From: a virus
Direction: 5' to 3' (one strand)
Length of the DNA stretch: 63,594 nt
IMG/VR virus record: IMGVR_UViG_3300046513_000124
Span: 1 to 63,594 of that record
The notes under the pieces were generated by a model that was not told the origin of the DNA, did not search any database, and saw only the letters and a program-made list of their open reading frames with translations. Both the position numbers and the translations under genes were made by a program. Shown here piece after piece: positions 1 through 63,594 of this stretch (its first letter is position 1; each line of letters starts with the position of its first letter).

Positions 1-127
1 AAGAACACCCCGCAGGCGCTGCTGGCGTCTGCCGAGAATCCCGAAATCCGCGCTTTCGAAGCCTTCCTCCGCGACGGAGAAGGGCTCTCGCAGGCGCAGG
101 CCAAGCGCATCGCAGCCGCGATGCCGC
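1..127. repeat. Terminal direct repeat, left copy (circular-assembly overlap)
   Basis: These 127 bases are identical to 63468-63594. The protease reading frame runs through the right copy and continues in register through the left copy, so the two copies are one locus. An overlap of 127 bases equals a common maximum assembly k-mer. I infer a circularly closed map rather than a physical terminal repeat. Confidence 0.95.
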
Positions 128-267
128 GGGCGAATCGCGACGATTCGCCAGAACCGCAAGAAGAGCCCCACCGCGATGGCGGGGAGTCTGCGGCTGAAGC
201 AAACCGCCAACTCGCCAAGCGACTGGCGGAAAGCATCAACCAATTCACCTCCACCATCAAGGAATAA
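1..267 (+). CDS. Prohead protease, C-terminal part (continues from 62715-63594)
   Basis: Frame 1 is open from the first base to TAA at 265-267 and continues the ClpP-like protease that begins at 62715. This part gives 88 residues; the joined protein is 339 residues. It is a charged, Glu/Arg/Ala-rich tail after the catalytic domain, as expected where such proteases are fused to a scaffold-like or linker tail. The major capsid gene starts 3 bases after the stop, so protease and capsid are co-translated. Confidence 0.9.
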   Translation, partial: KNTPQALLASAENPEIRAFEAFLRDGEGLSQAQAKRIAAAMPRANRDDSPEPQEEPHRDGGESAAEANRQLAKRLAESINQFTSTIKE

Positions 268-270
268 ATC

Positions 271-1500
271 ATGGCTGACAAAGACGCAGTACAAGAAGTG
301 ATGAGCGCGTTCGAAGAGTTCAAGAAAACGAATGACGCCAACCTGAAGCAGCGCAGCGCTGCGCACGACGAAAAGCTCGACAAGATCAGCGCGACCCTCG
401 ACAAGTTCGAGCCGATGAGCGCTCAACTGGCCCTGATCGAGAAGCAGAGCAAGGCGACGCAGGATCAAGTCGACGCCATCGAGAAAATCGCCAACCGTGC
501 CGGCCTGGGCGGTGCCGCCGATCCGCAAGCCAAGGCCGCGCAGGAATACATGGATGCGTTCAACCGCGTCATGCGCCGCCAGGCTGGCGACCGCGATCCG
601 GCCGACCTGCAGATCATCCGTGACCGCTCGGCCGCGCTGGTCAAGGGCGACGACGCGAGCGCCGGCTACCTGCTGGCCCCGCCGGAAATGCAGAAGGAGA
701 TCATCAAGAACATCATCGAGCAGACCCCGATCCGCTCGATGGCGACCGTCCGCAGCATCGGCGTCGCCAGCCTGAAAATGCCGCGCAAGACCGGCAACGG
801 TTCGGCGTCGCGCGTCGGTGAAGTCCAGCCCCGCACCAATACCGGCGATCCGGCCTACGGCATGCTGGAATTCTTCGCGCCGGAGATGTTCGCCCGCATG
901 GAAATCTCGCAGCAGATGCTGGAAGACTCCGACTACGACCTGTTCGCCGAGCTGCGCGAAGACGCTGCCGACCAGTTCGCGGTGCGCGAAGGCGTCGAGT
1001 CGATCAGCGGCACGGGCGGCGCAGCGCAGCTCGAAGGCATCCTGGTCAACCCTGACATCGCCTTCAGCAAAAGCGGCGACGCCAACCTGCTGACCGGCGA
1101 CGGCATGCTGTCCCTGTACAGCGACCTGAAAACCGGCTACGCGCGCAATGCCATGTGGGGCATGAACCGCCGGACGCTGGGCGCGGTGCGCAAGCTCAAG
1201 GAAACCACCACCGGCAATTACCTGTGGTCGCCCGGCATCGCGCTCGGCATGCCGAACACCATCCTGGGCGCTTCCTACGCCGAGATGGCCGACCTGCCGG
1301 ATGTCGCCGCCAACGCCTTCCCGGTCGTGTTCGCAGACTGGAAAAAGCTGTACGTGATCGTTGACCGCGTGAACGTGTCGCTGCAGGCCGACTACACCAC
1401 CGGCGCCGACAACGGCCTGGTCGTGTTCCGCGCCCGTCGCCGTGTGGGTGGCGGCGTTCGCCAAGCCGAAGCCGGCCGCAAACTGAAAATCTCGGCCTAA
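271..1500 (+). CDS. Major capsid protein, HK97 fold
   Basis: A 409-residue protein in the canonical position just after the prohead protease. Residues 1-105 are charged and predicted coiled coil, matching the delta/scaffolding domain that the protease removes during maturation. The remainder has the Phage_capsid family look: a conserved stretch near residues 140-175 (E-loop side) and a C-terminal segment with FRARRRVGGGV. An AAGGA ribosome site lies 8-10 bases before ATG 271. I see no sign of disruption. Confidence 0.93.
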   Translation: MADKDAVQEVMSAFEEFKKTNDANLKQRSAAHDEKLDKISATLDKFEPMSAQLALIEKQSKATQDQVDAIEKIANRAGLGGAADPQAKAAQEYMDAFNRVMRRQAGDRDPADLQIIRDRSAALVKGDDASAGYLLAPPEMQKEIIKNIIEQTPIRSMATVRSIGVASLKMPRKTGNGSASRVGEVQPRTNTGDPAYGMLEFFAPEMFARMEISQQMLEDSDYDLFAELREDAADQFAVREGVESISGTGGAAQLEGILVNPDIAFSKSGDANLLTGDGMLSLYSDLKTGYARNAMWGMNRRTLGAVRKLKETTTGNYLWSPGIALGMPNTILGASYAEMADLPDVAANAFPVVFADWKKLYVIVDRVNVSLQADYTTGADNGLVVFRARRRVGGGVRQAEAGRKLKISA

Positions 1501-1509
1501 GCGATGCCG

Positions 1510-1531
1510 ATCCCCGGTTGATGCCGGGGAT
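1510..1531 (+). other. mRNA hairpin after the capsid gene
   Basis: A perfect 8-bp stem (ATCCCCGG / CCGGGGAT) with a 6-base loop follows the capsid stop. There is no T-run, so it is more likely an mRNA-stabilising or processing hairpin than a terminator. Confidence 0.55.
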
Positions 1532-1560
1532 TCCCGCAACCTCATTCCAAGGAATATCCC

Positions 1561-1953
1561 ATGCGTGACCTGAAATCCAATATCAAGCCGGTCCAGTCGC
1601 TGGTTCCGATCAATCGCACCGCTGCCGCCAACGGCACGAGCGTCGACCTGTCGGGCTTCAACTCGGCATCGGTCGTGTTCTCGACCGGCGCCATTGGCGG
1701 CACCGGCTCGCCGACCTTCACTTTCGAGGTGCAGGAGTCGGCCGACAACGCGACCTTCACCGCAGCGGCCGATGCCGACATTCGCGGCGTCGAGCCGGTC
1801 GTGACGACCGCGAACACGATCACCCAAGTCGGCTACATCGGCAACAAGCGCTATATCCGCGCGGTCCTGAAAACCGTTGCAGGCACCACGCCGACGCTCG
1901 ATTGCGCCGCAACGGTCATCCTGGGCAACCCGGCCAGCGTCCCGACCGCCTAA
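1561..1953 (+). CDS. Probable virion protein (capsid decoration-like)
   Basis: A 130-residue Thr/Ala/Val-rich protein with an alternating beta-strand pattern and no membrane segment. It has a good ribosome site (AAGGAAT before ATG 1561) and sits directly behind the major capsid gene, where decoration or head-fibre proteins usually lie. I do not recognise a named family with certainty; a structural role is inferred from position and composition. Confidence 0.6.
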   Translation: MRDLKSNIKPVQSLVPINRTAAANGTSVDLSGFNSASVVFSTGAIGGTGSPTFTFEVQESADNATFTAAADADIRGVEPVVTTANTITQVGYIGNKRYIRAVLKTVAGTTPTLDCAATVILGNPASVPTA

Positions 1954-1960
1954 TCCTGCC

Positions 1961-1978
1961 GGGCGGCTCCGGCCGCCC
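1961..1978 (+). other. GC-rich hairpin with TCCG tetraloop
   Basis: GGGCGGC / GCCGCCC pair around the four-base loop TCCG, between two structural genes. There is no T-run. It may stabilise the upstream mRNA or insulate translation of 1992-2159. Confidence 0.5.
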
Positions 1979-1991
1979 ATTCGGAGGCTTC

Positions 1992-2159
1992 ATGCAAAAG
2001 CAAAAGCTCAGCCAAGGATTCGGGCCGCTCGCCAGCCAACCGGCGCGCGGGAGCGGCGCTGCGGTCGCAGCTGGAATGGCGCACACCACCGCTGCCGCGC
2101 TGGCTAATTCGCCAGCATCCCGCATGTGCGGGAAAGCAGAGAAACCGGGGCGCAAATGA
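1992..2159 (+). CDS. Small hypothetical protein
   Basis: A 55-residue Ala/Gly/Ser-rich ORF that starts 6 bases after a strong GGAGG site and ends in an ATGA overlap with the next gene (2156). The Shine-Dalgarno site and coupling support translation. No domain is recognised; the composition suggests a flexible peptide. Its position in the capsid-proximal structural block suggests a virion or assembly role. Confidence 0.6.
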   Translation: MQKQKLSQGFGPLASQPARGSGAAVAAGMAHTTAAALANSPASRMCGKAEKPGRK

Positions 2160-2389
2160 AAATCCTGATGACCGCAAGCGCGCCGGGCTCGGTGGACGGC
2201 ATCCGCGTCAAGCAGTACGTCGAGGGCGCGGAATACGACCTAACCACCACTCCCGGCGAGCGCGATCTCGCCGCGGCATTCGTCGGCGCCGGCCTGGCGG
2301 TTGAGGTGAGCGACGATCCGCCGCAGGCGCCGGAAGATCCTGCCGCACCACCGGAAGCCAAGCGCCCCGGCCGCAAGCCGAAGCAGTAA
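2156..2389 (+). CDS. Small hypothetical structural-module protein
   Basis: 77 residues; the start at 2156 was chosen because ATG overlaps the previous stop (ATGA), although the frame is open from 2126. The first 50 residues look like a small beta domain (KILMTASAPGSVDGIRVKQY) and the tail is Pro/Lys-rich and disordered. Similar short proteins lie beside capsid genes in many siphoviruses. The specific function is unknown. Confidence 0.65.
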   Translation: MKILMTASAPGSVDGIRVKQYVEGAEYDLTTTPGERDLAAAFVGAGLAVEVSDDPPQAPEDPAAPPEAKRPGRKPKQ

Positions 2390-2395
2390 CACCTC

Positions 2396-2560
2396 ATGGG
2401 CACCGAGCCCACCAGCCTGCTCGCCGACCTGCGCGAGTGGGCTTCCGATCCGCGCGCCTTGATCTACCTGATCGGTGCGCGGGTAATTCTCCCGGCTGAT
2501 GTCATTGGCCGAACAGATGAAGAACTGCTTGCGCTGGTGCGCGAGCGGTGCGATGAATAA
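2396..2560 (+). CDS. Small hypothetical protein
   Basis: 54 residues, acidic and Leu-rich, mostly helical, beginning MGTEPTSLLADLREW. It lies between two well-supported structural genes with 6- and 12-base gaps. No clear Shine-Dalgarno site precedes it, so translation may be coupled to the upstream gene. Function is unknown. Confidence 0.55.
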   Translation: MGTEPTSLLADLREWASDPRALIYLIGARVILPADVIGRTDEELLALVRERCDE

Positions 2561-2572
2561 CGAAGGATTGAC

Positions 2573-2992
2573 ATGGCGTCTTTTGGCTTCGACAGCTACC
2601 TCGATGATGTCCTGGCCGGGAACATCGTGAAAGCCGACACGTACTATGTGCTGCTGACCACCTCGGCCTATACGCCGAATCAAGGTGCGCATACCAGGCG
2701 CTCGGACGTGACCAACGAAGTCACTGGAGCCGGCTATACCGCCGGCGGGCAAGCAATCGCGCCGACCTTCGCCAAGGACACGACCGGCCACAAATGCACG
2801 ATCACGTTCCCGCAAGTGACCTGGCCATCGAGCACGATCACAGCGCGCCGCGCGGTCTACTACAAGCGTCGCGGCGGCGCGGCGACGGGCGATGAACTGG
2901 TGGCGGTTGACGACTTCGGCGCGGACGTGGTGACCAGCAATGGCACGTTCACGCTGCAGGCGACGACTATCAACATCAACTCCCCGGCGTAA
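2573..2992 (+). CDS. Hypothetical virion protein
   Basis: 139 residues after an AAGGA site. It has a beta-rich pattern with the recognisable stretch DVTNEVTGAGYTAGGQ, typical of small phage structural proteins whose genes accompany fibre genes. There is no signal peptide or membrane segment. It is immediately followed by the large FN3 protein, suggesting that both belong to a virion surface element. Function is inferred from context only. Confidence 0.6.
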   Translation: MASFGFDSYLDDVLAGNIVKADTYYVLLTTSAYTPNQGAHTRRSDVTNEVTGAGYTAGGQAIAPTFAKDTTGHKCTITFPQVTWPSSTITARRAVYYKRRGGAATGDELVAVDDFGADVVTSNGTFTLQATTININSPA

Positions 2993-3000
2993 GGCAGACC

Positions 3001-4755
3001 ATGAACTACGCCGACCGCGTACAAGACACATCCACCACGACCGGCACCGGGCCGATTACGCTGGCCGGCGTCGCGCCGCTCAACTTCCAAGTCCTGCCCG
3101 TGGCTTGGGCTGTCGGCACAGCCTTCCCGTACAGCCTTGCGCACCGCACGCTGAACGAGTGGGAAGACGGCACCGGAACCGTAACCGGCACGAATACCTT
3201 CTCGCGCTCGCCAACGGCATCGTCCAACGGCGGCAGTCTGGTCAACTTCTCGGCGGGCACCAAAGATTTCAGCGTGGCGTTGACCTCGGCGCAAATCGCC
3301 AAGCTCGCAGCGGTCGACACGCTCACTTTCGCGACCGCGATCCCCTTGACCCAGCGCGGCTCGACCTTCATGCCGCAGCAGACCGTTTCGTCGGTGCTGG
3401 CCTTCACGCTCGCGGCCAACCCGGTGCAGGGCGCGCTGGTCTACCTGCGCCTCGTCGCGGACGGCACCAGCGCCCCGACCTTCACCGGCTTCAAGGAGTG
3501 GGGCGGCAGTCTCGGCTATGACAACCGCAACGGCATCGTCAACGAGGTGCAGTTCTTCCATGACGGTTACGACGCTTGGTATTCGATCAGCCAGGCGGTC
3601 GGCGCGACGGCGGTTCCGGCTGCGGCCAACGCGGTCACGATGACCGGCCCGACTGGAGGCGTTGTGTCGGTGGCCTCTACCAATTTCACGGTGGGCGTGT
3701 CGCCGGTTGGCGGCACCATTACCGGCACGGTCGTGGTCACGCCAAGCGACGGCGGCGCGGGCGGCACCTTCACGCCGACCACGGTCAGCCTGACCAGCGG
3801 CACGCCTTCCGGCACGTTCACCTATACGCCTGCTTCGACCGGCGCGAAGACGGTCAGCGTTACGAACAACGGCTCATTGACCAACCCGTCCAGCATCACC
3901 TACACCGCCACCGCAGCGGCCACTGTGCCGGGCGCGCCGACCATCGGCACCGCCACCGCAGGCGATGCATCGGCTTCGGTCACGTTCACCGCACCGGGCA
4001 GCAACGGCGGCGCAAGCATCACCGGCTACACCGCGACCTCGACGCCTGGCAGCATCACCGCCACCGGCACCAGCAGCCCGATCAACGTCACCGGCCTGAC
4101 CAACGGCACCGCCTACACGTTCACGGTCCATGCGACCAACAGCGTCGGCAACTCGCTGGAATCGGCAGCGACCAGCCCGAGCGTCACGCCAGCGGCGGCA
4201 GTCGGTGCAGCGCAGGCGCGCCTGACCACGCGATCCCTACTGACCGAGTCGGGCACCGGACCATGGACCTACACCAGCGCCAACGGGCAAAGCTTCGATG
4301 GCTCGGCGGGCGGCTTGCTGGCCGATAGCGCGCAGGCATTGCTGCTGCTCGGCACTAGTTCGAGCGTGCAGTTCAAGCTCTCCTCGTTTTCCAGCGGTAA
4401 CGATACGCTGGTCGGGTTCCTGCCAGCAGCGGCAAGCGCGCTCGCCAACTTCAACACGATGCCCTACGCGGTGTACGCGAATTCGCCGAATTACCAGTTG
4501 TTTGCAGCCGGCGCAGCGGTCACGCCGAACGGGACCGCGATTGCCGCTGCCGCCAATGACATCGTCAAGATCGTGCGCAGCGGCACGACCATCGTCGTAT
4601 CGGTATCGAAGGATGCCGGCTCGACGTGGACCGTGCTGCACACGTGGTCGGGCGTCCCGACCAGTTCATACCGCTTCCAGGCGATTTGCCGGGGCAATGG
4701 CGCGGGCGCGGGCGCGGTCACCAGCCTGCTGACGACCGGCGCGGTGGTGGGCTGA
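3001..4755 (+). CDS. Large virion surface protein with FN3/Ig-like domains
   Basis: 584 residues. Residues 1-200 are a beta-rich N-terminal region, about 210-305 a Thr/Gly/Ser-rich Ig-like stretch, and about 309-398 a clear fibronectin type III domain (VPGAPTIGTATAGDASASVTF opens it; GLTNGTAYTFTVHATNSVGN closes it). About 400-584 is a further beta domain resembling lectin or lamin-tail-like modules. FN3 and Ig-like domains on virions commonly bind cell-surface glycans weakly. The stop overlaps the next start (TGATG), coupling it to the SGNH hydrolase. Confidence 0.75.
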   Translation: MNYADRVQDTSTTTGTGPITLAGVAPLNFQVLPVAWAVGTAFPYSLAHRTLNEWEDGTGTVTGTNTFSRSPTASSNGGSLVNFSAGTKDFSVALTSAQIAKLAAVDTLTFATAIPLTQRGSTFMPQQTVSSVLAFTLAANPVQGALVYLRLVADGTSAPTFTGFKEWGGSLGYDNRNGIVNEVQFFHDGYDAWYSISQAVGATAVPAAANAVTMTGPTGGVVSVASTNFTVGVSPVGGTITGTVVVTPSDGGAGGTFTPTTVSLTSGTPSGTFTYTPASTGAKTVSVTNNGSLTNPSSITYTATAAATVPGAPTIGTATAGDASASVTFTAPGSNGGASITGYTATSTPGSITATGTSSPINVTGLTNGTAYTFTVHATNSVGNSLESAATSPSVTPAAAVGAAQARLTTRSLLTESGTGPWTYTSANGQSFDGSAGGLLADSAQALLLLGTSSSVQFKLSSFSSGNDTLVGFLPAAASALANFNTMPYAVYANSPNYQLFAAGAAVTPNGTAIAAAANDIVKIVRSGTTIVVSVSKDAGSTWTVLHTWSGVPTSSYRFQAICRGNGAGAGAVTSLLTTGAVVG

Positions 4756-5411
4756 TGGGGCCGATCATGGGCGGCGTGGCGCGCTTCAAGTTCGACCCCG
4801 CCACCGTGGCGATCACCTTCGACGGCAATTCGCTGGTCGATCAGAATTACTCGGACCTCGCCGCGCAGCTACAAGCGTTGCCGCCGCTGAACGGCCAGTT
4901 CACGATTGCCAATAAAGGGATCAGCGGCCAGACCATCGCCAACATGGCGGGCAGCGCGGGTGACGTGGACGCAGCGTGGGTTGCAGGGAAAACCAACGTG
5001 CTGCTGCTGTGGGAGATCACCAACAGCATCTTCGTGGAAGGCAAGACCGGGCTGCAGGCATGCGCGGAGCTGTCCTCCTACATCGCTGCGCGCAAAGCCG
5101 TGCATCCGTGGATCGTCGTGCTGATGACCTGCATCCCGCGCGGCGATTTTTTCGGTAGCGGGACTTGGGACGCCACGACCGGTGAAGTGCAGCTGCAGTC
5201 GGCTAATACCTACCTCCGCAACAACTACAAGGCGATGGGCGCACGCGCGCTGGTTGAAATGCGGCAAGGTCCGTTCGCATTCACCGATTCGGCCAATGGC
5301 GCCAACTTTCCGCCATCGCTATGGACCGACCGCACCCACCCGAACAGCGCCGGAAAAGCCTACTGCGCGCAGTACATCGCGGACGTGCTCAAGCGTCTGC
5401 CAGCGAGGTAA
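4755..5411 (+). CDS. SGNH/GDSL-family hydrolase
   Basis: 218 residues. SGNH hydrolases cleave esters, often O-acetyl groups on glycans or lipids. The blocks are present: FDGNS with nucleophile Ser26, a Gly block in NKGISGQ near residue 53, Asn90 in EITN, and the D-x-x-H pair Asp192/His195 in DRTHPN. There is no signal peptide. The start at ATG 4755 overlaps the preceding stop. Coupling to the FN3 protein suggests a virion-borne deacetylase or esterase acting on surface polysaccharide; this substrate is inference. Confidence 0.82.
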   Translation: MGPIMGGVARFKFDPATVAITFDGNSLVDQNYSDLAAQLQALPPLNGQFTIANKGISGQTIANMAGSAGDVDAAWVAGKTNVLLLWEITNSIFVEGKTGLQACAELSSYIAARKAVHPWIVVLMTCIPRGDFFGSGTWDATTGEVQLQSANTYLRNNYKAMGARALVEMRQGPFAFTDSANGANFPPSLWTDRTHPNSAGKAYCAQYIADVLKRLPAR

Positions 5412-5414
5412 GCC

Positions 5415-6062
5415 ATGATCGGCGCATACACGATTGCCAGCGGCCCGATTGCGTCAACGAGCGCGGCGCAGGTAGCCGCCGGCGTTGCTCAAGGCGCGGC
5501 ACTCGTATCAGCATCGACCATCTCGCCGGGTGCAGCTACCGGCAATGCAGCGGCAACAGCACCAGGCGCGAGCCTGACCGCAACGAGCAGCATTGCTCCC
5601 GGCGCGGCAAGCGGCGATACCGGCACGACAACTGGCGGCGGCACCGACCCCGGCGCAATCACCATCCCGGCATCGCGCACAGTCGTATTTGAAGGAGGTT
5701 CACGCGTGGTCAATTTCGGCACTGAAAACATTGATGCCGGCTCCGCAGCGAGCGGCGGTCCCTATTTTGAAAATGGGAAGTGGTGGCTCCCCAAAGACCC
5801 CGACGACAAGCGCTATTACGTCGGCAATGTCGGCAAGGACTTGACCGACAGTGGCACGACCGCCGTTTCGTTTATCCCGGTGGTGGAGGGCGTGACCGTC
5901 ATTGAATCTGGCGCTCCGCAAGGCACCCTTGGTGAGCTGTTGGTCGTGAAGTTGGGCGGCATGGGAGTAGATGGCGAAGAGAGCTTCTGTACCTTCCGCG
6001 TCACCTGTGCCAACACCGAGCAATTCGACCGCACGATCCATTTCAAGAGGGTAGATAACTGA
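5415..6062 (+). CDS. Hypothetical structural protein with low-complexity N-terminus
   Basis: 215 residues in two parts. Residues 1-95 are almost entirely Ala/Ser/Thr/Gly/Pro, with imperfect repeats around SPGAATGNAAA and APGAASGDTGT. Residues 98-215 form a compact domain containing WWLPKDPDDKRYYVGNVGKDL and DSGTTAVSF. A near-perfect internal ribosome site precedes an in-frame GTG exactly at the boundary. The N-terminal half resembles a fibre shaft or linker, the C-terminal half a small beta domain. Function is unknown; a virion role is inferred from neighbours. Confidence 0.7.
   Translation: MIGAYTIASGPIASTSAAQVAAGVAQGAALVSASTISPGAATGNAAATAPGASLTATSSIAPGAASGDTGTTTGGGTDPGAITIPASRTVVFEGGSRVVNFGTENIDAGSAASGGPYFENGKWWLPKDPDDKRYYVGNVGKDLTDSGTTAVSFIPVVEGVTVIESGAPQGTLGELLVVKLGGMGVDGEESFCTFRVTCANTEQFDRTIHFKRVDN
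5692..5708 (+). promoter_or_regulatory. Internal Shine-Dalgarno plus in-frame GTG
   Basis: AAGGAGGT at 5692-5699 lies 6 bases before GTG 5706-5708, which is in frame with 5415-6062 and corresponds to Val98. It could give a separate 118-residue C-terminal product. Confidence 0.5.
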
Positions 6063-6223
6063 TGATCGACGCCAGCAAATTGCCAGCCGTGCGCGAGAAA
6101 CAGGAGGCCGAGGCTGTCGCGTCAGCGGCGGAGCAGCCAAAGTACGCCCGCGCCCCCGATGGCCCCGGCTACACCCCTGGCAATTCCGCACGCCCGGCAG
6201 CGACCCAAAGGAATTCGCGATGA
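6062..6223 (+). CDS. Small hypothetical protein
   Basis: 53 residues: a charged helical start (MIDASKLPAVREKQEAEAVA) followed by a Pro/Gly-rich basic tail. It overlaps by one base with the upstream stop and by ATGA with the downstream head-tail connector, so it sits in a tightly coupled chain. No family recognised. Confidence 0.6.
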   Translation: MIDASKLPAVREKQEAEAVASAAEQPKYARAPDGPGYTPGNSARPAATQRNSR

Positions 6224-6762
6224 TCCTGACCCCGCCCGTCAACATGGCGGTATCGCTGGGCGCTGCCCGTACTGCTGCACGACTGGACAGCACCGAGCTT
6301 GACACCCAACTCGAGATCGACGTGCGCGCCTTCACGAGCGAGGCCGAGCACAAGACCGGCCGCGCGATCATCGACCAGACGCATCGCGTGGCGCTCGATG
6401 CGTTCCCGCGTGGCGTGCACGGCGGACCTGGTGCGATCCAGCTTCCGGTGTCGCCAGTGCAGTCGGTCGTGATCACGTTTCGCGATCCCGATGGGCAATG
6501 GCAGACGCTCGATCCGGCTGACTATGAGCTGGACAACGAAAACGCGCCTAGCTTCGTGGTCCCGGCACCGGGCAAGTCGTGGCCGGCGACCCAAGCGCGC
6601 ATCAACGCGGTCCGCGTGGACGCGCTCTGCGGCTACGGGCCGGATGACACGACGACGCCGGATGGCTTCAAGGCATACATCCTGGGCAAGGTCGCGGAGA
6701 AGCATACCGGGACCGCGGCGACGGAGCTGGATGGGCTGCTTGATCAGTACCGGGTGTATTAA
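6220..6762 (+). CDS. Head-tail connector protein, HK97 gp6-like
   Basis: 180 residues. The helical pattern around residues 20-60 (LEIDVRAFTSEAEHKTGRAI) and the DPADYELDNE / VDALCGYG segments match the gp6-like connector family that forms a ring under the portal. It overlaps the previous gene by ATGA and abuts the head-closure gene, the order seen in HK97-type phages. Confidence 0.82.
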   Translation: MILTPPVNMAVSLGAARTAARLDSTELDTQLEIDVRAFTSEAEHKTGRAIIDQTHRVALDAFPRGVHGGPGAIQLPVSPVQSVVITFRDPDGQWQTLDPADYELDNENAPSFVVPAPGKSWPATQARINAVRVDALCGYGPDDTTTPDGFKAYILGKVAEKHTGTAATELDGLLDQYRVY

Positions 6763-7070
6763 TGACGCCCCTGAACAACCGCGTCACCATCCTGGCACCC
6801 GTCGCCGGCGAGGATTCGGTCGGCCAACCGTTGACCACATGGACCGAGCAAGGCAAGCGCTGGGCGAACGTGCGCGTCCTGAGCGGCATCGAAACGATCC
6901 GCGCCGGCGCTGATACCTCCGTCGTCAAGGCCTCGATCGAGATGCAGTTTTGCACCGACATCGACGCCGGCCAGCGGGTTGCGCACGACGGCATCACCTA
7001 CGACATCAAGGCGCGCATTCCGAACCGCACCCGGGGCCGTGTGCAATTCACCTGCGAGAGCGTCAAGTGA
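6762..7070 (+). CDS. Head closure / head-tail adaptor protein
   Basis: 102 residues, with the beta-barrel signature of the SPP1 gp16 / Phage_H_T_join family: RVTILAPV near the start, ANVRVLSGIE in the middle and a terminal FTCESVK. These proteins close the DNA exit channel after packaging and bind the tail. The start codon overlaps the last base of the connector gene. Confidence 0.85.
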   Translation: MTPLNNRVTILAPVAGEDSVGQPLTTWTEQGKRWANVRVLSGIETIRAGADTSVVKASIEMQFCTDIDAGQRVAHDGITYDIKARIPNRTRGRVQFTCESVK

Positions 7071-7588
7071 GCTTTTTGCGGCTGGATATGCGCGGCGTTG
7101 AAGCGATGCTACTCGATCTCACCGAAGTCACCGAAGAGGCAGCGCGGCCGGCGGCCCAGGCTGCATCGCAAGTGCTCTACGAGGAAGTAAAGCGCAACGT
7201 CGCCGTCATCCCGCGCAAGACCGGCAATCTGGACAGCGCCATCTATCAGGTTTTTTCGCAGGACAACAGCAGCCCGGGGCGCGCGACGTACCACATTAGT
7301 TGGAACCACAGCAAGGCGCCGCACGGCTATTTGGTCGAGATGGGTCACATCCAGCGGTACGTGACCTACATCGGTAAGGACGGCCAGTTCTACACCGCCA
7401 AGCGCCCCGAGGCGCGCGGCAAGCCAAGGCCATCCGGCAGGGCATCGCAGGCCGCCAAGGATGCCTACTGGATGCCGCTGACGACGCCAAAGCAGGTTCC
7501 CGGCCATGCCTTCGTGCGCCGCGCAGCCGTCAAATTCCCGCAGGCTGCCGCCGCTGCCGCCGATGTGATTGCAAGGGCCATCGAATGA
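7067..7588 (+). CDS. Tail completion protein, HK97 gp10-like
   Basis: 173 residues from GTG 7067, chosen because GTGA overlaps the previous stop; ATG 7088 is an alternative. It has the HK97 gp10 family features VAVIPRKTGNLDSAI near residues 45-60 and a C-terminal PGHAFVRRA segment. In the family it joins tail and head interfaces. The position between head closure and the DUF3168-type gene agrees. Confidence 0.82.
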   Translation: MSFLRLDMRGVEAMLLDLTEVTEEAARPAAQAASQVLYEEVKRNVAVIPRKTGNLDSAIYQVFSQDNSSPGRATYHISWNHSKAPHGYLVEMGHIQRYVTYIGKDGQFYTAKRPEARGKPRPSGRASQAAKDAYWMPLTTPKQVPGHAFVRRAAVKFPQAAAAAADVIARAIE

Positions 7589-7938
7589 CGCTCGAAGAAA
7601 AACTGACCGCGCTGCTGCGCACGATCTGCCCGCGCTCGTACTGCGACTTCGCGCCGACCGACACGCTGCGCCCGTACGTGACCTACCAGCAAATCGGCGG
7701 CGAGGCGCTGACCTTCATGGACAACGCCGTGCCGTCGAAAGAGAACGCCGAGATCCAAGTCAACGTCTGGTCTGACTCCCGGCTTGAGGCTAAATCGCTG
7801 ATCAAGCAGATCGAGGCGGCTCTGATCCAGACCATCGACATGCAAGCTCGCCCGGTATCGGCCAGCCGCGCCGACTTCGACGCCGACATGAAGTGGTACG
7901 GAGCAAGTCAGGACTTCACGATTTGGGCTGACCGCTAA
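7585..7938 (+). CDS. Tail terminator/completion protein, DUF3168 family
   Basis: 117 residues with the DUF3168 pattern: PYVTYQQIGG near residues 32-41, an IQVNVWSDSRLEAKSL core and a long C-terminal helix. Members cap the tail tube at the head-proximal end, like lambda gpU. It overlaps the preceding gene (ATGA) and is followed by two terminators before the tail tube gene. Confidence 0.83.
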   Translation: MTLEEKLTALLRTICPRSYCDFAPTDTLRPYVTYQQIGGEALTFMDNAVPSKENAEIQVNVWSDSRLEAKSLIKQIEAALIQTIDMQARPVSASRADFDADMKWYGASQDFTIWADR

Positions 7939-7959
7939 CTAGTCCCACTAAAACCCAAG

Positions 7960-7989
7960 GCCGCCTACGAGCAATCGAGGCGGCTTTTT
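7960..7989 (+). terminator. Rho-independent terminator
   Basis: The 7-bp stem GCCGCCT / AGGCGGC with an 11-base loop is followed by TTTTT. It is the first of two tandem terminators between the tail-completion and tail-tube genes. Confidence 0.8.
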
Positions 7990-8011
7990 CTATGCCCGCA
8001 AGGGTGATCCC

Positions 8012-8032
8012 GCCCGATTTTTCGGGCTTTTT
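8012..8032 (+). terminator. Rho-independent terminator (second of tandem pair)
   Basis: GCCCGA / TCGGGC stem with a 4-base T loop, followed by TTTTT. It lies only 23 bases before the tail tube start, so an antiterminated late transcript or an unseen promoter must supply tail tube mRNA. Confidence 0.75.
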
Positions 8033-8054
8033 ACTATCTGAAAGGCCCATCAAA

Positions 8055-8699
8055 ATGGCAATTTCGCTCCCTAACGGCACTACCTACTCGGTCGCATCGG
8101 CCTACGGCACCGCCATCAACGTCACCGCCGCGAGCAATGCAGCCGAGTGCGTCCTGACCGCAACCAACACGCTCGCCATGGGCGATCTGGTCGAATACAC
8201 CAGCACCTGGCCGCGCGCCAATGGCCGTGTGTTCCGCGTCAAGGCTGCGACCGGCACGACCGCCACCCTGGAGAGCTTCGATACCACGTCGACCGCCAAC
8301 TTCCCGGCCGGCGGCGGCACCGGCTCGATCCGCAAGATCACGACCTGGGTTCCGATCCCATACATGGTGTCGTTCGAAGTCTCTGGCGGCGATCCGAAGT
8401 ACACGACCGCTGAATTTGTCGACTACCCCGACGAGATCAGCCTGCCGAACGGCTTCTCGGCCACCTCGGTGACGATGACGATTGCCGACGATCCGACCCT
8501 GCCGCACCACGCCGTATTGAAGGCGGCGACCGATGCGGGCAAGCCGACTGCCGTTCGCGCAAGCCTGCCAAGCGGCGCCCCGATCCTGTACAGCGGCACC
8601 ATTGCCCTGAACGAAACCCCGACCATGAGCAAGGGCCAGGTGATGTCGGTCAAGTGCGGCATGGCGCTGCAGGGCCGTCCGGTGCGCTACGCCTCGTAA
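8055..8699 (+). CDS. Major tail tube protein
   Basis: 214 residues; ATG 8055 was preferred over the open frame to 7992 because the upstream codons lie in the terminator. The beta-rich protein matches lambda-type tail tube proteins (MAISLPNGTTYSVASAYG at the start; SFEVSGGDPKYTTAEFVDYPD near residue 105). It polymerises on the tape measure into the tail tube. It is flanked on both sides by tandem terminators, consistent with separately tuned high expression. Confidence 0.85.
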   Translation: MAISLPNGTTYSVASAYGTAINVTAASNAAECVLTATNTLAMGDLVEYTSTWPRANGRVFRVKAATGTTATLESFDTTSTANFPAGGGTGSIRKITTWVPIPYMVSFEVSGGDPKYTTAEFVDYPDEISLPNGFSATSVTMTIADDPTLPHHAVLKAATDAGKPTAVRASLPSGAPILYSGTIALNETPTMSKGQVMSVKCGMALQGRPVRYAS

Positions 8700-8709
8700 C
8701 AGTTTTTCC

Positions 8710-8740
8710 AGCCTGCCGTGAGCAATTGCGGCGGGCTTTT
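8710..8740 (+). terminator. Rho-independent terminator after tail tube gene
   Basis: AGCCTGCCG / CGGCGGGCT stem (one G-T pair) followed by TTTT. Confidence 0.75.
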
Positions 8741-8743
8741 CCA

Positions 8744-8773
8744 CCGCGCCGGGTCGCACCCGCGCGGCTTTTT
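8744..8773 (+). terminator. Second terminator after tail tube gene
   Basis: CCGCGC / GCGCGG outer stem with an inner GC stem (one bulge), followed by TTTTT. It is tandem with the previous one and 24 bases before the chaperone start. Confidence 0.7.
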
Positions 8774-8796
8774 CCTCTCTCCGAAAGACAATAATC

Positions 8797-9222
8797 ATGG
8801 CAACCAAAATCAAACTCGGCACTCGCCCGAAGTCGTTCTCGAAAACCGTCGAATTCAAGATGCTCGACGGATCGACCGGCTGCATGGAAGTGCAGTACAA
8901 GTACCGCACGCGCAAGGACTTCGCCAAGTTCGGCGACGACCTGCAGGCGACGGCGCAGGCCGCGAGCGAGGCTGAGATCGCGCGGATCACGGAAGCGGCC
9001 AAGAAGGGCGAGCCGTTCAAGCCCGCGACCCAAGAAGAAATGCTCGAGCATGACATCTCCATGCGTGTCGATTACGTCATGGGCGCCGTCGAAGGCTGGA
9101 ATCTGGACGAGAAGTTCGATCGCGCGGCAGTCGAGCAACTGGCTGATGAGTTGCCGGCGGCGGTTGCCGCGATCGTTTCCGACTACCGGGCTGCGATCAA
9201 CGAAGGCCGCCTGGGAAACTAA
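8797..9222 (+). CDS. Tail assembly chaperone (lambda gpG-like)
   Basis: 141 residues, acidic and helical, just before the tape measure as for lambda gpG. Its start (MATKIKLGTRPKSFSKTVEF) matches the phage tail assembly chaperone families. Its last sense codons are CTG-GGA-AAC before TAA, forming a G-GGA-AAC slippery heptamer exactly in frame. A minor share of ribosomes should slip by -1 and add the downstream frame, giving a gpG-GT-type fusion. Confidence 0.85.
   Translation: MATKIKLGTRPKSFSKTVEFKMLDGSTGCMEVQYKYRTRKDFAKFGDDLQATAQAASEAEIARITEAAKKGEPFKPATQEEMLEHDISMRVDYVMGAVEGWNLDEKFDRAAVEQLADELPAAVAAIVSDYRAAINEGRLGN
9213..9219 (+). promoter_or_regulatory. Programmed -1 frameshift site GGGAAAC
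   Basis: The heptamer fits X-XXY-YYZ and is aligned with the zero frame of 8797-9222. It lies directly before TAA 9220-9222. After slipping, translation reads CTA at 9219 and continues without a stop through ATG 9240 to 9563. Confidence 0.85.
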
Positions 9223-9239
9223 AGGACGTCGCCGCAGCG

Positions 9240-9563
9240 ATGTACCAGCCGCCGCCGACCGCGAAAGAACTCTCGGAAATGGCGGCGGCGGGGCTTACGC
9301 CGGAGGACTTTGCAACAGGCGATGTCGACCTATGGCCCGAGAATGAGCCTGTCTACTTCCTGTTCTGCTACATGCAAACGCAATGGCGCGCCGGGGCGAT
9401 GGGCGCGACCGGGCTGGATTACAACGTGCTGCACGCGAAGATGGGCAGGATGAAGCTCTCTGCTGACGAGTTTGACGAGCTGGAGGCGGATATTCAGGTC
9501 ATGGAGTATGCGGCGCTGGCGGCGATGAGCGGGCGTGGTTTTGATGAAGATCAACAGGGCTGA
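9240..9563 (+). CDS. Tail chaperone downstream frame (gpT-like, DUF1799); made by -1 frameshift
   Basis: 107 residues if counted from ATG 9240, with the DUF1799-type core (PENEPVYFLFCYMQTQWRAG). The frame is open back to 9219, where the -1 slip would enter. The fusion with the upstream chaperone would be 255 residues. No well-spaced ribosome site precedes ATG 9240 (AAAGGA is about 14 bases away), so frameshift expression is the better model. Fusions of this kind recruit tail tube subunits to the tape measure. Confidence 0.82.
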   Translation: MYQPPPTAKELSEMAAAGLTPEDFATGDVDLWPENEPVYFLFCYMQTQWRAGAMGATGLDYNVLHAKMGRMKLSADEFDELEADIQVMEYAALAAMSGRGFDEDQQG

Positions 9564-9566
9564 GTG

Positions 9567-9595
9567 TTGTCAGTGTAATATTTCCCAACAATAAC
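9567..9595 (+). promoter_or_regulatory. Possible sigma-70 promoter of the moron gene
   Basis: TTGTCA at 9567-9572 (5/6 match), a 17-base spacer and AATAAC at 9590-9595 (4/6) lie in an AT-rich gap just before a strong GGAGG ribosome site. It is weak but suits an independently expressed gene closed by its own terminator. Confidence 0.35.
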
Positions 9596-9607
9596 TACGG
9601 AGGGAAT

Positions 9608-9940
9608 ATGAAACTGATCGCAATCGCCCTGTTGTTCGTCGCGGCACCGTGCCTTGCTGGCCCGGGCTGCGAAAAGGTCGAGTACGCTCAATTGAAGGAC
9701 TCTACGAAATCAGAGCTCGTGGAGGAGTATTGCGTATCCATGGCGCGCGCGAACCTACATAAGAAGTACGTCGGCCTCGCCAAGGAGGCTGCAAGGCAAC
9801 CGGATTACCGGGCGCCAGATGCGGCAGTTAATGAGATACGCGAGTATGTTGCTGCCGAAGTCTCGTGCCTTGGGGCGGCGGAGGATGCCGCCAGGGTCTT
9901 GAAAAGAAAATTCGGCACTAAGTCGCCGTCATGTAAGTAA
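9608..9940 (+). CDS. Secreted/periplasmic moron protein
   Basis: 110 residues. Residues 1-17 form a signal peptide (MKLIAIALLFVAAPCLA, then Gly-Pro), so the product is exported. The mature part is charged and helical with four Cys residues (near 21, 42, 87 and 109) that could form disulphides. It interrupts the otherwise invariant chaperone-tape measure junction, has its own GGAGG site and is followed by two terminators. That is moron architecture. A cell-envelope role such as superinfection exclusion is inference. Confidence 0.7.
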   Translation: MKLIAIALLFVAAPCLAGPGCEKVEYAQLKDSTKSELVEEYCVSMARANLHKKYVGLAKEAARQPDYRAPDAAVNEIREYVAAEVSCLGAAEDAARVLKRKFGTKSPSCK

Positions 9941-9958
9941 CAGGTTTTATCGACATCG

Positions 9959-9985
9959 AACGCCAGCCTAAAAGCTGGCGTTTTT
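9959..9985 (+). terminator. Rho-independent terminator after the moron
   Basis: AACGCCAGC / GCTGGCGTT stem with a 6-base loop, then TTTTT. Confidence 0.85.
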
Positions 9986-9990
9986 CTTTT

Positions 9991-10015
9991 GGGCTGCCTT
10001 CGGGTGGCCCTTTTT
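9991..10015 (+). terminator. Second terminator with TTCG tetraloop
   Basis: GGGCTGCC / GGTGGCCC (two wobble pairs) close a TTCG loop and are followed by TTTTT, 13 bases before the tape measure start. Confidence 0.75.
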
Positions 10016-10028
10016 ATTTGGGCAGCCG

Positions 10029-13000
10029 ATGACCGAAGAGCGTCGAATTCAACTAACGGCCGAAGTTGATGTAACTCGCACGCGCGAAGGCTTCGCCGAG
10101 ATCGGCCAGCAAGCCGGGCAGGCCGCGGCGACCGTGACCCGCGCCAGCGAGCAGGCCGAGCGCGCGGTATCCGGCATCGGCAACGGCGCGGATGGCGCTG
10201 CGCGAAAGGTAGATGCTGCCCAGCGTAGCCTTATCCAGTCGATCCAGCGCACCACCGCGCAAATGGAGGCTGGCTCGCGCAGCGGCGCCGCCTATTTCGA
10301 GGTATTGGCGCGTCAACGCGGCGTTGACCCAAGTGTGCTCGCGCCGTACCTTGCGCAGCTTCGCGCCGTCGAGCAGACTCAGGCGCGCGCAACCGAAGCG
10401 GTAACGCAGGGGCAGGCGGCCCAGCAGGCGGCAGCGCAGCGAGCCGCCGAATCTGCCCGTGCCGAGGCTGCCGCCCAGCGCGAACTTGCCCAGGCGCAGG
10501 CGGGCCGCGAAGCTTTCCTTAGCGGCTTGCGCGAGCAAATCGCGCTCTACGGGCGATCCTCAGATGAGGTTTTGCGTTATCGGGCCGCTCAAGCTGGAGT
10601 TGCGGACGCGGCTGACCCATTGATCGCCCAGCTTCGCAGCCTTCGTGCCGCTCATGAGCAGGCGGCGGAAGCTGCGCGCATCGAGGCGCAGGCGGAACGA
10701 GAAGCGGCGCAGGCGCAATCCGCCCGCAACTCGTTGCTAGCCAGCCTGCGCGAGCAGATCGCACTGTACGGCCGATCCTCGGAGGAAGTGGCCCGCTATC
10801 GCGCCGCCCAAGCGGGTGTTGCCGATGCCGCCGAGCCGTTGATTGCCCAGCTTCAAGGCCTACGCGCGGCCCACGACCAAGCGGCGGAAGCGGCGCGGTT
10901 AGAGGCCCAAGCGGAGCGCGAGGCTGCGCAGGCTCAGGCGGCACGCTCCGCAATGCTGGCGAATTTGCAAGAGCAGATCGCATTGTATGGGCGCTCGTCG
11001 GAAGAGGTCATGCGATACCGGGCAGCTCAACTCGGCGCATCCGAGGCCGCTGAGCCGCTCATCGCCCAACTGCAGGCCATGCGTGCCGCGCAAGAGCAAC
11101 TGGCCGCCGCTACCCGTGCTGAGGCGCAGGCCGAGCGCGAGGCAAGGCAAGCGCAGGCGGGGCGCGATTCGTTCCTGTCGGGGCTGGAACAACAGGTCAA
11201 TGCGATCGGGCGCACGCGTGCCGAATTGCTGGAGCTTCAAGCCGCCCAGCTTGGCGTCTCGACGCAGGCAGCGCCCATGATCGCGCGCTTGCGCGAGGCA
11301 GAGGGCGGGCTGTCGCGCACCGGAATTTCCGCTGCGCAGACGGCGAACGCCATGCGCATGGTGCCGGCACAACTGAACGACATCGCAATCAGTCTCGCGG
11401 GCGGGCAGTCGCCACTGACCGTCCTGATGCAGCAAGGCAGCCAGTTGCGCGACCAGTTCGGCAGCATCGGCGGTGCGGCTCGAGGCGTGGCTTCGTCCCT
11501 TCTCGGTCTGGTGAATCCGTACACGGTCGCCGCTGTCGCGGCCGGGGCGCTGGCGGTTGCATACGCCCAAGGCTCCAAGGAGGCTGACGCCTACCGCAAA
11601 GCCATCATCATGTCTGGTAATGCTGCTGGCGAGAGTGTGGCGATGATGGCGGACGCCGCGCGCGACATCAGCAAGATCGTTGGGACGCAGGGGCAGGCTG
11701 CAGAAGCGGTGGCCGCGCTAGCCGGCACCAATCGCGTCAGTGCCGACAGCATGCGTAAGTTCGGCCAGGTCGCCATTGAGGTACAACGCAGCCTCGGCCG
11801 GAGTGTGCAGGACACCGTGAGCGACTTCGCTGAGCTCGGCAAGTCGCCAGTGCAGGCCAGCCAGAGGCTAAACGAGCAATACCGCTACCTGACCGCGAGC
11901 GTCATGGCGCAAATCAAGGCGCTGGACGACCAAGGGCGCACGGAGGAAGCGGCTGAAGTGGCGCAGACCGCCTACGCGAACGCCTTCAGCACTCGGGCGA
12001 CCAAGATGCAGGAGAGCCTCGGCACAATCGAGCGCGGCTGGCGCAGCGTCAAAGACGTCGCGTCGGCAGCGTGGGACGCCTTCCTTGGCGTCGGGCGCGC
12101 AAAGACGCCGCAGCAAGAGCTTGATGAAATCGAGAAGGCAATCGCGCGCGCCAAAAAGCCATTCGATCCCTCGGTGGGCGGCAATGCGGAGGACCGAGCC
12201 AACCTGAAAAAGAACCTGGCGCGCAAGGTCGAGCTTCAGTTCGTCATCGACAAGGACAAGTGGAACGCCGCACAGGATGCGATCAGCAAGCAACTCGACG
12301 CTGCTGCGCAAAAATGGGACCAACAGGGCGACCAATTTCTGAGCCGGGAGCAGCAGCGCGACAAGGCGATTGCCAAGGCGCGAACCGAGGGATTGGCGGC
12401 AGGCGTCTCGGACGAGGCAATCAATAAGCGCGTCGCCGCCATCGAGAAATCGTACGCCGATCTTTTTAACGCGACGGTTGATTCGCAGATCGAGGCGCTG
12501 GAGCGCAAAAACCGGGTGCAGGACATTCTGACTCAGCGCGAGCTCGCGCGCATTGCTGCGCTGCGCTCGGCCGGCAGCATGACGGAAGCGGACTCGATCA
12601 ACAAATCCGCCGATGCCGAGATTGAGCAGATCAAGCGACGCCGGGATGCGCTTGAGGAAGAGATTGCCCTCATCAAGCGCAAAGCCAATAGCATCAAGGA
12701 TCAGCAGGCAAAGCAGGGCGAGATCAACGCCATTGACGAGGAGATCGCGAAGCGCCAGGAGCAGCGAACCTACGACCTCGCCGCCGCCGAGCGCAAACGC
12801 TGGGAGCAATCGAATCAGCTTTACATCGCCGGCATCACCTCGGCCCAAGCTGAAGAGCAGAGCTTGCGCGACCAGACAAAAGCACAGGTCGAATCGAACG
12901 AGCAGATCGGCCTGAACAAGGTCCAGCTTGCCCAACTGCAGGCCGCCCGCGTCGAGCACATCGCCAGCCTGAAAGAGGAAAGCGCCGCCGCACTGGAGGC

Positions 13001-16000
13001 GATCGAGCCTGGCAACAAGCTGGCTGAGTCGTACCGCGCGCAGGCTGCGGAAATGCGCAAGCGCGCTGATGCTGCAGTCGAAGGCGCCGACAAGGAATTC
13101 CGCTACGACCAGTTCAAGCAGGCGGTCGACCAATACGGGCAGGTTTTCCAAACCGGCTTTGCCGATATGCTCAACCACGGCCGCGACGGCTGGCGCTCGT
13201 TCACGCAATCGCTCGTCACGACGTTCAAGACCACGGTTGCGGACACCATCTACAAGATGTTTGCCAAGCCGTTCGTGGTGCAGATGGTCGGCAGCTTCTT
13301 GGGCGTGAGCCAGCAGGCGATTGCGGGGGAGATTGCCAACGGCAGCAGCGCCTTCGGTGGCTCGACCGGTACTGGCAGCAAAGACCCGATCACCGCCGCC
13401 CAAGCCGCCTCGAACCTCTACAGCATGTTCAAGGCCGGCGGCAGCTTCGAAACCTCGATCACCAAGGGCGTGCAGGGCATGTTCGACAAGCTCGGGCTGT
13501 CGCAAAGCGGCGGTGCGCCTGGCGAGCTCGCAACGTGGGCTGGCCGCGCCGGCGGCACCGTTGGCGGCTACATGATCGGCTCGTCGCTGAACTCCGCCAT
13601 TTCGGGCCAGTACCAGACCGGCAGCGGATTCATGACGGCCGAGAAGGTCGGTACCGCGATCGCCAGCTATTTCGGCGGTCCGATCGGCGGCGCAATCGCT
13701 GGCGCTGTGTCAGGGTTGATCAATCGCGCGTTCGGCATGGGCCCGACCGAGGTCAAATCGACCGGCATCATGGGCTGGCTGAATGGGACCGGCGCAGGCG
13801 GGCAGTCGTACCAGCAATTACATCAAGACGGCGGGCTTTTCCGCAGCGACAAGAATTGGACCAACCCCACCAATTTCGACGCCGCGACCACCAGCCAGCT
13901 CTCGCAAGCCTTCCTCGCCATCCGTGCATCTGCCCAGCAAGCCGCCCAAACGCTCGGCGTGTCCTCGGCTGCCATCGACCAGTTCGCAACCACGTTTGAC
14001 ATCAAGCTCACTGGCGACGCCGCGGCGAACGAGAAGGCCATCACGGACTTCTTCTCCGGCATTTCGGACCAGCTGGCCAAGATGGCGATGCCGAACTTGG
14101 ACGAGTTTTCCAAGTCCGGCGAGACTGCATCGGCCACGCTCAACCGCCTGATCGGGGACTTCAAAGCCACCGACTTGATGGCGCAGATGCTCGGCAAGAC
14201 CGCCGTGGACGTATTCGGCTCGGTCGGCATCGAATCAACCAAGGCACGCGAACGGTTGATCGAACTGGCCGGCGGCGCCGACATTCTCAACCAGCAGGCG
14301 GCCAGCTACGCGCAAAACTTCCTGACCGATGCGCAGCGCCTGGAGCCGGTGCAAAAGGCGCTCGACGCCGCGATGTCGAGCCTCGGCCTGTCGTCGGTCA
14401 CAACGCGCGAGCAGTTCAAAGCCTGCATCGACTCGCTCGACCTGACCACGGAGGCGGGCGCACAGCAATTCGCTTCGATGATGAAGTTGGCCGACGCCTT
14501 CGCGCAAGTGCATCCGGCCATCGAGGCGATCGTCACTACGGCGCGTTCGGCAGCTGATGTCCTGAGCGAGCGTAACGGGCTGCTCGACCAGCTTGCACAG
14601 TTGACGATGTCGAAAGAGGATTACGACCGAAGCAAGCTCGACCCGAGCAACTTCGATGTCTACGGCCAAGTGCAGGCAGCGCAAGCGGCCAAAGACGCGA
14701 TCGACAAGGCCAAGGTTTCCGCCGACGCGCTCGCGCAGGTCAACAAGTCGTTCCAAGACCAGATCGACACGGTACTCAAGGGGCGCATGTCCGAGGTCGA
14801 GGTCCGTGCACTGGAAACGGCCGGCATGGACGCCTCGACTGTCGCGCTGTACGACCGACTGGCCGCACTGAAGGCCGAAGATGTTGCCACCGCTGCCGCA
14901 GCGCAGGCCCAGCAAGATGCCGCGGCAGCATGGCAGCAGCGCCTGACCGACATTCAAGCCGCCAACCAGAAGGCCGAGTCGGATCGTGTTGCGGCGGCAC
15001 AGGCAGCATCGCAGACGCTCCAGGCAATCGCAAATCAGCGCGCCAGCATGGAGCTCGAGCTCTACAACCTGACCAACTCAGCCGCCGATCAACTGGCGCA
15101 CAAGCGCGAGCTTGAACTCGCCGCGCTCGACCCGACCCTGATCGCGCTCCAGAAGCAGATTTACGCGATGCAGGATCAGGCGGCAGCAGCCGACGCGGCA
15201 GCGCAGCAACTGCAGGCGGCAGCGGCAGCGGCGGCAGCGGTCGCATCGCAGCGCGCAGGGCTTGAGCGCGAGCTTTATCAGGCGCAGGGCGATACGGCGA
15301 AACTGCGCGAGTTGGAGCTTGCGGCGCTCGACCCGGCGAACCGCGCGCTGAAACAGCAGATCTTCGACCTGCAGGACAAGGCCGTCGCCGACCAAGCCGC
15401 AGCCGCAGCAGCCAAGGCCTTCGGCGACGCGCAAGTGCAAGCGGTTCTCAATTCACAGAAAGCCGCCGCCGACCTCAAGGCCGCATGGCAGGGCATCACC
15501 GACAGCATCTTCGATGAAGTGGCGCGCATCCGCGGCCTCTCGTCCGATGGCGGCGCGCTCTCACTGTCCGATGCGCAAACGAAGTTCGCCATCGCCACCG
15601 CGCAGGCCCGCGCCGGGGATCAGGACGCCGCCAAGCTCCTGCCTACCCTGTCGAAAACGCTGCTTGATCTGGCCGCACAAAACGCCGTGTCGATGGTCGA
15701 GCTTCGCCGCATCCAGTCGTTCACCGCGGTGAGCCTGCAGCAGACCGGCGCGGGGCTGGGCGCCGGCCTTGGGCTGAACGTGCCAATCCAGCCGGTCAAC
15801 AACTCGGCGCTGATGGCGCGGCTTGCCAGCCCTGCCGACAACAACGCCTCGCTGGTTGCCGCTGTCGAGCGCCTGACTGCCGAGAACTCGGAGATGCGCA
15901 AAGACCTGAACGCGGCGCTGTACGCCATCGCCAGGAACACGCTCAACACCGCCGACCACCTCGACGACGCACTCAACGGCGAAAAGCCGATCACCACGAA

Positions 16001-16013
16001 AGCTCTCGCATGA
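10029..16013 (+). CDS. Tail tape measure protein
   Basis: 1994 residues, the longest gene. It sets tail length and helps DNA entry. Residues 1-450 are Ala/Glu/Gln-rich coiled coil with four 73-residue repeats. About 440-560 matches the prophage tail length tape measure family, with a hydrophobic stretch (GLVNPYTVAAVAAGALAVAYA). About 1035-1100 is the lambda gpH C-terminal-type domain (FADMLNHGRDGWRSFTQSLV), and about 1150-1280 is Gly-rich and hydrophobic. The last 500 residues hold two copies of an ELELAALDP-containing unit. It ends in an ATGA overlap with 16010. Confidence 0.93.
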   Translation: MTEERRIQLTAEVDVTRTREGFAEIGQQAGQAAATVTRASEQAERAVSGIGNGADGAARKVDAAQRSLIQSIQRTTAQMEAGSRSGAAYFEVLARQRGVDPSVLAPYLAQLRAVEQTQARATEAVTQGQAAQQAAAQRAAESARAEAAAQRELAQAQAGREAFLSGLREQIALYGRSSDEVLRYRAAQAGVADAADPLIAQLRSLRAAHEQAAEAARIEAQAEREAAQAQSARNSLLASLREQIALYGRSSEEVARYRAAQAGVADAAEPLIAQLQGLRAAHDQAAEAARLEAQAEREAAQAQAARSAMLANLQEQIALYGRSSEEVMRYRAAQLGASEAAEPLIAQLQAMRAAQEQLAAATRAEAQAEREARQAQAGRDSFLSGLEQQVNAIGRTRAELLELQAAQLGVSTQAAPMIARLREAEGGLSRTGISAAQTANAMRMVPAQLNDIAISLAGGQSPLTVLMQQGSQLRDQFGSIGGAARGVASSLLGLVNPYTVAAVAAGALAVAYAQGSKEADAYRKAIIMSGNAAGESVAMMADAARDISKIVGTQGQAAEAVAALAGTNRVSADSMRKFGQVAIEVQRSLGRSVQDTVSDFAELGKSPVQASQRLNEQYRYLTASVMAQIKALDDQGRTEEAAEVAQTAYANAFSTRATKMQESLGTIERGWRSVKDVASAAWDAFLGVGRAKTPQQELDEIEKAIARAKKPFDPSVGGNAEDRANLKKNLARKVELQFVIDKDKWNAAQDAISKQLDAAAQKWDQQGDQFLSREQQRDKAIAKARTEGLAAGVSDEAINKRVAAIEKSYADLFNATVDSQIEALERKNRVQDILTQRELARIAALRSAGSMTEADSINKSADAEIEQIKRRRDALEEEIALIKRKANSIKDQQAKQGEINAIDEEIAKRQEQRTYDLAAAERKRWEQSNQLYIAGITSAQAEEQSLRDQTKAQVESNEQIGLNKVQLAQLQAARVEHIASLKEESAAALEAIEPGNKLAESYRAQAAEMRKRADAAVEGADKEFRYDQFKQAVDQYGQVFQTGFADMLNHGRDGWRSFTQSLVTTFKTTVADTIYKMFAKPFVVQMVGSFLGVSQQAIAGEIANGSSAFGGSTGTGSKDPITAAQAASNLYSMFKAGGSFETSITKGVQGMFDKLGLSQSGGAPGELATWAGRAGGTVGGYMIGSSLNSAISGQYQTGSGFMTAEKVGTAIASYFGGPIGGAIAGAVSGLINRAFGMGPTEVKSTGIMGWLNGTGAGGQSYQQLHQDGGLFRSDKNWTNPTNFDAATTSQLSQAFLAIRASAQQAAQTLGVSSAAIDQFATTFDIKLTGDAAANEKAITDFFSGISDQLAKMAMPNLDEFSKSGETASATLNRLIGDFKATDLMAQMLGKTAVDVFGSVGIESTKARERLIELAGGADILNQQAASYAQNFLTDAQRLEPVQKALDAAMSSLGLSSVTTREQFKACIDSLDLTTEAGAQQFASMMKLADAFAQVHPAIEAIVTTARSAADVLSERNGLLDQLAQLTMSKEDYDRSKLDPSNFDVYGQVQAAQAAKDAIDKAKVSADALAQVNKSFQDQIDTVLKGRMSEVEVRALETAGMDASTVALYDRLAALKAEDVATAAAAQAQQDAAAAWQQRLTDIQAANQKAESDRVAAAQAASQTLQAIANQRASMELELYNLTNSAADQLAHKRELELAALDPTLIALQKQIYAMQDQAAAADAAAQQLQAAAAAAAAVASQRAGLERELYQAQGDTAKLRELELAALDPANRALKQQIFDLQDKAVADQAAAAAAKAFGDAQVQAVLNSQKAAADLKAAWQGITDSIFDEVARIRGLSSDGGALSLSDAQTKFAIATAQARAGDQDAAKLLPTLSKTLLDLAAQNAVSMVELRRIQSFTAVSLQQTGAGLGAGLGLNVPIQPVNNSALMARLASPADNNASLVAAVERLTAENSEMRKDLNAALYAIARNTLNTADHLDDALNGEKPITTKALA
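10503..11378 (+). repeat. Four tandem 219-nt (73-residue) repeats within the tape measure gene
   Basis: The motif ALYGRSS(D/E)EV recurs with its first codon at 10542, 10761 and 10980, and a diverged copy (NAIGRTRAEL) starts at 11199: always 219 nt apart. Units 1-3 share most residues, including YRAAQAGVADAAEPLIAQL; unit 4 is diverged. The pattern implies in-frame tandem duplication of a coiled-coil unit. Confidence 0.92.
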
Positions 16014-17602
16014 TCATTTTGGATCCTGTAACGCTGGGCGATGTCTCGTTCAGCGGTGGCCCCGGCACGTACTACGACAAGAACGGCACGCTGCAAACCT
16101 CGGTAGCTGGCGTGCCGCGCGTGACGTATGACCCGAGCGATTTGACGAAGGCGCCGTATGTGCTGGTGGAGGCGGCGACGAAGAACCTCATCCCGCTGTC
16201 CGCGCATTTTGCGAGTTGGGGCAAAAACGGACTAGGCGTCAGCGAGGGTGATGCTCTCGCGCCTGACGGGACGATGACGGGGAGCGTCGTGACGGTAAAC
16301 GCGATCAGTGGTGTGGGGCTGTCGCTCAATATCGGTGCCGCTACCGCCACTGTCGTTACCTATTCAATCCACTTCAAGCGCGGGAATGCCGATCTCCCGA
16401 GCACCCGTGCGTTCGGTATTTACAACCTCGCTACCAATGCAGACTTGGCGTATGCGCTCGTAAATTATGCAACCGGGAGCGCGTCGCTCGTCGGGCCGCA
16501 AGGTGGCAGCGCGAGCGTTGACGTTAAGAGTTGCGGCGGAGGGTGGTATCGGCTTGCCCTGACCGTCCGCACCGGAATTAGTGTCGGCGACGTTCTCAAT
16601 GTCTACGGCGGCGCAACTGGCGGGCTTGGCGCCATTGGGGAGACGTACTGTATTTGGGGCGCTCAACTCGAAGCTGGCGACAAGGCAACGTCGTATATCC
16701 CTACGGCAGGCGCCCCCGTCACCCGCCCCGCCGACATCATCCCTCCCGGCGCTGGCCTGCTGTATTCCAACGTCCCAGAGCCGGAATCGCTGTACTCCAG
16801 CAGCACCACCTACGCGGCAGGCGCTCGCGTGCGGGACGCATTCCATGCCGCCTACGTGTCGCAAGCGGCTGGCAACCTCGGCAACCCGCTCACCGACATC
16901 ACGAAATGGGTCAAGGACTCGGCCACGAACCGCTGGGCGATGCTCGACACCTACAACAACACGCAGACCACGAATCCAGAGGAAATCATCCTCGTGCTGT
17001 CGCCCCAGGCGATCTCGCAGGGCGTCTACCTCGGCAATCTGGATGCCTCTGAGGTGCGCGTGTCGATGGTCGACCTGTACCGGGGAGTCGTCTACCAGCA
17101 GACGGAAAGCCTGATTGTATCCACGTCCAAGTCGAGCTTCTTCCGCTGGTCTTTCAATCGCATCAAGCGCAAGAGCTACTTCCTCACGCTCAAGATGCCG
17201 GTGTTCGCAAATGCACTCGTCACGATCGTGATCCGCAAGCCCGGCGGCATCGCCAAATGCGGCATGTGCATGATCGGCCCGGCGGTCGATGTCGGCCTGT
17301 CGCTCATGGGGCTGTCCACGGAACTCAAGGACTTCTCGACCACGACTTTCAACATTGACGGCACCAGCGAAACGGTGCCGCGCAACTACGCCAAGCGCAT
17401 GAGCGTCGATATCTCGGTGGACAACGATCAGATCGACGGCTTGCAAGAAACCTTGGCCGACTACCGGCAAAAAGTCGTGGTCTACGTGGGCGCCGTGATG
17501 TACGACAGCGCCATCTTGGTGGGCAAATTTACCAGCCTCAAAAACGTGATCGAGTCCTTTCCTCGGTCGAAGATGTCCATGCAAATCGAAGGAGTCGTAT
17601 GA
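16010..17602 (+). CDS. Tail-tip protein with N-terminal carbohydrate-binding-like module
   Basis: 530 residues directly after the tape measure. Residues 1-245 resemble the jelly-roll, carbohydrate-binding-like modules of phage fibres (YDPSDLTKAPYVLVEAATKNL; ending in SYIPTAGAPVTRPAD). About 250-310 is a spacer, and about 320-530 is a conserved tail domain (SKSSFFRWSFNRIKRKSYF; IEGVV at the end). Position suggests a distal tail or hub role. It may replace the usual host-specificity protein. Confidence 0.65.
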   Translation: MIILDPVTLGDVSFSGGPGTYYDKNGTLQTSVAGVPRVTYDPSDLTKAPYVLVEAATKNLIPLSAHFASWGKNGLGVSEGDALAPDGTMTGSVVTVNAISGVGLSLNIGAATATVVTYSIHFKRGNADLPSTRAFGIYNLATNADLAYALVNYATGSASLVGPQGGSASVDVKSCGGGWYRLALTVRTGISVGDVLNVYGGATGGLGAIGETYCIWGAQLEAGDKATSYIPTAGAPVTRPADIIPPGAGLLYSNVPEPESLYSSSTTYAAGARVRDAFHAAYVSQAAGNLGNPLTDITKWVKDSATNRWAMLDTYNNTQTTNPEEIILVLSPQAISQGVYLGNLDASEVRVSMVDLYRGVVYQQTESLIVSTSKSSFFRWSFNRIKRKSYFLTLKMPVFANALVTIVIRKPGGIAKCGMCMIGPAVDVGLSLMGLSTELKDFSTTTFNIDGTSETVPRNYAKRMSVDISVDNDQIDGLQETLADYRQKVVVYVGAVMYDSAILVGKFTSLKNVIESFPRSKMSMQIEGVV

Positions 17603-18648
17603 CGATTTCAACCTTTCTCGATCCGAACGAAATGCCGGATCAGACGCAAGACCAGACTGTGTTTGACAACAAGCTGGGGGCGGTGTATCGCAAGCTGCCG
17701 ATGTTTGGTGCCGAGGTCAATGCGACCGCTGCCGAGATGAACGCGACGCTCGCCAGCGCCAACGCCGAGCAGGCTGCGATCCTGGCCGCGGCAAATTCGA
17801 TGGCGGCTGGCGGCGGGATGTCGCTGGAATACGTGTTCGACACCGCCACGGCAGACGCCGATCCGACCGCCGGCAAACTTCGGCTGAACAACTCCACGCA
17901 GAACGCGGCGACCGCGATCCGGCTCGACCTGCTCGGCGCGGACACTAACGATTACACCAGCCTGCTCGATAACTTCGACGCCTCGACCAGCATCGAGAAG
18001 GGGCTGATCACGCTGCGCAAGAAGGGCGACCCGCGCAAGTTCCTGACGTTCAGCTTGACGGCCAAGGCGAGCCCCTCGGGCTACCGCAATCTGACCGTTG
18101 CCTGTATCGGCGGCAGCGCTGCGAATCCTTTCGCTAACGGTGACACGCTGGTTCTGCAGTTCACGCGCACCGGCAATCAGGGGCTGCAAGGCGCATCGTA
18201 CCTGACGCTGCGCGTGCGCGAAGAATACGCGAGTGGCTCAAGCGGCGCGGCCGGCGGCGCGGCGGGAACGTACACGACGACCATCACGCGGGTCCTCAAC
18301 ACGACCAAGACGAACACCATCAGCGGCGCGTCGCTGGCGTCCAATCAAATCACGCTGCCTGCGGGTCAGTACGAGGTCGATGCGAGCGCGTACATCAGCC
18401 CACAAGGGCCGCACCGCGCATACCTGTACTGCGTGACCGATTCGTCTATCGTCGCGCTCGGAGTAATGGGCCCGAACAACTGCGCGCTGGTAAAAGGCGA
18501 GTTCACGATTGCGAGTGCGAAGGTCTACGAGTTGCGTCACTACATCAACAACGGGAGCGGCAGCTTTGGATACTCGCTCGGCCTCGCCGTCAGCCAATCC
18601 GGCCAGCCCGAAGTCTACACCGACCTCACCCTCCGAAAGCTCGCCTAA
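17599..18648 (+). CDS. Tail fibre-like protein with C-terminal C1q/TNF-like domain
   Basis: 349 residues, overlapping the previous gene (ATGA). Residues 1-70 form a helical attachment region, about 70-215 a fibre domain (GKLRLNNSTQNAATAI; ASTSIEKGLITLRKKGDP), then a Gly/Ala/Ser linker near 220-230. Residues 235-349 form a beta domain (ITLPAGQYEVDASAYISPQG) like the trimeric C1q/TNF-type tips of receptor-binding fibres. Receptor binding is inferred. Confidence 0.7.
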   Translation: MTISTFLDPNEMPDQTQDQTVFDNKLGAVYRKLPMFGAEVNATAAEMNATLASANAEQAAILAAANSMAAGGGMSLEYVFDTATADADPTAGKLRLNNSTQNAATAIRLDLLGADTNDYTSLLDNFDASTSIEKGLITLRKKGDPRKFLTFSLTAKASPSGYRNLTVACIGGSAANPFANGDTLVLQFTRTGNQGLQGASYLTLRVREEYASGSSGAAGGAAGTYTTTITRVLNTTKTNTISGASLASNQITLPAGQYEVDASAYISPQGPHRAYLYCVTDSSIVALGVMGPNNCALVKGEFTIASAKVYELRHYINNGSGSFGYSLGLAVSQSGQPEVYTDLTLRKLA

Positions 18649-18649
18649 T

Positions 18650-19219
18650 ATGCGCTATCTCACCTACGACCTCGCCACCCGCGCGCTGACCGGCGCATTC
18701 CTGCAAGACCTGCGTGAAGAACACGCCGACTGCTACATCGAGGTGAATGAGGCTACCTACGACAACTGGCACGCCTACCAACTCAACGAAGCGGGCGATG
18801 GCGTCGAGCCGATCGAGCCGACAGTGCCAGTGATCGACCTCGGCGCGCTCAAGACCGCATTGATCCTCAAGATCGACGCCGACGTGGACGCCATCTATGC
18901 CGCCGTGATCGGCAACCGCTCGGACGAATACAACGCCGCCCGGGACGAGGCGACGGCCTTTGCTGCCGCTGGCTACCATGGCGACGTACCGGCCAGCGTG
19001 CAATCGTGGGCTGATGCAAAGGGCTGGTACCCGCAACAGGCGGCAGACGACATCCTGGCGGCGGCGGCGCGGCTCGTGGCGCTGCGCGAGATGATCCGTG
19101 CGCAGCGGCTGACCAAGAAGGAAGAGGCTCGACTTGCGCCTGACGGCGCGGCGCTCGACACCGTCTCCGGCCAGTGGGCGGCGGCACTGGCGACGATTCG
19201 TTCGGCGGCGGGGCTCTGA
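18650..19219 (+). CDS. Putative tail fibre assembly/DUF4376-like protein
   Basis: 189 residues starting one base after the fibre stop. The N-terminus (MRYLTYDLATRALTGAF) and the central helical part (ILKIDADVDAIYAAVIGNR, PASVQSWADAKGW) resemble short proteins encoded right after fibre genes that often assist fibre folding. The assignment rests mainly on position and pattern. Confidence 0.55.
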   Translation: MRYLTYDLATRALTGAFLQDLREEHADCYIEVNEATYDNWHAYQLNEAGDGVEPIEPTVPVIDLGALKTALILKIDADVDAIYAAVIGNRSDEYNAARDEATAFAAAGYHGDVPASVQSWADAKGWYPQQAADDILAAAARLVALREMIRAQRLTKKEEARLAPDGAALDTVSGQWAAALATIRSAAGL

Positions 19220-19680
19220 TGCTCAGGGCCGCATTCTACAAGGGCACCCATCCCGGCATCCCGGGCGTCTATAACCGCGCCGTGCGCTGGTGGACCCATA
19301 GCCAGTATTCGCACGTCGAACTGGCGTTCTCGACCGGCCACGCCGCCTCGGCGTCCTACATGGATGGCGGGGTGCGCTTCAAGGTGATCGACTTCGACCC
19401 TGACCTGTGGGACTTCGTTGACCTGCCGGCGCATCTGGAAAAAGCCGCTTTCGAATGGTTTCTCGCGCATCGCGACCAGCCGTATGACCTGCTGGGCAAC
19501 TTGCACTTCATCGTCAGCCCTGTGCGCAACGACAAGCGCAAGTGGTTCTGCTCGGAGGCGGTTGCGGCGGCGCTCGGGCTGCCCGACCCATGGCGCTACG
19601 ACCCGGCGACGCTATCCAGCGCGCTTCGCTTCCTCCGCCAACCCGCTCCGGCGGGTTTTTTAATGCCCACGCCCGCATGA
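19219..19680 (+). CDS. Permuted papain-like cysteine peptidase/amidase (YiiX-like)
   Basis: 153 residues from ATG 19219 (TGATG overlap with the previous stop). Catalytic-looking residues are the His of QYSHVELAF near residue 33 and the Cys of KWFCSEAVAAALG near residue 115, in the His-first order of permuted papain-like (YaeF/YiiX) enzymes. Between tail and lysis genes it may cut peptidoglycan peptides during DNA entry or lysis. The last codons overlap a terminator-like hairpin. Confidence 0.65.
   Translation: MLRAAFYKGTHPGIPGVYNRAVRWWTHSQYSHVELAFSTGHAASASYMDGGVRFKVIDFDPDLWDFVDLPAHLEKAAFEWFLAHRDQPYDLLGNLHFIVSPVRNDKRKWFCSEAVAAALGLPDPWRYDPATLSSALRFLRQPAPAGFLMPTPA
19641..19661 (+). terminator. 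Terminator-like hairpin inside the 3' end of the peptidase gene
   Basis: ACCCGC / GCGGGT stem with loop TCCG and a following T-run (19656-19661). The coding frame continues through it for six more codons. It could attenuate transcription into the lysis genes. Confidence 0.65.
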
Positions 19681-19689
19681 AAGGCCCCA

Positions 19690-19902
19690 ATGAAAAACCT
19701 GAGCGCACCTGAAGTGACCAGCCTCGCGGGCTCCGCGACCGCCATCGGATCGACCCTCACCCTGACCGATTGGGGTGTCATCATCGGTATCGGGACCGCT
19801 CTGCTTACCTTCGCCATCAACGTCATCTACATGGTGCGCAAGGACCGGCGCGAGCAGCGCGAGAGCGATGCGGCGATTGCAAAACTGGAGGTGAAGCCGT
19901 GA
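19690..19902 (+). CDS. Holin
   Basis: 70 residues with one clear membrane segment (residues about 27-49, WGVIIGIGTALLTFAINVIYMV) followed by a basic-acidic charged tail (RKDRREQRES). Directly before a SAR lysozyme, this is the expected place for a holin or pinholin that depolarises the inner membrane. A ribosome site (AAAGG) precedes ATG. The stop overlaps the endolysin GTG (GTGA). Confidence 0.8.
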   Translation: MKNLSAPEVTSLAGSATAIGSTLTLTDWGVIIGIGTALLTFAINVIYMVRKDRREQRESDAAIAKLEVKP

Positions 19903-20375
19903 CCCCGACGCCAAAACGCGGCTTGGCCGCTGTGGTCGGCGCCGCCGCTGCCGCTGCGCTGATGGTGCTCACGCCGTCATTCGAAGGGACCAAGCTCACC
20001 ACCTACAAGGACTTGGGCGGGGTGCTCACCTACTGCACCGGAGCGACGGAAAACGCCGCTTGGGGCAAAACCTACACCGTGGATCAGTGCCGCGCGCAGC
20101 TTGATCGCGACCTTGAGCGCCACTCTGAGGGCGTGATGGCCTGCATCCATGTACCGCTGACGGCCGGCCAGAAAGCCGCCTTCGTCGATGCCGCATACAA
20201 CATTGGCGTCAGCGCGTTCTGTGGTTCCAGCATGGCGCGCAAAGCCAATGCCTATGACCTGCCGGGCGCCTGTGACGCGCTGCTGATGTGGGACAAGGTC
20301 GGCGGCAAGCCGGTGGCGGGCCTGACTCGGCGGCGGCAGGCGGAGCGCGAGATTTGCATAAAGGGGAAATCATGA
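19899..20375 (+). CDS. SAR endolysin, GH24 lysozyme
   Basis: 158 residues from GTG 19899 (GTGA overlap with holin). Residues 9-25 are an Ala/Gly-rich weakly hydrophobic segment, as in signal-anchor-release endolysins. The T4-lysozyme-family triad spacing E-8-D-5-T is met by Glu29, Asp38 and Thr44. It hydrolyses the MurNAc-GlcNAc bond after release from the membrane. The C-terminus is basic and Cys-containing. Pairing with a one-segment holin suggests pinholin-SAR lysis. Confidence 0.88.
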   Translation: MTPTPKRGLAAVVGAAAAAALMVLTPSFEGTKLTTYKDLGGVLTYCTGATENAAWGKTYTVDQCRAQLDRDLERHSEGVMACIHVPLTAGQKAAFVDAAYNIGVSAFCGSSMARKANAYDLPGACDALLMWDKVGGKPVAGLTRRRQAEREICIKGKS

Positions 20376-20683
20376 AACGCGTCAGCACGAAACTCTGGAT
20401 GAGCGAGGACACCGGCTACACGCTGTTCTTCTGCCCCGGCTGCCAATCGCCGCATGCGGTCACAGTGAAGCCGCCGCATGGCTGGGGCTACAACGGAAAT
20501 GCCGATCGCCCAACCTTCACCCCATCGGTGGGGGTAAATCTGGACAGGAGCAATCCGAGCGAGGGCCGGTGCCATTCGTTTGTGACCCATGGCCGGATCC
20601 AGTTCCTGACTGACAGTGACCACGCTATGGCTGGGCAGACGGTCGACCTGCCCGACTGGCCGGAACACTGGAGCGTCACATGA
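20372..20683 (+). CDS. DUF6527-family protein
   Basis: 103 residues, ATGA-coupled to the endolysin and to Rz. It has the family marks: a CPGC zinc-type pair near residue 23, GWGYNGNADRPTFTPSV, CHSFVTHGRIQFLTDS and a terminal LPDWPEH. Such genes often sit in lysis cassettes of Proteobacteria phages. The biochemical role is unknown. Confidence 0.8.
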   Translation: MKRVSTKLWMSEDTGYTLFFCPGCQSPHAVTVKPPHGWGYNGNADRPTFTPSVGVNLDRSNPSEGRCHSFVTHGRIQFLTDSDHAMAGQTVDLPDWPEHWSVT

Positions 20684-21033
20684 TCGACCTGATCCCGCCT
20701 CAATTCCGGCTGGTGGCCGGTGCCGTGGCGCTCGCAGCCGCTGCCGCCACCGGCGCCGCGGTCAACGGTTGGCGGCTCGACGCGGTGCACCAGCGTGAAC
20801 TGGCGACCAAACGTGCGGAATACGACGCGCTGGCCGACAAGGTGCGCGAGCAAAACCGCGCCGTCGAGGTGCTGGGCGCGGCAAAGGTCGCAGCCGACGA
20901 GCGCCGCCAGGTGGCCGAGAAGTTCGCCGCCAGTACGATCGCGCACACCAAAGACCGGAGCGCAACCGTTGCGGCCAGTACCGCGCCCGATTGTGCCGGC
21001 GTGATGCGCGAGGCGTGGGGAGCGTGGAAATGA
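20680..21033 (+). CDS. Rz: i-spanin (Rz-like)
   Basis: 117 residues with an N-terminal membrane segment (residues about 10-28, Ala-rich) followed by a long charged helix (QRELATKRAEYDALADKVRE). This is the single-membrane-pass periplasmic coiled-coil layout of Rz. With the downstream lipoprotein it fuses inner and outer membranes at lysis. It overlaps its neighbours by ATGA on both sides. Confidence 0.82.
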   Translation: MIDLIPPQFRLVAGAVALAAAAATGAAVNGWRLDAVHQRELATKRAEYDALADKVREQNRAVEVLGAAKVAADERRQVAEKFAASTIAHTKDRSATVAASTAPDCAGVMREAWGAWK

Positions 21034-21278
21034 GGGCGGTCATCCTCTGCCTGCTGCTGACCGGATGCGCTACCGCGCCCAAGCCAGTCACGGTCGAAAT
21101 CCCGGTTACCGTGCCGTGCGTCGGCGAACTGCCCGCGCGCCCTGTCAACACCTTCGGCACCGGAGCCTACCCCGGCGACAAGGCCGCAGCCCAAGCCGCA
21201 CTCATCGACTCGGCAGCGTGGGAAGGCTACGCCACGAAGCTTGAAGTCGTCATTGCCGGATGCCCGGCGAAACCGTAA
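21030..21278 (+). CDS. Rz1: o-spanin lipoprotein (Rz1-like)
   Basis: 82 residues from ATG 21030. The signal sequence ends in a lipobox LLTGC, with the acylated Cys at about residue 13, so the product is anchored to the outer membrane. A short Pro/Val-rich part follows (KPVTVEIPVTVPC). It starts in an ATGA overlap at the end of Rz rather than being fully embedded in it. Confidence 0.82.
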   Translation: MRAVILCLLLTGCATAPKPVTVEIPVTVPCVGELPARPVNTFGTGAYPGDKAAAQAALIDSAAWEGYATKLEVVIAGCPAKP

Positions 21279-21285
21279 GGAACAC

Positions 21286-22467
21286 ATGACCCTCGACCCG
21301 AAGCTGCGCGAGTACGCGAATCCCCGGCAGACCGTCTACATCGACGCCGTTCTTCAGCATGGCAGCATGAAGAAAGCCGCCAAGTCATTGGGCGTCGCTT
21401 ATAACGCCGTCTATGAGGCGATGGATCGGCTCAAGAAGGCGGCGGCGCGGCAGGGGTATGCGCCGGGTCACTTCGAGAGCGGCGCAGCCCCCGGCTTCAA
21501 CATGGGCAAAGTCACGGTTCAGCGCGGGCCGAGCGGGGAGGTTGAGCGCACCTGGGAGCGGCAAAGCCCAGATCAGGAGCGCCAACAGGAAGCCATGCGC
21601 GCGGCGTTTGAGGCGATGGCGGAAGAACTGCCGCGCGCGAAGCCCATCAAGGCGCCGCGGCTGTCGAACGATAAGCTGGCGAACGTCTACACTCTGACCG
21701 ACGCACACGTAGGGGCGCTTTGCTGGGAGCGCGAGAACTTGGACTCGCTCGGGAATTGGGACTTGTCGATTGCTGAGCGCACGCTGGCCGGATGCTTCGA
21801 ACACATGGTCAAGGCGTCGCCGCCAGCCGCCATCGGCATCGTCGCGCAACTCGGGGACTTCCTGCACAGCGACGGGCTTGGCATCATTTCCGGCGTTACT
21901 CCCACCAGCGGCCACCATCTCGAGCAGGACGGTCGCTTCCCGAAAGTCGTTCAAACGGCAATCCGGATCCTACGTCGCGTCGTCAACTTCGCGCTCGAGA
22001 AGCACGAGAAGGTCATTGTTCTGATGGCCGAGGGGAATCACGACCTCGCTTCAAGCGTCTGGCTGCGCGCCATGTTCAAGGCGCTTTACGAGGATGAGCC
22101 GCGCGTCGAGGTAATCGACTCCGAATTGCCGTACTACGTCTACCAGCACGGATCTGTCATGCTGGCATGGCACCACGGCCACCTCAAGAAAAACGACCAA
22201 CTGCCGCTGCTGTTCGCCTCGCAGTTCCCGAAGGTTTGGGGCGCGACCACCAAGCGGATTGTGCATACCGGGCACCGGCACCACGTCGAGGAAAAGGAGT
22301 ATTCGGGAATGTCGATCGTGCAGCACTCTACACTGGTGGCGCGGGACGCCTACGCCAGTCGCGGCGGCTGGATGAGCGAGCGTCAGTGCACGGCCATCAC
22401 GTACCACGCCGACTTCGGCCAGGTCGCGCGCAACACGGTAACGCCCGAAATGCTGGCGGCAGCATGA
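21286..22467 (+). CDS. Calcineurin-like metallophosphoesterase with N-terminal HTH
   Basis: 393 residues. Residues about 15-50 form a helix-turn-helix-like unit (HGSMKKAAKSLGVAYNAVY). The rest is a metallophosphoesterase with Asp139/His141 (TDAHVG), QLGDFLHSD, Asn251-His252-Asp253 (GNHD), HHGH and GHRHH, the full set of metal ligands. Members hydrolyse phosphomonoesters, phosphodiesters or DNA ends. It is linked to the lysis cassette by a 7-base gap. The phage role is unknown. Confidence 0.8.
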   Translation: MTLDPKLREYANPRQTVYIDAVLQHGSMKKAAKSLGVAYNAVYEAMDRLKKAAARQGYAPGHFESGAAPGFNMGKVTVQRGPSGEVERTWERQSPDQERQQEAMRAAFEAMAEELPRAKPIKAPRLSNDKLANVYTLTDAHVGALCWERENLDSLGNWDLSIAERTLAGCFEHMVKASPPAAIGIVAQLGDFLHSDGLGIISGVTPTSGHHLEQDGRFPKVVQTAIRILRRVVNFALEKHEKVIVLMAEGNHDLASSVWLRAMFKALYEDEPRVEVIDSELPYYVYQHGSVMLAWHHGHLKKNDQLPLLFASQFPKVWGATTKRIVHTGHRHHVEEKEYSGMSIVQHSTLVARDAYASRGGWMSERQCTAITYHADFGQVARNTVTPEMLAAA

Positions 22468-22655
22468 GCCCCGCAATCCGCCCCTGCAAATGCGGCGCCA
22501 CGCCCAAATTCCTGACCTGCCACGACGGCCCTGACGTGCTGCTGCAGCTTGCGTGCGCGTGCGGACAGAAGGGCGCGCCGCTGACCTGCACTCGGCCCGA
22601 GGACCGGGCCCGGGTGGAGCAGGCGGCAGTCGACGGCTGGAACATGGCTACTTGA
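22464..22655 (+). CDS. Lar-like zinc-ribbon protein
   Basis: 63 residues from ATG 22464 (ATGA overlap). Two Cys pairs (CKCG near residue 8 and CACGQKG near 36) plus the terminal AAVDGWN fit the Lar family of small restriction-alleviation-like zinc proteins. Function is inferred from the pattern. Its end overlaps convergently, by 8 bases, with the tae4-like gene on the other strand. Confidence 0.65.
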   Translation: MSPAIRPCKCGATPKFLTCHDGPDVLLQLACACGQKGAPLTCTRPEDRARVEQAAVDGWNMAT

Positions 22656-23124
22656 GCGGCCAGAACCACACTTCTGTCGACGACCAGTAGCACGCCCCGG
22701 CGCATTGCAAATCCTCCATCGCAGCCGGTTCAACGAGATCGATATGCCCCTGGTTATCCCATGCGCCATTCAGGTGGAAGAACGACACGATGCCCCGGCG
22801 CGGCCGAATCTTGCTCCACGCCTCGTACCCGCTCTTGTAGATCTCGGGCTCGCCGAGCCGCTGTTTCAGGAATGCCGATAGCCTCTGCTGGCTCTGCTCG
22901 AGCCGCCTGCCGGCGAATCGCCCCGCCTTGATGGTCATGTGGCCCGGCGCCGGCTGGATGCCGGCGGCCAGTAGCGCCAGGCTGATCCGCACCGCGCACG
23001 TATTCTGCATCTCATAGGCGTTCGCATACTCGGGGTGCCCGATGCTGTTGTACAGCGCAGCCGTATCGATCGCCGGCTTCCTCGGGTAGCCTGCCGCCAG
23101 CACCGCGTACAGCGGCCTACTCAT
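22648..23124 (-). CDS. tae4: Type VI secretion amidase effector, Tae4 family
   Basis: 158 residues from ATG at 23124 (a TTG-start form from 23136 is possible). Tae4 enzymes cut the gamma-D-Glu-meso-DAP bond of peptidoglycan. The catalytic Cys43 lies in NTCAVRISLALLAAG and the catalytic His127 in QGHIDLV, the two hallmark blocks, and the length matches the family. There is no signal peptide, as expected for cytosolic loading onto Hcp. The start overlaps the end of the immunity gene. It runs against the phage late genes. Confidence 0.9.
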   Translation of the reverse strand: MSRPLYAVLAAGYPRKPAIDTAALYNSIGHPEYANAYEMQNTCAVRISLALLAAGIQPAPGHMTIKAGRFAGRRLEQSQQRLSAFLKQRLGEPEIYKSGYEAWSKIRPRRGIVSFFHLNGAWDNQGHIDLVEPAAMEDLQCAGACYWSSTEVWFWPLK

Positions 23125-23506
23125 CGCAGCACCCATCGGGCGGGCACACCCACTTTTCCTCCCACACTTGGCGCAACAGGTCAGCGGCGTTGCGCTGCAG
23201 TTGCGCCGGCGGCAGCGCAGCCAATGCGGCGCGCATCATCTCCAGCATGTCGGCCGGGCGTGGCTTCACGATGGGCTTGCGGTCGGGCGAGCGGTAGCAC
23301 CAATCGCGCCGCTCCGTGGCGTCGTGCACGCCCTTGATGTAGTCTGCCGCGCTGGCATTGTCGGCCGGGGTGTTCAGCTTGCGCAGCAGGTCGGCCCCGG
23401 TCAGCCACGGCGCGACTGGCGGGATGCGCGGCACCGGACGGTGTTCGTCGTCGTGCGCGTTGGCGTGGAGTGCGCAGGCCAGCAACGCCAGTGCTCCCCA
23501 CCTCAT
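23117..23506 (-). CDS. Periplasmic immunity protein, Rap1a/Tai family
   Basis: 129 residues with a signal peptide (MRWGALALLACALHANA). The mature part has the Rap1a/Tai pattern: ADYIKGVHDATERRDWCYRSP in the middle and a Cys-containing end (EKWVCPPDGCC). Such proteins bind and block Tae4 in the periplasm. It overlaps hcp by ATGA upstream and the effector start downstream, so immunity, carrier and toxin are translated together. Confidence 0.82.
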   Translation of the reverse strand: MRWGALALLACALHANAHDDEHRPVPRIPPVAPWLTGADLLRKLNTPADNASAADYIKGVHDATERRDWCYRSPDRKPIVKPRPADMLEMMRAALAALPPAQLQRNAADLLRQVWEEKWVCPPDGCCDE

Positions 23507-23997
23507 GCCGCCACCCGGTTCGTCGCGCAATCCCACCCGCCGACCGTATGCCCACCGGCCCCGCCGCCGATCTTCTGCTGGCAATACTTCCATTTCACCC
23601 GCGAGAATTTCAGGCCGATGCTCTCCGCCATCACATCCCCGCCGGCCACGCCCTGCGCCACATGGGCCACGATGATGTTCTCGAGCTCGACCTCGTAATA
23701 CTTGACCGGCGTGCCGTTGCCGTCTGCTCGCATGAATTCGATCTTGGCCTTCGGGATCGTTTTGCCCATCGCGCAGTGCTGCGCCAGGATGGGTGAGGCG
23801 AGGTCCGCGATTTTCTGGATGCTGACCTCGGACAACTCGGCTCGCTCCGCCGTGTGCCCGCCGCCGGTCGATGATGTCGCGCTCTTTGGTTGGTGCAGCG
23901 ACCAGTTCACAGACTGGCATTCAATCCACCCCTTGTGCCCGTCGTCGCTCGATTCGCCCTTGATTCCCTCGATTTGCAGATAAACGTCGATTGCCAT
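23503..23997 (-). CDS. hcp: Hcp-family type VI secretion tube protein
   Basis: 164 residues, the normal Hcp length, from ATG at 23997 preceded by GGAGG. Family marks are the opening MAIDVYLQIEGIKGESSDDG, RAELSEVSIQKIADLASPIL in the middle, KYYEVELENIIVAHV, and GLKFSRVKWKY followed by a Gly-rich C-terminus. Hcp rings form the inner T6SS tube and act as chaperones for small effectors such as Tae4. It differs from this phage's own tail tube protein (8055-8699). Confidence 0.93.
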   Translation of the reverse strand: MAIDVYLQIEGIKGESSDDGHKGWIECQSVNWSLHQPKSATSSTGGGHTAERAELSEVSIQKIADLASPILAQHCAMGKTIPKAKIEFMRADGNGTPVKYYEVELENIIVAHVAQGVAGGDVMAESIGLKFSRVKWKYCQQKIGGGAGGHTVGGWDCATNRVAA

Positions 23998-24066
23998 GTT
24001 GCCTCCAGTGGTTGATGAGGCATTGTCGCGCCGTTGCTGTTTGGGCAATTTGTTAACCGTCAAATA

Positions 24067-24118
24067 ATTACAACGAGGGCAAAGTTTCGCTTGCAATTGT
24101 ACGTCGTACGTGTAAGAT
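24067..24118. promoter_or_regulatory. Candidate divergent promoters sharing one palindromic -35
   Basis: TTGCAA (24091-24096) is its own reverse complement. Leftward it pairs with TGTAAT (24067-24072 read on minus, 18-base spacer) to serve hcp. Rightward it pairs with TAAGAT (24113-24118, 16-base spacer) to serve 24166. The region is AT-rich and intergenic. Confidence 0.4.
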
Positions 24119-24165
24119 GATGTTCATGGGCGGCGCAACCGGCGCGGCGAAAACAGGAGAAGAAA

Positions 24166-24384
24166 ATGGGGACTGAAGCGAAAACCCCGGTAGCGAGCCG
24201 TTGGATGCACAAGAATGAAACCAAAGGCCGCGTGTTCTTTGTGCTTGAGCGCAAGGCATTTGGCCGTATCGAATTGATGCAAGAGGGCCGCGCGTACTTC
24301 GGGACTGCAACGCAAAAAGAGTTGTTGGCGAACTGGACGCGCCTCCCCGGCCAAGCAGAAATGCCGTCTGGCTTTAGCGCCTAA
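24166..24384 (+). CDS. Small hypothetical protein
   Basis: 72 residues after an AGGAGA ribosome site. It is charged and mixed alpha/beta (RWMHKNETKGRVFFVLERKAFG). It is divergent to the hcp cassette and followed by a short hairpin. I recognise no family. It begins a block of small accessory genes reaching to the attP region. Confidence 0.6.
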   Translation: MGTEAKTPVASRWMHKNETKGRVFFVLERKAFGRIELMQEGRAYFGTATQKELLANWTRLPGQAEMPSGFSA

Positions 24385-24394
24385 CAACACCCCC

Positions 24395-24414
24395 GCCCGC
24401 CTCGAGCGGGCTTT
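24395..24414 (+). terminator. Weak terminator-like hairpin
   Basis: GCCCGC / GCGGGC stem around CTCGA, followed by only three Ts. Confidence 0.45.
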
Positions 24415-24465
24415 ACCAGTAGGAGCGGCAAGCTTGCCGGGACTAACAACAACGGGAGAAAGAAG

Positions 24466-24909
24466 ATGAGGGTTGTCACCAAATACGTATCGGACGATGG
24501 GCGCGAATTCCTCGCCGCCCCCGAATGCATCCAGTACGAGGCGCTGTGCAAGGAAGTGGACGAAATCATGGCCCCGCTCGGCATGCGCCCCGATCTGCCG
24601 GGTTGCGGCTTTGAAAACGGCGACGGCTACCTGCAACACGATCCGGTCGTGGTCGCCAAGGTGCGCAATGCGCTGCTCAAGATCGCTAACACGATCATGC
24701 CGCACAAGTGGTTCGATCAGTCGATTGCCGACCACAACGCTGACCCAAGCTGGGCCGGTCGCCTGATCGGTGAAATGAGCGAGCGTTGCTTGGTGCGCGC
24801 ATGGAATCGGTTCTCCTGCATCGGCGCGGGTGCGCGCGAATACGGCCAGCCATTCTATGCCGCCCATCCCGAGCGCGTAAAGCCGGTTTGCCTGAATGGT
24901 GCAGCATGA
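24466..24909 (+). CDS. Hypothetical phage protein
   Basis: 147 residues following GGGAGAAAGAAG. It is a soluble, mostly helical protein (MRVVTKYVSDDGREFLAAPE at the start; NALLKIANTIMPHKWFDQSI in the middle). It ends in an ATGA overlap with an 11-codon ORF (24906-24941) that itself ends in an ATGA overlap with the HTH gene, so the mini-ORF looks like a translational coupler. Function is unknown. Confidence 0.6.
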   Translation: MRVVTKYVSDDGREFLAAPECIQYEALCKEVDEIMAPLGMRPDLPGCGFENGDGYLQHDPVVVAKVRNALLKIANTIMPHKWFDQSIADHNADPSWAGRLIGEMSERCLVRAWNRFSCIGAGAREYGQPFYAAHPERVKPVCLNGAA

Positions 24910-24937
24910 GCCACCACGCGAAAGGGCCGCTGGTCGA

Positions 24938-25123
24938 ATGACGCCAACGAAAGAGCAGATCAAGGCCGCTCGCAAAGCGGCCGGCCTGACGCAAGCCGCA
25001 GCCGGTGCGCTCGTGCACGGCACGCTGCGCACATGGCAGGATTGGGAGTACGGGCATAATCCCATGCATCCTGGGCTGTTCGAGCTATTCCTCATCAAGA
25101 CCAAGAACGGGAGAGAGAAATGA
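24938..25123 (+). CDS. Small HTH protein
   Basis: 61 residues from ATG 24938. Residues 5-40 (QIKAARKAAGLTQAAAGALV, TWQDWEYG) match the XRE-type helix-turn-helix found in short phage regulators or DNA-binding adaptors. Coupled to 24906-24941 upstream and to 25120 downstream by ATGA overlaps. Its target is unknown. Confidence 0.65.
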   Translation: MTPTKEQIKAARKAAGLTQAAAGALVHGTLRTWQDWEYGHNPMHPGLFELFLIKTKNGREK

Positions 25124-25467
25124 AAGATCGCGAATTGCTGGAACTGGCGGCGAAGGCGGCTGGGTACGATGTTGTATGGAATGAGCAATGGTCCTGCTTC
25201 CAGCACCGTAACCCGCAGCCAGACAAGCACGGCACGATGAGGCATCCATGGGTTCCGCTGGACGACGACGGCGATGCGCTGCGGCTGGCGGTGAAGCTGG
25301 AATTGATTACCGGGCACGATGCTGACGATAAGTTGGCATATGCACAGGTGCGGCATCCCCATTTCAGCGCCAATGAGTTTTACGGAGGAGCCGACTTGGA
25401 TTCCTGTGCTGCTACCCGTCGCGCCATCGTGCGCGCCGCCGCTGAAATCGGAAAGGAAATGCCATGA
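25120..25467 (+). CDS. Hypothetical phage protein, paralogue of 36445-36804
   Basis: 115 residues starting MKDRELLELAAKAAGYDV and ending ATRRAIVRAAAEIGKEMP. The same N- and C-terminal motifs occur in the protein at 36445-36804 on the other strand. The middle (WVPLDDDGDALRLAVKLEL) also corresponds. It belongs to small phage proteins of unknown function encoded next to NinX-like genes. It overlaps both neighbours (ATGA). Confidence 0.68.
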   Translation: MKDRELLELAAKAAGYDVVWNEQWSCFQHRNPQPDKHGTMRHPWVPLDDDGDALRLAVKLELITGHDADDKLAYAQVRHPHFSANEFYGGADLDSCAATRRAIVRAAAEIGKEMP

Positions 25468-25850
25468 AGGTATCGGAACTGGAAGGCGATGCGCTCAACT
25501 ATTGGGTGGCTAAGGCCGAGGGCTACCAATTGATCGATGTCCCACCCGATGCTGACGGTCAGAATGCATCTCGGATTCTGGCGCCACCCAACCTGCTCGC
25601 GTCGGGCTACCAGTTTCCTCCGCGCGGCAAACTCGGTCACATGTTGCGGCAGTGGTCGAGCCGCTGGGAGCATGGCGGGCCGCTGATCGAAAAGTACAAG
25701 ATGTACGTCTGTGGCGCTGGCGGTGAAGGCTGGGAGGCGCATTGCGACGACCGCATGAACTACGGGAAGGGTCGCACTGCGCTTGAGGCGATCTGCCGCG
25801 CCGTGGTGCTGGCGAAGTTCGGCGACGAAGTTCCGGGCGAGCCAGCCTGA
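25464..25850 (+). CDS. NinX-like (DUF2591) protein
   Basis: 128 residues beginning MKVSELEGDALNYWVAKAEG, the signature opening of the DUF2591/NinX family, with the matching C-terminal TALEAICRAVVLAKFGDEV. It is a nonessential phage accessory gene of unknown biochemical role. It is the last rightward gene before the integration region; a leftward ORF overlaps its 3' end. Confidence 0.75.
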   Translation: MKVSELEGDALNYWVAKAEGYQLIDVPPDADGQNASRILAPPNLLASGYQFPPRGKLGHMLRQWSSRWEHGGPLIEKYKMYVCGAGGEGWEAHCDDRMNYGKGRTALEAICRAVVLAKFGDEVPGEPA

Positions 25851-26029
25851 TCCGGTAGCTGGCGCGGATCATACCTACCCGCCAGCACGCGCTCCGCAAC
25901 ATCCGGATTGACTTGGCGGCGCACGGCGAACACGTACCCAGCCATCGCGCTGAATGCATTTTTCATGCGCAGGGCTTCGGCGAGCGTGGCCGCGGTGGCG
26001 CGGTCCTGGCGGCGGTCGGGCGTGGTCAT
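25760..26029 (-). CDS. Doubtful small ORF overlapping the NinX-like gene
   Basis: 89 residues from the Met at 26029. The part outside the overlap (residues about 10-55, including MKNAFSAMAGYVFAVRRQVNPD) looks protein-like, but there is no ribosome site and the last 30 codons lie antisense to the NinX-like gene. It may be a remnant or noncoding. Confidence 0.25.
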   Translation of the reverse strand: MTTPDRRQDRATAATLAEALRMKNAFSAMAGYVFAVRRQVNPDVAERVLAGRYDPRQLPDQAGSPGTSSPNFASTTARQIASSAVRPFP

Positions 26030-26337
26030 CACGGCATGGTATAGCCGAGCGGAGAGGGCGGGTTGACCGTTCGCAGATGGGGCTGATCGGCTTGGCGAGC
26101 CCATCAGGAAAACGGATTCATAAAATACAGTGGTAAGTCATTGTTTTTTAAAGGGTCATACAGTGGTTAATAGTGGGTACTGTATAATGCCGGGAATTCG
26201 ATTAACCTGTTGATTTTACAGAGCAAAGATTCATTTAAGCATGTTAAGTACAGCAAAGCTAGGGAACCCGCTGAAAGCTAGTATCCATGCGGGTTTCGCT
26301 GTTGGGTTACTGAAATTAGTAGAATATTTTACTGATA
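26030..26337. other. Candidate attP region (AT-rich, TACAG repeats)
   Basis: A sharp AT-rich gap directly downstream of the integrase gene. TACAGTGGTAA (26126-26136) and TACAGTGGTTAA (26159-26170) are direct repeats 33 bp apart, and 26175-26184 carries the inverted TACAGTACCC. TACAG also occurs at 26217 and 26249. These look like integrase arm sites. A TATAAT at 26183-26188 lacks a good -35. No convincing gene lies here and the core site cannot be fixed from this window alone. Confidence 0.55.
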
Positions 26338-27444
26338 TTATTTGGCCGCGATGCTCTGCCATCCGCCGCGCGGGTCGTCATATTTTTCCGTCATGCTGGC
26401 GTTTTTATGGCCGAGCATGGCTTGTGCGAAGGCCGCTCCAAACTCATCCTTGTACAGCCGCTCGGCCAGGCTCCTGATCTCGTGAAAACTCGGCGGCGTG
26501 CGCCCGTCTTGAGCCTCGATGCCAGCCGCCTCCCGCGCCGCCTGGAAGGCATTCGACAGGCCATTGCTCGTCACCCGATGCCCCGGCTTTGCCGTCCCGT
26601 TGTGCTCGACGTGGTGCACGAGGTACTGGCTCACGATCAGGTCGCGGCATGCCTGCACCGCATCAGCGATCGACACGCCGACCTTGGTCAACCGGATCCG
26701 GCCATCGAGCCGCAGTTTGACCGCACCTCGCCCCTTGCCCTGCTCGACATGCAAGTTGCCGTCACGCCAATCCGCAAACATCATTTTGGCTATGTCGTCC
26801 CGGCGCTGCGCCGTCGTCAGCGCCAGATACATGGCGCGCTGCAGCCAGACCGGCGCATGTGCGTGAATCGCGCGGAACTGCTCGAGCGACAGGCGCTCGC
26901 GCTTGACCGTGGGGCGAGGCGCCCTCGTGGCCGCGACCGGGCTTTTGCCGACTTCGATCAATCCCTTGGTCTCCGCGCGCCGGAACACGTCGCTCATGCG
27001 GGCGCGCAGGCAGTTCGCCGTCGCCGCGCCGCTCTCGGCCTTGACGGTATCGAGGTAGTCGGAGATGTGCTGCGCCGTGATGTCCCGAAGCCGCATCCAA
27101 GCGAACGGCGCATCCGCGAGGCGCTTGACGTACATGGTGCAACTACGCAGCGTCGCCTTGGCCGGCGGCGGATCGCTGTCCTCCAGCCAGACTTCCTTGT
27201 AGACCGGCAGCCAAGAGGCGAGTGTGTGATCGGATTTACCCGCCACCCAATCCGCGAGCGGCGTCGGTGCCATCGTCGCTAGCACGGCGTTCGCGGCCCG
27301 CGCCTCCTGGAAGGCCTTGGCGCGATCCTTCCCAAGCCCCTTCTGTTTCTTCGTCCGCGGATGCTTGTAGTAGAAGTATCCCGCCGGGTTCTGATACAGG
27401 TTCGGCGGGAAGCCGCGGTTCTTTGCCAGTCGTTTTCTGCCCAT
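26338..27444 (-). CDS. int: Tyrosine-family site-specific integrase
   Basis: 368 residues from ATG 27444, two bases after the excisionase stop; upstream in-frame codons lie in that gene. Residues 1-60 are an arm-binding-like basic domain, 70-175 the core-binding domain and 185-368 the catalytic domain. Catalytic residues: Arg214/215 (TTAQRRDD), His321-x-x-Arg324 (SFHEIRS), His346 (LGHKN) and Tyr355. It integrates the phage at a host att site. It is the last gene of the leftward operon, next to the putative attP. Confidence 0.93.
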   Translation of the reverse strand: MGRKRLAKNRGFPPNLYQNPAGYFYYKHPRTKKQKGLGKDRAKAFQEARAANAVLATMAPTPLADWVAGKSDHTLASWLPVYKEVWLEDSDPPPAKATLRSCTMYVKRLADAPFAWMRLRDITAQHISDYLDTVKAESGAATANCLRARMSDVFRRAETKGLIEVGKSPVAATRAPRPTVKRERLSLEQFRAIHAHAPVWLQRAMYLALTTAQRRDDIAKMMFADWRDGNLHVEQGKGRGAVKLRLDGRIRLTKVGVSIADAVQACRDLIVSQYLVHHVEHNGTAKPGHRVTSNGLSNAFQAAREAAGIEAQDGRTPPSFHEIRSLAERLYKDEFGAAFAQAMLGHKNASMTEKYDDPRGGWQSIAAK

Positions 27445-27445
27445 C

Positions 27446-27631
27446 TCAATCCGCCATGTAGACTGCGTCGCGTTTGACCTGCCAGCACCTGCCGATCTTC
27501 TCGGGCTGCGGCTGGATGCGTCCGTCATGCACCCATCGCAGCAGCGTATTGTAGTGCGGGACTTTCGAGAACATCGCTTCAGCCCACTCCTGCAAGGTGA
27601 TGTACTTTGACTTTTTGGATTCCTGGGTCAT
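27446..27631 (-). CDS. xis: Excisionase
   Basis: 61 residues, a winged-helix-like small protein with the Xis pattern ITLQEWAEAMFSKVPHYNTL and RWVHDGRIQPQPEKIG. Excisionases bend attachment-site DNA to direct excision. The start overlaps the end of the upstream gene (27628) and the gene is directly followed by int, so both are co-expressed from the left operon. Confidence 0.82.
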   Translation of the reverse strand: MTQESKKSKYITLQEWAEAMFSKVPHYNTLLRWVHDGRIQPQPEKIGRCWQVKRDAVYMAD

Positions 27632-29277
27632 TCGCCACCTCCCGCCGGCTGATGCCGGGCCACACCTTTGCTGGCTTCATGGACCGCCATCATGTCGAGT
27701 CCAGCACGCTCATTGAAGGCGCCACGCCACCAGAACTCGCCGCTGCGGTCTTGGGCAAAGCCGTCCTGGCCCATTCCCATCAGCCAGAGATAGGCATTGA
27801 TGGGGACTTGTACCGTTCCGCTGGGAGTCGCGCCCTGCTGGGCAAGGGCTGCGCGAAGGTCGGCAATCTCGGCAATCATTGCGTCCTGACAGACTTGGAG
27901 CGGAGCATGCGGCCAATTCTCGCCCGCGCGCTCCTGCCACGTCTTGATCTGCGGTGCAGCCTCACGGCTGGGTGCTAGGGCGCGGCCATGAATCGTCACC
28001 GAGTTTCCTTCGCCTATTGTCTCGGCAATCCGCTGCTTCAATTCGTGAAAGCTCGCGCTTGCCGTGGTGACCGCCAATTGACGATGGGCTTGCACCAGAG
28101 GCGCGTTGACGCGCATGACCGCGCGTACTTTTGGGCCAGTGTTTGCCGTGGTGGCCCCGCCCATCAGTGTGCCGCGTGCCGCGCCATCCTTGCGGTCATA
28201 CTCGGCGCGCATCGCCAGCATCTTGTCGGCATCGGACTGGCTTGCCGTAGTGGCCTCGTCGTCAGCTTCAACCTCGCCCGTGCCATCGCAGTGCGAGCAA
28301 TCCTCGATGTACTCGATGGGGCCGTTCGGTCCTGCCGCGTGGCGCAGGCGCTTGCCTTCATTGCATTCTTCGCACCGGACCATCCTCGGGGCGCTTGTCG
28401 TGGTGGCCGCAGGGGATGCGCGCGTCGGCGTCTCATCGATCATTCGGCACAGAACATCGTGCGCGGCGTCAGCTTGCGCGCTCGTCGCATAGCGCATGGT
28501 GATCTTCGGGCCGTGAAGGTCGGACGCCATCGTGCTGCCTTGGTATCCGTCGCGCAGCTCCTGCAGGGCGGTCGGTGCTTCGGGCGCGGCTTGTCGGGCG
28601 ATGGCGGCGCGACCCATCCATGCGACACGCGGGCTGAGAGTTACGCCGGGGTTGTCCTTCGTGTATTTCTTGGTCCATGCAGAGAAGAGCGAGAATTCAG
28701 CCCGTTCATTCAGCAGTGCAGCCTCACGGCGGGGTGTTGGGGCGCGACTCGCCTCCAGAGCACGGGCGATATCACCAAGGATCGTACCCGCCACCTCGGC
28801 AATCTGTTCGTACGTCCCGCTTGGCATCGCTACGCCAGCCAGCCTTGCAACGCGCGACAGGCGCTTGGAAAGGAATTCCGCATCCGTCAACGCCTCCCCG
28901 TTCACGCTTGCCGTGGTGGCCTTGTCCCGCCATTGCAGATCGCGGCCAGAACGCATGCCAGCGTCGAATACCTCTTGATCGCTCGGCATTTTCTTGTGCT
29001 CGACGTAGTAACGACTACGGAACGCCGCGTAAGTGTGCGGGACGCTTGCCGTGGTGGCAGGCGCTTCGGGCGCGGCTTTCTGGGTGAGCGCAGCAGACTT
29101 CGCTGCTTGCAAGCGATCCGACACATCGAGCAGCTTGTCGATCATCGCCTGCCGTGTTTTGGGTGCCACTGTGTTGTAATTCTCGATGCAGAAGGCGGCA
29201 CTAGCCAAAAACATCGGCGAGATCAGAACCTCGTCCGCCTGTTCGCTTACGCGCGGCGGGGTGGTGGTAGTGGTCAT
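27628..29277 (-). CDS. Patchwork early protein with DnaJ-type CxxC motifs
   Basis: 549 residues made of short modules joined by linkers with the recurring core TTAS/ATTTS. The DNA behind these linkers is a repeated 15-base motif. A zinc-type module near residues 300-330 has CEECNEGK and CSHCDGTGEV. The pattern recalls Ead/Ea22-type mosaic phage proteins, whose role is unknown. The C-terminal module contains INAYLWLMGMGQDGFAQD. Confidence 0.6.
   Translation of the reverse strand: MTTTTTPPRVSEQADEVLISPMFLASAAFCIENYNTVAPKTRQAMIDKLLDVSDRLQAAKSAALTQKAAPEAPATTASVPHTYAAFRSRYYVEHKKMPSDQEVFDAGMRSGRDLQWRDKATTASVNGEALTDAEFLSKRLSRVARLAGVAMPSGTYEQIAEVAGTILGDIARALEASRAPTPRREAALLNERAEFSLFSAWTKKYTKDNPGVTLSPRVAWMGRAAIARQAAPEAPTALQELRDGYQGSTMASDLHGPKITMRYATSAQADAAHDVLCRMIDETPTRASPAATTTSAPRMVRCEECNEGKRLRHAAGPNGPIEYIEDCSHCDGTGEVEADDEATTASQSDADKMLAMRAEYDRKDGAARGTLMGGATTANTGPKVRAVMRVNAPLVQAHRQLAVTTASASFHELKQRIAETIGEGNSVTIHGRALAPSREAAPQIKTWQERAGENWPHAPLQVCQDAMIAEIADLRAALAQQGATPSGTVQVPINAYLWLMGMGQDGFAQDRSGEFWWRGAFNERAGLDMMAVHEASKGVARHQPAGGGE
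28056..29056. repeat. Interspersed 15-bp repeat, consensus GCTTGCCGTGGTGGC
   Basis: Copies or near copies at about 28057, 28142, 28241, 28392, 28906 and 29043 (plus strand), all inside the patchwork gene and encoding its Ala-Thr-Thr-Ala-Ser linkers on the minus strand. Spacing is irregular, unlike a CRISPR array. Confidence 0.75.
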
Positions 29278-29280
29278 GGT

Positions 29281-29733
29281 TTAGTCCTCATCCAAATTGG
29301 TATCGAGAGGGCAATGACGCCCGGTAGCGTGCGGTTCGTTGTCGCGCAGTTGCGGGCATTGCGTATGCGTGCAATCACCGTCCCTAGCCGCAGCGCATCG
29401 GGTCAGTGGCTGGGTAGCAGCTTGCGCTGCGGTGTTGGTGGTGATGGCTGCTGTGATCGACTCGTAGGTGTCGTCGTTGTACGCTTCCCAGCATTGCGTC
29501 GCCGGGAACGCGCCGCGCGCCCCTTCTTTGGCCTCGACGTACCAAGTCGCGTATCCATCAGGAGGGGGAATGCAGCGCAGCCAGATGTGTTTCGGCATGC
29601 CTAGCGGCCAGGTGTAGCCGTCAGCGCGTACTTGGCGCATGAAGTCTTCCGGCGCGTGGTGGCCCTTCGACATCAGCGAGTAGATGTCGCCACCGATGTT
29701 CTCTAGGTCCAGCGGGTAGGCTCGCTTATTCAT
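29281..29733 (-). CDS. Hypothetical early protein
   Basis: 150 residues from ATG 29733, overlapping the upstream stop by 8 bases. Residues 5-70 form a compact unit (YPLDLENIGGDIYSLMSKGH; LGMPKHIWLRCIPPP). The C-terminal 40 residues are Cys/His-rich (CTHTQCPQL, HCPLD) and could bind a metal. It also contains the TTN/TQA-type linker seen in its neighbours. Function is unknown. Confidence 0.55.
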   Translation of the reverse strand: MNKRAYPLDLENIGGDIYSLMSKGHHAPEDFMRQVRADGYTWPLGMPKHIWLRCIPPPDGYATWYVEAKEGARGAFPATQCWEAYNDDTYESITAAITTNTAAQAATQPLTRCAAARDGDCTHTQCPQLRDNEPHATGRHCPLDTNLDED

Positions 29734-31471
29734 GCTCACCGCCTTTCTCGCTGGTCGGCTGGGTTGGCTGGGTGCTGGTGGTGCGAAGGGCACGGACGCA
29801 CGTTTCGTTATCCCCGCAGAACTCATGACACGCGGAAGAAAAGCTGCCCGGTTTGGCGCGGGCACAACTGAATGCACCGACCCCATTTGGCGCTGATGCC
29901 GGGTACGATGGGACGCTGATCTTCAGCCAAAGCCCCTTCGCGTGGGCGATGCTGTTCAGCCGTTTGCCTTTAAATCCCATACCGAGTGGCGCATTATTTT
30001 CGACGGCGTACAGGGCGCCATCAGAACCCACTTCCAGCTCGACCTGAGTTGGGGGAAATTGCGCGCTCTCGGCGTACCAATGCAAGCCTGATTCCGTTGG
30101 GATTGAGGCCCAGTCCACCCGCACTGCATCAGGCGCGGCCTGTGCCCCAATTACCCGCGCAGCGATCAGGGATTCGATGTGGGCGATGACTTTCTCCCAC
30201 GCTGCATTAATATTCACTGGTTGATTGCTGTAGAGCCTTGCGGCCCACACCGCGCATAAGACTTTCAGCTCCGCCGTATCCACGCTCCCGCTATTGGATG
30301 GAGAGGGCTGTGCGCTGGCCTCGGTGCTGCTCAGGGCGGCAAGCGATGCGAGGTCTTTGCGTGACACGATAATCTTGCCTTGCCCGCTGCACTCGTCGCA
30401 GTCCAGCGTGATTTCCTCGTAGCTCTCGGGCGTCTGGCCGGTATGGCCACCGACCAGTCCCTTGCCGCTGCAAACCGGGCAGTCAACGGCCGTCAGGTCG
30501 CTCTGCTTGCCTTCCTGCGCTACAGGGGCGGCGACTTCCAGCGCGAACGCCTTGAGGCGGGCGAACTGCTCGGTCAGGCGATAGTCGCCGCCCACGCCGA
30601 TCCTCCCCCACATGATCGCGACGTGCTTTAGCGCCGCCTGCTCGATTGCATCATCACTCGGCATTGCCGCCCGCTCTGCTTGCGGTGCGCTGGCGCTTTC
30701 AACCTGCGACTGGCAGAAGTCATGCGCACGATCCAGTTCGGCGCGCATGTAGTCCCACCACCAATCCACATTGCCGCCGCCGTGATCGCTCAACGAACCG
30801 GCGTTATAACGATCGAGAATCAGGTTGCTCGTATCGCCGCCCACGCGCGGCACCGGGTTGCTCGACTGCTCGACCGGCGCGTATTCATCTGGCAGCGGAA
30901 AGACGCCATCGGTGTCTTCGTTCCAGCAGCACATACCCTCGCTAACCTTGTTGTCGTCGTCGCGGTGCTTGCGCACGCCGAAGTACAGGTAGTCATTGCA
31001 CTGTTCCTCGTCACCCGGGCCGTCAGGGTTTATAAAGTCCAACGCTGCGCGCAACTGGTTCCCGCTCAGCGAGATAGATGCGTACTTCTCGCCGGCCTGC
31101 TCGACCGGCGCGGGTACGGGTGGCACCGGAGCAGCGGCAATCATAGCGGCCCACACAGCGGGCGGGAAATCATCGTTGCCGGTGCTTTTGATGATGGCGC
31201 GCACCGCTGCAACGTGCATTTCTTCGGTCAGCTTGGTCGGCACCAGATTGTAACCGGGCGGCACCGCCTGCTGTGGCGCTGCCGGCACGGCTCCAGCCTT
31301 GACCGCGTACAACTCTGCACCATCAAGCAACTGAAGTGCTTTGTGGCCAGCCGCGTTGGTGCTGATGTCGTACGCGTAGCCGAAGTTTGTGTCCTTGTCC
31401 TCGTAGACAGAAAGCGTGCCAACATGGGCCGGCGCCTCCGTCAGCCCGGCCGCCGTTTTCTGATCTTCCAT
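29726..31471 (-). CDS. Second patchwork early protein with zinc-type motif
   Basis: 581 residues from ATG 31471 (GAGGGG site with good spacing; ATG 31477 is possible). Modules are joined by Pro/Ala linkers, two of which read APVEQ (repeated DNA CTGCTCGACCGGCGCG). Near the middle lie CPVCSGKGLVGG and CDECSGQGKI, a DnaJ-like zinc module. One module resembles short Ead/Ea22-like early proteins (AALKHVAIMWGRIGVGGDYR). The role is unknown. Confidence 0.58.
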   Translation of the reverse strand: MEDQKTAAGLTEAPAHVGTLSVYEDKDTNFGYAYDISTNAAGHKALQLLDGAELYAVKAGAVPAAPQQAVPPGYNLVPTKLTEEMHVAAVRAIIKSTGNDDFPPAVWAAMIAAAPVPPVPAPVEQAGEKYASISLSGNQLRAALDFINPDGPGDEEQCNDYLYFGVRKHRDDDNKVSEGMCCWNEDTDGVFPLPDEYAPVEQSSNPVPRVGGDTSNLILDRYNAGSLSDHGGGNVDWWWDYMRAELDRAHDFCQSQVESASAPQAERAAMPSDDAIEQAALKHVAIMWGRIGVGGDYRLTEQFARLKAFALEVAAPVAQEGKQSDLTAVDCPVCSGKGLVGGHTGQTPESYEEITLDCDECSGQGKIIVSRKDLASLAALSSTEASAQPSPSNSGSVDTAELKVLCAVWAARLYSNQPVNINAAWEKVIAHIESLIAARVIGAQAAPDAVRVDWASIPTESGLHWYAESAQFPPTQVELEVGSDGALYAVENNAPLGMGFKGKRLNSIAHAKGLWLKISVPSYPASAPNGVGAFSCARAKPGSFSSACHEFCGDNETCVRALRTTSTQPTQPTSEKGGEHE

Positions 31472-31514
31472 TCTCATTCCCCTCTTGGTTATCGGCGCTC
31501 GCACGCGCCTGGAT

Positions 31515-31913
31515 TCAAAACTTCTGTTCGCGGAACCGAATACCGTTTTGCGCGCCCCATGCCGATACGTAGTCGATCAGGCTCGCCATGCGCGCGATCG
31601 ACATTTCGGCGGATGACTCGCGCAGGTTCACGAATTCACCCGTCAGGCCCGGCACAACGTCGGCACCCTCGCCGGTTTCGATCATGTGGCCACTGATGAA
31701 GAGAACCTTCCATTGCGCCAGCTTGAGCGTCCGTCCCATGTACTTCGCCTGTTTCGCCACGTCGCCGCACATTGCATGGAAACGCGAATTCTGGACAAGC
31801 AGCCGATCGGGTGGGCCGACGCGCACATGGTCGCCAACCTCAAGCGACTGGATCTGCTGGCAGATATGCGGCTTGTTGGTCGGGCTGACGATGTAGAGGC
31901 GCTTTTCCGTCAT
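31515..31913 (-). CDS. ninB: NinB-like recombination protein
   Basis: 132 residues from ATG 31913 (ATGA overlap). It matches the NinB/Orf family, which substitutes for RecFOR functions in lambda: MTEKRLYIVSPTNKP at the start, NSRFHAMCGDVAKQAKYMGR in the middle, WKVLFISGHM, and VPGLTGEFVNLRESSAEMS near the end. It is located with exonuclease and annealase genes. Confidence 0.85.
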   Translation of the reverse strand: MTEKRLYIVSPTNKPHICQQIQSLEVGDHVRVGPPDRLLVQNSRFHAMCGDVAKQAKYMGRTLKLAQWKVLFISGHMIETGEGADVVPGLTGEFVNLRESSAEMSIARMASLIDYVSAWGAQNGIRFREQKF

Positions 31914-32131
31914 GCCGCCAACTCTGCCGCTTGCCGCGCTTCCCACCGCGCGCGCCTGGCCGTGATCTTGGCTTGCCGCCACTTGCCAGTGATCTCTTCG
32001 CGCTGCTTGGCGACCATGCCCAAGCCCTCCAGCGCGATATCGAAGATGCGGATTTGGCGCCCCGTCAGGTTGTCGGATTTCTCGCAGAGGGCGACGATGC
32101 GATCTAGTGCTTTCTCGGCTTCGTAGCTCAT
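31910..32131 (-). CDS. Small hypothetical helical protein
   Basis: 73 residues from ATG 32131, 9 bases after GGAGG, in ATGA overlap with genes on both sides. It is strongly helical and charged (MSYEAEKALDRIVALCEKSD; basic C-terminal half KITARRARWEARQA). Its place among recombination genes suggests an accessory role, not shown by sequence. Confidence 0.6.
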   Translation of the reverse strand: MSYEAEKALDRIVALCEKSDNLTGRQIRIFDIALEGLGMVAKQREEITGKWRQAKITARRARWEARQAAELAA

Positions 32132-32847
32132 GCTTGCACCCTCCGAAATTCGATCACCCACACCCACGGATTGGCGTCCCAACTACCGGCGCCGTTGATC
32201 GACTCCCACAGCGCGGCGTAGGTCGGCGCCGCATCCTCGAAGGTCCGCCCCATGCGCTTGGCCGCTTCGAATATCTTCATGTCATCGAGCAGGCCGTCGC
32301 ACGCGTCGATGCCCTCGGCCCAGCAGTCGGCCTCGCTGATGTCCTGCAGCCGCTCGACGCGCACGCTGACGATTTCCAGCACGGTGCGGCAGGCGTGGCG
32401 CGGCATGAAGATCGCGGGGCGAGTCCACCAGCCGGGCGTGACACCGCGCCCCTTCGCCAGCGGCACATCGGGGTTGTCGGCTGCGTACTGGTAAGCCCGG
32501 TCGCATGCCAACGTCATGTCGATGAAGTGCCACTCGTCGCGCTGCTTCTTCTCGCTGTAGCGCGTCTCCCAGCGACCGAAGGCGAAGAAGGTCTCGCGCA
32601 CCCAGAGGCGGTCGTCGGGATGGCCATATGGCGAGCAGAACTGCACGTCACCTTCTTCGTCGCCAAACCACCCAGAGCCGAGAACTTCCAGCGGACGCTG
32701 GCCAAAGTCGCGCGGGTCTTGGATACCGACGACGTAGTCCAGCTCTGCGGACTCGGCCGGCTTGCACACCCGACGCGTCTGCGTCTTGCTGCCGTCGATC
32801 AGCGCGCGCACCATCGGCGCACTAAAAAGGATTGGCCGCTCTTTCAT
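32128..32847 (-). CDS. ASCH-domain-like phage protein
   Basis: 239 residues. The start PILFSAPMVRALIDGSKTQTRR is the typical opening of phage ASCH-like (beta-barrel, PUA-related) proteins. LWVRETFFAFG and RPAIFMPRHACRTVLEIVSV follow, with a terminal NPWVWVIEF. The fold binds RNA or modified nucleotides in other systems. The phage role is unknown, though often labelled morphogenetic. Confidence 0.75.
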   Translation of the reverse strand: MKERPILFSAPMVRALIDGSKTQTRRVCKPAESAELDYVVGIQDPRDFGQRPLEVLGSGWFGDEEGDVQFCSPYGHPDDRLWVRETFFAFGRWETRYSEKKQRDEWHFIDMTLACDRAYQYAADNPDVPLAKGRGVTPGWWTRPAIFMPRHACRTVLEIVSVRVERLQDISEADCWAEGIDACDGLLDDMKIFEAAKRMGRTFEDAAPTYAALWESINGAGSWDANPWVWVIEFRRVQA

Positions 32848-34163
32848 GCCACCGCCCGCAGTTCATCAAACGCGATGCTCGCCACCCGCTCCAGCGCATC
32901 GGCAAACGTCATATCGAACGTCGTCGCAGCCAGTTCGATGAATTCCCGGTCGCTCGGGCCTTCGATCTCGATGTGGTGCAGCGATCCGGCCGGCAGATGC
33001 GCCTTGCGCTCGTCGTCGGCGCGCTCGCGGGCGTCGATTGCGGACTGCTCGGCCAAGGCTTGCAGGCGCACGCGCTCGGCTTCGCGGTCGACGTTGAACT
33101 GCTCGTCCATCAGCAGGGCTTCGGCATGATCCGATTCCAGCCGGGCGGCAGCTTCAGCGCGGGCGCGGGTTTCTTCCTGCTCGCGGGCGAAGGCGGCGCG
33201 CTGCTCCGCGAGTTGCTCTTGCTGGATGGCGATCTGGCGCTGCTGCTCGGCCACGACTGCGGCGCGCGCATCTTCCTCGGCGCGCACTCGGGCGGCTTCG
33301 GCGTCACGCTGGGCCTGCAGTTCGGCTTCCTGCTGGCGGCGCTCTTCGACCAGGCGCCGCGCTTCGGCTGCCTGCTCCGCGGCGATCCGGTCGGCTTCGG
33401 CGTTGGCGATGCGCTCGCGCTCGTCCTGCTCGGCGCGCAGGCGGGCCAGTTCGGCGCGCTCGGCTTCGAGGCGGGCGGCTTCGGCCTTGCGGGCATCTTC
33501 GGCGGCGAGGGCGGCAGCTTCCGCTTCGGCAGCTTTGTCGCGCATCCCGATCATCACTTCCGCTGTGGTTTCGATCGCTAGCGCAGCCTCTCCGACCAAC
33601 TCCGCAAATTCCTCCGCGCTCGCGGTGCGCTGGGCGAGGCTGGTCAACGCTGCGTTCAGGTCGGCCGAGTTCTTGCTGACGTTCTGTGCCGGCATCGCCA
33701 GGATGGCGTCGATCTTGGCGCGGATCGCGGCGATGCGCGCAGCCTCGATGCGCGCCTTCTCTGCCTTCTCGTCAGCCTTGCGCTTTTCTTCGGCCTTGAT
33801 GGCGCTGTCGAAGCGCTCTTCGTACGGCGCGACCTCGGCGGCGAGTTCCTTGTACTTCGAGTCGAGCAGGCGCCCGATTTCGAGGATCGGCGCCTTGCGC
33901 TGCTGTCGCGCTTTTTCGCCGGCCACCCGCACATCGTCGCGGAATGCAGCTCGGTACTTGAGCGCGGTCGCCATGCCGGCAGTTGTCGCAACGTCGAATT
34001 GGGCGGCGTCAGCCTCGGCCTTCAAGGCGTCGAGCTTGCTGCGAAACGGCTGGAATACCTCAGTCACGTACTTGGCCGGGTCGAGCGTCACGAGCGCCAG
34101 GGCGCCGACTTCGGATTGAGTTGAGGTGGCGGCGAGCGGCGCGTCGATGATCTCTTGGTGCAT
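32844..34163 (-). CDS. Long coiled-coil protein of the recombination module
   Basis: 439 residues from ATG 34163 (AGGAGA site). Residues about 25-120 are globular-helical (PAKYVTEVFQPFRSKLDALK). Residues about 200-370 are almost continuous Ala/Glu/Arg/Gln coiled coil, and the last 60 are a small domain. It lies between the YqaJ exonuclease and the ASCH gene. Similar proteins accompany exonuclease/annealase pairs; its function is unknown. Confidence 0.65.
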   Translation of the reverse strand: MHQEIIDAPLAATSTQSEVGALALVTLDPAKYVTEVFQPFRSKLDALKAEADAAQFDVATTAGMATALKYRAAFRDDVRVAGEKARQQRKAPILEIGRLLDSKYKELAAEVAPYEERFDSAIKAEEKRKADEKAEKARIEAARIAAIRAKIDAILAMPAQNVSKNSADLNAALTSLAQRTASAEEFAELVGEAALAIETTAEVMIGMRDKAAEAEAAALAAEDARKAEAARLEAERAELARLRAEQDERERIANAEADRIAAEQAAEARRLVEERRQQEAELQAQRDAEAARVRAEEDARAAVVAEQQRQIAIQQEQLAEQRAAFAREQEETRARAEAAARLESDHAEALLMDEQFNVDREAERVRLQALAEQSAIDARERADDERKAHLPAGSLHHIEIEGPSDREFIELAATTFDMTFADALERVASIAFDELRAVA

Positions 34164-34188
34164 GGCTTCTCCTGTTGTTGTGGTTGCG

Positions 34189-34932
34189 TTACGCTTGCTG
34201 CAAGAATTGGCTGCGCCAGTCGGGTGCCGTAGGGGTATCGTTGGAAGCGGTCGTGCTGACGAGCTTGCCCGCCACATCGCCCCATTCCGCGCCGCGAAGG
34301 ATCGCTTCGTTCGTCCCGACCATGCCGGCGAAGCGCGCCAGCTCGATGACCATGGCGTCGATGAAAGCGTCGTCGCGGTGGACGCGCTTGACGTACAAGT
34401 CCTTGCCGACCGAGGCCAGTTCCGGCACGTACATGATGAAATCGCACCAGCGGCGCCCTGTAATCCACATGCCGCCCTGCATTTGATGGACGTATTCCGA
34501 CAGGTCGCCAGTGCGCCCGAGCGCCAGGATCTTGCTACCGTCAATCGGTGCCTTAATCTCAATCAGCCCGTCACTGTCGACAAGGCCGTCCGTGGAGTAG
34601 CCGAAAACATCATCGTCCGTCAGGCAGATACCGGCCTCGGTCACGAACGAGCGGGTGCGCGACTCGTACTTCATGCGCGCGGCGAACTCCATTTCGTGGC
34701 CGCGCTCCAAGAGCCATGTTTTGACCGGCTCGCCGTACGGCTTGCCGTTGATGCGCTCGATCGCTAAGTCGGCCGCGTAGCGCTCGGCCGCTGCGGTCGG
34801 GTCGCCGACGTTGCGAGCGCCCGACCTGCGCGAGCAAAGGCTGATGGCGTCGGCAAAGCAGGATGCGGTAATGCGGCCTGCGCGAGCAGCCAGCCACTCG
34901 GCCGTTCCCTGCTGGCATTCGACGAATCTCAT
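34189..34932 (-). CDS. YqaJ-type viral recombinase/exonuclease
   Basis: 247 residues with lambda-Exo-fold motifs: Q-G-T-A-E-W near residue 8, ARAGRITAS, a Glu in ERGHEMEFAARM, the Asp/Glu-x-Lys pair in STDGLVDSDGLIEIKAP, and QGGMWITGRRWCDFI. It resects double-stranded ends 5'-3' to load the annealase. It follows the ERF gene by ATGA coupling, a classic two-component phage recombination pair. Confidence 0.88.
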   Translation of the reverse strand: MRFVECQQGTAEWLAARAGRITASCFADAISLCSRRSGARNVGDPTAAAERYAADLAIERINGKPYGEPVKTWLLERGHEMEFAARMKYESRTRSFVTEAGICLTDDDVFGYSTDGLVDSDGLIEIKAPIDGSKILALGRTGDLSEYVHQMQGGMWITGRRWCDFIMYVPELASVGKDLYVKRVHRDDAFIDAMVIELARFAGMVGTNEAILRGAEWGDVAGKLVSTTASNDTPTAPDWRSQFLQQA

Positions 34933-35699
34933 TTGCGCGCACCTTCGGCGTCAGCCAGTTCGGCTCGACGCGCAGCCACCGCTTCCTTGAATTCCTTGTA
35001 GGCGTGCTGGTCCTTGGCCTTTTCGATGGCGACGATCCCGGCATTCCATACCGCGACCACATCGGCATCGGTTGGCGCGGCCTTGACCTTGGCGATCCAG
35101 TTGTCAGCCAGCGTGGTATCGAGTTCGGCGCTGGCACCGTCGTCGTCCTGGTCTTTCGTCGCCAACCCGGTCGCCGCCAAGAGGGTGTAGCGTTGCAGGT
35201 AGGTGATGGTCGACGCGACTTGCTGGATGCTGTTCTTCTTGCCGGAGTCGTCCTTGGCGCCGCTCAGCGTCGTGCGCTCGCTGTGCCCCATCTTGTGCGT
35301 GAGGATGCAGGTAACGATGATGTTCGCGCCTTGCTGCTCGGTGTCCCAGCGGTGGCTGAATCCGTGGCGAGCCAGCCCTTCAATGATGGCGCCAGTCACG
35401 TTGCCCAGCGTCGCGTGCCGGTAGCCGGTCTCGCTGCCGTCCTTGTTCTTGTAGCCGACGAGCTTGTCCTTGACGATCTCGGGCGGGTCGAGCTTGAAAG
35501 CCGCCATGTCAGCCACGTACGCCTTGCGCGCCTCGTTGGCCTCGTGGCGCTCCTTGAGTTCCATCAGCCGCTCCAGGCGGTCGAGGTCGGCCCCGCTGTC
35601 GAGCGCATGGCGCAGCAGGTCGGCTGGCGTCACAGCACCGCTTGGCGTCGTCGCTACAGCGCTGCCGCGCGCCGGTTCCATTTCGATTACATCATTCAC
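34929..35699 (-). CDS. erf: ERF-family single-strand annealing protein
   Basis: 256 residues. GTG at 35699 was chosen because it forms a GTGA overlap with the 38-residue gene upstream and has GGGAGAG about 7 bases before it. ERF family marks: VKDKLVGYKNKDGSETGYRHA, ARHGFSHRWDTEQQG and SIQQVASTITYLQRYTLLAATGLA. It anneals complementary single strands made by the neighbouring exonuclease. Confidence 0.88.
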   Translation of the reverse strand: MNDVIEMEPARGSAVATTPSGAVTPADLLRHALDSGADLDRLERLMELKERHEANEARKAYVADMAAFKLDPPEIVKDKLVGYKNKDGSETGYRHATLGNVTGAIIEGLARHGFSHRWDTEQQGANIIVTCILTHKMGHSERTTLSGAKDDSGKKNSIQQVASTITYLQRYTLLAATGLATKDQDDDGASAELDTTLADNWIAKVKAAPTDADVVAVWNAGIVAIEKAKDQHAYKEFKEAVAARRAELADAEGARK

Positions 35700-35812
35700 T
35701 TCACTCTCCCTCGTAGTTTTAAAATTGCCCTGCCCAACATCGCGACCCGCACCGCCTCCCGCCAGCGCAGGCCGCACTTCCGATTGCTCGCGACTTGGCG
35801 CAGCAGCTTCAT
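35696..35812 (-). CDS. Small basic protein
   Basis: 38 residues (MKLLRQVASNRKCGLRWREA at the start), strongly basic. It is joined by ATGA overlap to the membrane peptide upstream and by GTGA overlap to the erf start downstream, so its reading frame bridges two genes without a gap. That coupling is the main evidence for it. Confidence 0.6.
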   Translation of the reverse strand: MKLLRQVASNRKCGLRWREAVRVAMLGRAILKLRGRVK

Positions 35813-35958
35813 TTGCGCACCACACCCAAAATCGCATCAGCACGCGCCAGGCGCTCGGCCCGGGATTCCGGCGCCGGCTCGTCGGCACGCTGCACTTCCG
35901 CGATCAGGATCAGGAACGCGAGCACGATGACGAAGACTTGGCCGAGTGCGCGGGTCAC
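35809..35958 (-). CDS. Small single-pass membrane protein
   Basis: 49 residues from GTG 35958 (GTGA overlap with the upstream stop). Residues 4-22 are hydrophobic (ALGQVFVIVLAFLILIAEV), followed by a charged tail. It is translationally coupled on both sides. Function is unknown; other small membrane peptides occur nearby at 36176 and 36801. Confidence 0.62.
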   Translation of the reverse strand: MTRALGQVFVIVLAFLILIAEVQRADEPAPESRAERLARADAILGVVRK

Positions 35959-36179
35959 GATTGCACCCCGATCAGGTCGCGCAGCGCCTTCTTGTGCGTC
36001 TCAAGTGCTTCGCGCACGCGCCGGTCGATCATCTCGTTGATTTGGCGGTCAAGTACGCCGCCCAGCCAATCCCATGCCTTGGGCCGAACGCTTGCCACCG
36101 TGAACACGATGCAGCGGTCGCCAACGTCGATCTCGAGCAGCGGGTTGTGTTGGTCGTGGGTGTTGATGCGATAGGTCAT
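35955..36179 (-). CDS. Small hypothetical protein
   Basis: 74 residues: a beta-like first half (INTHDQHNPLLEIDVGDR) and a charged amphipathic helix at the end (LDRQINEMIDRRVREALETH). It overlaps the genes on both sides by four bases. No family recognised. Confidence 0.6.
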   Translation of the reverse strand: MTYRINTHDQHNPLLEIDVGDRCIVFTVASVRPKAWDWLGGVLDRQINEMIDRRVREALETHKKALRDLIGVQS

Positions 36180-36448
36180 GGCTTGGCCTCACGGCAGATT
36201 TGCTTGCCGTCGCGGCTCATGCGCGGCGCGATGGGCACTGGACGGCCGTAATAGACCAACATGAAATACTCGCAGCCGGTTTCGGGGTCGGTGTACGTCG
36301 CAGGTTTTTCGATAGCCGCCCGCGCCTCTTTCATCTCCGCGCGCTCGCACCCAGCCAGCATCGCCAGCAAGAACAGCACCAGCAGCAGGATTGCGCCGGA
36401 CAGCTTGACCTTGGCGGCGGTCAATTCGTGTTCGGTGATTGGGCTCAT
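36176..36448 (-). CDS. Membrane-anchored DUF6440-like protein
   Basis: 90 residues. Residues about 17-33 are a membrane segment ending LLAMLAGC, which could be a lipobox. The C-terminal half (TYTDPETGCEYFMLVYYGRP; SRDGKQIC) fits the small DUF6440-like beta domain. It would place the domain in the periplasm. Coupled on both sides by ATGA overlaps. Function is unknown. Confidence 0.65.
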   Translation of the reverse strand: MSPITEHELTAAKVKLSGAILLLVLFLLAMLAGCERAEMKEARAAIEKPATYTDPETGCEYFMLVYYGRPVPIAPRMSRDGKQICREAKP

Positions 36449-36804
36449 GGCATGGCCTTTCCGATTTCAGCGGCGACTAGCACGATGGCGCGCCGCGTGG
36501 CGGCGTAAGGGTTTTCACCATAGGGCACATAGACCCGATGGAAGCCGGAAGCCTCGCGGTGATTGACCCATGCGCAGCAGTGTTCAACTAACTTCTCGTC
36601 CACGTAGCAGTCGTGCCCGATGCGCAGATCTACGCCCAATACCAGCGCATCAGCATCGTCATGGAGCGGCTTCCAGACATTGCCGCCGTTGCGCAGGAAG
36701 TGATTCGTGAGCGCCATTTCGACGTAGCCGCTTGGGTATGCCTCAACCGTGCCCTCAAAGCCGCACGCCTTCGCTGCCAGTTCCAGCAATTCACGGTCGC
36801 TCAT
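36445..36804 (-). CDS. Hypothetical phage protein, paralogue of 25120-25467
   Basis: 119 residues from ATG 36804 (a TTG form from 36816 is less likely). It starts MSDRELLELAAKACGFEG and ends YAATRRAIVLVAAEIGKAMP, matching the rightward protein at 25120 at both ends; the centre (WKPLHDDADALVLGVDLRI) also aligns. The two copies are on opposite strands about 11 kb apart. Confidence 0.68.
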   Translation of the reverse strand: MSDRELLELAAKACGFEGTVEAYPSGYVEMALTNHFLRNGGNVWKPLHDDADALVLGVDLRIGHDCYVDEKLVEHCCAWVNHREASGFHRVYVPYGENPYAATRRAIVLVAAEIGKAMP

Positions 36805-36935
36805 GCCAGCCCCCAAAGGATCAGTCGTGCAGTAGAATCGGCCAGCCAGTCAGCGCAAGCGCCCAGCGCCAGGACGGAGGCGATCGATAAGAGCGGGTGG
36901 CGGGTGGTGTGGATGGCGAAGGGGCGGGCGGTCAT
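36801..36935 (-). CDS. Small membrane protein
   Basis: 44 residues from ATG 36935 (ATGA overlap with the upstream stop), ending in an ATGA overlap with 36804. A hydrophobic stretch (SIASVLALGACADWLA) suggests one membrane pass. Coupling on both sides supports translation. Confidence 0.58.
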   Translation of the reverse strand: MTARPFAIHTTRHPLLSIASVLALGACADWLADSTARLILWGLA

Positions 36936-37303
36936 GCGGCACCCCGCAGCGCTTCCAGTCGGGCGTCAATCGCGGCCAACCTCTCAGCGAAGTCACGTTC
37001 CATTGCATGGCGGCAGGCGCGCAGGGCCAGTTCCTCGTTGCTGAACAGGGTGCGCGGGTTTTGCGACCCGCTAGAGCGGCCTTTGCTCTGGTATTCGCCT
37101 CTGCCGTGGTGGACGGCGCTTGACCACGCCTTGTCGACAGTGCCGCAATGGGCATTGAAATCCCATCCCTGCGTGACCGTCACGCCCGAATTCGGCGGCG
37201 GCAAGTCGCGCGGCACTGGGTCGGTCCAGCGCAGCGCTCGGCCAAGCAACGCCTCGCGCTTGAGCGCCGCCATTTCGGCCTGTTCTTTCTTATTCAGCGC
37301 CAT
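36932..37303 (-). CDS. Hypothetical early protein
   Basis: 123 residues after a GAGGGGAAAGAGAAG leader. It is basic and soluble: MALNKKEQAEMAALKREALL at the start, a central WDFNAHCGTVDKAWSSAVHHG, and a helical end. The central block occurs in many short phage early proteins of unknown role. It overlaps the small membrane gene. Confidence 0.6.
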   Translation of the reverse strand: MALNKKEQAEMAALKREALLGRALRWTDPVPRDLPPPNSGVTVTQGWDFNAHCGTVDKAWSSAVHHGRGEYQSKGRSSGSQNPRTLFSNEELALRACRHAMERDFAERLAAIDARLEALRGAA

Positions 37304-37338
37304 CTTCTCTTTCCCCTCTAGTTATCGCGCTCTCGCGC

Positions 37339-37893
37339 TTATCGAATCAGATTGAACGGCTGCGACGACAGCCATACGGCGCCCAGCCGAAACGTCGCCG
37401 CCACCAGCAGGACGATCGCCAGGAACAGCCAGTGCCACTTCGGGAACTCGCTCCAGATCACGCGCAGCCCAATTCCCGCCATTCCCGCCAGCAGCATCCC
37501 GCCCAGCACGACGCCGAGATTCGACGCCAAGCTGCCGACGATCAGCGCGAACAAGCCCGTGATGCCGAGCGCCACCAGAAACGCAACACTAGTGCTGTAC
37601 GCAGTGAGCGAGAACACCGCATCCCACGCCGTCAGCGCCCGCGAGTTCTTCGTGTCGGCCTCATGCAGCTCGCGCCGGATCGTCTGCTCGAGCGACTCGC
37701 CGCGCCGGACCACGAGCGGCTCGCCATGCGGGCGCAGTTCCATGTAGGCCGGAAGTCTCGGGCCCTGATCCTGCAGGACGTAGACGCAGGGTCCGCGGCG
37801 CGTGTATTCGCGGCTGCTGGCGTTGCCTTGATCGTCGAAGGTGGCGACCAGGACGTTGCCGCCGGGGAGGGTGGTGATGTGGCGCTTGGGCAT
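37339..37893 (-). CDS. Multi-pass membrane protein
   Basis: 184 residues from ATG 37893 (GGAG site). Residues 1-85 are soluble and beta-rich, with a conserved-looking RRGPCVYVLQDQGPRLPAYM. From about residue 90 there are three or four hydrophobic segments (VAFLVALGITGLFALIVGSLA; VVLGGMLLAGMAGIGLRV; LFLAIVLLVAATF). Function is unknown; an early-expressed membrane protein could act in exclusion. Confidence 0.6.
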   Translation of the reverse strand: MPKRHITTLPGGNVLVATFDDQGNASSREYTRRGPCVYVLQDQGPRLPAYMELRPHGEPLVVRRGESLEQTIRRELHEADTKNSRALTAWDAVFSLTAYSTSVAFLVALGITGLFALIVGSLASNLGVVLGGMLLAGMAGIGLRVIWSEFPKWHWLFLAIVLLVAATFRLGAVWLSSQPFNLIR

Positions 37894-37927
37894 GAAGGGC
37901 TCCGGTGGTTGGCTTCTCAGTGCCAAA

Positions 37928-37944
37928 GCCCGGTCTAGCCGGGC
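37928..37944 (-). terminator. Hairpin, possible leftward attenuator
   Basis: GCCCGG / CCGGGC stem with a 5-base loop, followed on the minus strand by only three Ts. Confidence 0.4.
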
Positions 37945-37969
37945 GATGGACTTGCGAAGGCGGGCGGAA

Positions 37970-38281
37970 TCAGGCGGCGAGCATCCCGGCCGAGTCGTTG
38001 GCGGCGCGACGGGCTTTGCGCTCGGCCATGTGGCGGAGATGGGCTGCGTGGGTGGCGAATCGGGTGGCGGTCGCGCGCATCGTGGCGAACTTCGCCATCA
38101 GGCTCTGGCCGTAGGTGCCTTTGATCTTGCCTTTGCCTTCGGCGCGCTGGTGCTGGCGCAGTTCGGCGCGGTTGCCGACGTTGCCGCCCTTGGTCTTGGC
38201 GTTGATGTTCTTGGTAGCGGTGTTGGCGACGGCGCGGCGCGCTTTGTCTGCCTCAAACGACTCGTTCTCTTTGCGTTGCAT
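37970..38281 (-). CDS. Small very basic protein
   Basis: 103 residues after an AGGGG site, rich in Lys, Arg, Ala and Asn (NINAKTKGGNVGNRAELRQH; HAAHLRHMAERKARRAAND). It has no predicted membrane segment and is probably nucleic-acid binding, judged by charge only. It is isolated by noncoding gaps on both sides. Confidence 0.55.
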   Translation of the reverse strand: MQRKENESFEADKARRAVANTATKNINAKTKGGNVGNRAELRQHQRAEGKGKIKGTYGQSLMAKFATMRATATRFATHAAHLRHMAERKARRAANDSAGMLAA

Positions 38282-38517
38282 GGGATTCCCCTTGGTTTGT
38301 TGTTGGCTTCGGTGGCAGCCCTTGTCGCGGGCCAGTCGGGCGCTTTGCCAGTGCTCACTCGTGTGAATATCCAGGCCGATGTCGGTTTAGTTAGCGCGCT
38401 TCATGGCATCCTCCAGTAGTGGTTTATCGGGCTCTTGCACGCCCAAAGCCCCGTCGTGCGGGGCGTTGAGTGCTTCGGTTTCGCGCTTGCCGGGATGCCG
38501 CCCAACAAGCGCAGCAT
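38282..38517. other. Intergenic stretch without a supported gene
   Basis: A GGAGG-preceded ATG on the minus strand (38402-38404 region) opens only a very short reading frame. A GC-rich hairpin at 38448-38464 is the only clear structure. Confidence 0.5.
38448..38464 (-). terminator. Possible leftward terminator
   Basis: GCCCC / GGGGC stem with a 7-base loop, followed on the minus strand by TTT, downstream of the 38518-38637 ORF. Confidence 0.45.
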
Positions 38518-38637
38518 CTAGCCGTAGTCCAGTTGCTCGGGTCGTCCGGTCAGTCCTGCCGCCTCATCGCAGCCCTCGGCATAGGGCACTGGCGAAAGCC
38601 AGTAGAGGCAGTGGCAGGGAGTGATTGGGGTGAGCAT
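38518..38637 (-). CDS. Small Cys-containing ORF
   Basis: 39 residues starting MLTPITPCHCLYWLSPVPYA, with three Cys residues and an acidic C-terminal half. It begins two bases after the stop of the upstream gene and is followed by a hairpin. There is no clear ribosome site, so support is mainly the reading frame, position and composition. Confidence 0.4.
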   Translation of the reverse strand: MLTPITPCHCLYWLSPVPYAEGCDEAAGLTGRPEQLDYG

Positions 38638-38638
38638 G

Positions 38639-38965
38639 TCAGTCGGCCGGCGCGCTCGGCGTGAATTCGATCGCCAGCAACTGCTGAATCTGGCCCTCCA
38701 GTTGCGTCACCTTGGCCGTCGCATCGGCGCGCGTGGTCTTGATCTCTTCGCGCAGCGCCTCGACCTTGCTGTCGATCAGGGTCTTTTCGTCGGGAACGTC
38801 GACCGTGATGGTGGCTTCGCCGATGTAGGTGTAGCCGAGCTTGAGCCAGTAATCCTTATCGTCACGAAAGCACATGTGACGCACGCCATGCTCGGTCTGG
38901 AGTTGCTGCGGCGTGACACTGGTGCCGCTCATGAGGAATGCGCTCAGCGTTGCGGTGACTTTCAT
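38639..38965 (-). CDS. Hypothetical early protein with coiled coil
   Basis: 108 residues after an AGGAGA site. Residues 1-60 are mixed alpha/beta (GVRHMCFRDDKDYWLKLGYT); residues 60-98 are a coiled coil (KVEALREEIKTTRADATAKV). It may oligomerise. No family recognised. It lies in the leftward early operon. Confidence 0.6.
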   Translation of the reverse strand: MKVTATLSAFLMSGTSVTPQQLQTEHGVRHMCFRDDKDYWLKLGYTYIGEATITVDVPDEKTLIDSKVEALREEIKTTRADATAKVTQLEGQIQQLLAIEFTPSAPAD

Positions 38966-38983
38966 GCTCTTCTCCTGTTGTGG

Positions 38984-39214
38984 TTATTTCGATTGATCGA
39001 CAAGTTCTTCCAGCCGGTCGCCGCCCCGCGACGCCTCGCCGGTCTTGGTAAAGGTCATTCCGAGGCAGCCATCGACACGCCCGTTGACGTACGCACCTTG
39101 GAGCGGGAATGGCGCATCACTGGCGGGTCCGTGGATCAGCCTGATGAGGTGGCCATTTGCGGTGCGCCAGGTTTGGCCGGGGCGGGCGTTGAGCGCGCGG
39201 GATTCGGTGGTCAT
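38984..39214 (-). CDS. Small hypothetical early protein
   Basis: 76 residues, beta-rich and soluble (GQTWRTANGHLIRLIHGP; GAYVNGRVDGCLGMTFT). This pattern suggests a small SH3-like or OB-like barrel, but no family is certain. It starts 6 bases after the upstream stop. Confidence 0.58.
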   Translation of the reverse strand: MTTESRALNARPGQTWRTANGHLIRLIHGPASDAPFPLQGAYVNGRVDGCLGMTFTKTGEASRGGDRLEELVDQSK

Positions 39215-39220
39215 GACACT

Positions 39221-39787
39221 TCAAGCCGTTACGGACACTTTGAGGCTGGCGGCGATTTCGTTCAGCTTGTGTCGCGCGGTCTCGTGAATGCCGCGCGCAA
39301 TCTCGCCGGTTGCCAGCACCATCGAATTCTTCATCGCGGTTTCGATGGAGTAGTGCAGGTGCTGATGGATCAGGTAGGTGATGCGGGTCTGCTTGCCGGT
39401 GAATCCGTAGCTGTCCTCGGCGCGCGTCTTGCCGCTGGAGTTCACTTCTTCCTGCATGTAGTCCTTCGCGCGCTGCACCAGGTACTCGATGAACGTGACC
39501 GGCGCGCCCTTGCGCTCGCCATACTGATTCGTCTGCTGGATGGTCAGGTTCTCGATGTACTGCGACACGTTCGGCAGGACGTGCTTCTCAGCCAGCGCGT
39601 TGATCGTGTCGTCGATGCGCGTCTTGATGCGCTTGTCGAGTTCCTGCTTGAAGCGCGAGTCGCGGAGGCTTTCTTCGCCGTCCTCGTCCGTCCACTTGCC
39701 GCACATGACGCTCTGCACGATCTGGTCGATCACGCGGTCTTGAAGTTCTTCCTTGGTGAAGCCGAGTGCCGTCAGGTCCAAACTCAT
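39221..39787 (-). CDS. Hypothetical early protein
   Basis: 188 residues after GGGAGAGAGAA. It is helical and charged throughout, beginning MSLDLTALGFTKEELQDRVI and containing RIDDTINALAEKHVLPNVSQ and GKTRAEDSYGFTGKQTRITYL. It resembles long-known but unassigned phage early proteins. No catalytic motif is seen. Confidence 0.6.
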   Translation of the reverse strand: MSLDLTALGFTKEELQDRVIDQIVQSVMCGKWTDEDGEESLRDSRFKQELDKRIKTRIDDTINALAEKHVLPNVSQYIENLTIQQTNQYGERKGAPVTFIEYLVQRAKDYMQEEVNSSGKTRAEDSYGFTGKQTRITYLIHQHLHYSIETAMKNSMVLATGEIARGIHETARHKLNEIAASLKVSVTA

Positions 39788-39853
39788 TTCTCTCTCCCTG
39801 GTTATTCGCCGCGCCCATGCGCGCCGTTATTCGTTACCGAGCCTTCTGCTCGC

Positions 39854-40069
39854 TTACACCGCGTATTCGCGCTTGACAGGCGTGAAGTGCCGCGCCTTGG
39901 TCCGCTGCGCATCCGCCTCATCAGCCGCACGGCATAGGGCGGCAGCCAGTGCGCGCAGACGGGCCGGCGATACCTCCATGCCGCTACCGAGCGGCGAATC
40001 GATTACAACGAGCGGCTCGTTGTGGCGATCGCGCGTCAGTCGGACTTCGATGATTTCTTGGCTTGCCAT
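39854..40069 (-). CDS. Small hypothetical early protein
   Basis: 71 residues: two beta strands (IEVRLTRDRHNEPLVVIDSP) followed by a long helix (SPARLRALAAALCRAADEAD). The strand-strand-helix layout is typical of small phage early proteins. Function is unknown. Confidence 0.58.
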   Translation of the reverse strand: MASQEIIEVRLTRDRHNEPLVVIDSPLGSGMEVSPARLRALAAALCRAADEADAQRTKARHFTPVKREYAV

Positions 40070-40089
40070 GGTTCGCTCCTTTTGTGTTG

Positions 40090-40206
40090 TTACCGGGCCT
40101 TCTGCTCGCGCTCCGCCCGCTTTTTCATTTCCTTGCGCCTGGCGGAATTCGCCTTGCGCGCCTGCTGGTCCCGCGCTCGCTGGCCGTATTGAGTGGGCAG
40201 CTTCAT
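40090..40206 (-). CDS. Small basic protein
   Basis: 38 residues, nearly all Lys/Arg/Gln/Ala (MKLPTQYGQRARDQQARKAN at the start). An AAGG site precedes it and its start overlaps the upstream stop (ATGA). It is likely a nucleic-acid-associated helix, by charge only. Confidence 0.55.
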   Translation of the reverse strand: MKLPTQYGQRARDQQARKANSARRKEMKKRAEREQKAR

Positions 40207-40355
40207 TTCACGCCTTGCGCCGTGTTGTGCGGCAGCAGGTTCCAGCCCAACTCTTCCCTGATCCGCTCCGGCGACAGTGGCGGCGTCTTTTCTTCCCGGT
40301 GGCGCTGCATCAACTGCCTGACTGCCTCCTTGCTCGGGTGCGTGGTCTGCGTCAT
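40203..40355 (-). CDS. Small hypothetical early protein
   Basis: 50 residues after a strong GGAGG site. It starts MTQTTHPSKEAVRQLMQRHR and has a C-terminal LSPERIREELGWNLLPHN that resembles a short helix-turn-helix fragment. It ends in an ATGA overlap with the 38-residue basic ORF. Function is unknown. Confidence 0.6.
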   Translation of the reverse strand: MTQTTHPSKEAVRQLMQRHREEKTPPLSPERIREELGWNLLPHNTAQGVK

Positions 40356-40386
40356 TGCGGCCTCCGGTGGTGGGTGCTGCGGTCGG

Positions 40387-41013
40387 TTACTTGCGTGCTG
40401 CGATTGTGCGTTTCGCTTTCTCCGCCCTGACTGCGCCAGGGACTACGAGATAGCTGTCTTTGGAGTTCTGCGACTGCGTGCAGATGTAGACGGTATCGGG
40501 GCTATACGGCGTGTCAGCATCGCCGTAGCGGGCCATCACATAACCGTGATAGCCGGGGCCGCGTCCGCGCTGCTCCCACTTGCCGGATTCCTGCCAGATG
40601 CGCCACCAGTCGACAAAAGTGAAGTTCCATGCGATGCGACGCTTTTTGGCGTTATTCCTGTGCTCGATATACTTCCGAAGAGGGCTGCTCGGATGCGACG
40701 AAGAGCCATGCTCCGCGACAACGGCCTTGTAGTCATCGAGACTCATCCCCCATGTCGCCCGCCAATACGCCTCTTGCCGGGCTTTCTTTAGCTGCTTCTT
40801 TGCAACCTTGTCAGGGATGGCTTGCAGCGAACGGACCGCCATCCCGCCGTCGATCCGGCCCACTCCGTTCGCAGCAATGATCTGACGCACCCGCTCACGG
40901 CTGATGCCGAACTCCGCGCCAACTTGAGCAAGCGTTGAGCCGGCTCGGTATTTCGCCACCATCTCCGCGTGCTGATGCCTCTGAACGATTCGCTGTGCCA
41001 CCGTCAACCTCAT
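40387..41013 (-). CDS. First leftward early protein: HTH plus HNH-like homing domain
   Basis: 208 residues, the first gene after pL. Residues 15-50 form a sigma-70-region-4-like helix-turn-helix (YRAGSTLAQVGAEFGISRER). The C-terminal part (PGYHGYVMARYGDADTPYSP, YICTQSQNSKDSY) resembles domains in phage endonuclease-associated proteins. It sits where lambda encodes N, but the sequence is not N-like. The short leader (about 14 bases) lacks a Shine-Dalgarno site. Confidence 0.55.
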   Translation of the reverse strand: MRLTVAQRIVQRHQHAEMVAKYRAGSTLAQVGAEFGISRERVRQIIAANGVGRIDGGMAVRSLQAIPDKVAKKQLKKARQEAYWRATWGMSLDDYKAVVAEHGSSSHPSSPLRKYIEHRNNAKKRRIAWNFTFVDWWRIWQESGKWEQRGRGPGYHGYVMARYGDADTPYSPDTVYICTQSQNSKDSYLVVPGAVRAEKAKRTIAARK

Positions 41014-41033
41014 TGCTGTGTGTCGATGGGCTA

Positions 41034-41062
41034 ATTATCGGCGTCCCGATATTCGATGTCAA
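41034..41062 (-). promoter_or_regulatory. Leftward early promoter pL
   Basis: On the minus strand TTGACA (41057-41062), a 17-base spacer and GATAAT (41034-41039). It is the exact counterpart of pR and overlaps operator OL1. Transcription would start near 41027 and serve the leftward operon. Confidence 0.8.
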
Positions 41063-41096
41063 TCGGTATTCCGATAAAAAGTATCGGAAAACGATA
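41036..41096. promoter_or_regulatory. Left operator cluster (OL)
   Basis: TATCGG-CGTC-CCGATA (41036-41051) is a perfect palindrome. AATCGG-TATT-CCGATA (41061-41076) is a near-perfect copy 25 bp away, and TATCG-GAAAA-CGATA (41082-41096) is a related, shorter palindrome. The consensus matches OR. Confidence 0.78.
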
Positions 41097-41328
41097 TTTA
41101 TTTCCCTGGAGTCGATTTGTGCTGGCGCAAACACCTGGTGCGCAGGCTTTGACGCGCGTCAGCACTGGCTGGGGTGGGCGGATTGGGCGAGGGGGAGGGC
41201 GAGCGGTTGCGGAACCGCCACAAAATTTAGAGCGGTTTGCTCAAGCTTCTGGTCACCGTATGCGCGGTTGTGCTAGTTAAGGACGGTGGAAAACTCACCA
41301 ATTATGGTAAAGGTGTAACTGTCCACAG
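41097..41328. other. Intergenic stretch between OL and the Arc-like gene
   Basis: I see no supported gene. A 74-codon open frame here crosses operator sequence and lacks a ribosome site. Confidence 0.5.
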
Positions 41329-41547
41329 CTACAACGAGTCAACAAGCCGCTGAACCATCAGCATGATCTGGCCGTTCTGGCGCGCGATGTCACGCAAGGT
41401 GATCTCGTTCGGAGCGATTGCCAGGCGGGCAATGATCTCTTCGTTCATGGAGCGACCGGAACGCTCGGCGGTCTCCTTGAGTTCGGCATGTAGTTCTGAT
41501 GGGAGTCGGATGGTGGTGACTCGTACTCGCGCTCGTGGTTTTGGCAT
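41329..41547 (-). CDS. Arc-like ribbon-helix-helix DNA-binding protein
   Basis: 72 residues. Residues 8-50 match the Arc/MetJ fold: a basic strand (RVRVTTIRLPSELHAELKET) followed by helices with SGRSMNEEIIARL. It is a dimeric repressor. It lies alone between OL and the repressor, as lambda rex-region or P22 immI genes do. Its target is not identifiable here. Confidence 0.75.
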   Translation of the reverse strand: MPKPRARVRVTTIRLPSELHAELKETAERSGRSMNEEIIARLAIAPNEITLRDIARQNGQIMLMVQRLVDSL

Positions 41548-41742
41548 CGCGCGATTCTTACCTGCCCGGGGCGCGAGCCGGCGGAAGTGGCTTCACTTTG
41601 AAGCCACAGCGACATTCGGTCACTGACACGCGCACCAATTCAGAGCGATTCTGAGGCGAATACGGTTACATATTGTGAAAGTTGGAGAGAATTGATGGCG
41701 CATTCTGAGAATTGGAGGGTCTTTTGCCTTCTTTTTGCGTCT

Positions 41743-41771
41743 TTGTAGGAGTCGTCTGACACTGCTATATT
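41743..41771 (+). promoter_or_regulatory. Possible rightward promoter in the immunity region
   Basis: TTGTAG (3/6), a 17-base spacer and TATATT (5/6) in an AT-rich gap, 30 bases upstream of the 49-residue ORF at 41802. Confidence 0.4.
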
Positions 41772-41801
41772 GATTTCCAGGAGACATCAACCCTAGAAGC
41801 C

Positions 41802-41951
41802 ATGAAACATCTAAACAGAATCATCGCCGCATATACCGCCATGGACCAGCGTCGCAAGGATGAGATGCTGCGGATCATGGAAATGAGAGCAAAGAAGCAC
41901 CCTGCCAACCCGCGGGCGCCGCTAACGCTTGTCGTGAACAATCCCCGGTAG
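41802..41951 (+). CDS. Small basic protein in the immunity region
   Basis: 49 residues (MKHLNRIIAAYTAMDQRRKD at the start; basic centre MRAKKHPANPRAP). It follows the TATATT promoter candidate and an AGAAG site. Its 3' end overlaps the 3' end of the repressor gene by 30 bases on the opposite strand, so its transcription could interfere with repressor synthesis. Function is unknown. Confidence 0.5.
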   Translation: MKHLNRIIAAYTAMDQRRKDEMLRIMEMRAKKHPANPRAPLTLVVNNPR

Positions 41952-42320
41952 GACGACGCGCGGCTGCACCTGGGCGGTTTCCAGTATGGCGCCGCGCCCG
42001 TCATCATCCGTGCCACGGAAATAATCCAGCAAGTCCCACTCTTCGTCGGTCACGAATTGCAGTCTCGGGTTGCGTCGCTCTGGCGCTGATACCAAATTTA
42101 CTCCTTGCTTTGGCTTGGGGTCGCCCTTACCAGTCTCAAGCCAATAGGCGCTGACCTCCAGCACGTTCGCCAAGGTTGCGAGATTGGTTGAGCTCGCCGA
42201 TTCGCCCGTCTCCAGTTCGGACAGCGACGACTGCTTCATGCCAGCTTTGAAGGCCAGCTCTTTCTGAGTGAGCCCTGCCGCCTTGCGGGCCTCTCTCACG
42301 CGTGTTCCGATTTTAGACAT
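41922..42320 (-). CDS. CI-like repressor (short form, no S24 peptidase domain)
   Basis: 132 residues from ATG 42320. Residues 1-65 are an XRE helix-turn-helix (TRVREARKAAGLTQKELAFK; KQSSLSELETGE). The C-terminal 65 residues lack the Ala-Gly cleavage site and Ser/Lys dyad of LexA/CI, so RecA-stimulated self-cleavage is not expected. It is divergent to cro with the OR cluster between. No Shine-Dalgarno site is visible. Confidence 0.82.
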   Translation of the reverse strand: MSKIGTRVREARKAAGLTQKELAFKAGMKQSSLSELETGESASSTNLATLANVLEVSAYWLETGKGDPKPKQGVNLVSAPERRNPRLQFVTDEEWDLLDYFRGTDDDGRGAILETAQVQPRVVLPGIVHDKR

Positions 42321-42344
42321 GGCCGATATTTTCATCGGAAAGCG

Positions 42345-42385
42345 CATCGGAAAACCGATTGACAGCCAATATCGGAAGCCCGATA
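42345..42385. promoter_or_regulatory. Right operator cluster (OR)
   Basis: CATCGG-AAAA-CCGATT (42345-42360) and TATCGG-AAGC-CCGATA (42370-42385, perfect palindrome) have centres 25 bp apart, as in OL. A further half-site ATCGG lies at 42334-42338. They flank and overlap pR. Confidence 0.8.
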
Positions 42386-42387
42386 AT
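42359..42387 (+). promoter_or_regulatory. Rightward early promoter pR
   Basis: Consensus TTGACA (42359-42364), 17-base spacer, GATAAT (42382-42387). Predicted transcription start is at about 42394, immediately before the cro ATG at 42395. Confidence 0.85.
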
Positions 42388-42394
42388 TGGTTGC

Positions 42395-42643
42395 ATGAAC
42401 ATTCCATATATCCTCGCGCGCCTCAAAGAGCTCAACCTGACGCAATCGAAGATCGCGGCCGAGGTTGGATGCAGTCAGCCCACCATTAGCGAGATGGCGG
42501 CGGGCAAGACCGGCACAACCAGGCCATCGCACAAGACGATCACTGGCATCCAGGCGCTGGCCGAGAAGCACCGCATCCCGCTCGATCCGCCAGTTCCAGC
42601 GCCAGCTCGACCCGCGCGAGCTTGCCCCACCGTACCCGATTAG
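42395..42643 (+). CDS. cro: Cro-like repressor
   Basis: 82 residues. Residues 5-40 form a Cro/XRE helix-turn-helix (ARLKELNLTQSKIAAEVGCS, QPTISEMAAG); the tail is Pro/Ala-rich. It is the first gene of the rightward operon, opposite the CI-like gene. The ATG lies about one base from the predicted pR start, so the mRNA would be leaderless or nearly so. Confidence 0.82.
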   Translation: MNIPYILARLKELNLTQSKIAAEVGCSQPTISEMAAGKTGTTRPSHKTITGIQALAEKHRIPLDPPVPAPARPARACPTVPD

Positions 42644-42679
42644 CCCCGCCCCACGCTTGCGCCACCCCAAGGAGCCGTC

Positions 42680-43258
42680 ATGCGCAATTCCGTCGACCTG
42701 TCCGACCCGAGCTACACGCCCGGCAAGCTCTTGGATGAGTTCGGCTTCGTGGCGCGGGCGGAAAACGCCTGCCAAATTGCGCGTGCCCTTGAGGTCGATC
42801 CAGCCGTAATCAGCCGCATCCTCAGCCTTCAGGCGCCGGTCAGCGACGGCTTGATGGTCAGGATCATGGACCGCACCGGCTGGAGCATTCAGTACGTGCG
42901 CCAGTTGATGGGCGTGCCATTTGACGAGGATCCGTATCCGCCGCGCGTGCGCAGGGTTGAGCCACCGAAAGGGCGCATCTACCACACGGCCAAAGAGGAC
43001 ATTTTGCAATCGATGCCGGGAACCGCATCCGAACTGGCGAAGCGCGCGGGATATCACCGCGAACACGTTTATTGCTGGCTCCGCAAGCTGCGCCGAGGCG
43101 ACCCAATGACGCGCGAGAGTCACATCATCGGCTGGCAAAACCCGACTGGTCCCAATGGCAGCGGGGACTACACGCCGATACACGCAGCCGGGCCCGGCGA
43201 GGACGCGCCGCGCATCGTGCTGTCTCGGTGTCGTGCTGGGCAGCGAATAGCTGCATGA
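42680..43258 (+). CDS. HTH regulator (CII position)
   Basis: 192 residues after AAGGAG. Residues about 10-75 form a helix-rich domain like that of 43359 (YTPGKLLDEFGFVARAENAC; ALEVDPAVISRIL). Residues about 105-150 hold a second helix-turn-helix (SMPGTASELAKRAGYHREHV). It lies where lambdoid phages encode CII. A transcriptional role is likely; activator function is inferred. Confidence 0.65.
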   Translation: MRNSVDLSDPSYTPGKLLDEFGFVARAENACQIARALEVDPAVISRILSLQAPVSDGLMVRIMDRTGWSIQYVRQLMGVPFDEDPYPPRVRRVEPPKGRIYHTAKEDILQSMPGTASELAKRAGYHREHVYCWLRKLRRGDPMTRESHIIGWQNPTGPNGSGDYTPIHAAGPGEDAPRIVLSRCRAGQRIAA

Positions 43259-43358
43259 GTTTTTTGTTCCCGGCGCGCAAGCAACAGATTCCCCACCGCT
43301 ACACGTTACCCCAGCAGCTTGTCCCGCAGTTTGATCTACACCAACCAGGAGAAAAGTA

Positions 43359-43640
43359 ATGGAAGAGTACAACCCCAACGCGCTGCTCGACGCCTTGCTC
43401 GAAAAGCTCGGCTGCAAGAACGATGCAGCGCTCGCGCGTGCGCTGGAAGTCGCCCCGCCTCAAATTTCCAAGATCCGCCACAAGCGCCTGGCCGTGGGAG
43501 CAACGCTGCTCGTCGCCGCGCACGAACTGACCGGCATGCCGATCCGCGAACTGCGCGCGCTGATGGGCGACCGGCGCGAGCGGTTCCGTGCGGCGGGTGT
43601 GGGCGAGGGGTGGAAAACGCCGGTCGAGGTGGTTGCGTGA
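43359..43640 (+). CDS. Small HTH protein, paralogous to the N-terminal domain of 42680
   Basis: 93 residues after AGGAG. YNPNALLDALLEKLGCKNDA followed by ARALEVAPPQISKIRHKRL is a helix-turn-helix, and LTGMPIRELRALMG ends the domain. The same layout forms the N-terminal domain of 42680-43258, suggesting duplication. It is probably DNA-binding. Confidence 0.65.
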   Translation: MEEYNPNALLDALLEKLGCKNDAALARALEVAPPQISKIRHKRLAVGATLLVAAHELTGMPIRELRALMGDRRERFRAAGVGEGWKTPVEVVA

Positions 43641-43876
43641 GCGCCGCGAAAGTGACGCCGTGGTTCGCCGGCAGCGTGAAGCCGGTACGCAAGGGCGTGT
43701 ACGAGCGCGAGATTCCGACCATTGGCAAGACTGCCTTTTGGCACTGGAGCGGCAAGCGGTGGGATTACGGCGGCCAGCACGAGGCGAGCGATGTGTGCAA
43801 GTCGCGCACTCCCGCGCTGAACCAAGATCTGCGCTGGCGCGGCCTCGCATACGACCCATCGAAGGCGACGGCATGA
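43637..43876 (+). CDS. Hypothetical early protein
   Basis: 79 residues from GTG 43637 (GTGA overlap). It contains TPWFAGSVKPVRKGVYEREI and FWHWSGKRWDYGGQHEASD, a pattern seen repeatedly in small phage early proteins. Trp/Gly-rich, soluble. Function is unknown. Confidence 0.65.
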   Translation: MSAAKVTPWFAGSVKPVRKGVYEREIPTIGKTAFWHWSGKRWDYGGQHEASDVCKSRTPALNQDLRWRGLAYDPSKATA

Positions 43877-44241
43877 GCGCCGGCCGCAAGCTGACCTCAT
43901 GGCTCCTGCTGATCGTGAAGTGGGCCGCTTTCGCCGCGCTGCTGTACGCCTGGAAGCGTGACGGCGTGGCCGAGGCCGGGAACGTATTCCAGTTTTGGGC
44001 GTGGAGCAGCTCGATTGCCGGACTGGTCTATTTCCTCGCGCCGACCAAGCCGAGCGAAACGGTTACGCCCCACTCGCCGGGGCAACGCAGGGCGACCGAC
44101 ATCGGCGCAGCCATCACGCTCACCGCACTCGTGTGGTTCGGACATTTCGTGCTCGCCGTCTTTTGGATGCTCGGGCGTGGCGGGCACATCGGCTACCGCG
44201 AGCGGTTCGACGCTGACGGTAAGTTCAAGGGGCGCGCATGA
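43873..44241 (+). CDS. Small multi-pass membrane protein
   Basis: 122 residues from ATG 43873 (ATGA overlap). Hydrophobic segments lie near residues 8-26, 42-57 and 84-105 (WLLLIVKWAAFAALLYAW; SIAGLVYFLA; ITLTALVWFGHFVLAVFW). An early membrane protein of unknown role; superinfection exclusion is possible but not shown. Confidence 0.62.
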   Translation: MSAGRKLTSWLLLIVKWAAFAALLYAWKRDGVAEAGNVFQFWAWSSSIAGLVYFLAPTKPSETVTPHSPGQRRATDIGAAITLTALVWFGHFVLAVFWMLGRGGHIGYRERFDADGKFKGRA

Positions 44242-44339
44242 CCCAGCCAGCACCCCAAGACCAGCCACTCCCCGTCGAACCGGGACACGTAATGAGCCGC
44301 GAGAAATACAGGCAACTCTTGCGCGAGCAGCAGAAATAA
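44238..44339 (+). CDS. Very small ORF
   Basis: 33 residues in ATGA overlap with the membrane protein gene: a Pro/Gln-rich start and a basic helix (MSREKYRQLLREQQK). It stops five bases before a hairpin. Coupling is the main support. Confidence 0.45.
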   Translation: MTQPAPQDQPLPVEPGHVMSREKYRQLLREQQK

Positions 44340-44343
44340 AAAA

Positions 44344-44364
44344 GGGCCGATTCGCAGTCGGCCC
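44344..44364 (-). terminator. Hairpin with T-run on the minus strand
   Basis: GGGCCGA / TCGGCCC stem with a 7-base loop. The A-run on its left gives TTTTTT on the minus strand, so it would terminate leftward (antisense) transcription. On the plus strand it has no T-run. Confidence 0.5.
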
Positions 44365-44391
44365 GGTACTTCTACTTCAAGGAACTGAATT

Positions 44392-45168
44392 ATGACATAC
44401 AAGACAAAACCGGCCGCGCAACCGCGCGTGCAACTCGATCCGGCCTTGTTTCAGATCATGCCGGAGCAAATGGACGTGGAAGCGATGACGCGCCACTCGT
44501 CCATCAACCATCACGTCGACGGCATGGACTACCTGTGCCTGTCGCGCAGCGAGGCGCTGACCGTCAAACTGTACCTGATGGAGGAGCCGCGCAACGATAA
44601 CAGCGGCTTCCTGGTCAACCCGCATTCGCACCGCTACGCGTTCAGCAGTATCGTGCTGGCCGGCGCGTTGGCGCATCTGCGGTTCATGCCGTCCGTCGCG
44701 ACCTATGCTAGCGAGTGGGAGCGTTTCGAGTATCACGCCGAGACGCGCGAGCTCAAGCGAATCGCCCCCGCATGGCTGCATCGCGAGGCCGAAATCTGCC
44801 CGGCCGGCGCCCGCTACTTCGTCGAGCCGCACGAAATCCATACCCTGTGCGTCGATTCGGCTGGCCCGCTGCTGCTCGGCCTCGTCCAGTTTGCCGACCA
44901 AGGCACGACTTCGGACCTGTATCTGCCGGTGGGCAGCAACGGCAAGATGACGCTGCCGGGCACGCGCAAGCCGACGATCGCCGAGTTGTCGTCGCTGCGC
45001 GACCGTGCGATTGAGCTCATGCGTGCAAGCGCGACGTTCGACACTCGCACTCAATATTTCGAGCGCACGGCCAAGGGAATCGAAAACCTCAAGCGCGAGA
45101 GTGCCGGCGCGCAGGCGACCGTGCGCGAGCTGCTGGAAGCTGCAGTCAAGGCGGAGAGTCATCAATGA
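44392..45168 (+). CDS. Cupin-like protein
   Basis: 258 residues. NPHSHRYAFSSIVLAGALAH (residues about 80-100) and EPHEIHTLCVDSAGPLLLGL (about 145-165) give two histidine-bearing strand pairs typical of cupin metal sites. The N-terminus is disordered and the last 50 residues helical. Such genes occur in early regions of related phages. The substrate is unknown. Confidence 0.6.
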   Translation: MTYKTKPAAQPRVQLDPALFQIMPEQMDVEAMTRHSSINHHVDGMDYLCLSRSEALTVKLYLMEEPRNDNSGFLVNPHSHRYAFSSIVLAGALAHLRFMPSVATYASEWERFEYHAETRELKRIAPAWLHREAEICPAGARYFVEPHEIHTLCVDSAGPLLLGLVQFADQGTTSDLYLPVGSNGKMTLPGTRKPTIAELSSLRDRAIELMRASATFDTRTQYFERTAKGIENLKRESAGAQATVRELLEAAVKAESHQ

Positions 45169-45461
45169 GCGCCGCGAAGCCGAAGCAAGGCGACCTGCGC
45201 GTGTGGTGGATTCCGCAAATTCCCGGCGAACCCTTCCATGTGCCAGTGGCATCGCCGGAAGAGGCCAAGAAGATTCTCGACGTGCTGGCGCAATACGACC
45301 TGTTCCAACTGGAAAACCGGATCAAGCCAGATTTCGCCAACGCGGGCGGGCTGGAGTGCTTCCAGCAGTACGGCCCCGGCGAGGAAGTCGACGAGCCGGA
45401 CTGGTGCGAGTGGGAGAGTGAGCGCGGGGACAGTATTGACGACTACGAGGTGCCAGCATGA
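45165..45461 (+). CDS. Hypothetical early protein
   Basis: 98 residues in ATGA overlap with the cupin-like gene. It has a conserved-looking core KQGDLRVWWIPQIPGEPFHV and YDLFQLENRIKPDFANAGGL with an acidic end. This protein type is frequent in phages but has no established function that I can assign from sequence. Confidence 0.65.
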   Translation: MSAAKPKQGDLRVWWIPQIPGEPFHVPVASPEEAKKILDVLAQYDLFQLENRIKPDFANAGGLECFQQYGPGEEVDEPDWCEWESERGDSIDDYEVPA

Positions 45462-45871
45462 CCGCCCTCGACCAAGCCCGCCAGTTCCTCGCCAGCCTGC
45501 CGCAAGCCAAAATCGACGCAGGCGGCGCCGACCTCCACGAAGCCGTCGCGCGCCTGTCGGCTGTCGTGGCGGAGTTTGATGAGCGCAAGCCGGCTGCTCA
45601 CATCAGGGCTAGCACCCTCGCGGAACTCGCTGACCCGCGCATCGGCGGAATCGGCGTCGGCCTGAACAAAGAGCCCGGTGTCGGCACCATTCCAATCTAC
45701 ACCGCCCCTCCCGCATCGTCCGACCTGCTCGCGACCGTCAAAGCTTTCGCTAACGGCTACCTCGCGCAAGAGCGTGCTGATGCGAGGCTGTGCTGCGATG
45801 CCCAACACCACGCCGATATCTGCGGGCTGTTTGCTGCGATTGAGCGGGAAGAGAAGCGGGGTGCGGCATGA
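45458..45871 (+). CDS. Hypothetical early protein
   Basis: 137 residues: a helical start (DQARQFLASLPQAKIDAGGA), a linker resembling the modules of the leftward patchwork proteins (VGTIPIYTAPPASS), and a Cys/His end (LCCDAQHHADICGLF). It has ATGA overlaps on both sides. Function is unknown. Confidence 0.58.
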   Translation: MTALDQARQFLASLPQAKIDAGGADLHEAVARLSAVVAEFDERKPAAHIRASTLAELADPRIGGIGVGLNKEPGVGTIPIYTAPPASSDLLATVKAFANGYLAQERADARLCCDAQHHADICGLFAAIEREEKRGAA

Positions 45872-46392
45872 GCGCCATCACCAGCAAGCAACTCGACCTG
45901 CTGCACCACACGCTTGGGGTCATGCCTGAGCGCCGCGAATCGTACCGCAATCACTTCGTCGCCGGGCGCGGCCACCACGATCAAGCTGACCTTGAGGCGC
46001 CGGAGGCGGCTGGCCTGATGACGAGTGGGAAGGCTCCAGCTTTCTGCGAGCCCGGCGATGTCGTGTTCCGCTGCACGGACGCCGGACGCGCGTACGCAAT
46101 CGAGCGCCTGCCGCAGCCGCCGAAGCGTTCGAAGTGGGACGACTACTACCACAGCGAAAGCTCGCTGACGTTCGCCGAATGGCTGGGCATTGAAGTGCCT
46201 GAGCGGGAATACAACCATTACGCACGCTACGGCGATCCGACGCGCGACTACGTGCGCTTGAAGTCGAGCCGCGCGACGGGCGAATGGAAGCCGACCGTCA
46301 AGGAGGCTAAGGCGAGCTACAAGGCGGCGATGGCTGCGCGGAAGGAACGCGAGCGCGAATGTCTGGCAGCGCAGATCGGCGGTGCCGTATGA
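45868..46392 (+). CDS. Hypothetical early protein
   Basis: 174 residues. Residues 5-75 look like a winged-helix unit (KQLDLLHHTLGVMPERRESY; YRNHFVAGRGHHD). A charged tail contains EWLGIEVPEREYNHYARYGD. Coupled on both sides. It may bind DNA, from fold impression only. Confidence 0.55.
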   Translation: MSAITSKQLDLLHHTLGVMPERRESYRNHFVAGRGHHDQADLEAPEAAGLMTSGKAPAFCEPGDVVFRCTDAGRAYAIERLPQPPKRSKWDDYYHSESSLTFAEWLGIEVPEREYNHYARYGDPTRDYVRLKSSRATGEWKPTVKEAKASYKAAMAARKERERECLAAQIGGAV

Positions 46393-46841
46393 CCATCGCC
46401 ACCCTCAACGACCAACGCTCCGCCGCGCGCATCGCCAGCCTGCACATGCTGATCGCCGAGCTTCGCCAGCGCACCATGACGCGCGGCGATATCCAGGGGC
46501 TCTTAAACATGACGCAATCGGGCGTGCGCGGCTATATCAACGACGTGCTGCCGGTGCTGGAAGTGACCCGCGCAAGGCCAAACGAGCAGTTCACGTACCG
46601 CCTGACCGACGATGCCGAGCAGGTCGCGCGATTCCTCGCAAACCTCGGCGAAGTTACCGAGTACCGCAAGGCGCAGAACGTCACGCGCTCACCCAAGAAG
46701 ATCGCGGAGCGCGACCCGGCGCGGCATGTTCACCTTCTTGCCGACGATGCTCCTTTCAAGGTCCGGCTGCACCGCGGGCCGGTGATGCGCGATCCGATGG
46801 CGCTGCCGGTGGGGTTCTTTCGGAGCGAGGTGCGCGCATGA
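46389..46841 (+). CDS. HTH-containing early protein
   Basis: 150 residues from ATG 46389. Residues 20-55 (ELRQRTMTRGDIQGLLNMTQ, SGVRGYINDVL) form a winged helix-turn-helix. The C-terminal part carries FKVRLHRGPVMRDPMALPVG, a block seen in several small phage early proteins. Probably DNA-binding. Coupled on both sides. Confidence 0.6.
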   Translation: MTIATLNDQRSAARIASLHMLIAELRQRTMTRGDIQGLLNMTQSGVRGYINDVLPVLEVTRARPNEQFTYRLTDDAEQVARFLANLGEVTEYRKAQNVTRSPKKIAERDPARHVHLLADDAPFKVRLHRGPVMRDPMALPVGFFRSEVRA

Positions 46842-47503
46842 GCAAGTCGAGAGGCATCCACAAGCCGCGCGCCATCTGGACCGAGGATCAGGTCGAAACG
46901 CTTCGTCGCCAGTACCCAAACTTCAAGACCGAGAACGTCGCCTTCATGGTCGGCCACTCGCTCGAGCAGACCTATCGCAAGGCGCAAGCGCTCGGCCTCA
47001 AGAAAACGGCCGAGTTCCTTGCTAGCGGAGCGGCTGGGCGCCTTGACGGTATTAAGGGCGGTGCGACGCGTTTTGGCAAAGGCCATGCAACTTGGAATAA
47101 AGGCATGAAGGGGCTGCAAATCGGCGGCGAGAGTACGCAATTCAGGCCCGGCCAACTGCCGCACAACACGCAGCCAATCGGCAGCCTGAAGGTAACGGAT
47201 GACGGCATCTTGCGCCGCAAGGTCAGCGAGGGCAAGGGAAGTAGTAGCAAGCGCTGGCGCGCGGTGCACGAGTTGGTCTGGATCGAGGCGAACGGCCCGG
47301 TGCCGCCAAAACACATCGTCGTGTTCAAGCCAGGCATGAAGACCGCCGCGCTCGATGAGATCACCGTCGACCGGGTCGAGTGCATCACCCTCGCCGAGAA
47401 CATGCGCCGCAACACCGTGCACAACTACCCGAAAGAGATCGCGCAACTGGTAATCCTGCGCGGCGCTCTCAACCGGCAAATCAATAAAAGGACTGGAAAA
47501 TGA
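46838..47503 (+). CDS. HNH homing-type endonuclease
   Basis: 221 residues from ATG 46838. Residues 12-50 form a Myb/SANT-like unit (WTEDQVETLRRQYPNFKTEN). The C-terminal HNH part includes RAVHELVWIEANGPVPPKHI, VFKPGMKTAALDEITVDRVE and CITLAENMRRN. This is the layout of free-standing phage HNH nucleases. It overlaps both neighbours, so it is integrated in the operon. Confidence 0.78.
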   Translation: MSKSRGIHKPRAIWTEDQVETLRRQYPNFKTENVAFMVGHSLEQTYRKAQALGLKKTAEFLASGAAGRLDGIKGGATRFGKGHATWNKGMKGLQIGGESTQFRPGQLPHNTQPIGSLKVTDDGILRRKVSEGKGSSSKRWRAVHELVWIEANGPVPPKHIVVFKPGMKTAALDEITVDRVECITLAENMRRNTVHNYPKEIAQLVILRGALNRQINKRTGK

Positions 47504-47742
47504 GCAACAACATCGCCGACCTGCGCACACACCTTTTCGACGCGCTCAAGGGACTCAAGGACAAGTCGATGGATATCGAGACTGCGAAAGCGGTTTCGGA
47601 CATCGCCCAAGTGATCGTGAACACCGCCAAGGTCGAAGTCGACTATGTCAAGGCGAGCGGCGCGAAGGGCAGCGGCTTCTTGGAGAACCCGCCAGAACTC
47701 CCGCGCGGGATTACCGGGGTCACTCAGCACCGCATCAAGTGA
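47500..47742 (+). CDS. Small hypothetical protein
   Basis: 80 residues, helical: LRTHLFDALKGLKDKSMDIE and AKAVSDIAQVIVNTAKVEVD, then a Gly/Pro-rich tail. Frequently found beside HNH genes in phage early operons. Function is unknown. Coupled by four-base overlaps. Confidence 0.65.
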   Translation: MSNNIADLRTHLFDALKGLKDKSMDIETAKAVSDIAQVIVNTAKVEVDYVKASGAKGSGFLENPPELPRGITGVTQHRIK

Positions 47743-48125
47743 GTGCAGACATGACCCACCACCCACCCAAATCCAGCGCCGCTTACCAAGCCGCCGAATA
47801 CCTCCACCGCGAAGGCCCGAAGACCGAAGCCGAACTACTCGCCACCGGCATCTTCGGCGCGAAATCCGATTCTGCCGACCGCCTGCAGTGCGCCATCCGT
47901 AGCGGCTGGCTGCGCTTTACGAGCATCGGAACGGTTGCGCGCGGCGTTCCGGCTATCGAGCATTTCGCGAGCAAGGCCAAGTTCGTCGGCAAGGTAGCGG
48001 CGCCGCGCCAGGTCGATCTGATGAGCCGGAAGGCTTACGTGCCGCCCAAGCGCCTGATTCGCGCCGATGCTCCCGACTGCTCGGTGCGGGCGTGGCCGTC
48101 AACGTATGCGAAGGCCGGGGAGTGA
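47739..48125 (+). CDS. Hypothetical winged-helix-like protein
   Basis: 128 residues from GTG 47739 (GTGA overlap) or 124 from ATG 47751. Residues 10-60 (AAYQAAEYLHREGPKTEAEL; SADRLQCAIRSGWLRFTS) look like a winged helix. It couples to the Ref-like gene (GTGA). A role in DNA transactions is inferred from fold and context. Confidence 0.58.
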   Translation: MSADMTHHPPKSSAAYQAAEYLHREGPKTEAELLATGIFGAKSDSADRLQCAIRSGWLRFTSIGTVARGVPAIEHFASKAKFVGKVAAPRQVDLMSRKAYVPPKRLIRADAPDCSVRAWPSTYAKAGE

Positions 48126-48565
48126 AACGCACCGCCCTGACCCGCAAAACCGGCCTCAAAGCCGCTGCCTTCAAGCGATCAGAGCGCAAGGAAGCCGCCA
48201 CCGTGGCAAAGCTGCGCCAGCCAATGAAGTCGCGCTGCATGAAGGGCCGGCCGCCGACCGCCGAGGAACAGCGGTTCATGGATGCCATTGCCTCGCTCGG
48301 GTGTGTGGCTTGCGCAAAGGATGGCTGGGAAAACTCGCTGATCAGCATTCACCACATCGACGGCAGGACGAAGCCGGGCGCGCACATGCTCGTTTTGCCG
48401 CTCTGCGCGCCGCACCATCAACAAGACGACACCGACCCGCTGCGGCGCGTCAGCGTGCACGGGCACAAAGCGCAATTCGTCGCGCGGTACGGCACGGAGT
48501 TGGAGTTGCTGGCCGAGGCGCGCGAGAAGCTTGGAATGCCACAACAACCACAACAGGGAGCCTGA
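48122..48565 (+). CDS. ref: Ref-family RecA-dependent nuclease
   Basis: 147 residues from GTG 48122. The basic N-terminus (TRKTGLKAAAFKRSERKEAA) and HNH-type core (SLGCVACAKDGWENSLISIH, HHIDGRTKPGAHMLVLPLCA, HHQQDD) match P1 Ref, which cuts displaced strands in RecA D-loops. A terminal RYGTELELL is typical. It may promote recombination. Confidence 0.82.
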   Translation: MKRTALTRKTGLKAAAFKRSERKEAATVAKLRQPMKSRCMKGRPPTAEEQRFMDAIASLGCVACAKDGWENSLISIHHIDGRTKPGAHMLVLPLCAPHHQQDDTDPLRRVSVHGHKAQFVARYGTELELLAEAREKLGMPQQPQQGA

Positions 48566-48566
48566 C

Positions 48567-48878
48567 ATGGAAGACCTCAAGAAGATGGCGGCAACGACCG
48601 CCTTGAACACGATGCTCGCGGATCGGCATTTCAGCATCTGCACCGTTGACGCCGTGGCCAGGATGCTCAACGTAATCCCGGCTGGCGACGCTTACAACAT
48701 CCTGCGCACGGTGCACCGCATCGACTACGACAAGATGCCGGCCGCCCTGCGCGAGAAGATCCCCGAGCTGATTCAGTCCTGCCTCGGTGTGGCGCCGGTC
48801 TACCAGTTCAAGACGATGGATCAGCAAGTGATCGAGGTAACACCGAGGCGCGGCCTGCTGCGGATGCTGGGAGGCTGA
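48567..48878 (+). CDS. Hypothetical early protein
   Basis: 103 residues after GGGAG, all helical in its middle (MLADRHFSICTVDAVARMLN; IPAGDAYNILRTVHRIDYDK; LREKIPELIQSCLGV). Found next to Ref in several phages. Function is unknown. Confidence 0.62.
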   Translation: MEDLKKMAATTALNTMLADRHFSICTVDAVARMLNVIPAGDAYNILRTVHRIDYDKMPAALREKIPELIQSCLGVAPVYQFKTMDQQVIEVTPRRGLLRMLGG

Positions 48879-48879
48879 T

Positions 48880-49215
48880 GTGACCCTCAACACCCTTGAT
48901 CCCAAGTGGCGCGGCAAAACGGCTGTGCCCATCGACCCGGCGGCGATCGGATTTAAAGCCGCGCCGGCTCCAATCAAAGACCAGTGCGAAGGCTGCATCT
49001 TCATGAGCCAGCGTTCCGCCGTCTGCAGGCAGGCTTCCGCGCTGGCCGTCGAGCATGGGCAGATTGATTGCGACGATCCGTGGCTGGAAGGTGGGAGCGT
49101 GATTTACGTGGCTGCTGATAAGCGCCAACTTGACTTGCTTAGCGAAGCCGTAGCGGGTGCGACCGCGACGGCTTCTGACCATAAACAAAAACACACGAGG
49201 AATGAGAATGGCTGA
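48880..49215 (+). CDS. Small Cys-containing early protein
   Basis: 111 residues from GTG 48880. A CEGCIFMSQRSAVC cluster followed by DCDDPWLEGGSVIYV could bind one metal ion. Its end overlaps the methyltransferase start. Function is unknown. Confidence 0.6.
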   Translation: MTLNTLDPKWRGKTAVPIDPAAIGFKAAPAPIKDQCEGCIFMSQRSAVCRQASALAVEHGQIDCDDPWLEGGSVIYVAADKRQLDLLSEAVAGATATASDHKQKHTRNENG

Positions 49216-50923
49216 TGGAATTGTAAACGATTGGGTCAACGCCATTCACTTCGGCGATTGCCGGGACAGCCTGCGCGCAATGGCTGCTGCTGGCGTCAAG
49301 GTGCAAACCTGCGTCACAAGCCCGCCGTATTTTGGACTGCGTGATTACGGGCACGAAGGCCAGATCGGGCTTGAGGAAACGCCGGAACAGTTCATTGCCG
49401 AACTGGTCGACGTTTTCCGCTGCGTGCGCGAGGTGCTGGCTGACGATGGCACGCTTTGGGTGAATATCGGGGACAGCTACGCAACCGGCACGAAAGCCGA
49501 CAGGCAGCAGTCCACCAATCCGGGGGTAGGTGCAAATCGCCCCGAGGCGCAAAACAGCGTGGCGCGAATCGGCACGCCGGCAGGTTGCAAAACGAAAGAC
49601 CTGATCGGAATTCCTTGGATGCTGGCATTCGCCCTGCGCGCCGATGGCTGGTATCTGCGCCAGGACATCATTTGGCACAAGCCGAACCCGATGCCGGAAA
49701 GCGTGACCGATCGCTGCACCAAGGCGCACGAATACCTGTTCCTGCTGTCGAAGTCGCCGCGCTACTTTTACGATGCCGAGGCGGTAAAGGAGCCAGCCGT
49801 TGGCGAGCCGCCTATGCCGCGCATGACCATGCACGGCGGTATCAAGGCGGCTATAACGCAAGGTGGCGGTCGTGAAAGTAGCATGCTTGGCACGCCTGCT
49901 GATGGCAAGCGCAACCGCCGCAGCGTGTGGAGCGTCGCTACCAAGCCTTACAACGGCAAAAAAGCGCTTACGGATTATGTCGGCGACGATGGCAAGCCCT
50001 ACACAGCGTCACCAGATTGCCCAATTCATGCGCATCTGTCGCGAGTGAAAAAGTCCGGTACTCGCGGATATGATGCACAACCAAGCTCGACTTTGACGAG
50101 CAATCCTGACACTGGTGAGAATCGCGCGCCATCGCCTGCTTGCGACGAGACAGCCACGACTTTCCATAAGTCGGCGGGTGTGCATGTGTGTAATGCGCCG
50201 ACGAATAAAGTTGAAAACACGCACGCGAGCAAAACTGCTTTGCTCCAGACCGAACATATTTCGGGCGCGGGAACTCAGATTGGCATTGCGTGCAAGTCAG
50301 AACATGGTGAGCATCAGGGTTGTGAAGTGGATTCATCGCCCCTGTGCAATGCTTCGACTGCCACGACCCATAGCACGCAAACGAGCAAAACGGGCCTCGC
50401 TCCTGCGACCACGCTGCCATGTACGCCTTGCGCCGGAACTGCGCCTGACACTCAACACACTGAAGCTCAACGCGGGTCGTTCGTGCCGCATCACGGCAAG
50501 GACGAGAGCAATACTTCGATGGCCGATTTTTTCGGTCATCCTTCGCAAGATACTGCTGGCGGCATTGCTGGCATTCCTTCTCGACAGGCTTCATCTGCGC
50601 ATCCTCAGTGTTTGTGCAATGAGGTCATTATAGACCACTTCGCCGTTTTCCCGCCAGACCTGATTGTGCCGTGCATCCTTGCCGGATCGCGTCCAGATGA
50701 CGTTGTGCTCGATCCGTTCATGGGATCCGGCACCACAGCAGAGGTATCAATTCTGCACGGCAGGGAGTTCGTGGGCTGCGAACTAAATCCCGATTACAAG
50801 CCGCTGCAGGACGAGCGAATCGCGGAAGCCCGCGCCACCTTGGCCGAAGCACAAGCCGCCGCCGATCTCGCCTCACGCCAAGCCGACCTCTTCACCACCC
50901 AAGCCAACACGGAGCCCGCATGA
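49208..50923 (+). CDS. DNA methyltransferase carrying a large in-frame insertion
   Basis: 571 residues from ATG 49208 (GAGG site; ATG 49202 is possible). The TSPPY catalytic motif is at residues 37-41 and the AdoMet motif FMGSGTT starts at Phe504, the beta-class order. Residues about 251-476 form an insertion rich in Thr, Ser, His and Cys between VWSVATKPYNG and DHFAVFPPDL, segments usually adjacent. That insertion is antisense to an HNH gene. The enzyme could protect phage DNA from restriction; whether it folds with the insert is unknown. Confidence 0.85.
   Translation: MADGIVNDWVNAIHFGDCRDSLRAMAAAGVKVQTCVTSPPYFGLRDYGHEGQIGLEETPEQFIAELVDVFRCVREVLADDGTLWVNIGDSYATGTKADRQQSTNPGVGANRPEAQNSVARIGTPAGCKTKDLIGIPWMLAFALRADGWYLRQDIIWHKPNPMPESVTDRCTKAHEYLFLLSKSPRYFYDAEAVKEPAVGEPPMPRMTMHGGIKAAITQGGGRESSMLGTPADGKRNRRSVWSVATKPYNGKKALTDYVGDDGKPYTASPDCPIHAHLSRVKKSGTRGYDAQPSSTLTSNPDTGENRAPSPACDETATTFHKSAGVHVCNAPTNKVENTHASKTALLQTEHISGAGTQIGIACKSEHGEHQGCEVDSSPLCNASTATTHSTQTSKTGLAPATTLPCTPCAGTAPDTQHTEAQRGSFVPHHGKDESNTSMADFFGHPSQDTAGGIAGIPSRQASSAHPQCLCNEVIIDHFAVFPPDLIVPCILAGSRPDDVVLDPFMGSGTTAEVSILHGREFVGCELNPDYKPLQDERIAEARATLAEAQAAADLASRQADLFTTQANTEPA
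49968..50594 (-). CDS. HNH endonuclease with zinc fingers, nested antisense in the methyltransferase gene
   Basis: 208 residues from ATG 50594 (GAGGATG upstream). Three zinc-type units occur in order: CQQC...YCSRPC, CVEC...FCSFAC and CTQC...FCSRAC. A full HNH domain follows: CQDCSSKSSLVVHHIREYRT and NLVTLCRACHRRRHNP. These motifs match real homing-type HNH proteins and cannot be chance shadow coding. The GC content here is lower than in the flanks (47-55% in three sampled lines). It fills nearly the whole insertion in the methyltransferase. Confidence 0.88.
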   Translation of the reverse strand: MKPVEKECQQCRQQYLAKDDRKNRPSKYCSRPCRDAARTTRVELQCVECQAQFRRKAYMAAWSQERGPFCSFACYGSWQSKHCTGAMNPLHNPDAHHVLTCTQCQSEFPRPKYVRSGAKQFCSRACFQLYSSAHYTHAHPPTYGKSWLSRRKQAMARDSHQCQDCSSKSSLVVHHIREYRTFSLATDAHELGNLVTLCRACHRRRHNP

Positions 50924-51366
50924 AGCCCCGCTCACCCGACTACCAGAAAGAACGCCGCGAGCGCCAGGAGCGGCGAATCATCGAAGCACTATCGGAGCCG
51001 ATGGATATCCTCGAACTTGCCGCCGCGCTATGCATGGCCAGATCTACGGCGCAACGGCACTTGACACGGATGGTCAACGCCAAGCGCCGGAAGGTTCGCA
51101 TCGCGGGGTGGCGACCAACCGACGGGCGCCCGCTCGCGCTCTACAAGCGGGGCAGCGCGCCCAACGCTCCGAGCCTTGCTAAAACAACGGCGGAAATTTG
51201 GGAGCAGATCAAGGCCGACCCGGTTCGGCATGAGGCAGTCAAGGCCAGCAACCGCCGGACCAACCGGCGACGCAAAGGGCTACCGCCGATTCCCGTGACG
51301 CCTGCGAGCGCGTTTGCGGCGCTGTTTGCGATTGCGGGGAAGGGGCAAGGGGCGGCGCATGGCTAG
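50920..51366 (+). CDS. Winged-helix early protein
   Basis: 148 residues. Residues 20-70 are a winged helix-turn-helix (RRIIEALSEPMDILELAAAL; MARSTAQRHLTRMVNAKRRK). The C-terminus is basic. Directly before the O-like gene, it may assist replication or regulate. It overlaps both neighbours. Confidence 0.65.
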   Translation: MKPRSPDYQKERRERQERRIIEALSEPMDILELAAALCMARSTAQRHLTRMVNAKRRKVRIAGWRPTDGRPLALYKRGSAPNAPSLAKTTAEIWEQIKADPVRHEAVKASNRRTNRRRKGLPPIPVTPASAFAALFAIAGKGQGAAHG

Positions 51367-52234
51367 GATTCGCAGCATCAAGCCGGAGTTCTTCACGAGC
51401 GCCGACATCGTCAAACTGACGCCGCTTGCACGCCTCTTTTACGTGTCACTGTGGTGCGAAGCCGACCGCGAAGGCTACCTGAAATGGGATACCGACACGC
51501 TCAAGATGCGCTACCTCGGCGGGGACAATGTTGACATCGAAACACTGGCCGACGAACTGCTGGCGCGCGGTCTGATCGTGCTTTACGTGGACGACGAGGG
51601 CACCGAATACGCGGAAATCCCGAGCTTTAAGTTGCACCAAGTCATCAACAACCGGGAGGCGCCGAGCATTTTGTGTTCACGCGTGAAAGAGGCGTGTACA
51701 CGCGTGCTAGGGGAAGGGAAGGAAGGAAGGAAGGGAAGGGAAGGGAAGGAAGGGAAGGGAACTAGTCCGGCACAAGCGCCGGACGCGCCGCCGACCGGAT
51801 CGGGATCGACCGACGAAACCGCCGAGAAGCGCACGCGCCGGCGTGGCAGCGAAGAGGACTTCAAGGCTGCGCGCTGGATGTACGGGCTGGTCCTGGCCGT
51901 CAACGCGACCGCCAAGCAGCCGAACTTCGATGTCTGGGCCGACGAGGTGCGGCTGATGCGTGAGATCGACAAGCGCACGCACCACGACATCTGCGAGCTG
52001 TTCCAGTGGGCCAAGAAGGATTCGTTCTGGTGCGCCAACATCCAGTCGCCCGGCAAGCTGCGCGAGAAGTGGGACACGCTGACCGAGCAGAAGGCGCGCG
52101 GCGGGCATCGGGGCCTGGCATCGGAGGGCAAGTTCAGCTTTGCCAACGCCGACCGATCCGGCGACAAACTCGCGCAGCAGCAGACGCTTGAGCGGCACGG
52201 CATCGTCATCCCTGACGGCGAGGTCGAGCTATGA
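51359..52234 (+). CDS. O-like replication initiation protein
   Basis: 291 residues from ATG 51359. The N-terminal domain (ARIRSIKPEFFTSADIVKLT; ARLFYVSLWCEADREGYLKW) is the phage replisome-organiser winged helix. A Gly/Lys/Glu repeat (residues about 117-135) is encoded by a polypurine run, and the C-terminal domain (RWMYGLVLAVNATAKQPNFD, WAKKDSFWCANIQSP) is helicase-loader-interacting-like. It precedes a DnaC-like ATPase, the lambda O-P arrangement. The putative origin lies inside the gene. Confidence 0.82.
   Translation: MARIRSIKPEFFTSADIVKLTPLARLFYVSLWCEADREGYLKWDTDTLKMRYLGGDNVDIETLADELLARGLIVLYVDDEGTEYAEIPSFKLHQVINNREAPSILCSRVKEACTRVLGEGKEGRKGREGKEGKGTSPAQAPDAPPTGSGSTDETAEKRTRRRGSEEDFKAARWMYGLVLAVNATAKQPNFDVWADEVRLMREIDKRTHHDICELFQWAKKDSFWCANIQSPGKLREKWDTLTEQKARGGHRGLASEGKFSFANADRSGDKLAQQQTLERHGIVIPDGEVEL
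51676..51761. other. Candidate replication origin: palindromes plus polypurine tract
   Basis: TTCACGCGTGAA (51676-51687), GCGTGTACACGC (51692-51703) and CACGCGTG (51699-51706) are perfect palindromes; the two CACGCGTG cores are 21 bp apart. They are followed by 53 uninterrupted purines (51709-51761). Lambda's origin also lies inside O, as inverted-repeat iterons followed by a strand-asymmetric melting region. Confidence 0.6.
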
Positions 52235-52980
52235 GCGAACTCGAGAAGGCTGCTGGCCTACTGTCGGCGTTTGCCCGCCTGCAGATGGCCGAGGGTTCGT
52301 GCGCGACCCATGGACCGGCATCGGTGCTGCTGCGCGCCGGCCTGCCGTGGTACTGCCCGGCGTGCCTGGAGGCGCAAAAAAAGGCCGAGTACGACGCGCA
52401 ATGGGCAGCGGCGCGCGTGGCCGATCTGCACGCGATCGCGGAAATCCCGGCCAAGTACCGCGGCCAGAAGTTCGTCGCCACCACGCCGGGACACAAGGCC
52501 GTGCGCGCGATCGCCGCCAGCTTCCGTGACTTCATCATCGCCGAGGCGCGCTGGGCGTGCCTGATCCTGCTGGGCGATGTCGGCACCGGCAAGACCCAGC
52601 TTGCATGCGAGTTCGCTGAGTCGTGCATCAACAAGCTTGGGCGCTCGGTGCGCTACGTGACGGCCAAGGGGATGATTTCCGAGATCCAGGCGAGCTACGG
52701 CGCCGAGGGTAAGAGCGAGGATTCGGAGATCGACCGCTTCGTGCAGTACGACATCCTGATCCTCGACGAGATCGACGCCATCCCCGCCAAGGACAACGCC
52801 GCGCTGCTGCTGACCGAGATCATCAACCGCCGCTACGGCAACGACAAGCCGATGATCGTCATCACCAACCAGCCGCTCGCCGGGCTGGCCAAGTTCGTCG
52901 GCGACCGCGTGCACGACCGGCTGCACGAGAACTCGTTCGTCTGCCCGTTCGACTGGCCGAGCTTTCGGAGGCGCACATGA
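52231..52980 (+). CDS. DnaC-like helicase loader ATPase
   Basis: 249 residues. A zinc-type pair Cys42/Cys45 (WYCPACLEA) precedes an AAA+ domain with Walker A GDVGTGKT (Lys121) and Walker B LILDEID (Asp179, Glu180). ITNQPL and DRVHDRL give sensor and arginine regions. It loads the host replicative helicase at the phage origin. ATGA-coupled to the O-like gene. Confidence 0.88.
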   Translation: MSELEKAAGLLSAFARLQMAEGSCATHGPASVLLRAGLPWYCPACLEAQKKAEYDAQWAAARVADLHAIAEIPAKYRGQKFVATTPGHKAVRAIAASFRDFIIAEARWACLILLGDVGTGKTQLACEFAESCINKLGRSVRYVTAKGMISEIQASYGAEGKSEDSEIDRFVQYDILILDEIDAIPAKDNAALLLTEIINRRYGNDKPMIVITNQPLAGLAKFVGDRVHDRLHENSFVCPFDWPSFRRRT

Positions 52981-53207
52981 CCCGCGCCGACACCTGCGCC
53001 ATGTGCGAGCACTTCACCCTCGACGGCGGCAAGCCAGACGAAGGAATCGGCCGCTGCATCGGCTACGGCGAGAGTAATCCCGAGCCGCTGGTGCGGTGGG
53101 ATCGCAAGTTCTGCGTGCTGTTCTGGCGCGCACAAAACATGGACAAGCGCGAGCAATTCATCGCAAAGCGACGGCGCGAGGAAGGCGGCAATGCGGCTGC
53201 GGCTTGA
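52977..53207 (+). CDS. Small Cys-rich protein
   Basis: 76 residues, ATGA-coupled to the loader. CAMCEHF, GRCIGYG and KFCVLFW give four Cys that likely bind zinc; the tail is basic and helical. Small zinc proteins like this commonly follow phage helicase loaders. Function is unknown. Confidence 0.65.
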   Translation: MTRADTCAMCEHFTLDGGKPDEGIGRCIGYGESNPEPLVRWDRKFCVLFWRAQNMDKREQFIAKRRREEGGNAAAA

Positions 53208-53290
53208 ATAGCGGGCCGTGGCGACGTTTTTAGACCTGTCCGGCTACCGAGTGTCGGACCCATCAAAAATAATTCAATGGTGAGGCTTTA

Positions 53291-53716
53291 ATGGAAAACG
53301 TAATTCAGATCGGAGAGGCGCGACTGACCAGACGCCAGCAAACCCCTCCGCGTGACGAGTGCCAGCACTCGCGCATGACCATCGACGACCACGGCGAGAT
53401 CATCACTTGCGACGACTGCAGCAAGCAGTTGTCAGCGTTTTGGGTTTTGTGCCGGTTCGGGGATCAGTTCAAGCGCGCAAAGGCGCAGCTCGATGCGCAA
53501 AGGGCTGCGCACGCCGACGCGGTAGCCAAGGGCGTAACGCTCAAGTCTGCTCAGGAGGTCGAGAGTGCGTGGCGCAGCAGGTCAATGGTGCCGACCTGCC
53601 CACACTGCCGCGAGGCGATTTTCGCAACTGACGGCTTTGGTCGCGCCCAGATCAACAAAGAGATCGCCACGCGCCGGCGGCAAACTCAACTCGATCTCAC
53701 AAGGACGCCAGCATGA
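53291..53716 (+). CDS. Zinc-type hypothetical protein
   Basis: 141 residues with CQHSRMTIDDHGEIITCDDC near residue 25 and CPHCREAIFATDG near residue 103, two possible zinc sites joined by a helical stretch. A GAGGCTTTA leader precedes it after an 83-base gap with a GTCCG/CGGAC hairpin (53238-53259). Function is unknown. Confidence 0.62.
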   Translation: MENVIQIGEARLTRRQQTPPRDECQHSRMTIDDHGEIITCDDCSKQLSAFWVLCRFGDQFKRAKAQLDAQRAAHADAVAKGVTLKSAQEVESAWRSRSMVPTCPHCREAIFATDGFGRAQINKEIATRRRQTQLDLTRTPA

Positions 53717-54045
53717 CCCCCCTCGACCTAAACCGCCGCCTCGCCACGTTGCTAGGCTGGTCCGACATCATCGAACTTGGCGGCGCGCTGCTCGGCACTC
53801 CGCCGGCGGGCGAGTCGCAATGTCGCGGCCAGGCGCTCGTGCCGAATTGGGTGGGTGACTGGCGGGACTGCGGGCCGCTGCTCGGAAGGTACGAGATCAG
53901 CATCGACCAAAGCATCTTCGCTGTCGAGGCCAAGCGCCGCGTCGGGGAGTGGGCGGAAGTCATGCTCAACGGGATTGACCGCGACGAAGGCACGCGGCGC
54001 GCGGTCGTGCTGGCGATGATCGGCAGGTTGGAGGCGAGGCAATGA
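53713..54045 (+). CDS. Phage ABA-sandwich-like protein
   Basis: 110 residues: LNRRLATLLGWSDIIELGGA at the start, WVGDWRDCGPLLGRYEISID in the middle and VMLNGIDRDEGTRRAVVLAM at the end. This fits the small phage ABA-sandwich proteins often encoded next to RusA. Role unknown. Coupled on both sides. Confidence 0.58.
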   Translation: MTPLDLNRRLATLLGWSDIIELGGALLGTPPAGESQCRGQALVPNWVGDWRDCGPLLGRYEISIDQSIFAVEAKRRVGEWAEVMLNGIDRDEGTRRAVVLAMIGRLEARQ

Positions 54046-54443
54046 TCGTCGTCACCCTCCCATTCCCCGATGCGCGCCTGAACCCGAACCGCTCCAAGGG
54101 CGTGCATTGGGCCGCAACCTCAGCGCTGCGCAAGTCGGCGCGCACGGCGGCATGGGCGCTGACAAGAGTCGCGGTAGCAAAAGCGACAGAGGCGATGTTC
54201 AATCCCGGCCAAGGAATAAAGGCCGATACCATACCGCTGACGATCACGTTCATCCAGCCCGACCGGCGCCACCGCGACCGCGACAACCTGCTGGCCGCCT
54301 GCAAGCCTGCCCTGGACGGCGTGGCTGATGCTCTGGAAATTAATGATTCCCAATTCGACCCTGTGACGATCCGGCGCGAGTACGGGGTGAAGCCGGGTGG
54401 CGTGCGAATCGAAATAGGAGGCTCCAATGCCAATCAAGCCTGA
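54042..54443 (+). CDS. rusA: RusA-like Holliday junction resolvase
   Basis: 133 residues. PFPDARLNPNRSKGVHW at the start and the acidic cluster DRRHRDRDNLLAACKPALDG, followed by Asp in GVADALEINDSQF, match the RusA family's metal-binding aspartates. It resolves recombination junctions and branched DNA before packaging. Overlaps both neighbours. Confidence 0.85.
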   Translation: MIVVTLPFPDARLNPNRSKGVHWAATSALRKSARTAAWALTRVAVAKATEAMFNPGQGIKADTIPLTITFIQPDRRHRDRDNLLAACKPALDGVADALEINDSQFDPVTIRREYGVKPGGVRIEIGGSNANQA

Positions 54444-54873
54444 GAACAAACTGCGCTACCCGGCCAACTGGAAGGAAATCCGCGCCGCGATCCTGGAGCG
54501 TGCGCACGACTGCTGCGAGCAATGCAAGGTTCCCAACGGCGTGCGGATTGCGCGCGGCGCCGGGCCTTTCGCTGGGACGTTTCAGCGGGACGATGCCGAG
54601 GTGTACGACGCCGAAACCGGCGAGCACATAGCCCGCGTGCGCATGGGTGAATACCAAGTCAAGAACATGGCGACTATCGTGCTTACCATTGCGCACCTCG
54701 ACCACCAGCCGGAGAATTGCGACCCGGCGAACCTGCGCGCGTTGTGCCAAATGCACCACTTGCGGCACGATGCGGCGCACCACGCGGAGACTGCGCGGGC
54801 AACGCGGCGCGACCGGCAGGCTATCGGCGACCTTTTTGGCGACGACGGCGGCAATCACGGGGAGGCGGCATGA
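54427..54873 (+). CDS. HNH endonuclease-like protein
   Basis: 148 residues. RYPANWKEIRAAILERAHDC, a CEQC pair, and LTIAHLDHQPENCDPANLRA with ALCQMHHLRHDAAHH form an HNH core with its zinc Cys. It overlaps rusA by 17 bases and the next HNH gene by four. It is likely a small phage nuclease. Confidence 0.75.
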   Translation: MPIKPENKLRYPANWKEIRAAILERAHDCCEQCKVPNGVRIARGAGPFAGTFQRDDAEVYDAETGEHIARVRMGEYQVKNMATIVLTIAHLDHQPENCDPANLRALCQMHHLRHDAAHHAETARATRRDRQAIGDLFGDDGGNHGEAA

Positions 54874-55277
54874 GCCTGCGATTGACAAAGAAGCAGCGCG
54901 CCGCCCTGCGCGAGAAGTTCGGCGGCAAGTGCGCGTACTGTGGTTGCGACTTGGGCGAGCGCTGGCACGCCGATCATTTCGAGCCGGTCGAGCGGCAGTT
55001 GACCCTCAAGGCTGGGCGGCTGGTGGCGACAGGAAGGCTCTACCGTCCAGAGAATGACCGCCTCGACAACTTCATGCCAGCCTGCGCTCCATGCAACCTC
55101 AGCAAGCATTCGATGACGCTGGAAGGCTGGCGCGGCTGGCTGGCGGGGCACGTCAAATCGCTAAACGCCTATCACCCGATCTACCGGCTGGCGAAAGCCT
55201 ATGGGCTGATTACGGAAACCGGGGCGCCGGTCACGTTTCATTTCGAGCGCGTTGCGAGTGAGGTGCAGCATGGCTAA
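54870..55277 (+). CDS. Second adjacent HNH endonuclease
   Basis: 135 residues from ATG 54870. LREKFGGKCAYCGCDLGERW, HADHFEPVERQ and NFMPACAPCNLSKHSMTLEG give a complete HNH with two CxxC pairs. It differs clearly from the preceding HNH protein, so it is not a recent duplicate. Coupled on both sides. Confidence 0.8.
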   Translation: MSLRLTKKQRAALREKFGGKCAYCGCDLGERWHADHFEPVERQLTLKAGRLVATGRLYRPENDRLDNFMPACAPCNLSKHSMTLEGWRGWLAGHVKSLNAYHPIYRLAKAYGLITETGAPVTFHFERVASEVQHG

Positions 55278-56031
55278 ATCCTCCCGCCCGCGCAAACCGT
55301 ACCGCCCGCGCGCCACCGCCAACGTAGGCGGCCTGTTCGCCGTCGCCCGCATTCACGCCCGCGCCGAGAACAGAGCGCCGCTGGACGGCGACCAACTCAC
55401 CGACTTGGGCGCGGCCTATTGGCTCAGCTTCGACAACCTGCGCAAGTTCGACGCCAACGAGGAATCCTGGTCGTGTGTCGTCTGCGCGCTCAATATCGGC
55501 ATGGCATTGGCCGAAACGGGTATCGGTGCCGAGTACGAGGCCGATATCGTCAAGGCGCTCGACGGCGCATTCAGGGCCAAGGTACGCAGCGCCAGGACTG
55601 GCAATTTCAGGCTCGACGGCGAGGCGCTGCAGGCGATCGAGCACGCGCTCGACGTGCACGACAGCCAGATGGAGCTTGCCACGCGCAAGGAAGTGACGGC
55701 GGCAATGGAGCTTGTCAGGAGGCGGATTGATGAGGACAATGTGTACACGGTGCCCGAGACTTTGCCGGCGTATCAGGACGTGCAAGTCGCCCGTCCGCCG
55801 ACAATCCGCCCTGAAGCAGAGATCGCGGCGAAGCGGTGCGAAAGGAAGCGCCGCCATCCGGACGAGATCGCGGCGCGCGTGGCGGCAATGCAGGCCATCG
55901 ACACGAATCGAAACGTCAGCGTCCTGTACGTCTACAAGTGCGACGTTTGCGCAGGATGGCATCTGACCAAGCAGAAGGGTGCGAATGGCGCAGCGGTGAC
56001 GGCTGAGAATCCGGTGGCCGAGGCGGCGTAG
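55270..56031 (+). CDS. Hypothetical early protein
   Basis: 253 residues from ATG 55270. Basic N-terminus (KSSRPRKPYRPRATANVGGL), a helical middle (CALNIGMALAETGIGAEYEA) and a C-terminal part with a Cys pair (YKCDVCAGWHLTKQKG). Similar genes occur late in early operons of beta- and gammaproteobacterial phages. Function is unknown. Confidence 0.62.
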   Translation: MAKSSRPRKPYRPRATANVGGLFAVARIHARAENRAPLDGDQLTDLGAAYWLSFDNLRKFDANEESWSCVVCALNIGMALAETGIGAEYEADIVKALDGAFRAKVRSARTGNFRLDGEALQAIEHALDVHDSQMELATRKEVTAAMELVRRRIDEDNVYTVPETLPAYQDVQVARPPTIRPEAEIAAKRCERKRRHPDEIAARVAAMQAIDTNRNVSVLYVYKCDVCAGWHLTKQKGANGAAVTAENPVAEAA

Positions 56032-56094
56032 TAAAGATGAAACGAGGGTAAGCCGCGCGCCCATGATGCGCGGCACAAAACGAAGGAGAACGGA

Positions 56095-56313
56095 ATGCCA
56101 GCACACGATCAGAAGTTTGGCCCTAGCGGAAGGATGCCGAGCGCACTTGCCGATTTGCTCAGGTCGAGCGAGTCAAGTCTAGCCGGCGAGGTCGCATCGC
56201 TTCGTGAGGAAATTGCGGCGCTGCGGAAGGAGCTCAGGCCCGTGTCGTCGCTGATCCTGACCGGCCAGCAGGTTGCCGAAGAGTTCAAGCGGCTGCGCCA
56301 GATCGAGGCATAG
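56095..56313 (+). CDS. Small coiled-coil protein
   Basis: 72 residues after AAGGAG. A coiled coil runs from about residue 27 (AGEVASLREEIAALRKELRP). Function is unknown. Confidence 0.6.
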   Translation: MPAHDQKFGPSGRMPSALADLLRSSESSLAGEVASLREEIAALRKELRPVSSLILTGQQVAEEFKRLRQIEA

Positions 56314-56356
56314 CCACGCCGCCCGGCGATGAGGGCGGCACATTGAAGGGGATGAG

Positions 56357-56767
56357 ATGGACCATTTCGGAATCGGGCAAGCCATGCAAGCCGCAGCGCG
56401 GATTTACTTCCAATCCGCGCGCAGAACCGGGCGTACCACTTCGCTGCTCGACAGCCTCAAGGACGGCGACCGGATTTGCTGCGCGACGAGCAAAGAGGCG
56501 GCGCGCCTTGAGCGCATGTGCCACGAGCGGAAATTGAAAGTCGAGTGCATCGTGATCGACCCGGCATCGCCCGAGCGGCTGATGGAGCGACCAACCTCGG
56601 AAGGGCGCACGATCTTCGACCACTCGTGGGTCGAGCAGTTTTACGCGGACACACTGGAGCGGGCACGGAACGCAATCGACAACTTCCAGCGAGAAACTTC
56701 AGGGTTTGGCGAAGCTCATCGGGAGACGCGCCGGAAAGCCGAGGAGATGCAAAGGTGGAATTGCTAG
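56357..56767 (+). CDS. Hypothetical protein with P-loop-like start
   Basis: 136 residues after GAAGGGGATGAG. RTGRTTSLLDSL near residue 23 resembles a degenerate Walker A, with a following strand (DRICCATSKEAARLERMC); the C-terminus is helical. Short P-loop-like proteins of this type are common in phages. NTP binding is not certain because the Lys is replaced. Confidence 0.55.
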   Translation: MDHFGIGQAMQAAARIYFQSARRTGRTTSLLDSLKDGDRICCATSKEAARLERMCHERKLKVECIVIDPASPERLMERPTSEGRTIFDHSWVEQFYADTLERARNAIDNFQRETSGFGEAHRETRRKAEEMQRWNC

Positions 56768-56821
56768 TCGGCAGTAAACAACACCTTGCCAAGATGAAAC
56801 TCTCCGCACGCGCGCGAAATT

Positions 56822-56837
56822 ATTTACCGTGGTAAAT
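56822..56837. promoter_or_regulatory. Operator-like palindrome before the Q-like gene
   Basis: ATTTACC-GT-GGTAAAT is a perfect inverted repeat, extended by GCGCGAA/TTCGCGC arms with a 3-base bulge. It lies 29 bases before the ATG at 56866, where a regulator could control late-activator synthesis. Confidence 0.5.
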
Positions 56838-56865
56838 TCGCGCCATTACTGCGGAGAATCCCCAC

Positions 56866-57405
56866 ATGAACGTTGCTGCCGACTTTGCCGATGCCGACCA
56901 AGCCTCAGTTCGCCCGAAGCTAACCCTTCGGTGGCGCGGCAAGACGGAGCGGGTGCCGGACATCGCATTCGTCGAGGCGGTTGAGCCTGCGCCCGCGCCG
57001 CCAGCCAAGATCGAGCACACCCTGATCGTTAGCGCGTTCGATGAGCCGACGCCGCTGCAAATCTGCCTGTCTCACTGGTCCGACTGGATGCGGCGGGATG
57101 ATCGTGACCTTGGGGCCAAGGGGCAATCCGGCATCGCAAGCGGCAGCGATGAGCACGAGGGTTACGACGACAGCGCAGCGGCGAGTGAAGCTGCCGCCAT
57201 GCGCGCATCATGTGATATCGCGATGGCCACTGACGCCATGATCGACAGCTTGCCGCGCCACTACAAGGCCGCGATCTACCGCAGCTGCAGCATTGCAAGC
57301 GTGTGGCGATTCCCGAATATGGACTTTGAGGCAACGCTGCCAGAGGCACAAAAAGACCTGGCTGCGAAGCTGTCGAAAAATGTTGCGACTCGCGCGCTCT
57401 TTTGA
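56866..57405 (+). CDS. Q-like late antitermination/activator protein
   Basis: 179 residues. LSHWSDWMRRDDRDLGAKGQ, a Ser/Gly/Glu-rich central block, MIDSLPRHYKAAIYRSCSIA and VWRFPNMDFEATLPEAQ follow the pattern of short phage late regulators with a sigma-region-4-like C-terminus. It is the last early gene and is followed at once by a promoter-terminator pair, as lambda Q is by pR'-tR'. Confidence 0.62.
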   Translation: MNVAADFADADQASVRPKLTLRWRGKTERVPDIAFVEAVEPAPAPPAKIEHTLIVSAFDEPTPLQICLSHWSDWMRRDDRDLGAKGQSGIASGSDEHEGYDDSAAASEAAAMRASCDIAMATDAMIDSLPRHYKAAIYRSCSIASVWRFPNMDFEATLPEAQKDLAAKLSKNVATRALF

Positions 57406-57411
57406 TATCCT
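57383..57411 (+). promoter_or_regulatory. Candidate late promoter pR'
   Basis: TTGCGA (57383-57388, 4/6), a 17-base spacer and TATCCT (57406-57411, 4/6) overlap the end of the Q-like gene. Transcription from it would meet a strong terminator after about 40 bases. Confidence 0.45.
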
Positions 57412-57688
57412 GCTGTCACTGGCCGTTTTCGTTCGTCCAGAGAAAAGCAAAGCCCGCGCCGAAAGGTCAGCGGGCTTTTCTATAGTCTCATCTACCAAGC
57501 GTAGAAGGAGCATCTGAGGCCCTGCCGCATTCGTGCTGTGGGGCCTCTGTCGTTTTAAGTGGTCAAGCGCCTCGCGCGCAGGGCTGGGAATCCCCGGCCG
57601 CCACAACCGAATCTCCTACTCCATTCTTGGGGTCTTCGCCGCCTACCGCAGCAATGCGCTGGCGGCGCTTTTATTTCTGAGGTGCGCG
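57412..57688. other. Late-control intergenic region
   Basis: It holds the tR'-like terminator and a second inverted repeat GAGGCCC (57516-57522) / GGGCCTC (57541-57547) without a T-run. I see no supported gene. Confidence 0.55.
57451..57479 (+). terminator. Rho-independent terminator (tR'-like)
   Basis: AGCCCGC / GCGGGCT stem with a 12-base loop and TTTT. Confidence 0.85.
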
Positions 57689-57796
57689 ATGTCGCTGTTC
57701 GCCATGATCCTGATCGCGCTCGGCAGCAATCAGCCCGCAACCGCGCCGCGCGCACCTGATGCGCAAGCTCTGCGCAATTGGCCTTACAAGAGCTGA
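57689..57796 (+). CDS. Very small hydrophobic protein
   Basis: 35 residues (MSLFAMILIALGSNQPATAP at the start) after a good GAGGTG site. The first 12 residues are hydrophobic, possibly a signal or membrane anchor. It is the first ORF of the late transcript. Confidence 0.5.
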   Translation: MSLFAMILIALGSNQPATAPRAPDAQALRNWPYKS

Positions 57797-57797
57797 C

Positions 57798-57884
57798 ATG
57801 GACAAGCACACGCGCGGCACATGGAAGCTGATCTGCCTCCAACTGCACCGCCTCCAGCGCGATATCGCCAAGAGCACCAAATGA
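57798..57884 (+). CDS. Very small basic ORF
   Basis: 28 residues (MDKHTRGTWKLICLQLHRLQ at the start), one base after the previous stop and ATGA-coupled to the next gene. Basic amphipathic helix. Support is coupling only. Confidence 0.42.
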   Translation: MDKHTRGTWKLICLQLHRLQRDIAKSTK

Positions 57885-58096
57885 GCAAAGACGCCTACCG
57901 CGGCAAGATCATTCGCGCCGTGCTGGGCGTCAAGCCGGCCATCCTCGCCCGCGTGCACGACATGACCGCGCTCGACGCGATCTGTGAGCACCTGGCGAAC
58001 TGCGAAAAGGCACATGACCTGCTGCGCCAAAAAGGATATGGATCGGCGGGGTCGCTGATTCACGAGGTGGCGGCAATGGTGCCCGAGAAGGCCTGA
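57881..58096 (+). CDS. Small hypothetical late protein
   Basis: 71 residues from ATG 57881. RGKIIRAVLGVKPAILARVH and ANCEKAHDLLRQKGYG make a small helical protein. Function is unknown. Confidence 0.6.
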   Translation: MSKDAYRGKIIRAVLGVKPAILARVHDMTALDAICEHLANCEKAHDLLRQKGYGSAGSLIHEVAAMVPEKA

Positions 58097-58121
58097 TGCG
58101 CTGGATATTTGGAGTAGGCAA

Positions 58122-58583
58122 ATGAACGACTTCGCAATTCACATCGCATCAATCATCGCCGCATCGGTCGTCATTGGCGCAGCCATCACGTACGCCATCG
58201 CAAGCGTTCTCATCAGCCATCGGCACACGCACACGCACACGCGCGGCACGGTCAGCGAGATGCAGATCGAGGTGACGGCAGACACCAGGGCGGCGACCGA
58301 CGCCATCAAGAAGGTGTGCGCAGAGATCGCCGCGGCGCACGAGGCAGCGCAACAACTCGATGACCTGCTCGCCGGCCGCTCGGTCCAGGCGCTCGACAAG
58401 CTGACGCTTGCCAAGGGTGACACGCTCGTCGTCATGTCGGAGTCTATGCTGGCCTCTCAGCAGCGCGCTCAAATCGCGGCATACGTCAAGCCCAAGCTGC
58501 CGGAAGGCGTCGAGGTGCTGGTGCTCGATGGCGGGCTGACGCTGGCGCAGCTTTCGCGCACTCGTGCTGCCGCAGAGGTGTGA
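58122..58583 (+). CDS. Membrane-anchored protein with His-Thr repeat
   Basis: 153 residues. Residues 8-31 form a membrane segment (ASIIAASVVIGAAITYAIAS), followed by a HRHTHTHT run encoded by CACACG repeats. A soluble domain follows, with KLTLAKGDTLVVMSESMLAS and LPEGVEVLVLDGGLTLAQLS. Function is unknown; an internal ATG at 58260 could give the soluble part alone. Confidence 0.58.
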   Translation: MNDFAIHIASIIAASVVIGAAITYAIASVLISHRHTHTHTRGTVSEMQIEVTADTRAATDAIKKVCAEIAAAHEAAQQLDDLLAGRSVQALDKLTLAKGDTLVVMSESMLASQQRAQIAAYVKPKLPEGVEVLVLDGGLTLAQLSRTRAAAEV

Positions 58584-58660
58584 AGCTTCGCACGCTCAAG
58601 CCGAGGCTGCAGGCGGCGCCGGCGTCGGCGTCCCGAGAGGCGGCTGATGGCATGGAGTAA
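58580..58660 (+). pseudogene. 5' fragment of the HNH endonuclease gene, out of frame
   Basis: 26 codons from GTG 58580 (GTGA overlap): MKLRTLKPRLQAAPASASRE. This is the usual N-terminus of packaging-module HNH proteins, but here it ends in TAA 14 bases into the HNH ORF, which lies in the +1 frame. It is either a frameshift break or a coupled leader. Confidence 0.5.
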
Positions 58661-58976
58661 CGAGAGTCGCCACAAGCGCGGCTATGGCTCGGCCTGGGAT
58701 AAGACTCGCAAGCGCATCCTCGCAAGGGACTGCTCGCTTTGCCAGTGCCCCCATTGCAAGGCCTCCGGCGCCATTCGCATCGCCACTGAGGTAGACCACA
58801 TCATCAGCAAGGCGAAGGCCAAGGAGATGAAGTGGACGGACGAGCGGATCGACGCTGATAGCAACCTCCAGGCGATCAACAGCGACTGCCACAAGAGGAA
58901 GACGCAGGAAGAGCAGGGGCGGAAGCTGCGGCCGAAGGCGCGGATCTCTGCGGACGGGTGGCCTGTCTCGGATTGA
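58647..58976 (+). CDS. HNH endonuclease of the packaging module
   Basis: 109 residues. HKRGYGSAWDKTRKRILARD, CQCPHC, TEVDHIISKAKAKE and LQAINSDCHKRKTQEEQGR match HNH proteins encoded next to cos-type terminases. These stimulate terminase cleavage in HK97-like phages. Its common N-terminal MKLRTLKPRLQ segment is found in the preceding out-of-frame ORF. Confidence 0.83.
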   Translation: MAWSNESRHKRGYGSAWDKTRKRILARDCSLCQCPHCKASGAIRIATEVDHIISKAKAKEMKWTDERIDADSNLQAINSDCHKRKTQEEQGRKLRPKARISADGWPVSD

Positions 58977-59149
58977 TGCGGCGCAGCATCATAGAGCAGG
59001 GTGTCGAAAAACCCGGGTCTAGACCGGCCGTCATGACGCAGCGCAACAAACGGGGCGCCTCACGCCTTCCCGACTTTCGCACCCGGGACCGGCAGGTTCC
59101 CTTCATTCGCACACCCGCGAATTGAGATTATTTTTCTGGAGCGGCAATC
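58977..59149. other. Packaging intergenic region, possible cos
   Basis: A noncoding gap between HNH and small terminase genes, with the palindrome GGTCTAGACC and repeats of CCGGG/CCCGGG. Cos sites of HK97-like phages lie in this position. The nicking sites cannot be read from the sequence. Confidence 0.4.
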
Positions 59150-59617
59150 ATGGCCGGACGACGCCCTACTCCGACCGCGCTCAAGCTCGTAAAAGGCAAT
59201 CCCGGCAAGCGCGCGACGAACAAGAAAGAGCCGAAGCCGAAACGGGAAATCCCATCGTGGCCCGCGCACCTGAGCGATTCCGGCAAGGTTGCCTGGGGGC
59301 GCCTGGTGGTCCTGCTGGATCGCATGGGCGTGCTCACCGAGGCTGACAGCTTCGCCCTTGAGCGACTGTGCGACTGCTACACCGACATCCTGGAGTGCCG
59401 CGAGCTCGTCGAGCGCGACGGTCGCACCTACACGACGCAATCGGATGGCGGCACCCTGATCAAAACAAACCCGGCCGTGAACCAGCTTCGCGCCGCTGAC
59501 GCGCAGTTCAAGAGCTACCTGATCGAGTTCGGGCTGACGCCGGCCGCGCGATCGAAAGTGAATGCGGAACCCCCTGATGGCGACGAAAAAGACGACCCGC
59601 TCAGGGAGTTTTTCTGA
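59150..59617 (+). CDS. terS: Terminase small subunit, P27 family
   Basis: 155 residues opening MAGRRPTPTALKLVKGNPGK, the P27-family signature, then EIPSWPAHLSDSGKVAWGRL and a C-terminal LRAADAQFKSYLIEFGLTP. It recognises the packaging site and feeds DNA to the large subunit. Its last 41 bases overlap the large terminase start in another frame. Confidence 0.9.
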   Translation: MAGRRPTPTALKLVKGNPGKRATNKKEPKPKREIPSWPAHLSDSGKVAWGRLVVLLDRMGVLTEADSFALERLCDCYTDILECRELVERDGRTYTTQSDGGTLIKTNPAVNQLRAADAQFKSYLIEFGLTPAARSKVNAEPPDGDEKDDPLREFF

Positions 59618-61292
59618 GGATGACCCGGTAACAGGCTACGCTCAGCGCGTCGCGGATGGCGAGCAGATCGCCGGGCCGAACGTCCGCGCGCAATGCGCGC
59701 GCCACCTCCGCGATATGAAGGATGGCAAAAAGCGCGGCTTGGTCTGGAATCTCGAGAAGGCGCTCAAGGCGATCCGCTTTTACGAAAAGGTGCTGAAGCT
59801 CAACGGTGGCGACTTCGAGGGCAAGCCCTTCGTGTTGCTGTCGTGGCAGAAGTTCATCGTTGGTAGCCTGTTCGGCTGGTATGGCGATGACGGCTACCGG
59901 CGCTTCCGTGTCGCGTACGTCGAAACGGCCAAGGGTAGCGGCAAGAGCCCGCTGGCGGCCGGCGTTGGGATGATCGGGCTGGTAGCTGACGACGAGCCGC
60001 GCGCCGAGATTTACGCCGCGGCGACGAAGAAGGATCAGGCAATGATCCTGTTCCGCGATGCTGTCGCGATGAACGACCAGTCGCCGGAGTTGACAAAGCG
60101 GCTCGTGAAGAGCGGAACCGGCGAGAAGGCGTGGAACCTCGCGTATCCGAAGAACGGCTCGTTCTTCCGCCCGATCAGCAGCGACGATGGACAGTCTGGC
60201 CCGCGCCCGCACATCGCCCTGGTGGACGAACTCCACGAGCACAAGACGAACACGGTTGTCGAGATGATGCGCGCCGGCACCAAGAGCCGCCGGCAAGCGA
60301 TGATCTTCATGATCACCAACAGCGGGAGCAACAAGCTTAGCCCCTGCTGGAACTACCACGAATACGGCGCCAAGGTGGCATCCGGCGAGCTGCAGGATGA
60401 CGCGTTCTTCTGCTACATCTGCGGGCTCGATGAGGGTGACGACCCATTCGAAGATGAGGGCTGCTGGCCCAAGTCAAATCCGAGTCTCCAGGAAGCGAAC
60501 CTCCCGGGCTACAAGTACCTGCGCGAGCAAGTCACCGAGGCACAAGGGATGCCGTCGAAGGAATCGCTGGTGCGGCGCCTGAACTTCTGCGAGTGGACCG
60601 GCGCCGAGTCGCCGTGGCTCAGTCATGAAGTCTGGAAGTCGGCCGAACGGCAATACGACTGGCGCGACCTACGCGGCCGGCGGGCTGTCGCTGGGCTGGA
60701 CCTGTCGAGTACGACCGACCTCACCGGCATGGTGTTCCTGGTCGAGCCTATCGTCGAGGGCGAGCCGTGGCTGATGGTCCCGTTCGGGTGGCTCCCCGAG
60801 ATCGGGCTCGAAGAGAAATCGAAAAAGGACAGCGTTCCCTACGTTCAGTGGAAAGCCGAAGGGCTGCTTGACACGACGCCAGGTCGCGCGATCAGCAAGC
60901 GGATCATCCTTCAGAAGCTTTCGGCGATGGCGGAGTTCTTCGAGATCATTGAGGTGGCCTACGACCGCTGGCGCATCGAGGATCTGATGTCTCTGGCAGG
61001 CGATGAGGGCATAACACTCCCTTCGATGAAGCCCTGGGGGCAGGGCTATAAGGACATGAGTCCCGCCGTCGAGGCGTTCGAGGAAATGCTCTTGAATGGG
61101 ACGATCGTGCACCCTGGGCACAAGGTGCTGACCATGTGCGCCGGTAACGCCGTGATCGAGCAGGATGGCGCCGAGAACCGCAAGCTCAGCAAGGACAAGG
61201 CGACCGGCCGCATTGACCTGATGGTCGCTGCGGTGATGGCTGCTGGGTTGGTGAATTCGGTAGCGGTCGAAGAGAAAAGCTTTTGGGAGTGA
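59577..61292 (+). CDS. terL: Terminase large subunit, YmfN-like
   Basis: 571 residues from ATG 59577 (59562 is possible). Walker A AKGSGKS (Lys123) and Walker B ALVDELHE (Asp217, Glu218) form the packaging ATPase. The nuclease domain carries Asp375 (GLDLSST) and Asp547 (GRIDLM). It pumps DNA into proheads and cuts concatemers. The order with the P27 small subunit, portal and protease is that of HK97-type modules. Confidence 0.93.
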   Translation: MATKKTTRSGSFSEDDPVTGYAQRVADGEQIAGPNVRAQCARHLRDMKDGKKRGLVWNLEKALKAIRFYEKVLKLNGGDFEGKPFVLLSWQKFIVGSLFGWYGDDGYRRFRVAYVETAKGSGKSPLAAGVGMIGLVADDEPRAEIYAAATKKDQAMILFRDAVAMNDQSPELTKRLVKSGTGEKAWNLAYPKNGSFFRPISSDDGQSGPRPHIALVDELHEHKTNTVVEMMRAGTKSRRQAMIFMITNSGSNKLSPCWNYHEYGAKVASGELQDDAFFCYICGLDEGDDPFEDEGCWPKSNPSLQEANLPGYKYLREQVTEAQGMPSKESLVRRLNFCEWTGAESPWLSHEVWKSAERQYDWRDLRGRRAVAGLDLSSTTDLTGMVFLVEPIVEGEPWLMVPFGWLPEIGLEEKSKKDSVPYVQWKAEGLLDTTPGRAISKRIILQKLSAMAEFFEIIEVAYDRWRIEDLMSLAGDEGITLPSMKPWGQGYKDMSPAVEAFEEMLLNGTIVHPGHKVLTMCAGNAVIEQDGAENRKLSKDKATGRIDLMVAAVMAAGLVNSVAVEEKSFWE

Positions 61293-61294
61293 AG

Positions 61295-61471
61295 ATGAAC
61301 AAAGTGTTGACTGCGCTCCCTGATGCGCTGATCGCCTCCGGCGGCTGCGCTGTCTCGTGCGGCGCATGGCTGATCGCACCGGCTGCCGGCTGGATCGTCG
61401 GCGGGCTGCTGCTGATCGCTGGCGGCGTGCTGTCGGCCAAGAGCGCGCGCGCCGTGAAGGCTGAGGACTGA
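61295..61471 (+). CDS. Small membrane protein between terminase and portal
   Basis: 58 residues from ATG 61295. Two hydrophobic stretches separated by Pro-Ala (LIASGGCAVSCGAWLIAPAA; IVGGLLLIAGGVLSA). Such peptides often sit at this spot in HK97-like modules; role unknown. The portal starts at its last base. Confidence 0.65.
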   Translation: MNKVLTALPDALIASGGCAVSCGAWLIAPAAGWIVGGLLLIAGGVLSAKSARAVKAED

Positions 61472-62706
61472 TGTCGATCTTCGTCCCGTCAGCCGGGCGC
61501 CGCAACCAGGCGTTCGCCGAGCCGTTCTGGCACGAGATGGCCGGCTGGCTGTCCACCGTCACCGGTAAGACCGTGAATGTGCGCACGGCGATTCAGGTCG
61601 CGACCGTGTTCGCCTGCTGCCGCGTGATCGGCAACGGCATGGCGCAGGTTCCGCTCAAGCTGATGAAGGAAAGTGCGGACGGCAAGACGCGCGTCCCGGC
61701 CAAGAGTCACCCACTGTATAAACTGCTGGCGCTCAAGCCGAACGACTGGCAGACGTCTTTCCAACTAAGACAAATGCTGGCGTGGCACGTTGAGCTTTGC
61801 GGTAATGCCTACGTGTTCAAGAATCGCAGCGTGACCGGAAGGATGCTGGAGCTGATCCCGTTCGCGCCGGGGCAGGTTGTCCCGCGCCGCGATCTGGCGA
61901 CGCTGGAAATCCTGTATGACGTTTATGGGATCGACGGGACATTCAAGACCTTCACGAGAGAGCAAATCTGGCACCTTCGCGGCCCGACCATGGATGGCGT
62001 CGAGGGCCTCGATGTGGTCAAGTTGGCGCGCGAGGCAATCGGCCTTGCAATGTCCACGGAAGAGGCGGTCGCGCAACTGCACAAGAACGGTGTGCGCAAT
62101 TCCGGCGTGTATTCGGTCGAAGGCACGCTCAGCGAGACTCAGCACAAGGCGCTGACTAGTTGGGTCAATTCCAACTACGCCGGCCTGCAAAACGCCGGCA
62201 AGGCGATGATCCTGGATCGCGGCGCCAAGTTCCTCAACACCTCCATGAGCAGTATTGACGCTCAGTCGAACGAAACCAGAAAGATGCAGATCGAGCAGAT
62301 TTGCTCGTTCTTTGGAGTTTTGCCCATAAAAGTGGGCTTTTCCGACAAAACCGCCACGTTTGCCTCTGCCGAGGAAATGAACCGCGCGCACCGAGAAGAC
62401 TGCTTGGCGCCGCGGTGGGAGTCGTTCGAGCAGTCGGCCGTCATCAACCTGCTGAGCGATGAAGAGCAGGCGCAGGGGTACTACGTCAATCACACCGAAG
62501 AGGGCATGTTGCGCGGCTCGGCCAAGGACACCAAGGACATCATCCTTGGCTATGTCAATGGCGGCCTGATGACCCCGAACGAGGGGCGCGGAAAGCTCGA
62601 CCTGAATCCGGACGGCGACCCTGCGAGCAACAGGCTTCGCATCCCCGCAAACATCGTTGGCGACACCGCCAAGGCGCCGACTGGCGCTCCAGAAGCGAAA
62701 CCGTAA
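61471..62706 (+). CDS. Portal protein, HK97 family
   Basis: 411 residues. VATVFACCRVIGNGMAQVPL, NPYVF-like GNAYVFKN, EQIWHLRGPTMDGVEGLD and FFGVLPIKVGFSDKTATFAS are characteristic of HK97-type portals. It forms the dodecameric DNA channel at one vertex. Starts one base before the upstream stop ends; protease follows after 8 bases. Confidence 0.93.
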   Translation: MSIFVPSAGRRNQAFAEPFWHEMAGWLSTVTGKTVNVRTAIQVATVFACCRVIGNGMAQVPLKLMKESADGKTRVPAKSHPLYKLLALKPNDWQTSFQLRQMLAWHVELCGNAYVFKNRSVTGRMLELIPFAPGQVVPRRDLATLEILYDVYGIDGTFKTFTREQIWHLRGPTMDGVEGLDVVKLAREAIGLAMSTEEAVAQLHKNGVRNSGVYSVEGTLSETQHKALTSWVNSNYAGLQNAGKAMILDRGAKFLNTSMSSIDAQSNETRKMQIEQICSFFGVLPIKVGFSDKTATFASAEEMNRAHREDCLAPRWESFEQSAVINLLSDEEQAQGYYVNHTEEGMLRGSAKDTKDIILGYVNGGLMTPNEGRGKLDLNPDGDPASNRLRIPANIVGDTAKAPTGAPEAKP

Positions 62707-62714
62707 GGACATCC

Positions 62715-63594
62715 ATGCCGAAACCGAATATGCAGCCTCTGGCCGCAGGACGCGTCCTGTCCGCTGAAAACGAAAAGACGATTCGCGAAGCGCGCGACCT
62801 GATCGACTCGGTGCTGTCGAAGTTGGCGAAGGAAGAGCCGGTCGACGCGACGAATCCGCAACGCCATGTGAACCGGCTTGCGCTCAAACCTGGCCGCGTG
62901 CGCGTGAACGCCGACGCAGGCGCGGACGAGGCTGAGGTGCTGATCTACGGCGACATCGGCGGCGGCTGGTGGGACGAGGGCATTACCGCCGAATCCATTA
63001 CCAACGAGATCGCCGCGCTGGACGTGGGCACGATCAATGTGCGCCTGAACAGCGGCGGCGGTCTTGTGTTCGAAGGCTTGGCGATCTACCAGGCCTTCGC
63101 CCGCCACCCAGCCAACATCATCATGCACATCGACGGCATCGCCGCTTCGATCGCAAGCGTGATCGCGATGGCTGGCGACGAGATTCGCATCTCGGAGGGC
63201 GCCAACCTGATGATCCACAAGCCGTGGTCCGGCGTCATGGGCGACGCGACCGCGATGCGCAAGGAGGCCGACATTCTCGACCAGCTCGAGGAAGGCCTCG
63301 TCAACATCTACGCAGCGCGCACCGGCGCGAAGCGCGCCGACCTCGAAGCTTGGGTTGGCGCCGAAACGTGGTTCCTCGGCCAGCAAGCCGTGGACGCCGG
63401 CTTCGCTGATGTGATGGTCCCGGCCAAGAAGAAAAAGGCCGCAAGTTCGGCGCTGCTGAACCTCTTTAAGAACACCCCGCAGGCGCTGCTGGCGTCTGCC
63501 GAGAATCCCGAAATCCGCGCTTTCGAAGCCTTCCTCCGCGACGGAGAAGGGCTCTCGCAGGCGCAGGCCAAGCGCATCGCAGCCGCGATGCCGC
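62715..63594 (+). CDS. Prohead protease, ClpP/S49-like (runs off the end; continues at 1-267)
   Basis: From ATG 62715. The Ser nucleophile is Ser145 in DGIAASIASV and the catalytic His is His168 in MIHKPW; LNSGGGLVFEGLAIYQAF forms the oxyanion-side Gly loop. It cleaves capsid delta domains. The frame is open to the window end; with 1-267 the full protein is 339 residues. It replaces the HK97-type herpes-fold protease seen in many relatives. Confidence 0.9.
   Translation, partial: MPKPNMQPLAAGRVLSAENEKTIREARDLIDSVLSKLAKEEPVDATNPQRHVNRLALKPGRVRVNADAGADEAEVLIYGDIGGGWWDEGITAESITNEIAALDVGTINVRLNSGGGLVFEGLAIYQAFARHPANIIMHIDGIAASIASVIAMAGDEIRISEGANLMIHKPWSGVMGDATAMRKEADILDQLEEGLVNIYAARTGAKRADLEAWVGAETWFLGQQAVDAGFADVMVPAKKKKAASSALLNLFKNTPQALLASAENPEIRAFEAFLRDGEGLSQAQAKRIAAAMP
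63468..63594. repeat. Terminal direct repeat, right copy
   Basis: Identical to bases 1-127; see that entry. Confidence 0.95.

Follow-up and report, generated by a model that had tools for sequence, protein, structure and literature searches.

An antisense HNH endonuclease gene nested in phage DNA methyltransferase genes whose reading frame stays open

At least twelve viral genomes carry a gene for a zinc-finger HNH endonuclease nested antisense within a DNA methyltransferase gene, and the frame of the host gene is kept free of stop codons beyond chance. The case that led to the others lies in a stretch of 63,594 nucleotides (the IMG/VR viral contig IMGVR_UViG_3300046513_000124, positions 1 to 63,594; hereafter, the window), and all of the nested loci known come from metagenomic contigs. 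The nesting, the edges of the insertion, the avoidance of stops, the constraint on the plus strand, the promoter-like sites and horizontal movement into the lineage of the window are shown by computation. The arrangement is likely to represent a homing endonuclease gene that persists without an intron or intein by having its antisense strand code for a loop which the host protein tolerates, although DNA cutting, homing, zinc binding and methylase activity are inferred. No expression, cutting or methylation data stand behind the homing and dual-coding reading, in which function is an inference.

The nested gene occupies positions 49968-50594 on the minus strand, running from ATG to TAA, and encodes a protein of 208 residues that bears zinc motifs made of Cys pairs and has its HNH domain at the C terminus. 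This protein matches Pfam HNH (3.2e-9) and phrog_1271 (6e-23), together with zf-FCS at 0.0012, a match under the cut-off of that family, and the residues H174, H175, N193 and H202, as well as the Cys pairs, are invariant in 12 nested relatives. Its structure model is fairly confident (mean pLDDT 83.6) and found no match in the PDB at E below 0.001, the nearest HNH structure being that of GVE2 HNH (5h0m).

The host gene, on the plus strand, extends over 49208..50923 within a frame that is open from 49157 (588 residues; N6_N4_Mtase, 7.9e-44), and its probable start is the ATG at 49208, with a GAGG Shine-Dalgarno-like site immediately 5' of it. Both motif IV (TSPPY) and motif I (DPFMGSGT) are intact, motif I and the C-terminal half of the protein being conserved downstream of the insert, and the best structural matches of the model are MboIIA and CcrM. 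By motifs IV (SPPY) and I (DPFxGSGT) and by its fold, this is a beta-class N6/N4 DNA methyltransferase, whose methylase activity is inferred. Two further nuclease-like genes are found shortly upstream on the plus strand, at 46382-47503 (a weak HNH_3 match) and 48092-48565 (a RecA-dependent nuclease of the Ref family, 6e-25), while a purine-rich run of GGAAG/GGGAA repeats occupies about 51713-51760, within the open reading frame at 51314-52234.

The edges of the insert were set by aligning the methyltransferase of the window to a first-round set of 80 viral relatives. Similarity stops at residue 267, whose codon ends at 49957, and resumes at residue 494 (50636), which leaves an inserted segment of 226 codons in the methyltransferase frame (49958..50635, plus strand) between PYNG and HFAVFPP. 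PYKG and AHFATFPP are contiguous in nearly all of these relatives. The usual empty site, KPYKG-A-HFATFPP, has one residue between the aligned flanks, an Ala, in place of which the window has the 226 amino acids; among the 80, L005 itself carried a second nested pair. The position of the HNH gene is thus fixed and conserved, and in close relatives it is unoccupied. AlphaFold models the core of the inserted methyltransferase with confidence and residues 281-463 as disordered, with intermediate confidence at the two bases of the loop. The initial annotation had described a full-length minus-strand zinc-finger HNH protein with the expected motifs, opposite an uninterrupted plus-strand insertion of 226 residues between flanks that are normally contiguous, and both claims held; its claim of lower GC in the insert held as well, but the difference is small (53-60% against about 60-64% across most of the flanks).

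Searches of IMG/VR recovered 11 more distinct nested pairs, making 12 with the window, and neither the insertion site nor the antisense phase differs among them. A scan of viral contigs with the single HNH protein found nothing and alignment queries were needed; searches with the HNH alignment gave L082, L083, L085, L086, L121, L123, L124 and L125, where L083 is the same locus as L005 and has an identical second copy (L084), as does L121 (L122). Searches with the plus-strand insert and downstream flank, a query that does not select for the presence of the HNH gene, added L129, L130 and L135, and the antisense HNH is intact in all three; as a query, an alignment of nine plus-strand rows proved too diverse, and three rows worked. 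No insert recovered from IMG/VR lacked an intact antisense HNH. A query with the plus strand of L124 gave phage matches only near the HFA end of the host gene and none in the insert, a later HNH search brought back only contigs already known, none of them with a free-standing member, and no relative was found in 84,980 bacterial and archaeal species genomes (GTDB), an absence that is bounded by the need of such scans for exact short peptides.

Among the 12 distinct pairs, the HNH proteins are 38-60% identical and the plus-strand inserts 21-42%. The insert consists of the HNH gene plus 26-59 nt, and the end of the HNH stop codon lies no more than about 11 nt from the edge of the insert. Each host codon pairs with positions 2 and 3 of one HNH codon and position 1 of the next, so that in all the nested pairs the second codon position of either gene faces the third position of the other, and both proteins can therefore be tuned.

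Whether the open frame exceeds chance was assessed by shuffling synonymous codons within each HNH gene and then scoring the methyltransferase frame, a procedure used in place of dN/dS because the nested loci offer only identical copies or pairs too diverged for it (no more than 60% HNH identity). The methyltransferase frame has no stop in any of the 12 loci, against 1.5-7 expected in each (Fisher 2e-14; 3e-13 with phage codon usage as the null), and the window alone has none against 3.7 expected (P about 0.007). Individually, nine of the 12 loci fall below P 0.02, and it should be borne in mind that the combined values assume independent loci, which related sequences are not fully. By comparison, the non-nested HNH relatives of HFTV1, HRTV-28 and Lactococcus phage AM9 have 10, 7 and 16 antisense stops, matching their nulls.

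The constraint on the plus strand goes beyond the lack of stops. Phage codon usage would predict an insert less hydrophilic than the one observed (mean z -2.55, with z of -3 or lower in seven of the 12), and identity in the plus frame exceeds that of shuffles in which the HNH residues were held fixed (z = 10), showing by computation that this frame is under a constraint of its own beyond HNH coding. The signal is strongest in S, C, P, H and G columns around S-x-D-C-P-x-H near the start of the loop, where the C, H, S and G are conserved in all 12. In the window, the CxxH of this stretch is CPIH (50018..50029, methyltransferase frame, plus strand), with its C and H present in 12/12 and a conservation that exceeds what the overlapping HNH codons require. 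A CxC (CLC in the window, 50609..50617, same strand and frame) is likewise present in every locus, 9-16 residues before the HFA motif, in the stretch that precedes the HNH start codon and thus outside the HNH coding sequence. These two halves of a putative zinc clamp may form a site that closes the base of the loop, which remains only a possibility, with zinc binding inferred and no atomic distances checked.

Sites resembling sigma70 promoters precede the HNH start in most loci when promoter scores are compared with those of control positions in the same genes (Fisher 1.6e-12). TTGACA-17-TATAAT is found ahead of the HNH gene in L135, TTGACA-16-TATAAT in L129 and TTGACT-17-TATAAT in L123, and the distance from the end of a -10-like hexamer to the HNH ATG is 6-7 nt in seven loci, a spacing that suggests a leaderless mRNA, for which there are no expression data. 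The window has a perfect TATAAT inside the insert (50627..50632, minus strand, 32 nt before the ATG; P=0.002 against control positions of that gene), the -10 of a putative HNH promoter, and a Shine-Dalgarno-like GAGGA upstream of the same ATG (50602..50606, minus strand), read from the sequence. Its best -35 has only two of six matching bases, and because of this poor hexamer a simple promoter scan of the window reported no minus-strand match. Scored against control positions, a significant two-hexamer promoter is absent in L083, L124 and L125.

The distribution of the nested insert is patchy, and the relationships of the host genes bear on how it arose. The methyltransferase core of the window is 72% identical to that of an uninserted relative (L002) and at most 52% to those of the nested ones, and in the tree it falls inside an uninserted clade. 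A single clade for the nine nested rows tested was rejected by the AU test (P 0.00055), while without the window a clade of the other eight was not rejected (P 0.66). In addition, the core of L125 is about 30% identical to all the others, yet its HNH reaches 56% identity with theirs. Given these core identities and AU tests, horizontal acquisition of the insert by the lineage of the window is well supported, with homing activity inferred, whereas for the other nested loci horizontal movement is possible and no more than suggested; the tree is weakened by long branches and by sampling centred on the window.

Some of these genes depart from the common pattern. The host genes of L124 and L123, two of the 12, look broken. 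The former has an in-frame TGA after the SPPYY of motif IV, and directly after SPPYY, near 5507, it shows an apparent extra stretch of 9 nt (TGAAGGAAC), which may reflect a broken methyltransferase or a sequence error. In L123, a second HNH of the NUMOD3 type (5287-5835, plus strand) interrupts the gene in its N-terminal portion, on the opposite strand; at neither edge does it join the flank in frame, yet it has no antisense stop against 6.4 expected, which is unexplained, and it follows that an open antisense frame is not always read through.

Other inserts have also been found in these methyltransferases. That of L085 contains a second, different HNH (HNH_3 with a zinc ribbon; 4880-5455, plus strand), again antisense inside the same gene and again with the host frame, of 780 codons, open (no stop against 3.8 expected). 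The methyltransferase of L135 (1009-3879, plus strand) also has, upstream of its antisense HNH, an intein (C...HN|C before KPNPMPE), and those of L121 and L125 have sense-strand, in-frame LAGLIDADG-like stretches without visible intein motifs (the Pfam matches of L121 being weak), which resemble the lone LAGLIDADG of actinophage methylases.

A same-strand version of this arrangement is already known, and what is new here is the antisense one. In the ShiLan domain, an HNH is encoded in another frame of a mycobacteriophage methylase, the host frame of which is open (Arsenault, Gosselin and Gogarten 2025, PMC11855218; also PMC9957025). ShiLan gp65 and the antisense family have in common a zinc-finger HNH gene carried by a phage DNA methylase gene that stays open, an insert that is disordered in the host frame, no intron or intein found, and a patchy, horizontally moving distribution. 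On the other hand, the ShiLan HNH is on the same strand, in the third frame (JN020143), whereas that of the window is antisense; BLASTP of the ShiLan methylase against that of the window gave no match, and the two HNH proteins share only short zinc-finger matches. The antisense family has, in addition, promoter-like sites and the conserved CxxH...CxC host-frame motif, the presence of which in ShiLan was not compared. Mantra gp63 was considered as a ShiLan-type example and rejected for having no insert, and ShiLan JN020143 was used.

More distant parallels are also available. A lone LAGLIDADG endonuclease and an intein have been described in actinophage methylases by the group of the ShiLan authors (PMC9957025), with which the present family shares the repeated targeting of phage methylases by in-frame homing elements, but those are sense-strand domains in the same frame, with no second gene on the other strand. 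The HNH proteins of the haloviruses HFTV1 and HRTV-28 and of Lactococcus phage AM9 have the same architecture of zinc fingers plus HNH (25-29% identity) but are free-standing or intron-type, not nested opposite a gene, and their antisense frames are full of stops; HNH relatives elsewhere are free-standing or lie between the pieces of a split ribonucleotide reductase gene. Homing endonuclease genes antisense to their host are known from nuclear group I introns (PMC9548176), although these sit in a spliced rDNA intron and, unlike the window, involve no dual protein coding. The text of PMC11855218 mentions no antisense case, and a search of the open-access literature, subscription papers excluded, turned up no earlier description of homing genes nested antisense in a host frame that stays open.

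Given the uninserted homologues, the 11 further pairs, the stop-avoidance statistics and the phylogenetic incongruence, the proposal of the initial annotation that a homing-type gene invaded antisense and left its target in frame is supported, with cleavage and homing inferred, and its suggestion that the nuclease loses its own target site through the insertion is plausible, although without cleavage data behind it. It had called for a search for the same nested pair in other phages, which yielded the pairs described above, and had named as refuting evidence either the same insert without an antisense ORF or stops in the antisense frame of close relatives, neither of which was found among the nested loci recovered from IMG/VR. 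It had missed the conserved CxxH...CxC motif, the built-in promoter-like sites and the published same-strand hidden HNH genes (PMC11855218).

In the mechanism proposed here, the cassette would comprise a promoter of its own and the zinc-finger HNH gene, antisense at a fixed site of phage beta-class methyltransferase genes. The HNH protein is inferred to cut uninserted alleles at the PYKG|AHFATFPP codons, after which repair would copy the cassette in. Synonymous codon choice would keep the antisense strand of the cassette stop-free and mostly hydrophilic, so that no intron or intein would be needed, and the ribosome would read the host gene through the cassette, producing a disordered loop of 170-230 residues between the target-recognition region and motif X, the base of which may be held by the CxxH...CxC zinc site. 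A bolder reading, towards which the evidence leans by a narrow margin, is that a homing gene lineage has evolved an antisense strand that codes for a stop-free, hydrophilic and zinc-pinned host loop.

Four alternatives can be raised, all of them very unlikely. The first is a compact nested restriction-modification pair, in which the HNH would act as the restriction enzyme and the methyltransferase would give the matching protection. An HNH nuclease with a DNA methyltransferase is a common restriction-modification pairing, and both frames are conserved here. Against this, the HNH proteins share 38-60% identity while identity among the methyltransferase cores that hold them falls to 30%, which gives no sign of matched specificity; uninserted methyltransferases 72% identical to that of the window manage without the HNH, and insertion occurs at one fixed place, as it does for homing elements.

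A second is that the insert is removed from the RNA or the protein as an unrecognised intron or intein, the open plus frame being incidental. HNH relatives between split gene pieces in a Lactococcus phage, and the intein elsewhere in the L135 methyltransferase, speak for it. However, the Rfam group I and II intron models have no match in the window, Pfam finds no intein domain in its methyltransferase, and a spliced element needs neither the avoidance of stops in 12/12 loci nor conserved residues in the host frame.

Third, the methyltransferase may be dead or dispensable and the open frame mere luck in GC-rich antisense DNA, for which the two broken-looking host genes and the argument that the ShiLan methylase is not essential for the phage (PMC11855218) could be cited; against it stand the stop avoidance (Fisher 2e-14), the host-frame constraint (z = 10) and the conservation of motif I and the C-terminal half downstream of the insert. 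Finally, the HNH could be an ordinary phage nuclease of packaging or recombination, fixed by descent and not a homing element, as some phage HNH proteins aid packaging (PMC11855218) and a single clade of the eight nested methyltransferases tested without the window was not rejected, but the placement of the window's insertion inside an uninserted clade, the patchy distribution and the insertion at one conserved codon site speak against it.

The preferred reading remains that of a homing gene whose antisense strand is tolerated as host coding sequence. Homing genes usually survive in essential-looking genes by being spliced out, and here the element appears to persist because both strands carry meaning, the host gene being read through it and gaining a loop. 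Phage methyltransferases emerge as a hot spot for such elements, with an intein, a LAGLIDADG insert, the antisense HNH and, in one L085 gene, two antisense HNHs. Long antisense dual coding also gains a natural example in this family, one in which 12 diverged loci can be set against matched uninserted controls and against non-nested relatives. If the bolder reading is true, there would be a route besides the intron and the intein by which such a gene may live in a coding gene without killing it, with its own promoter squeezed into the codons of the host.
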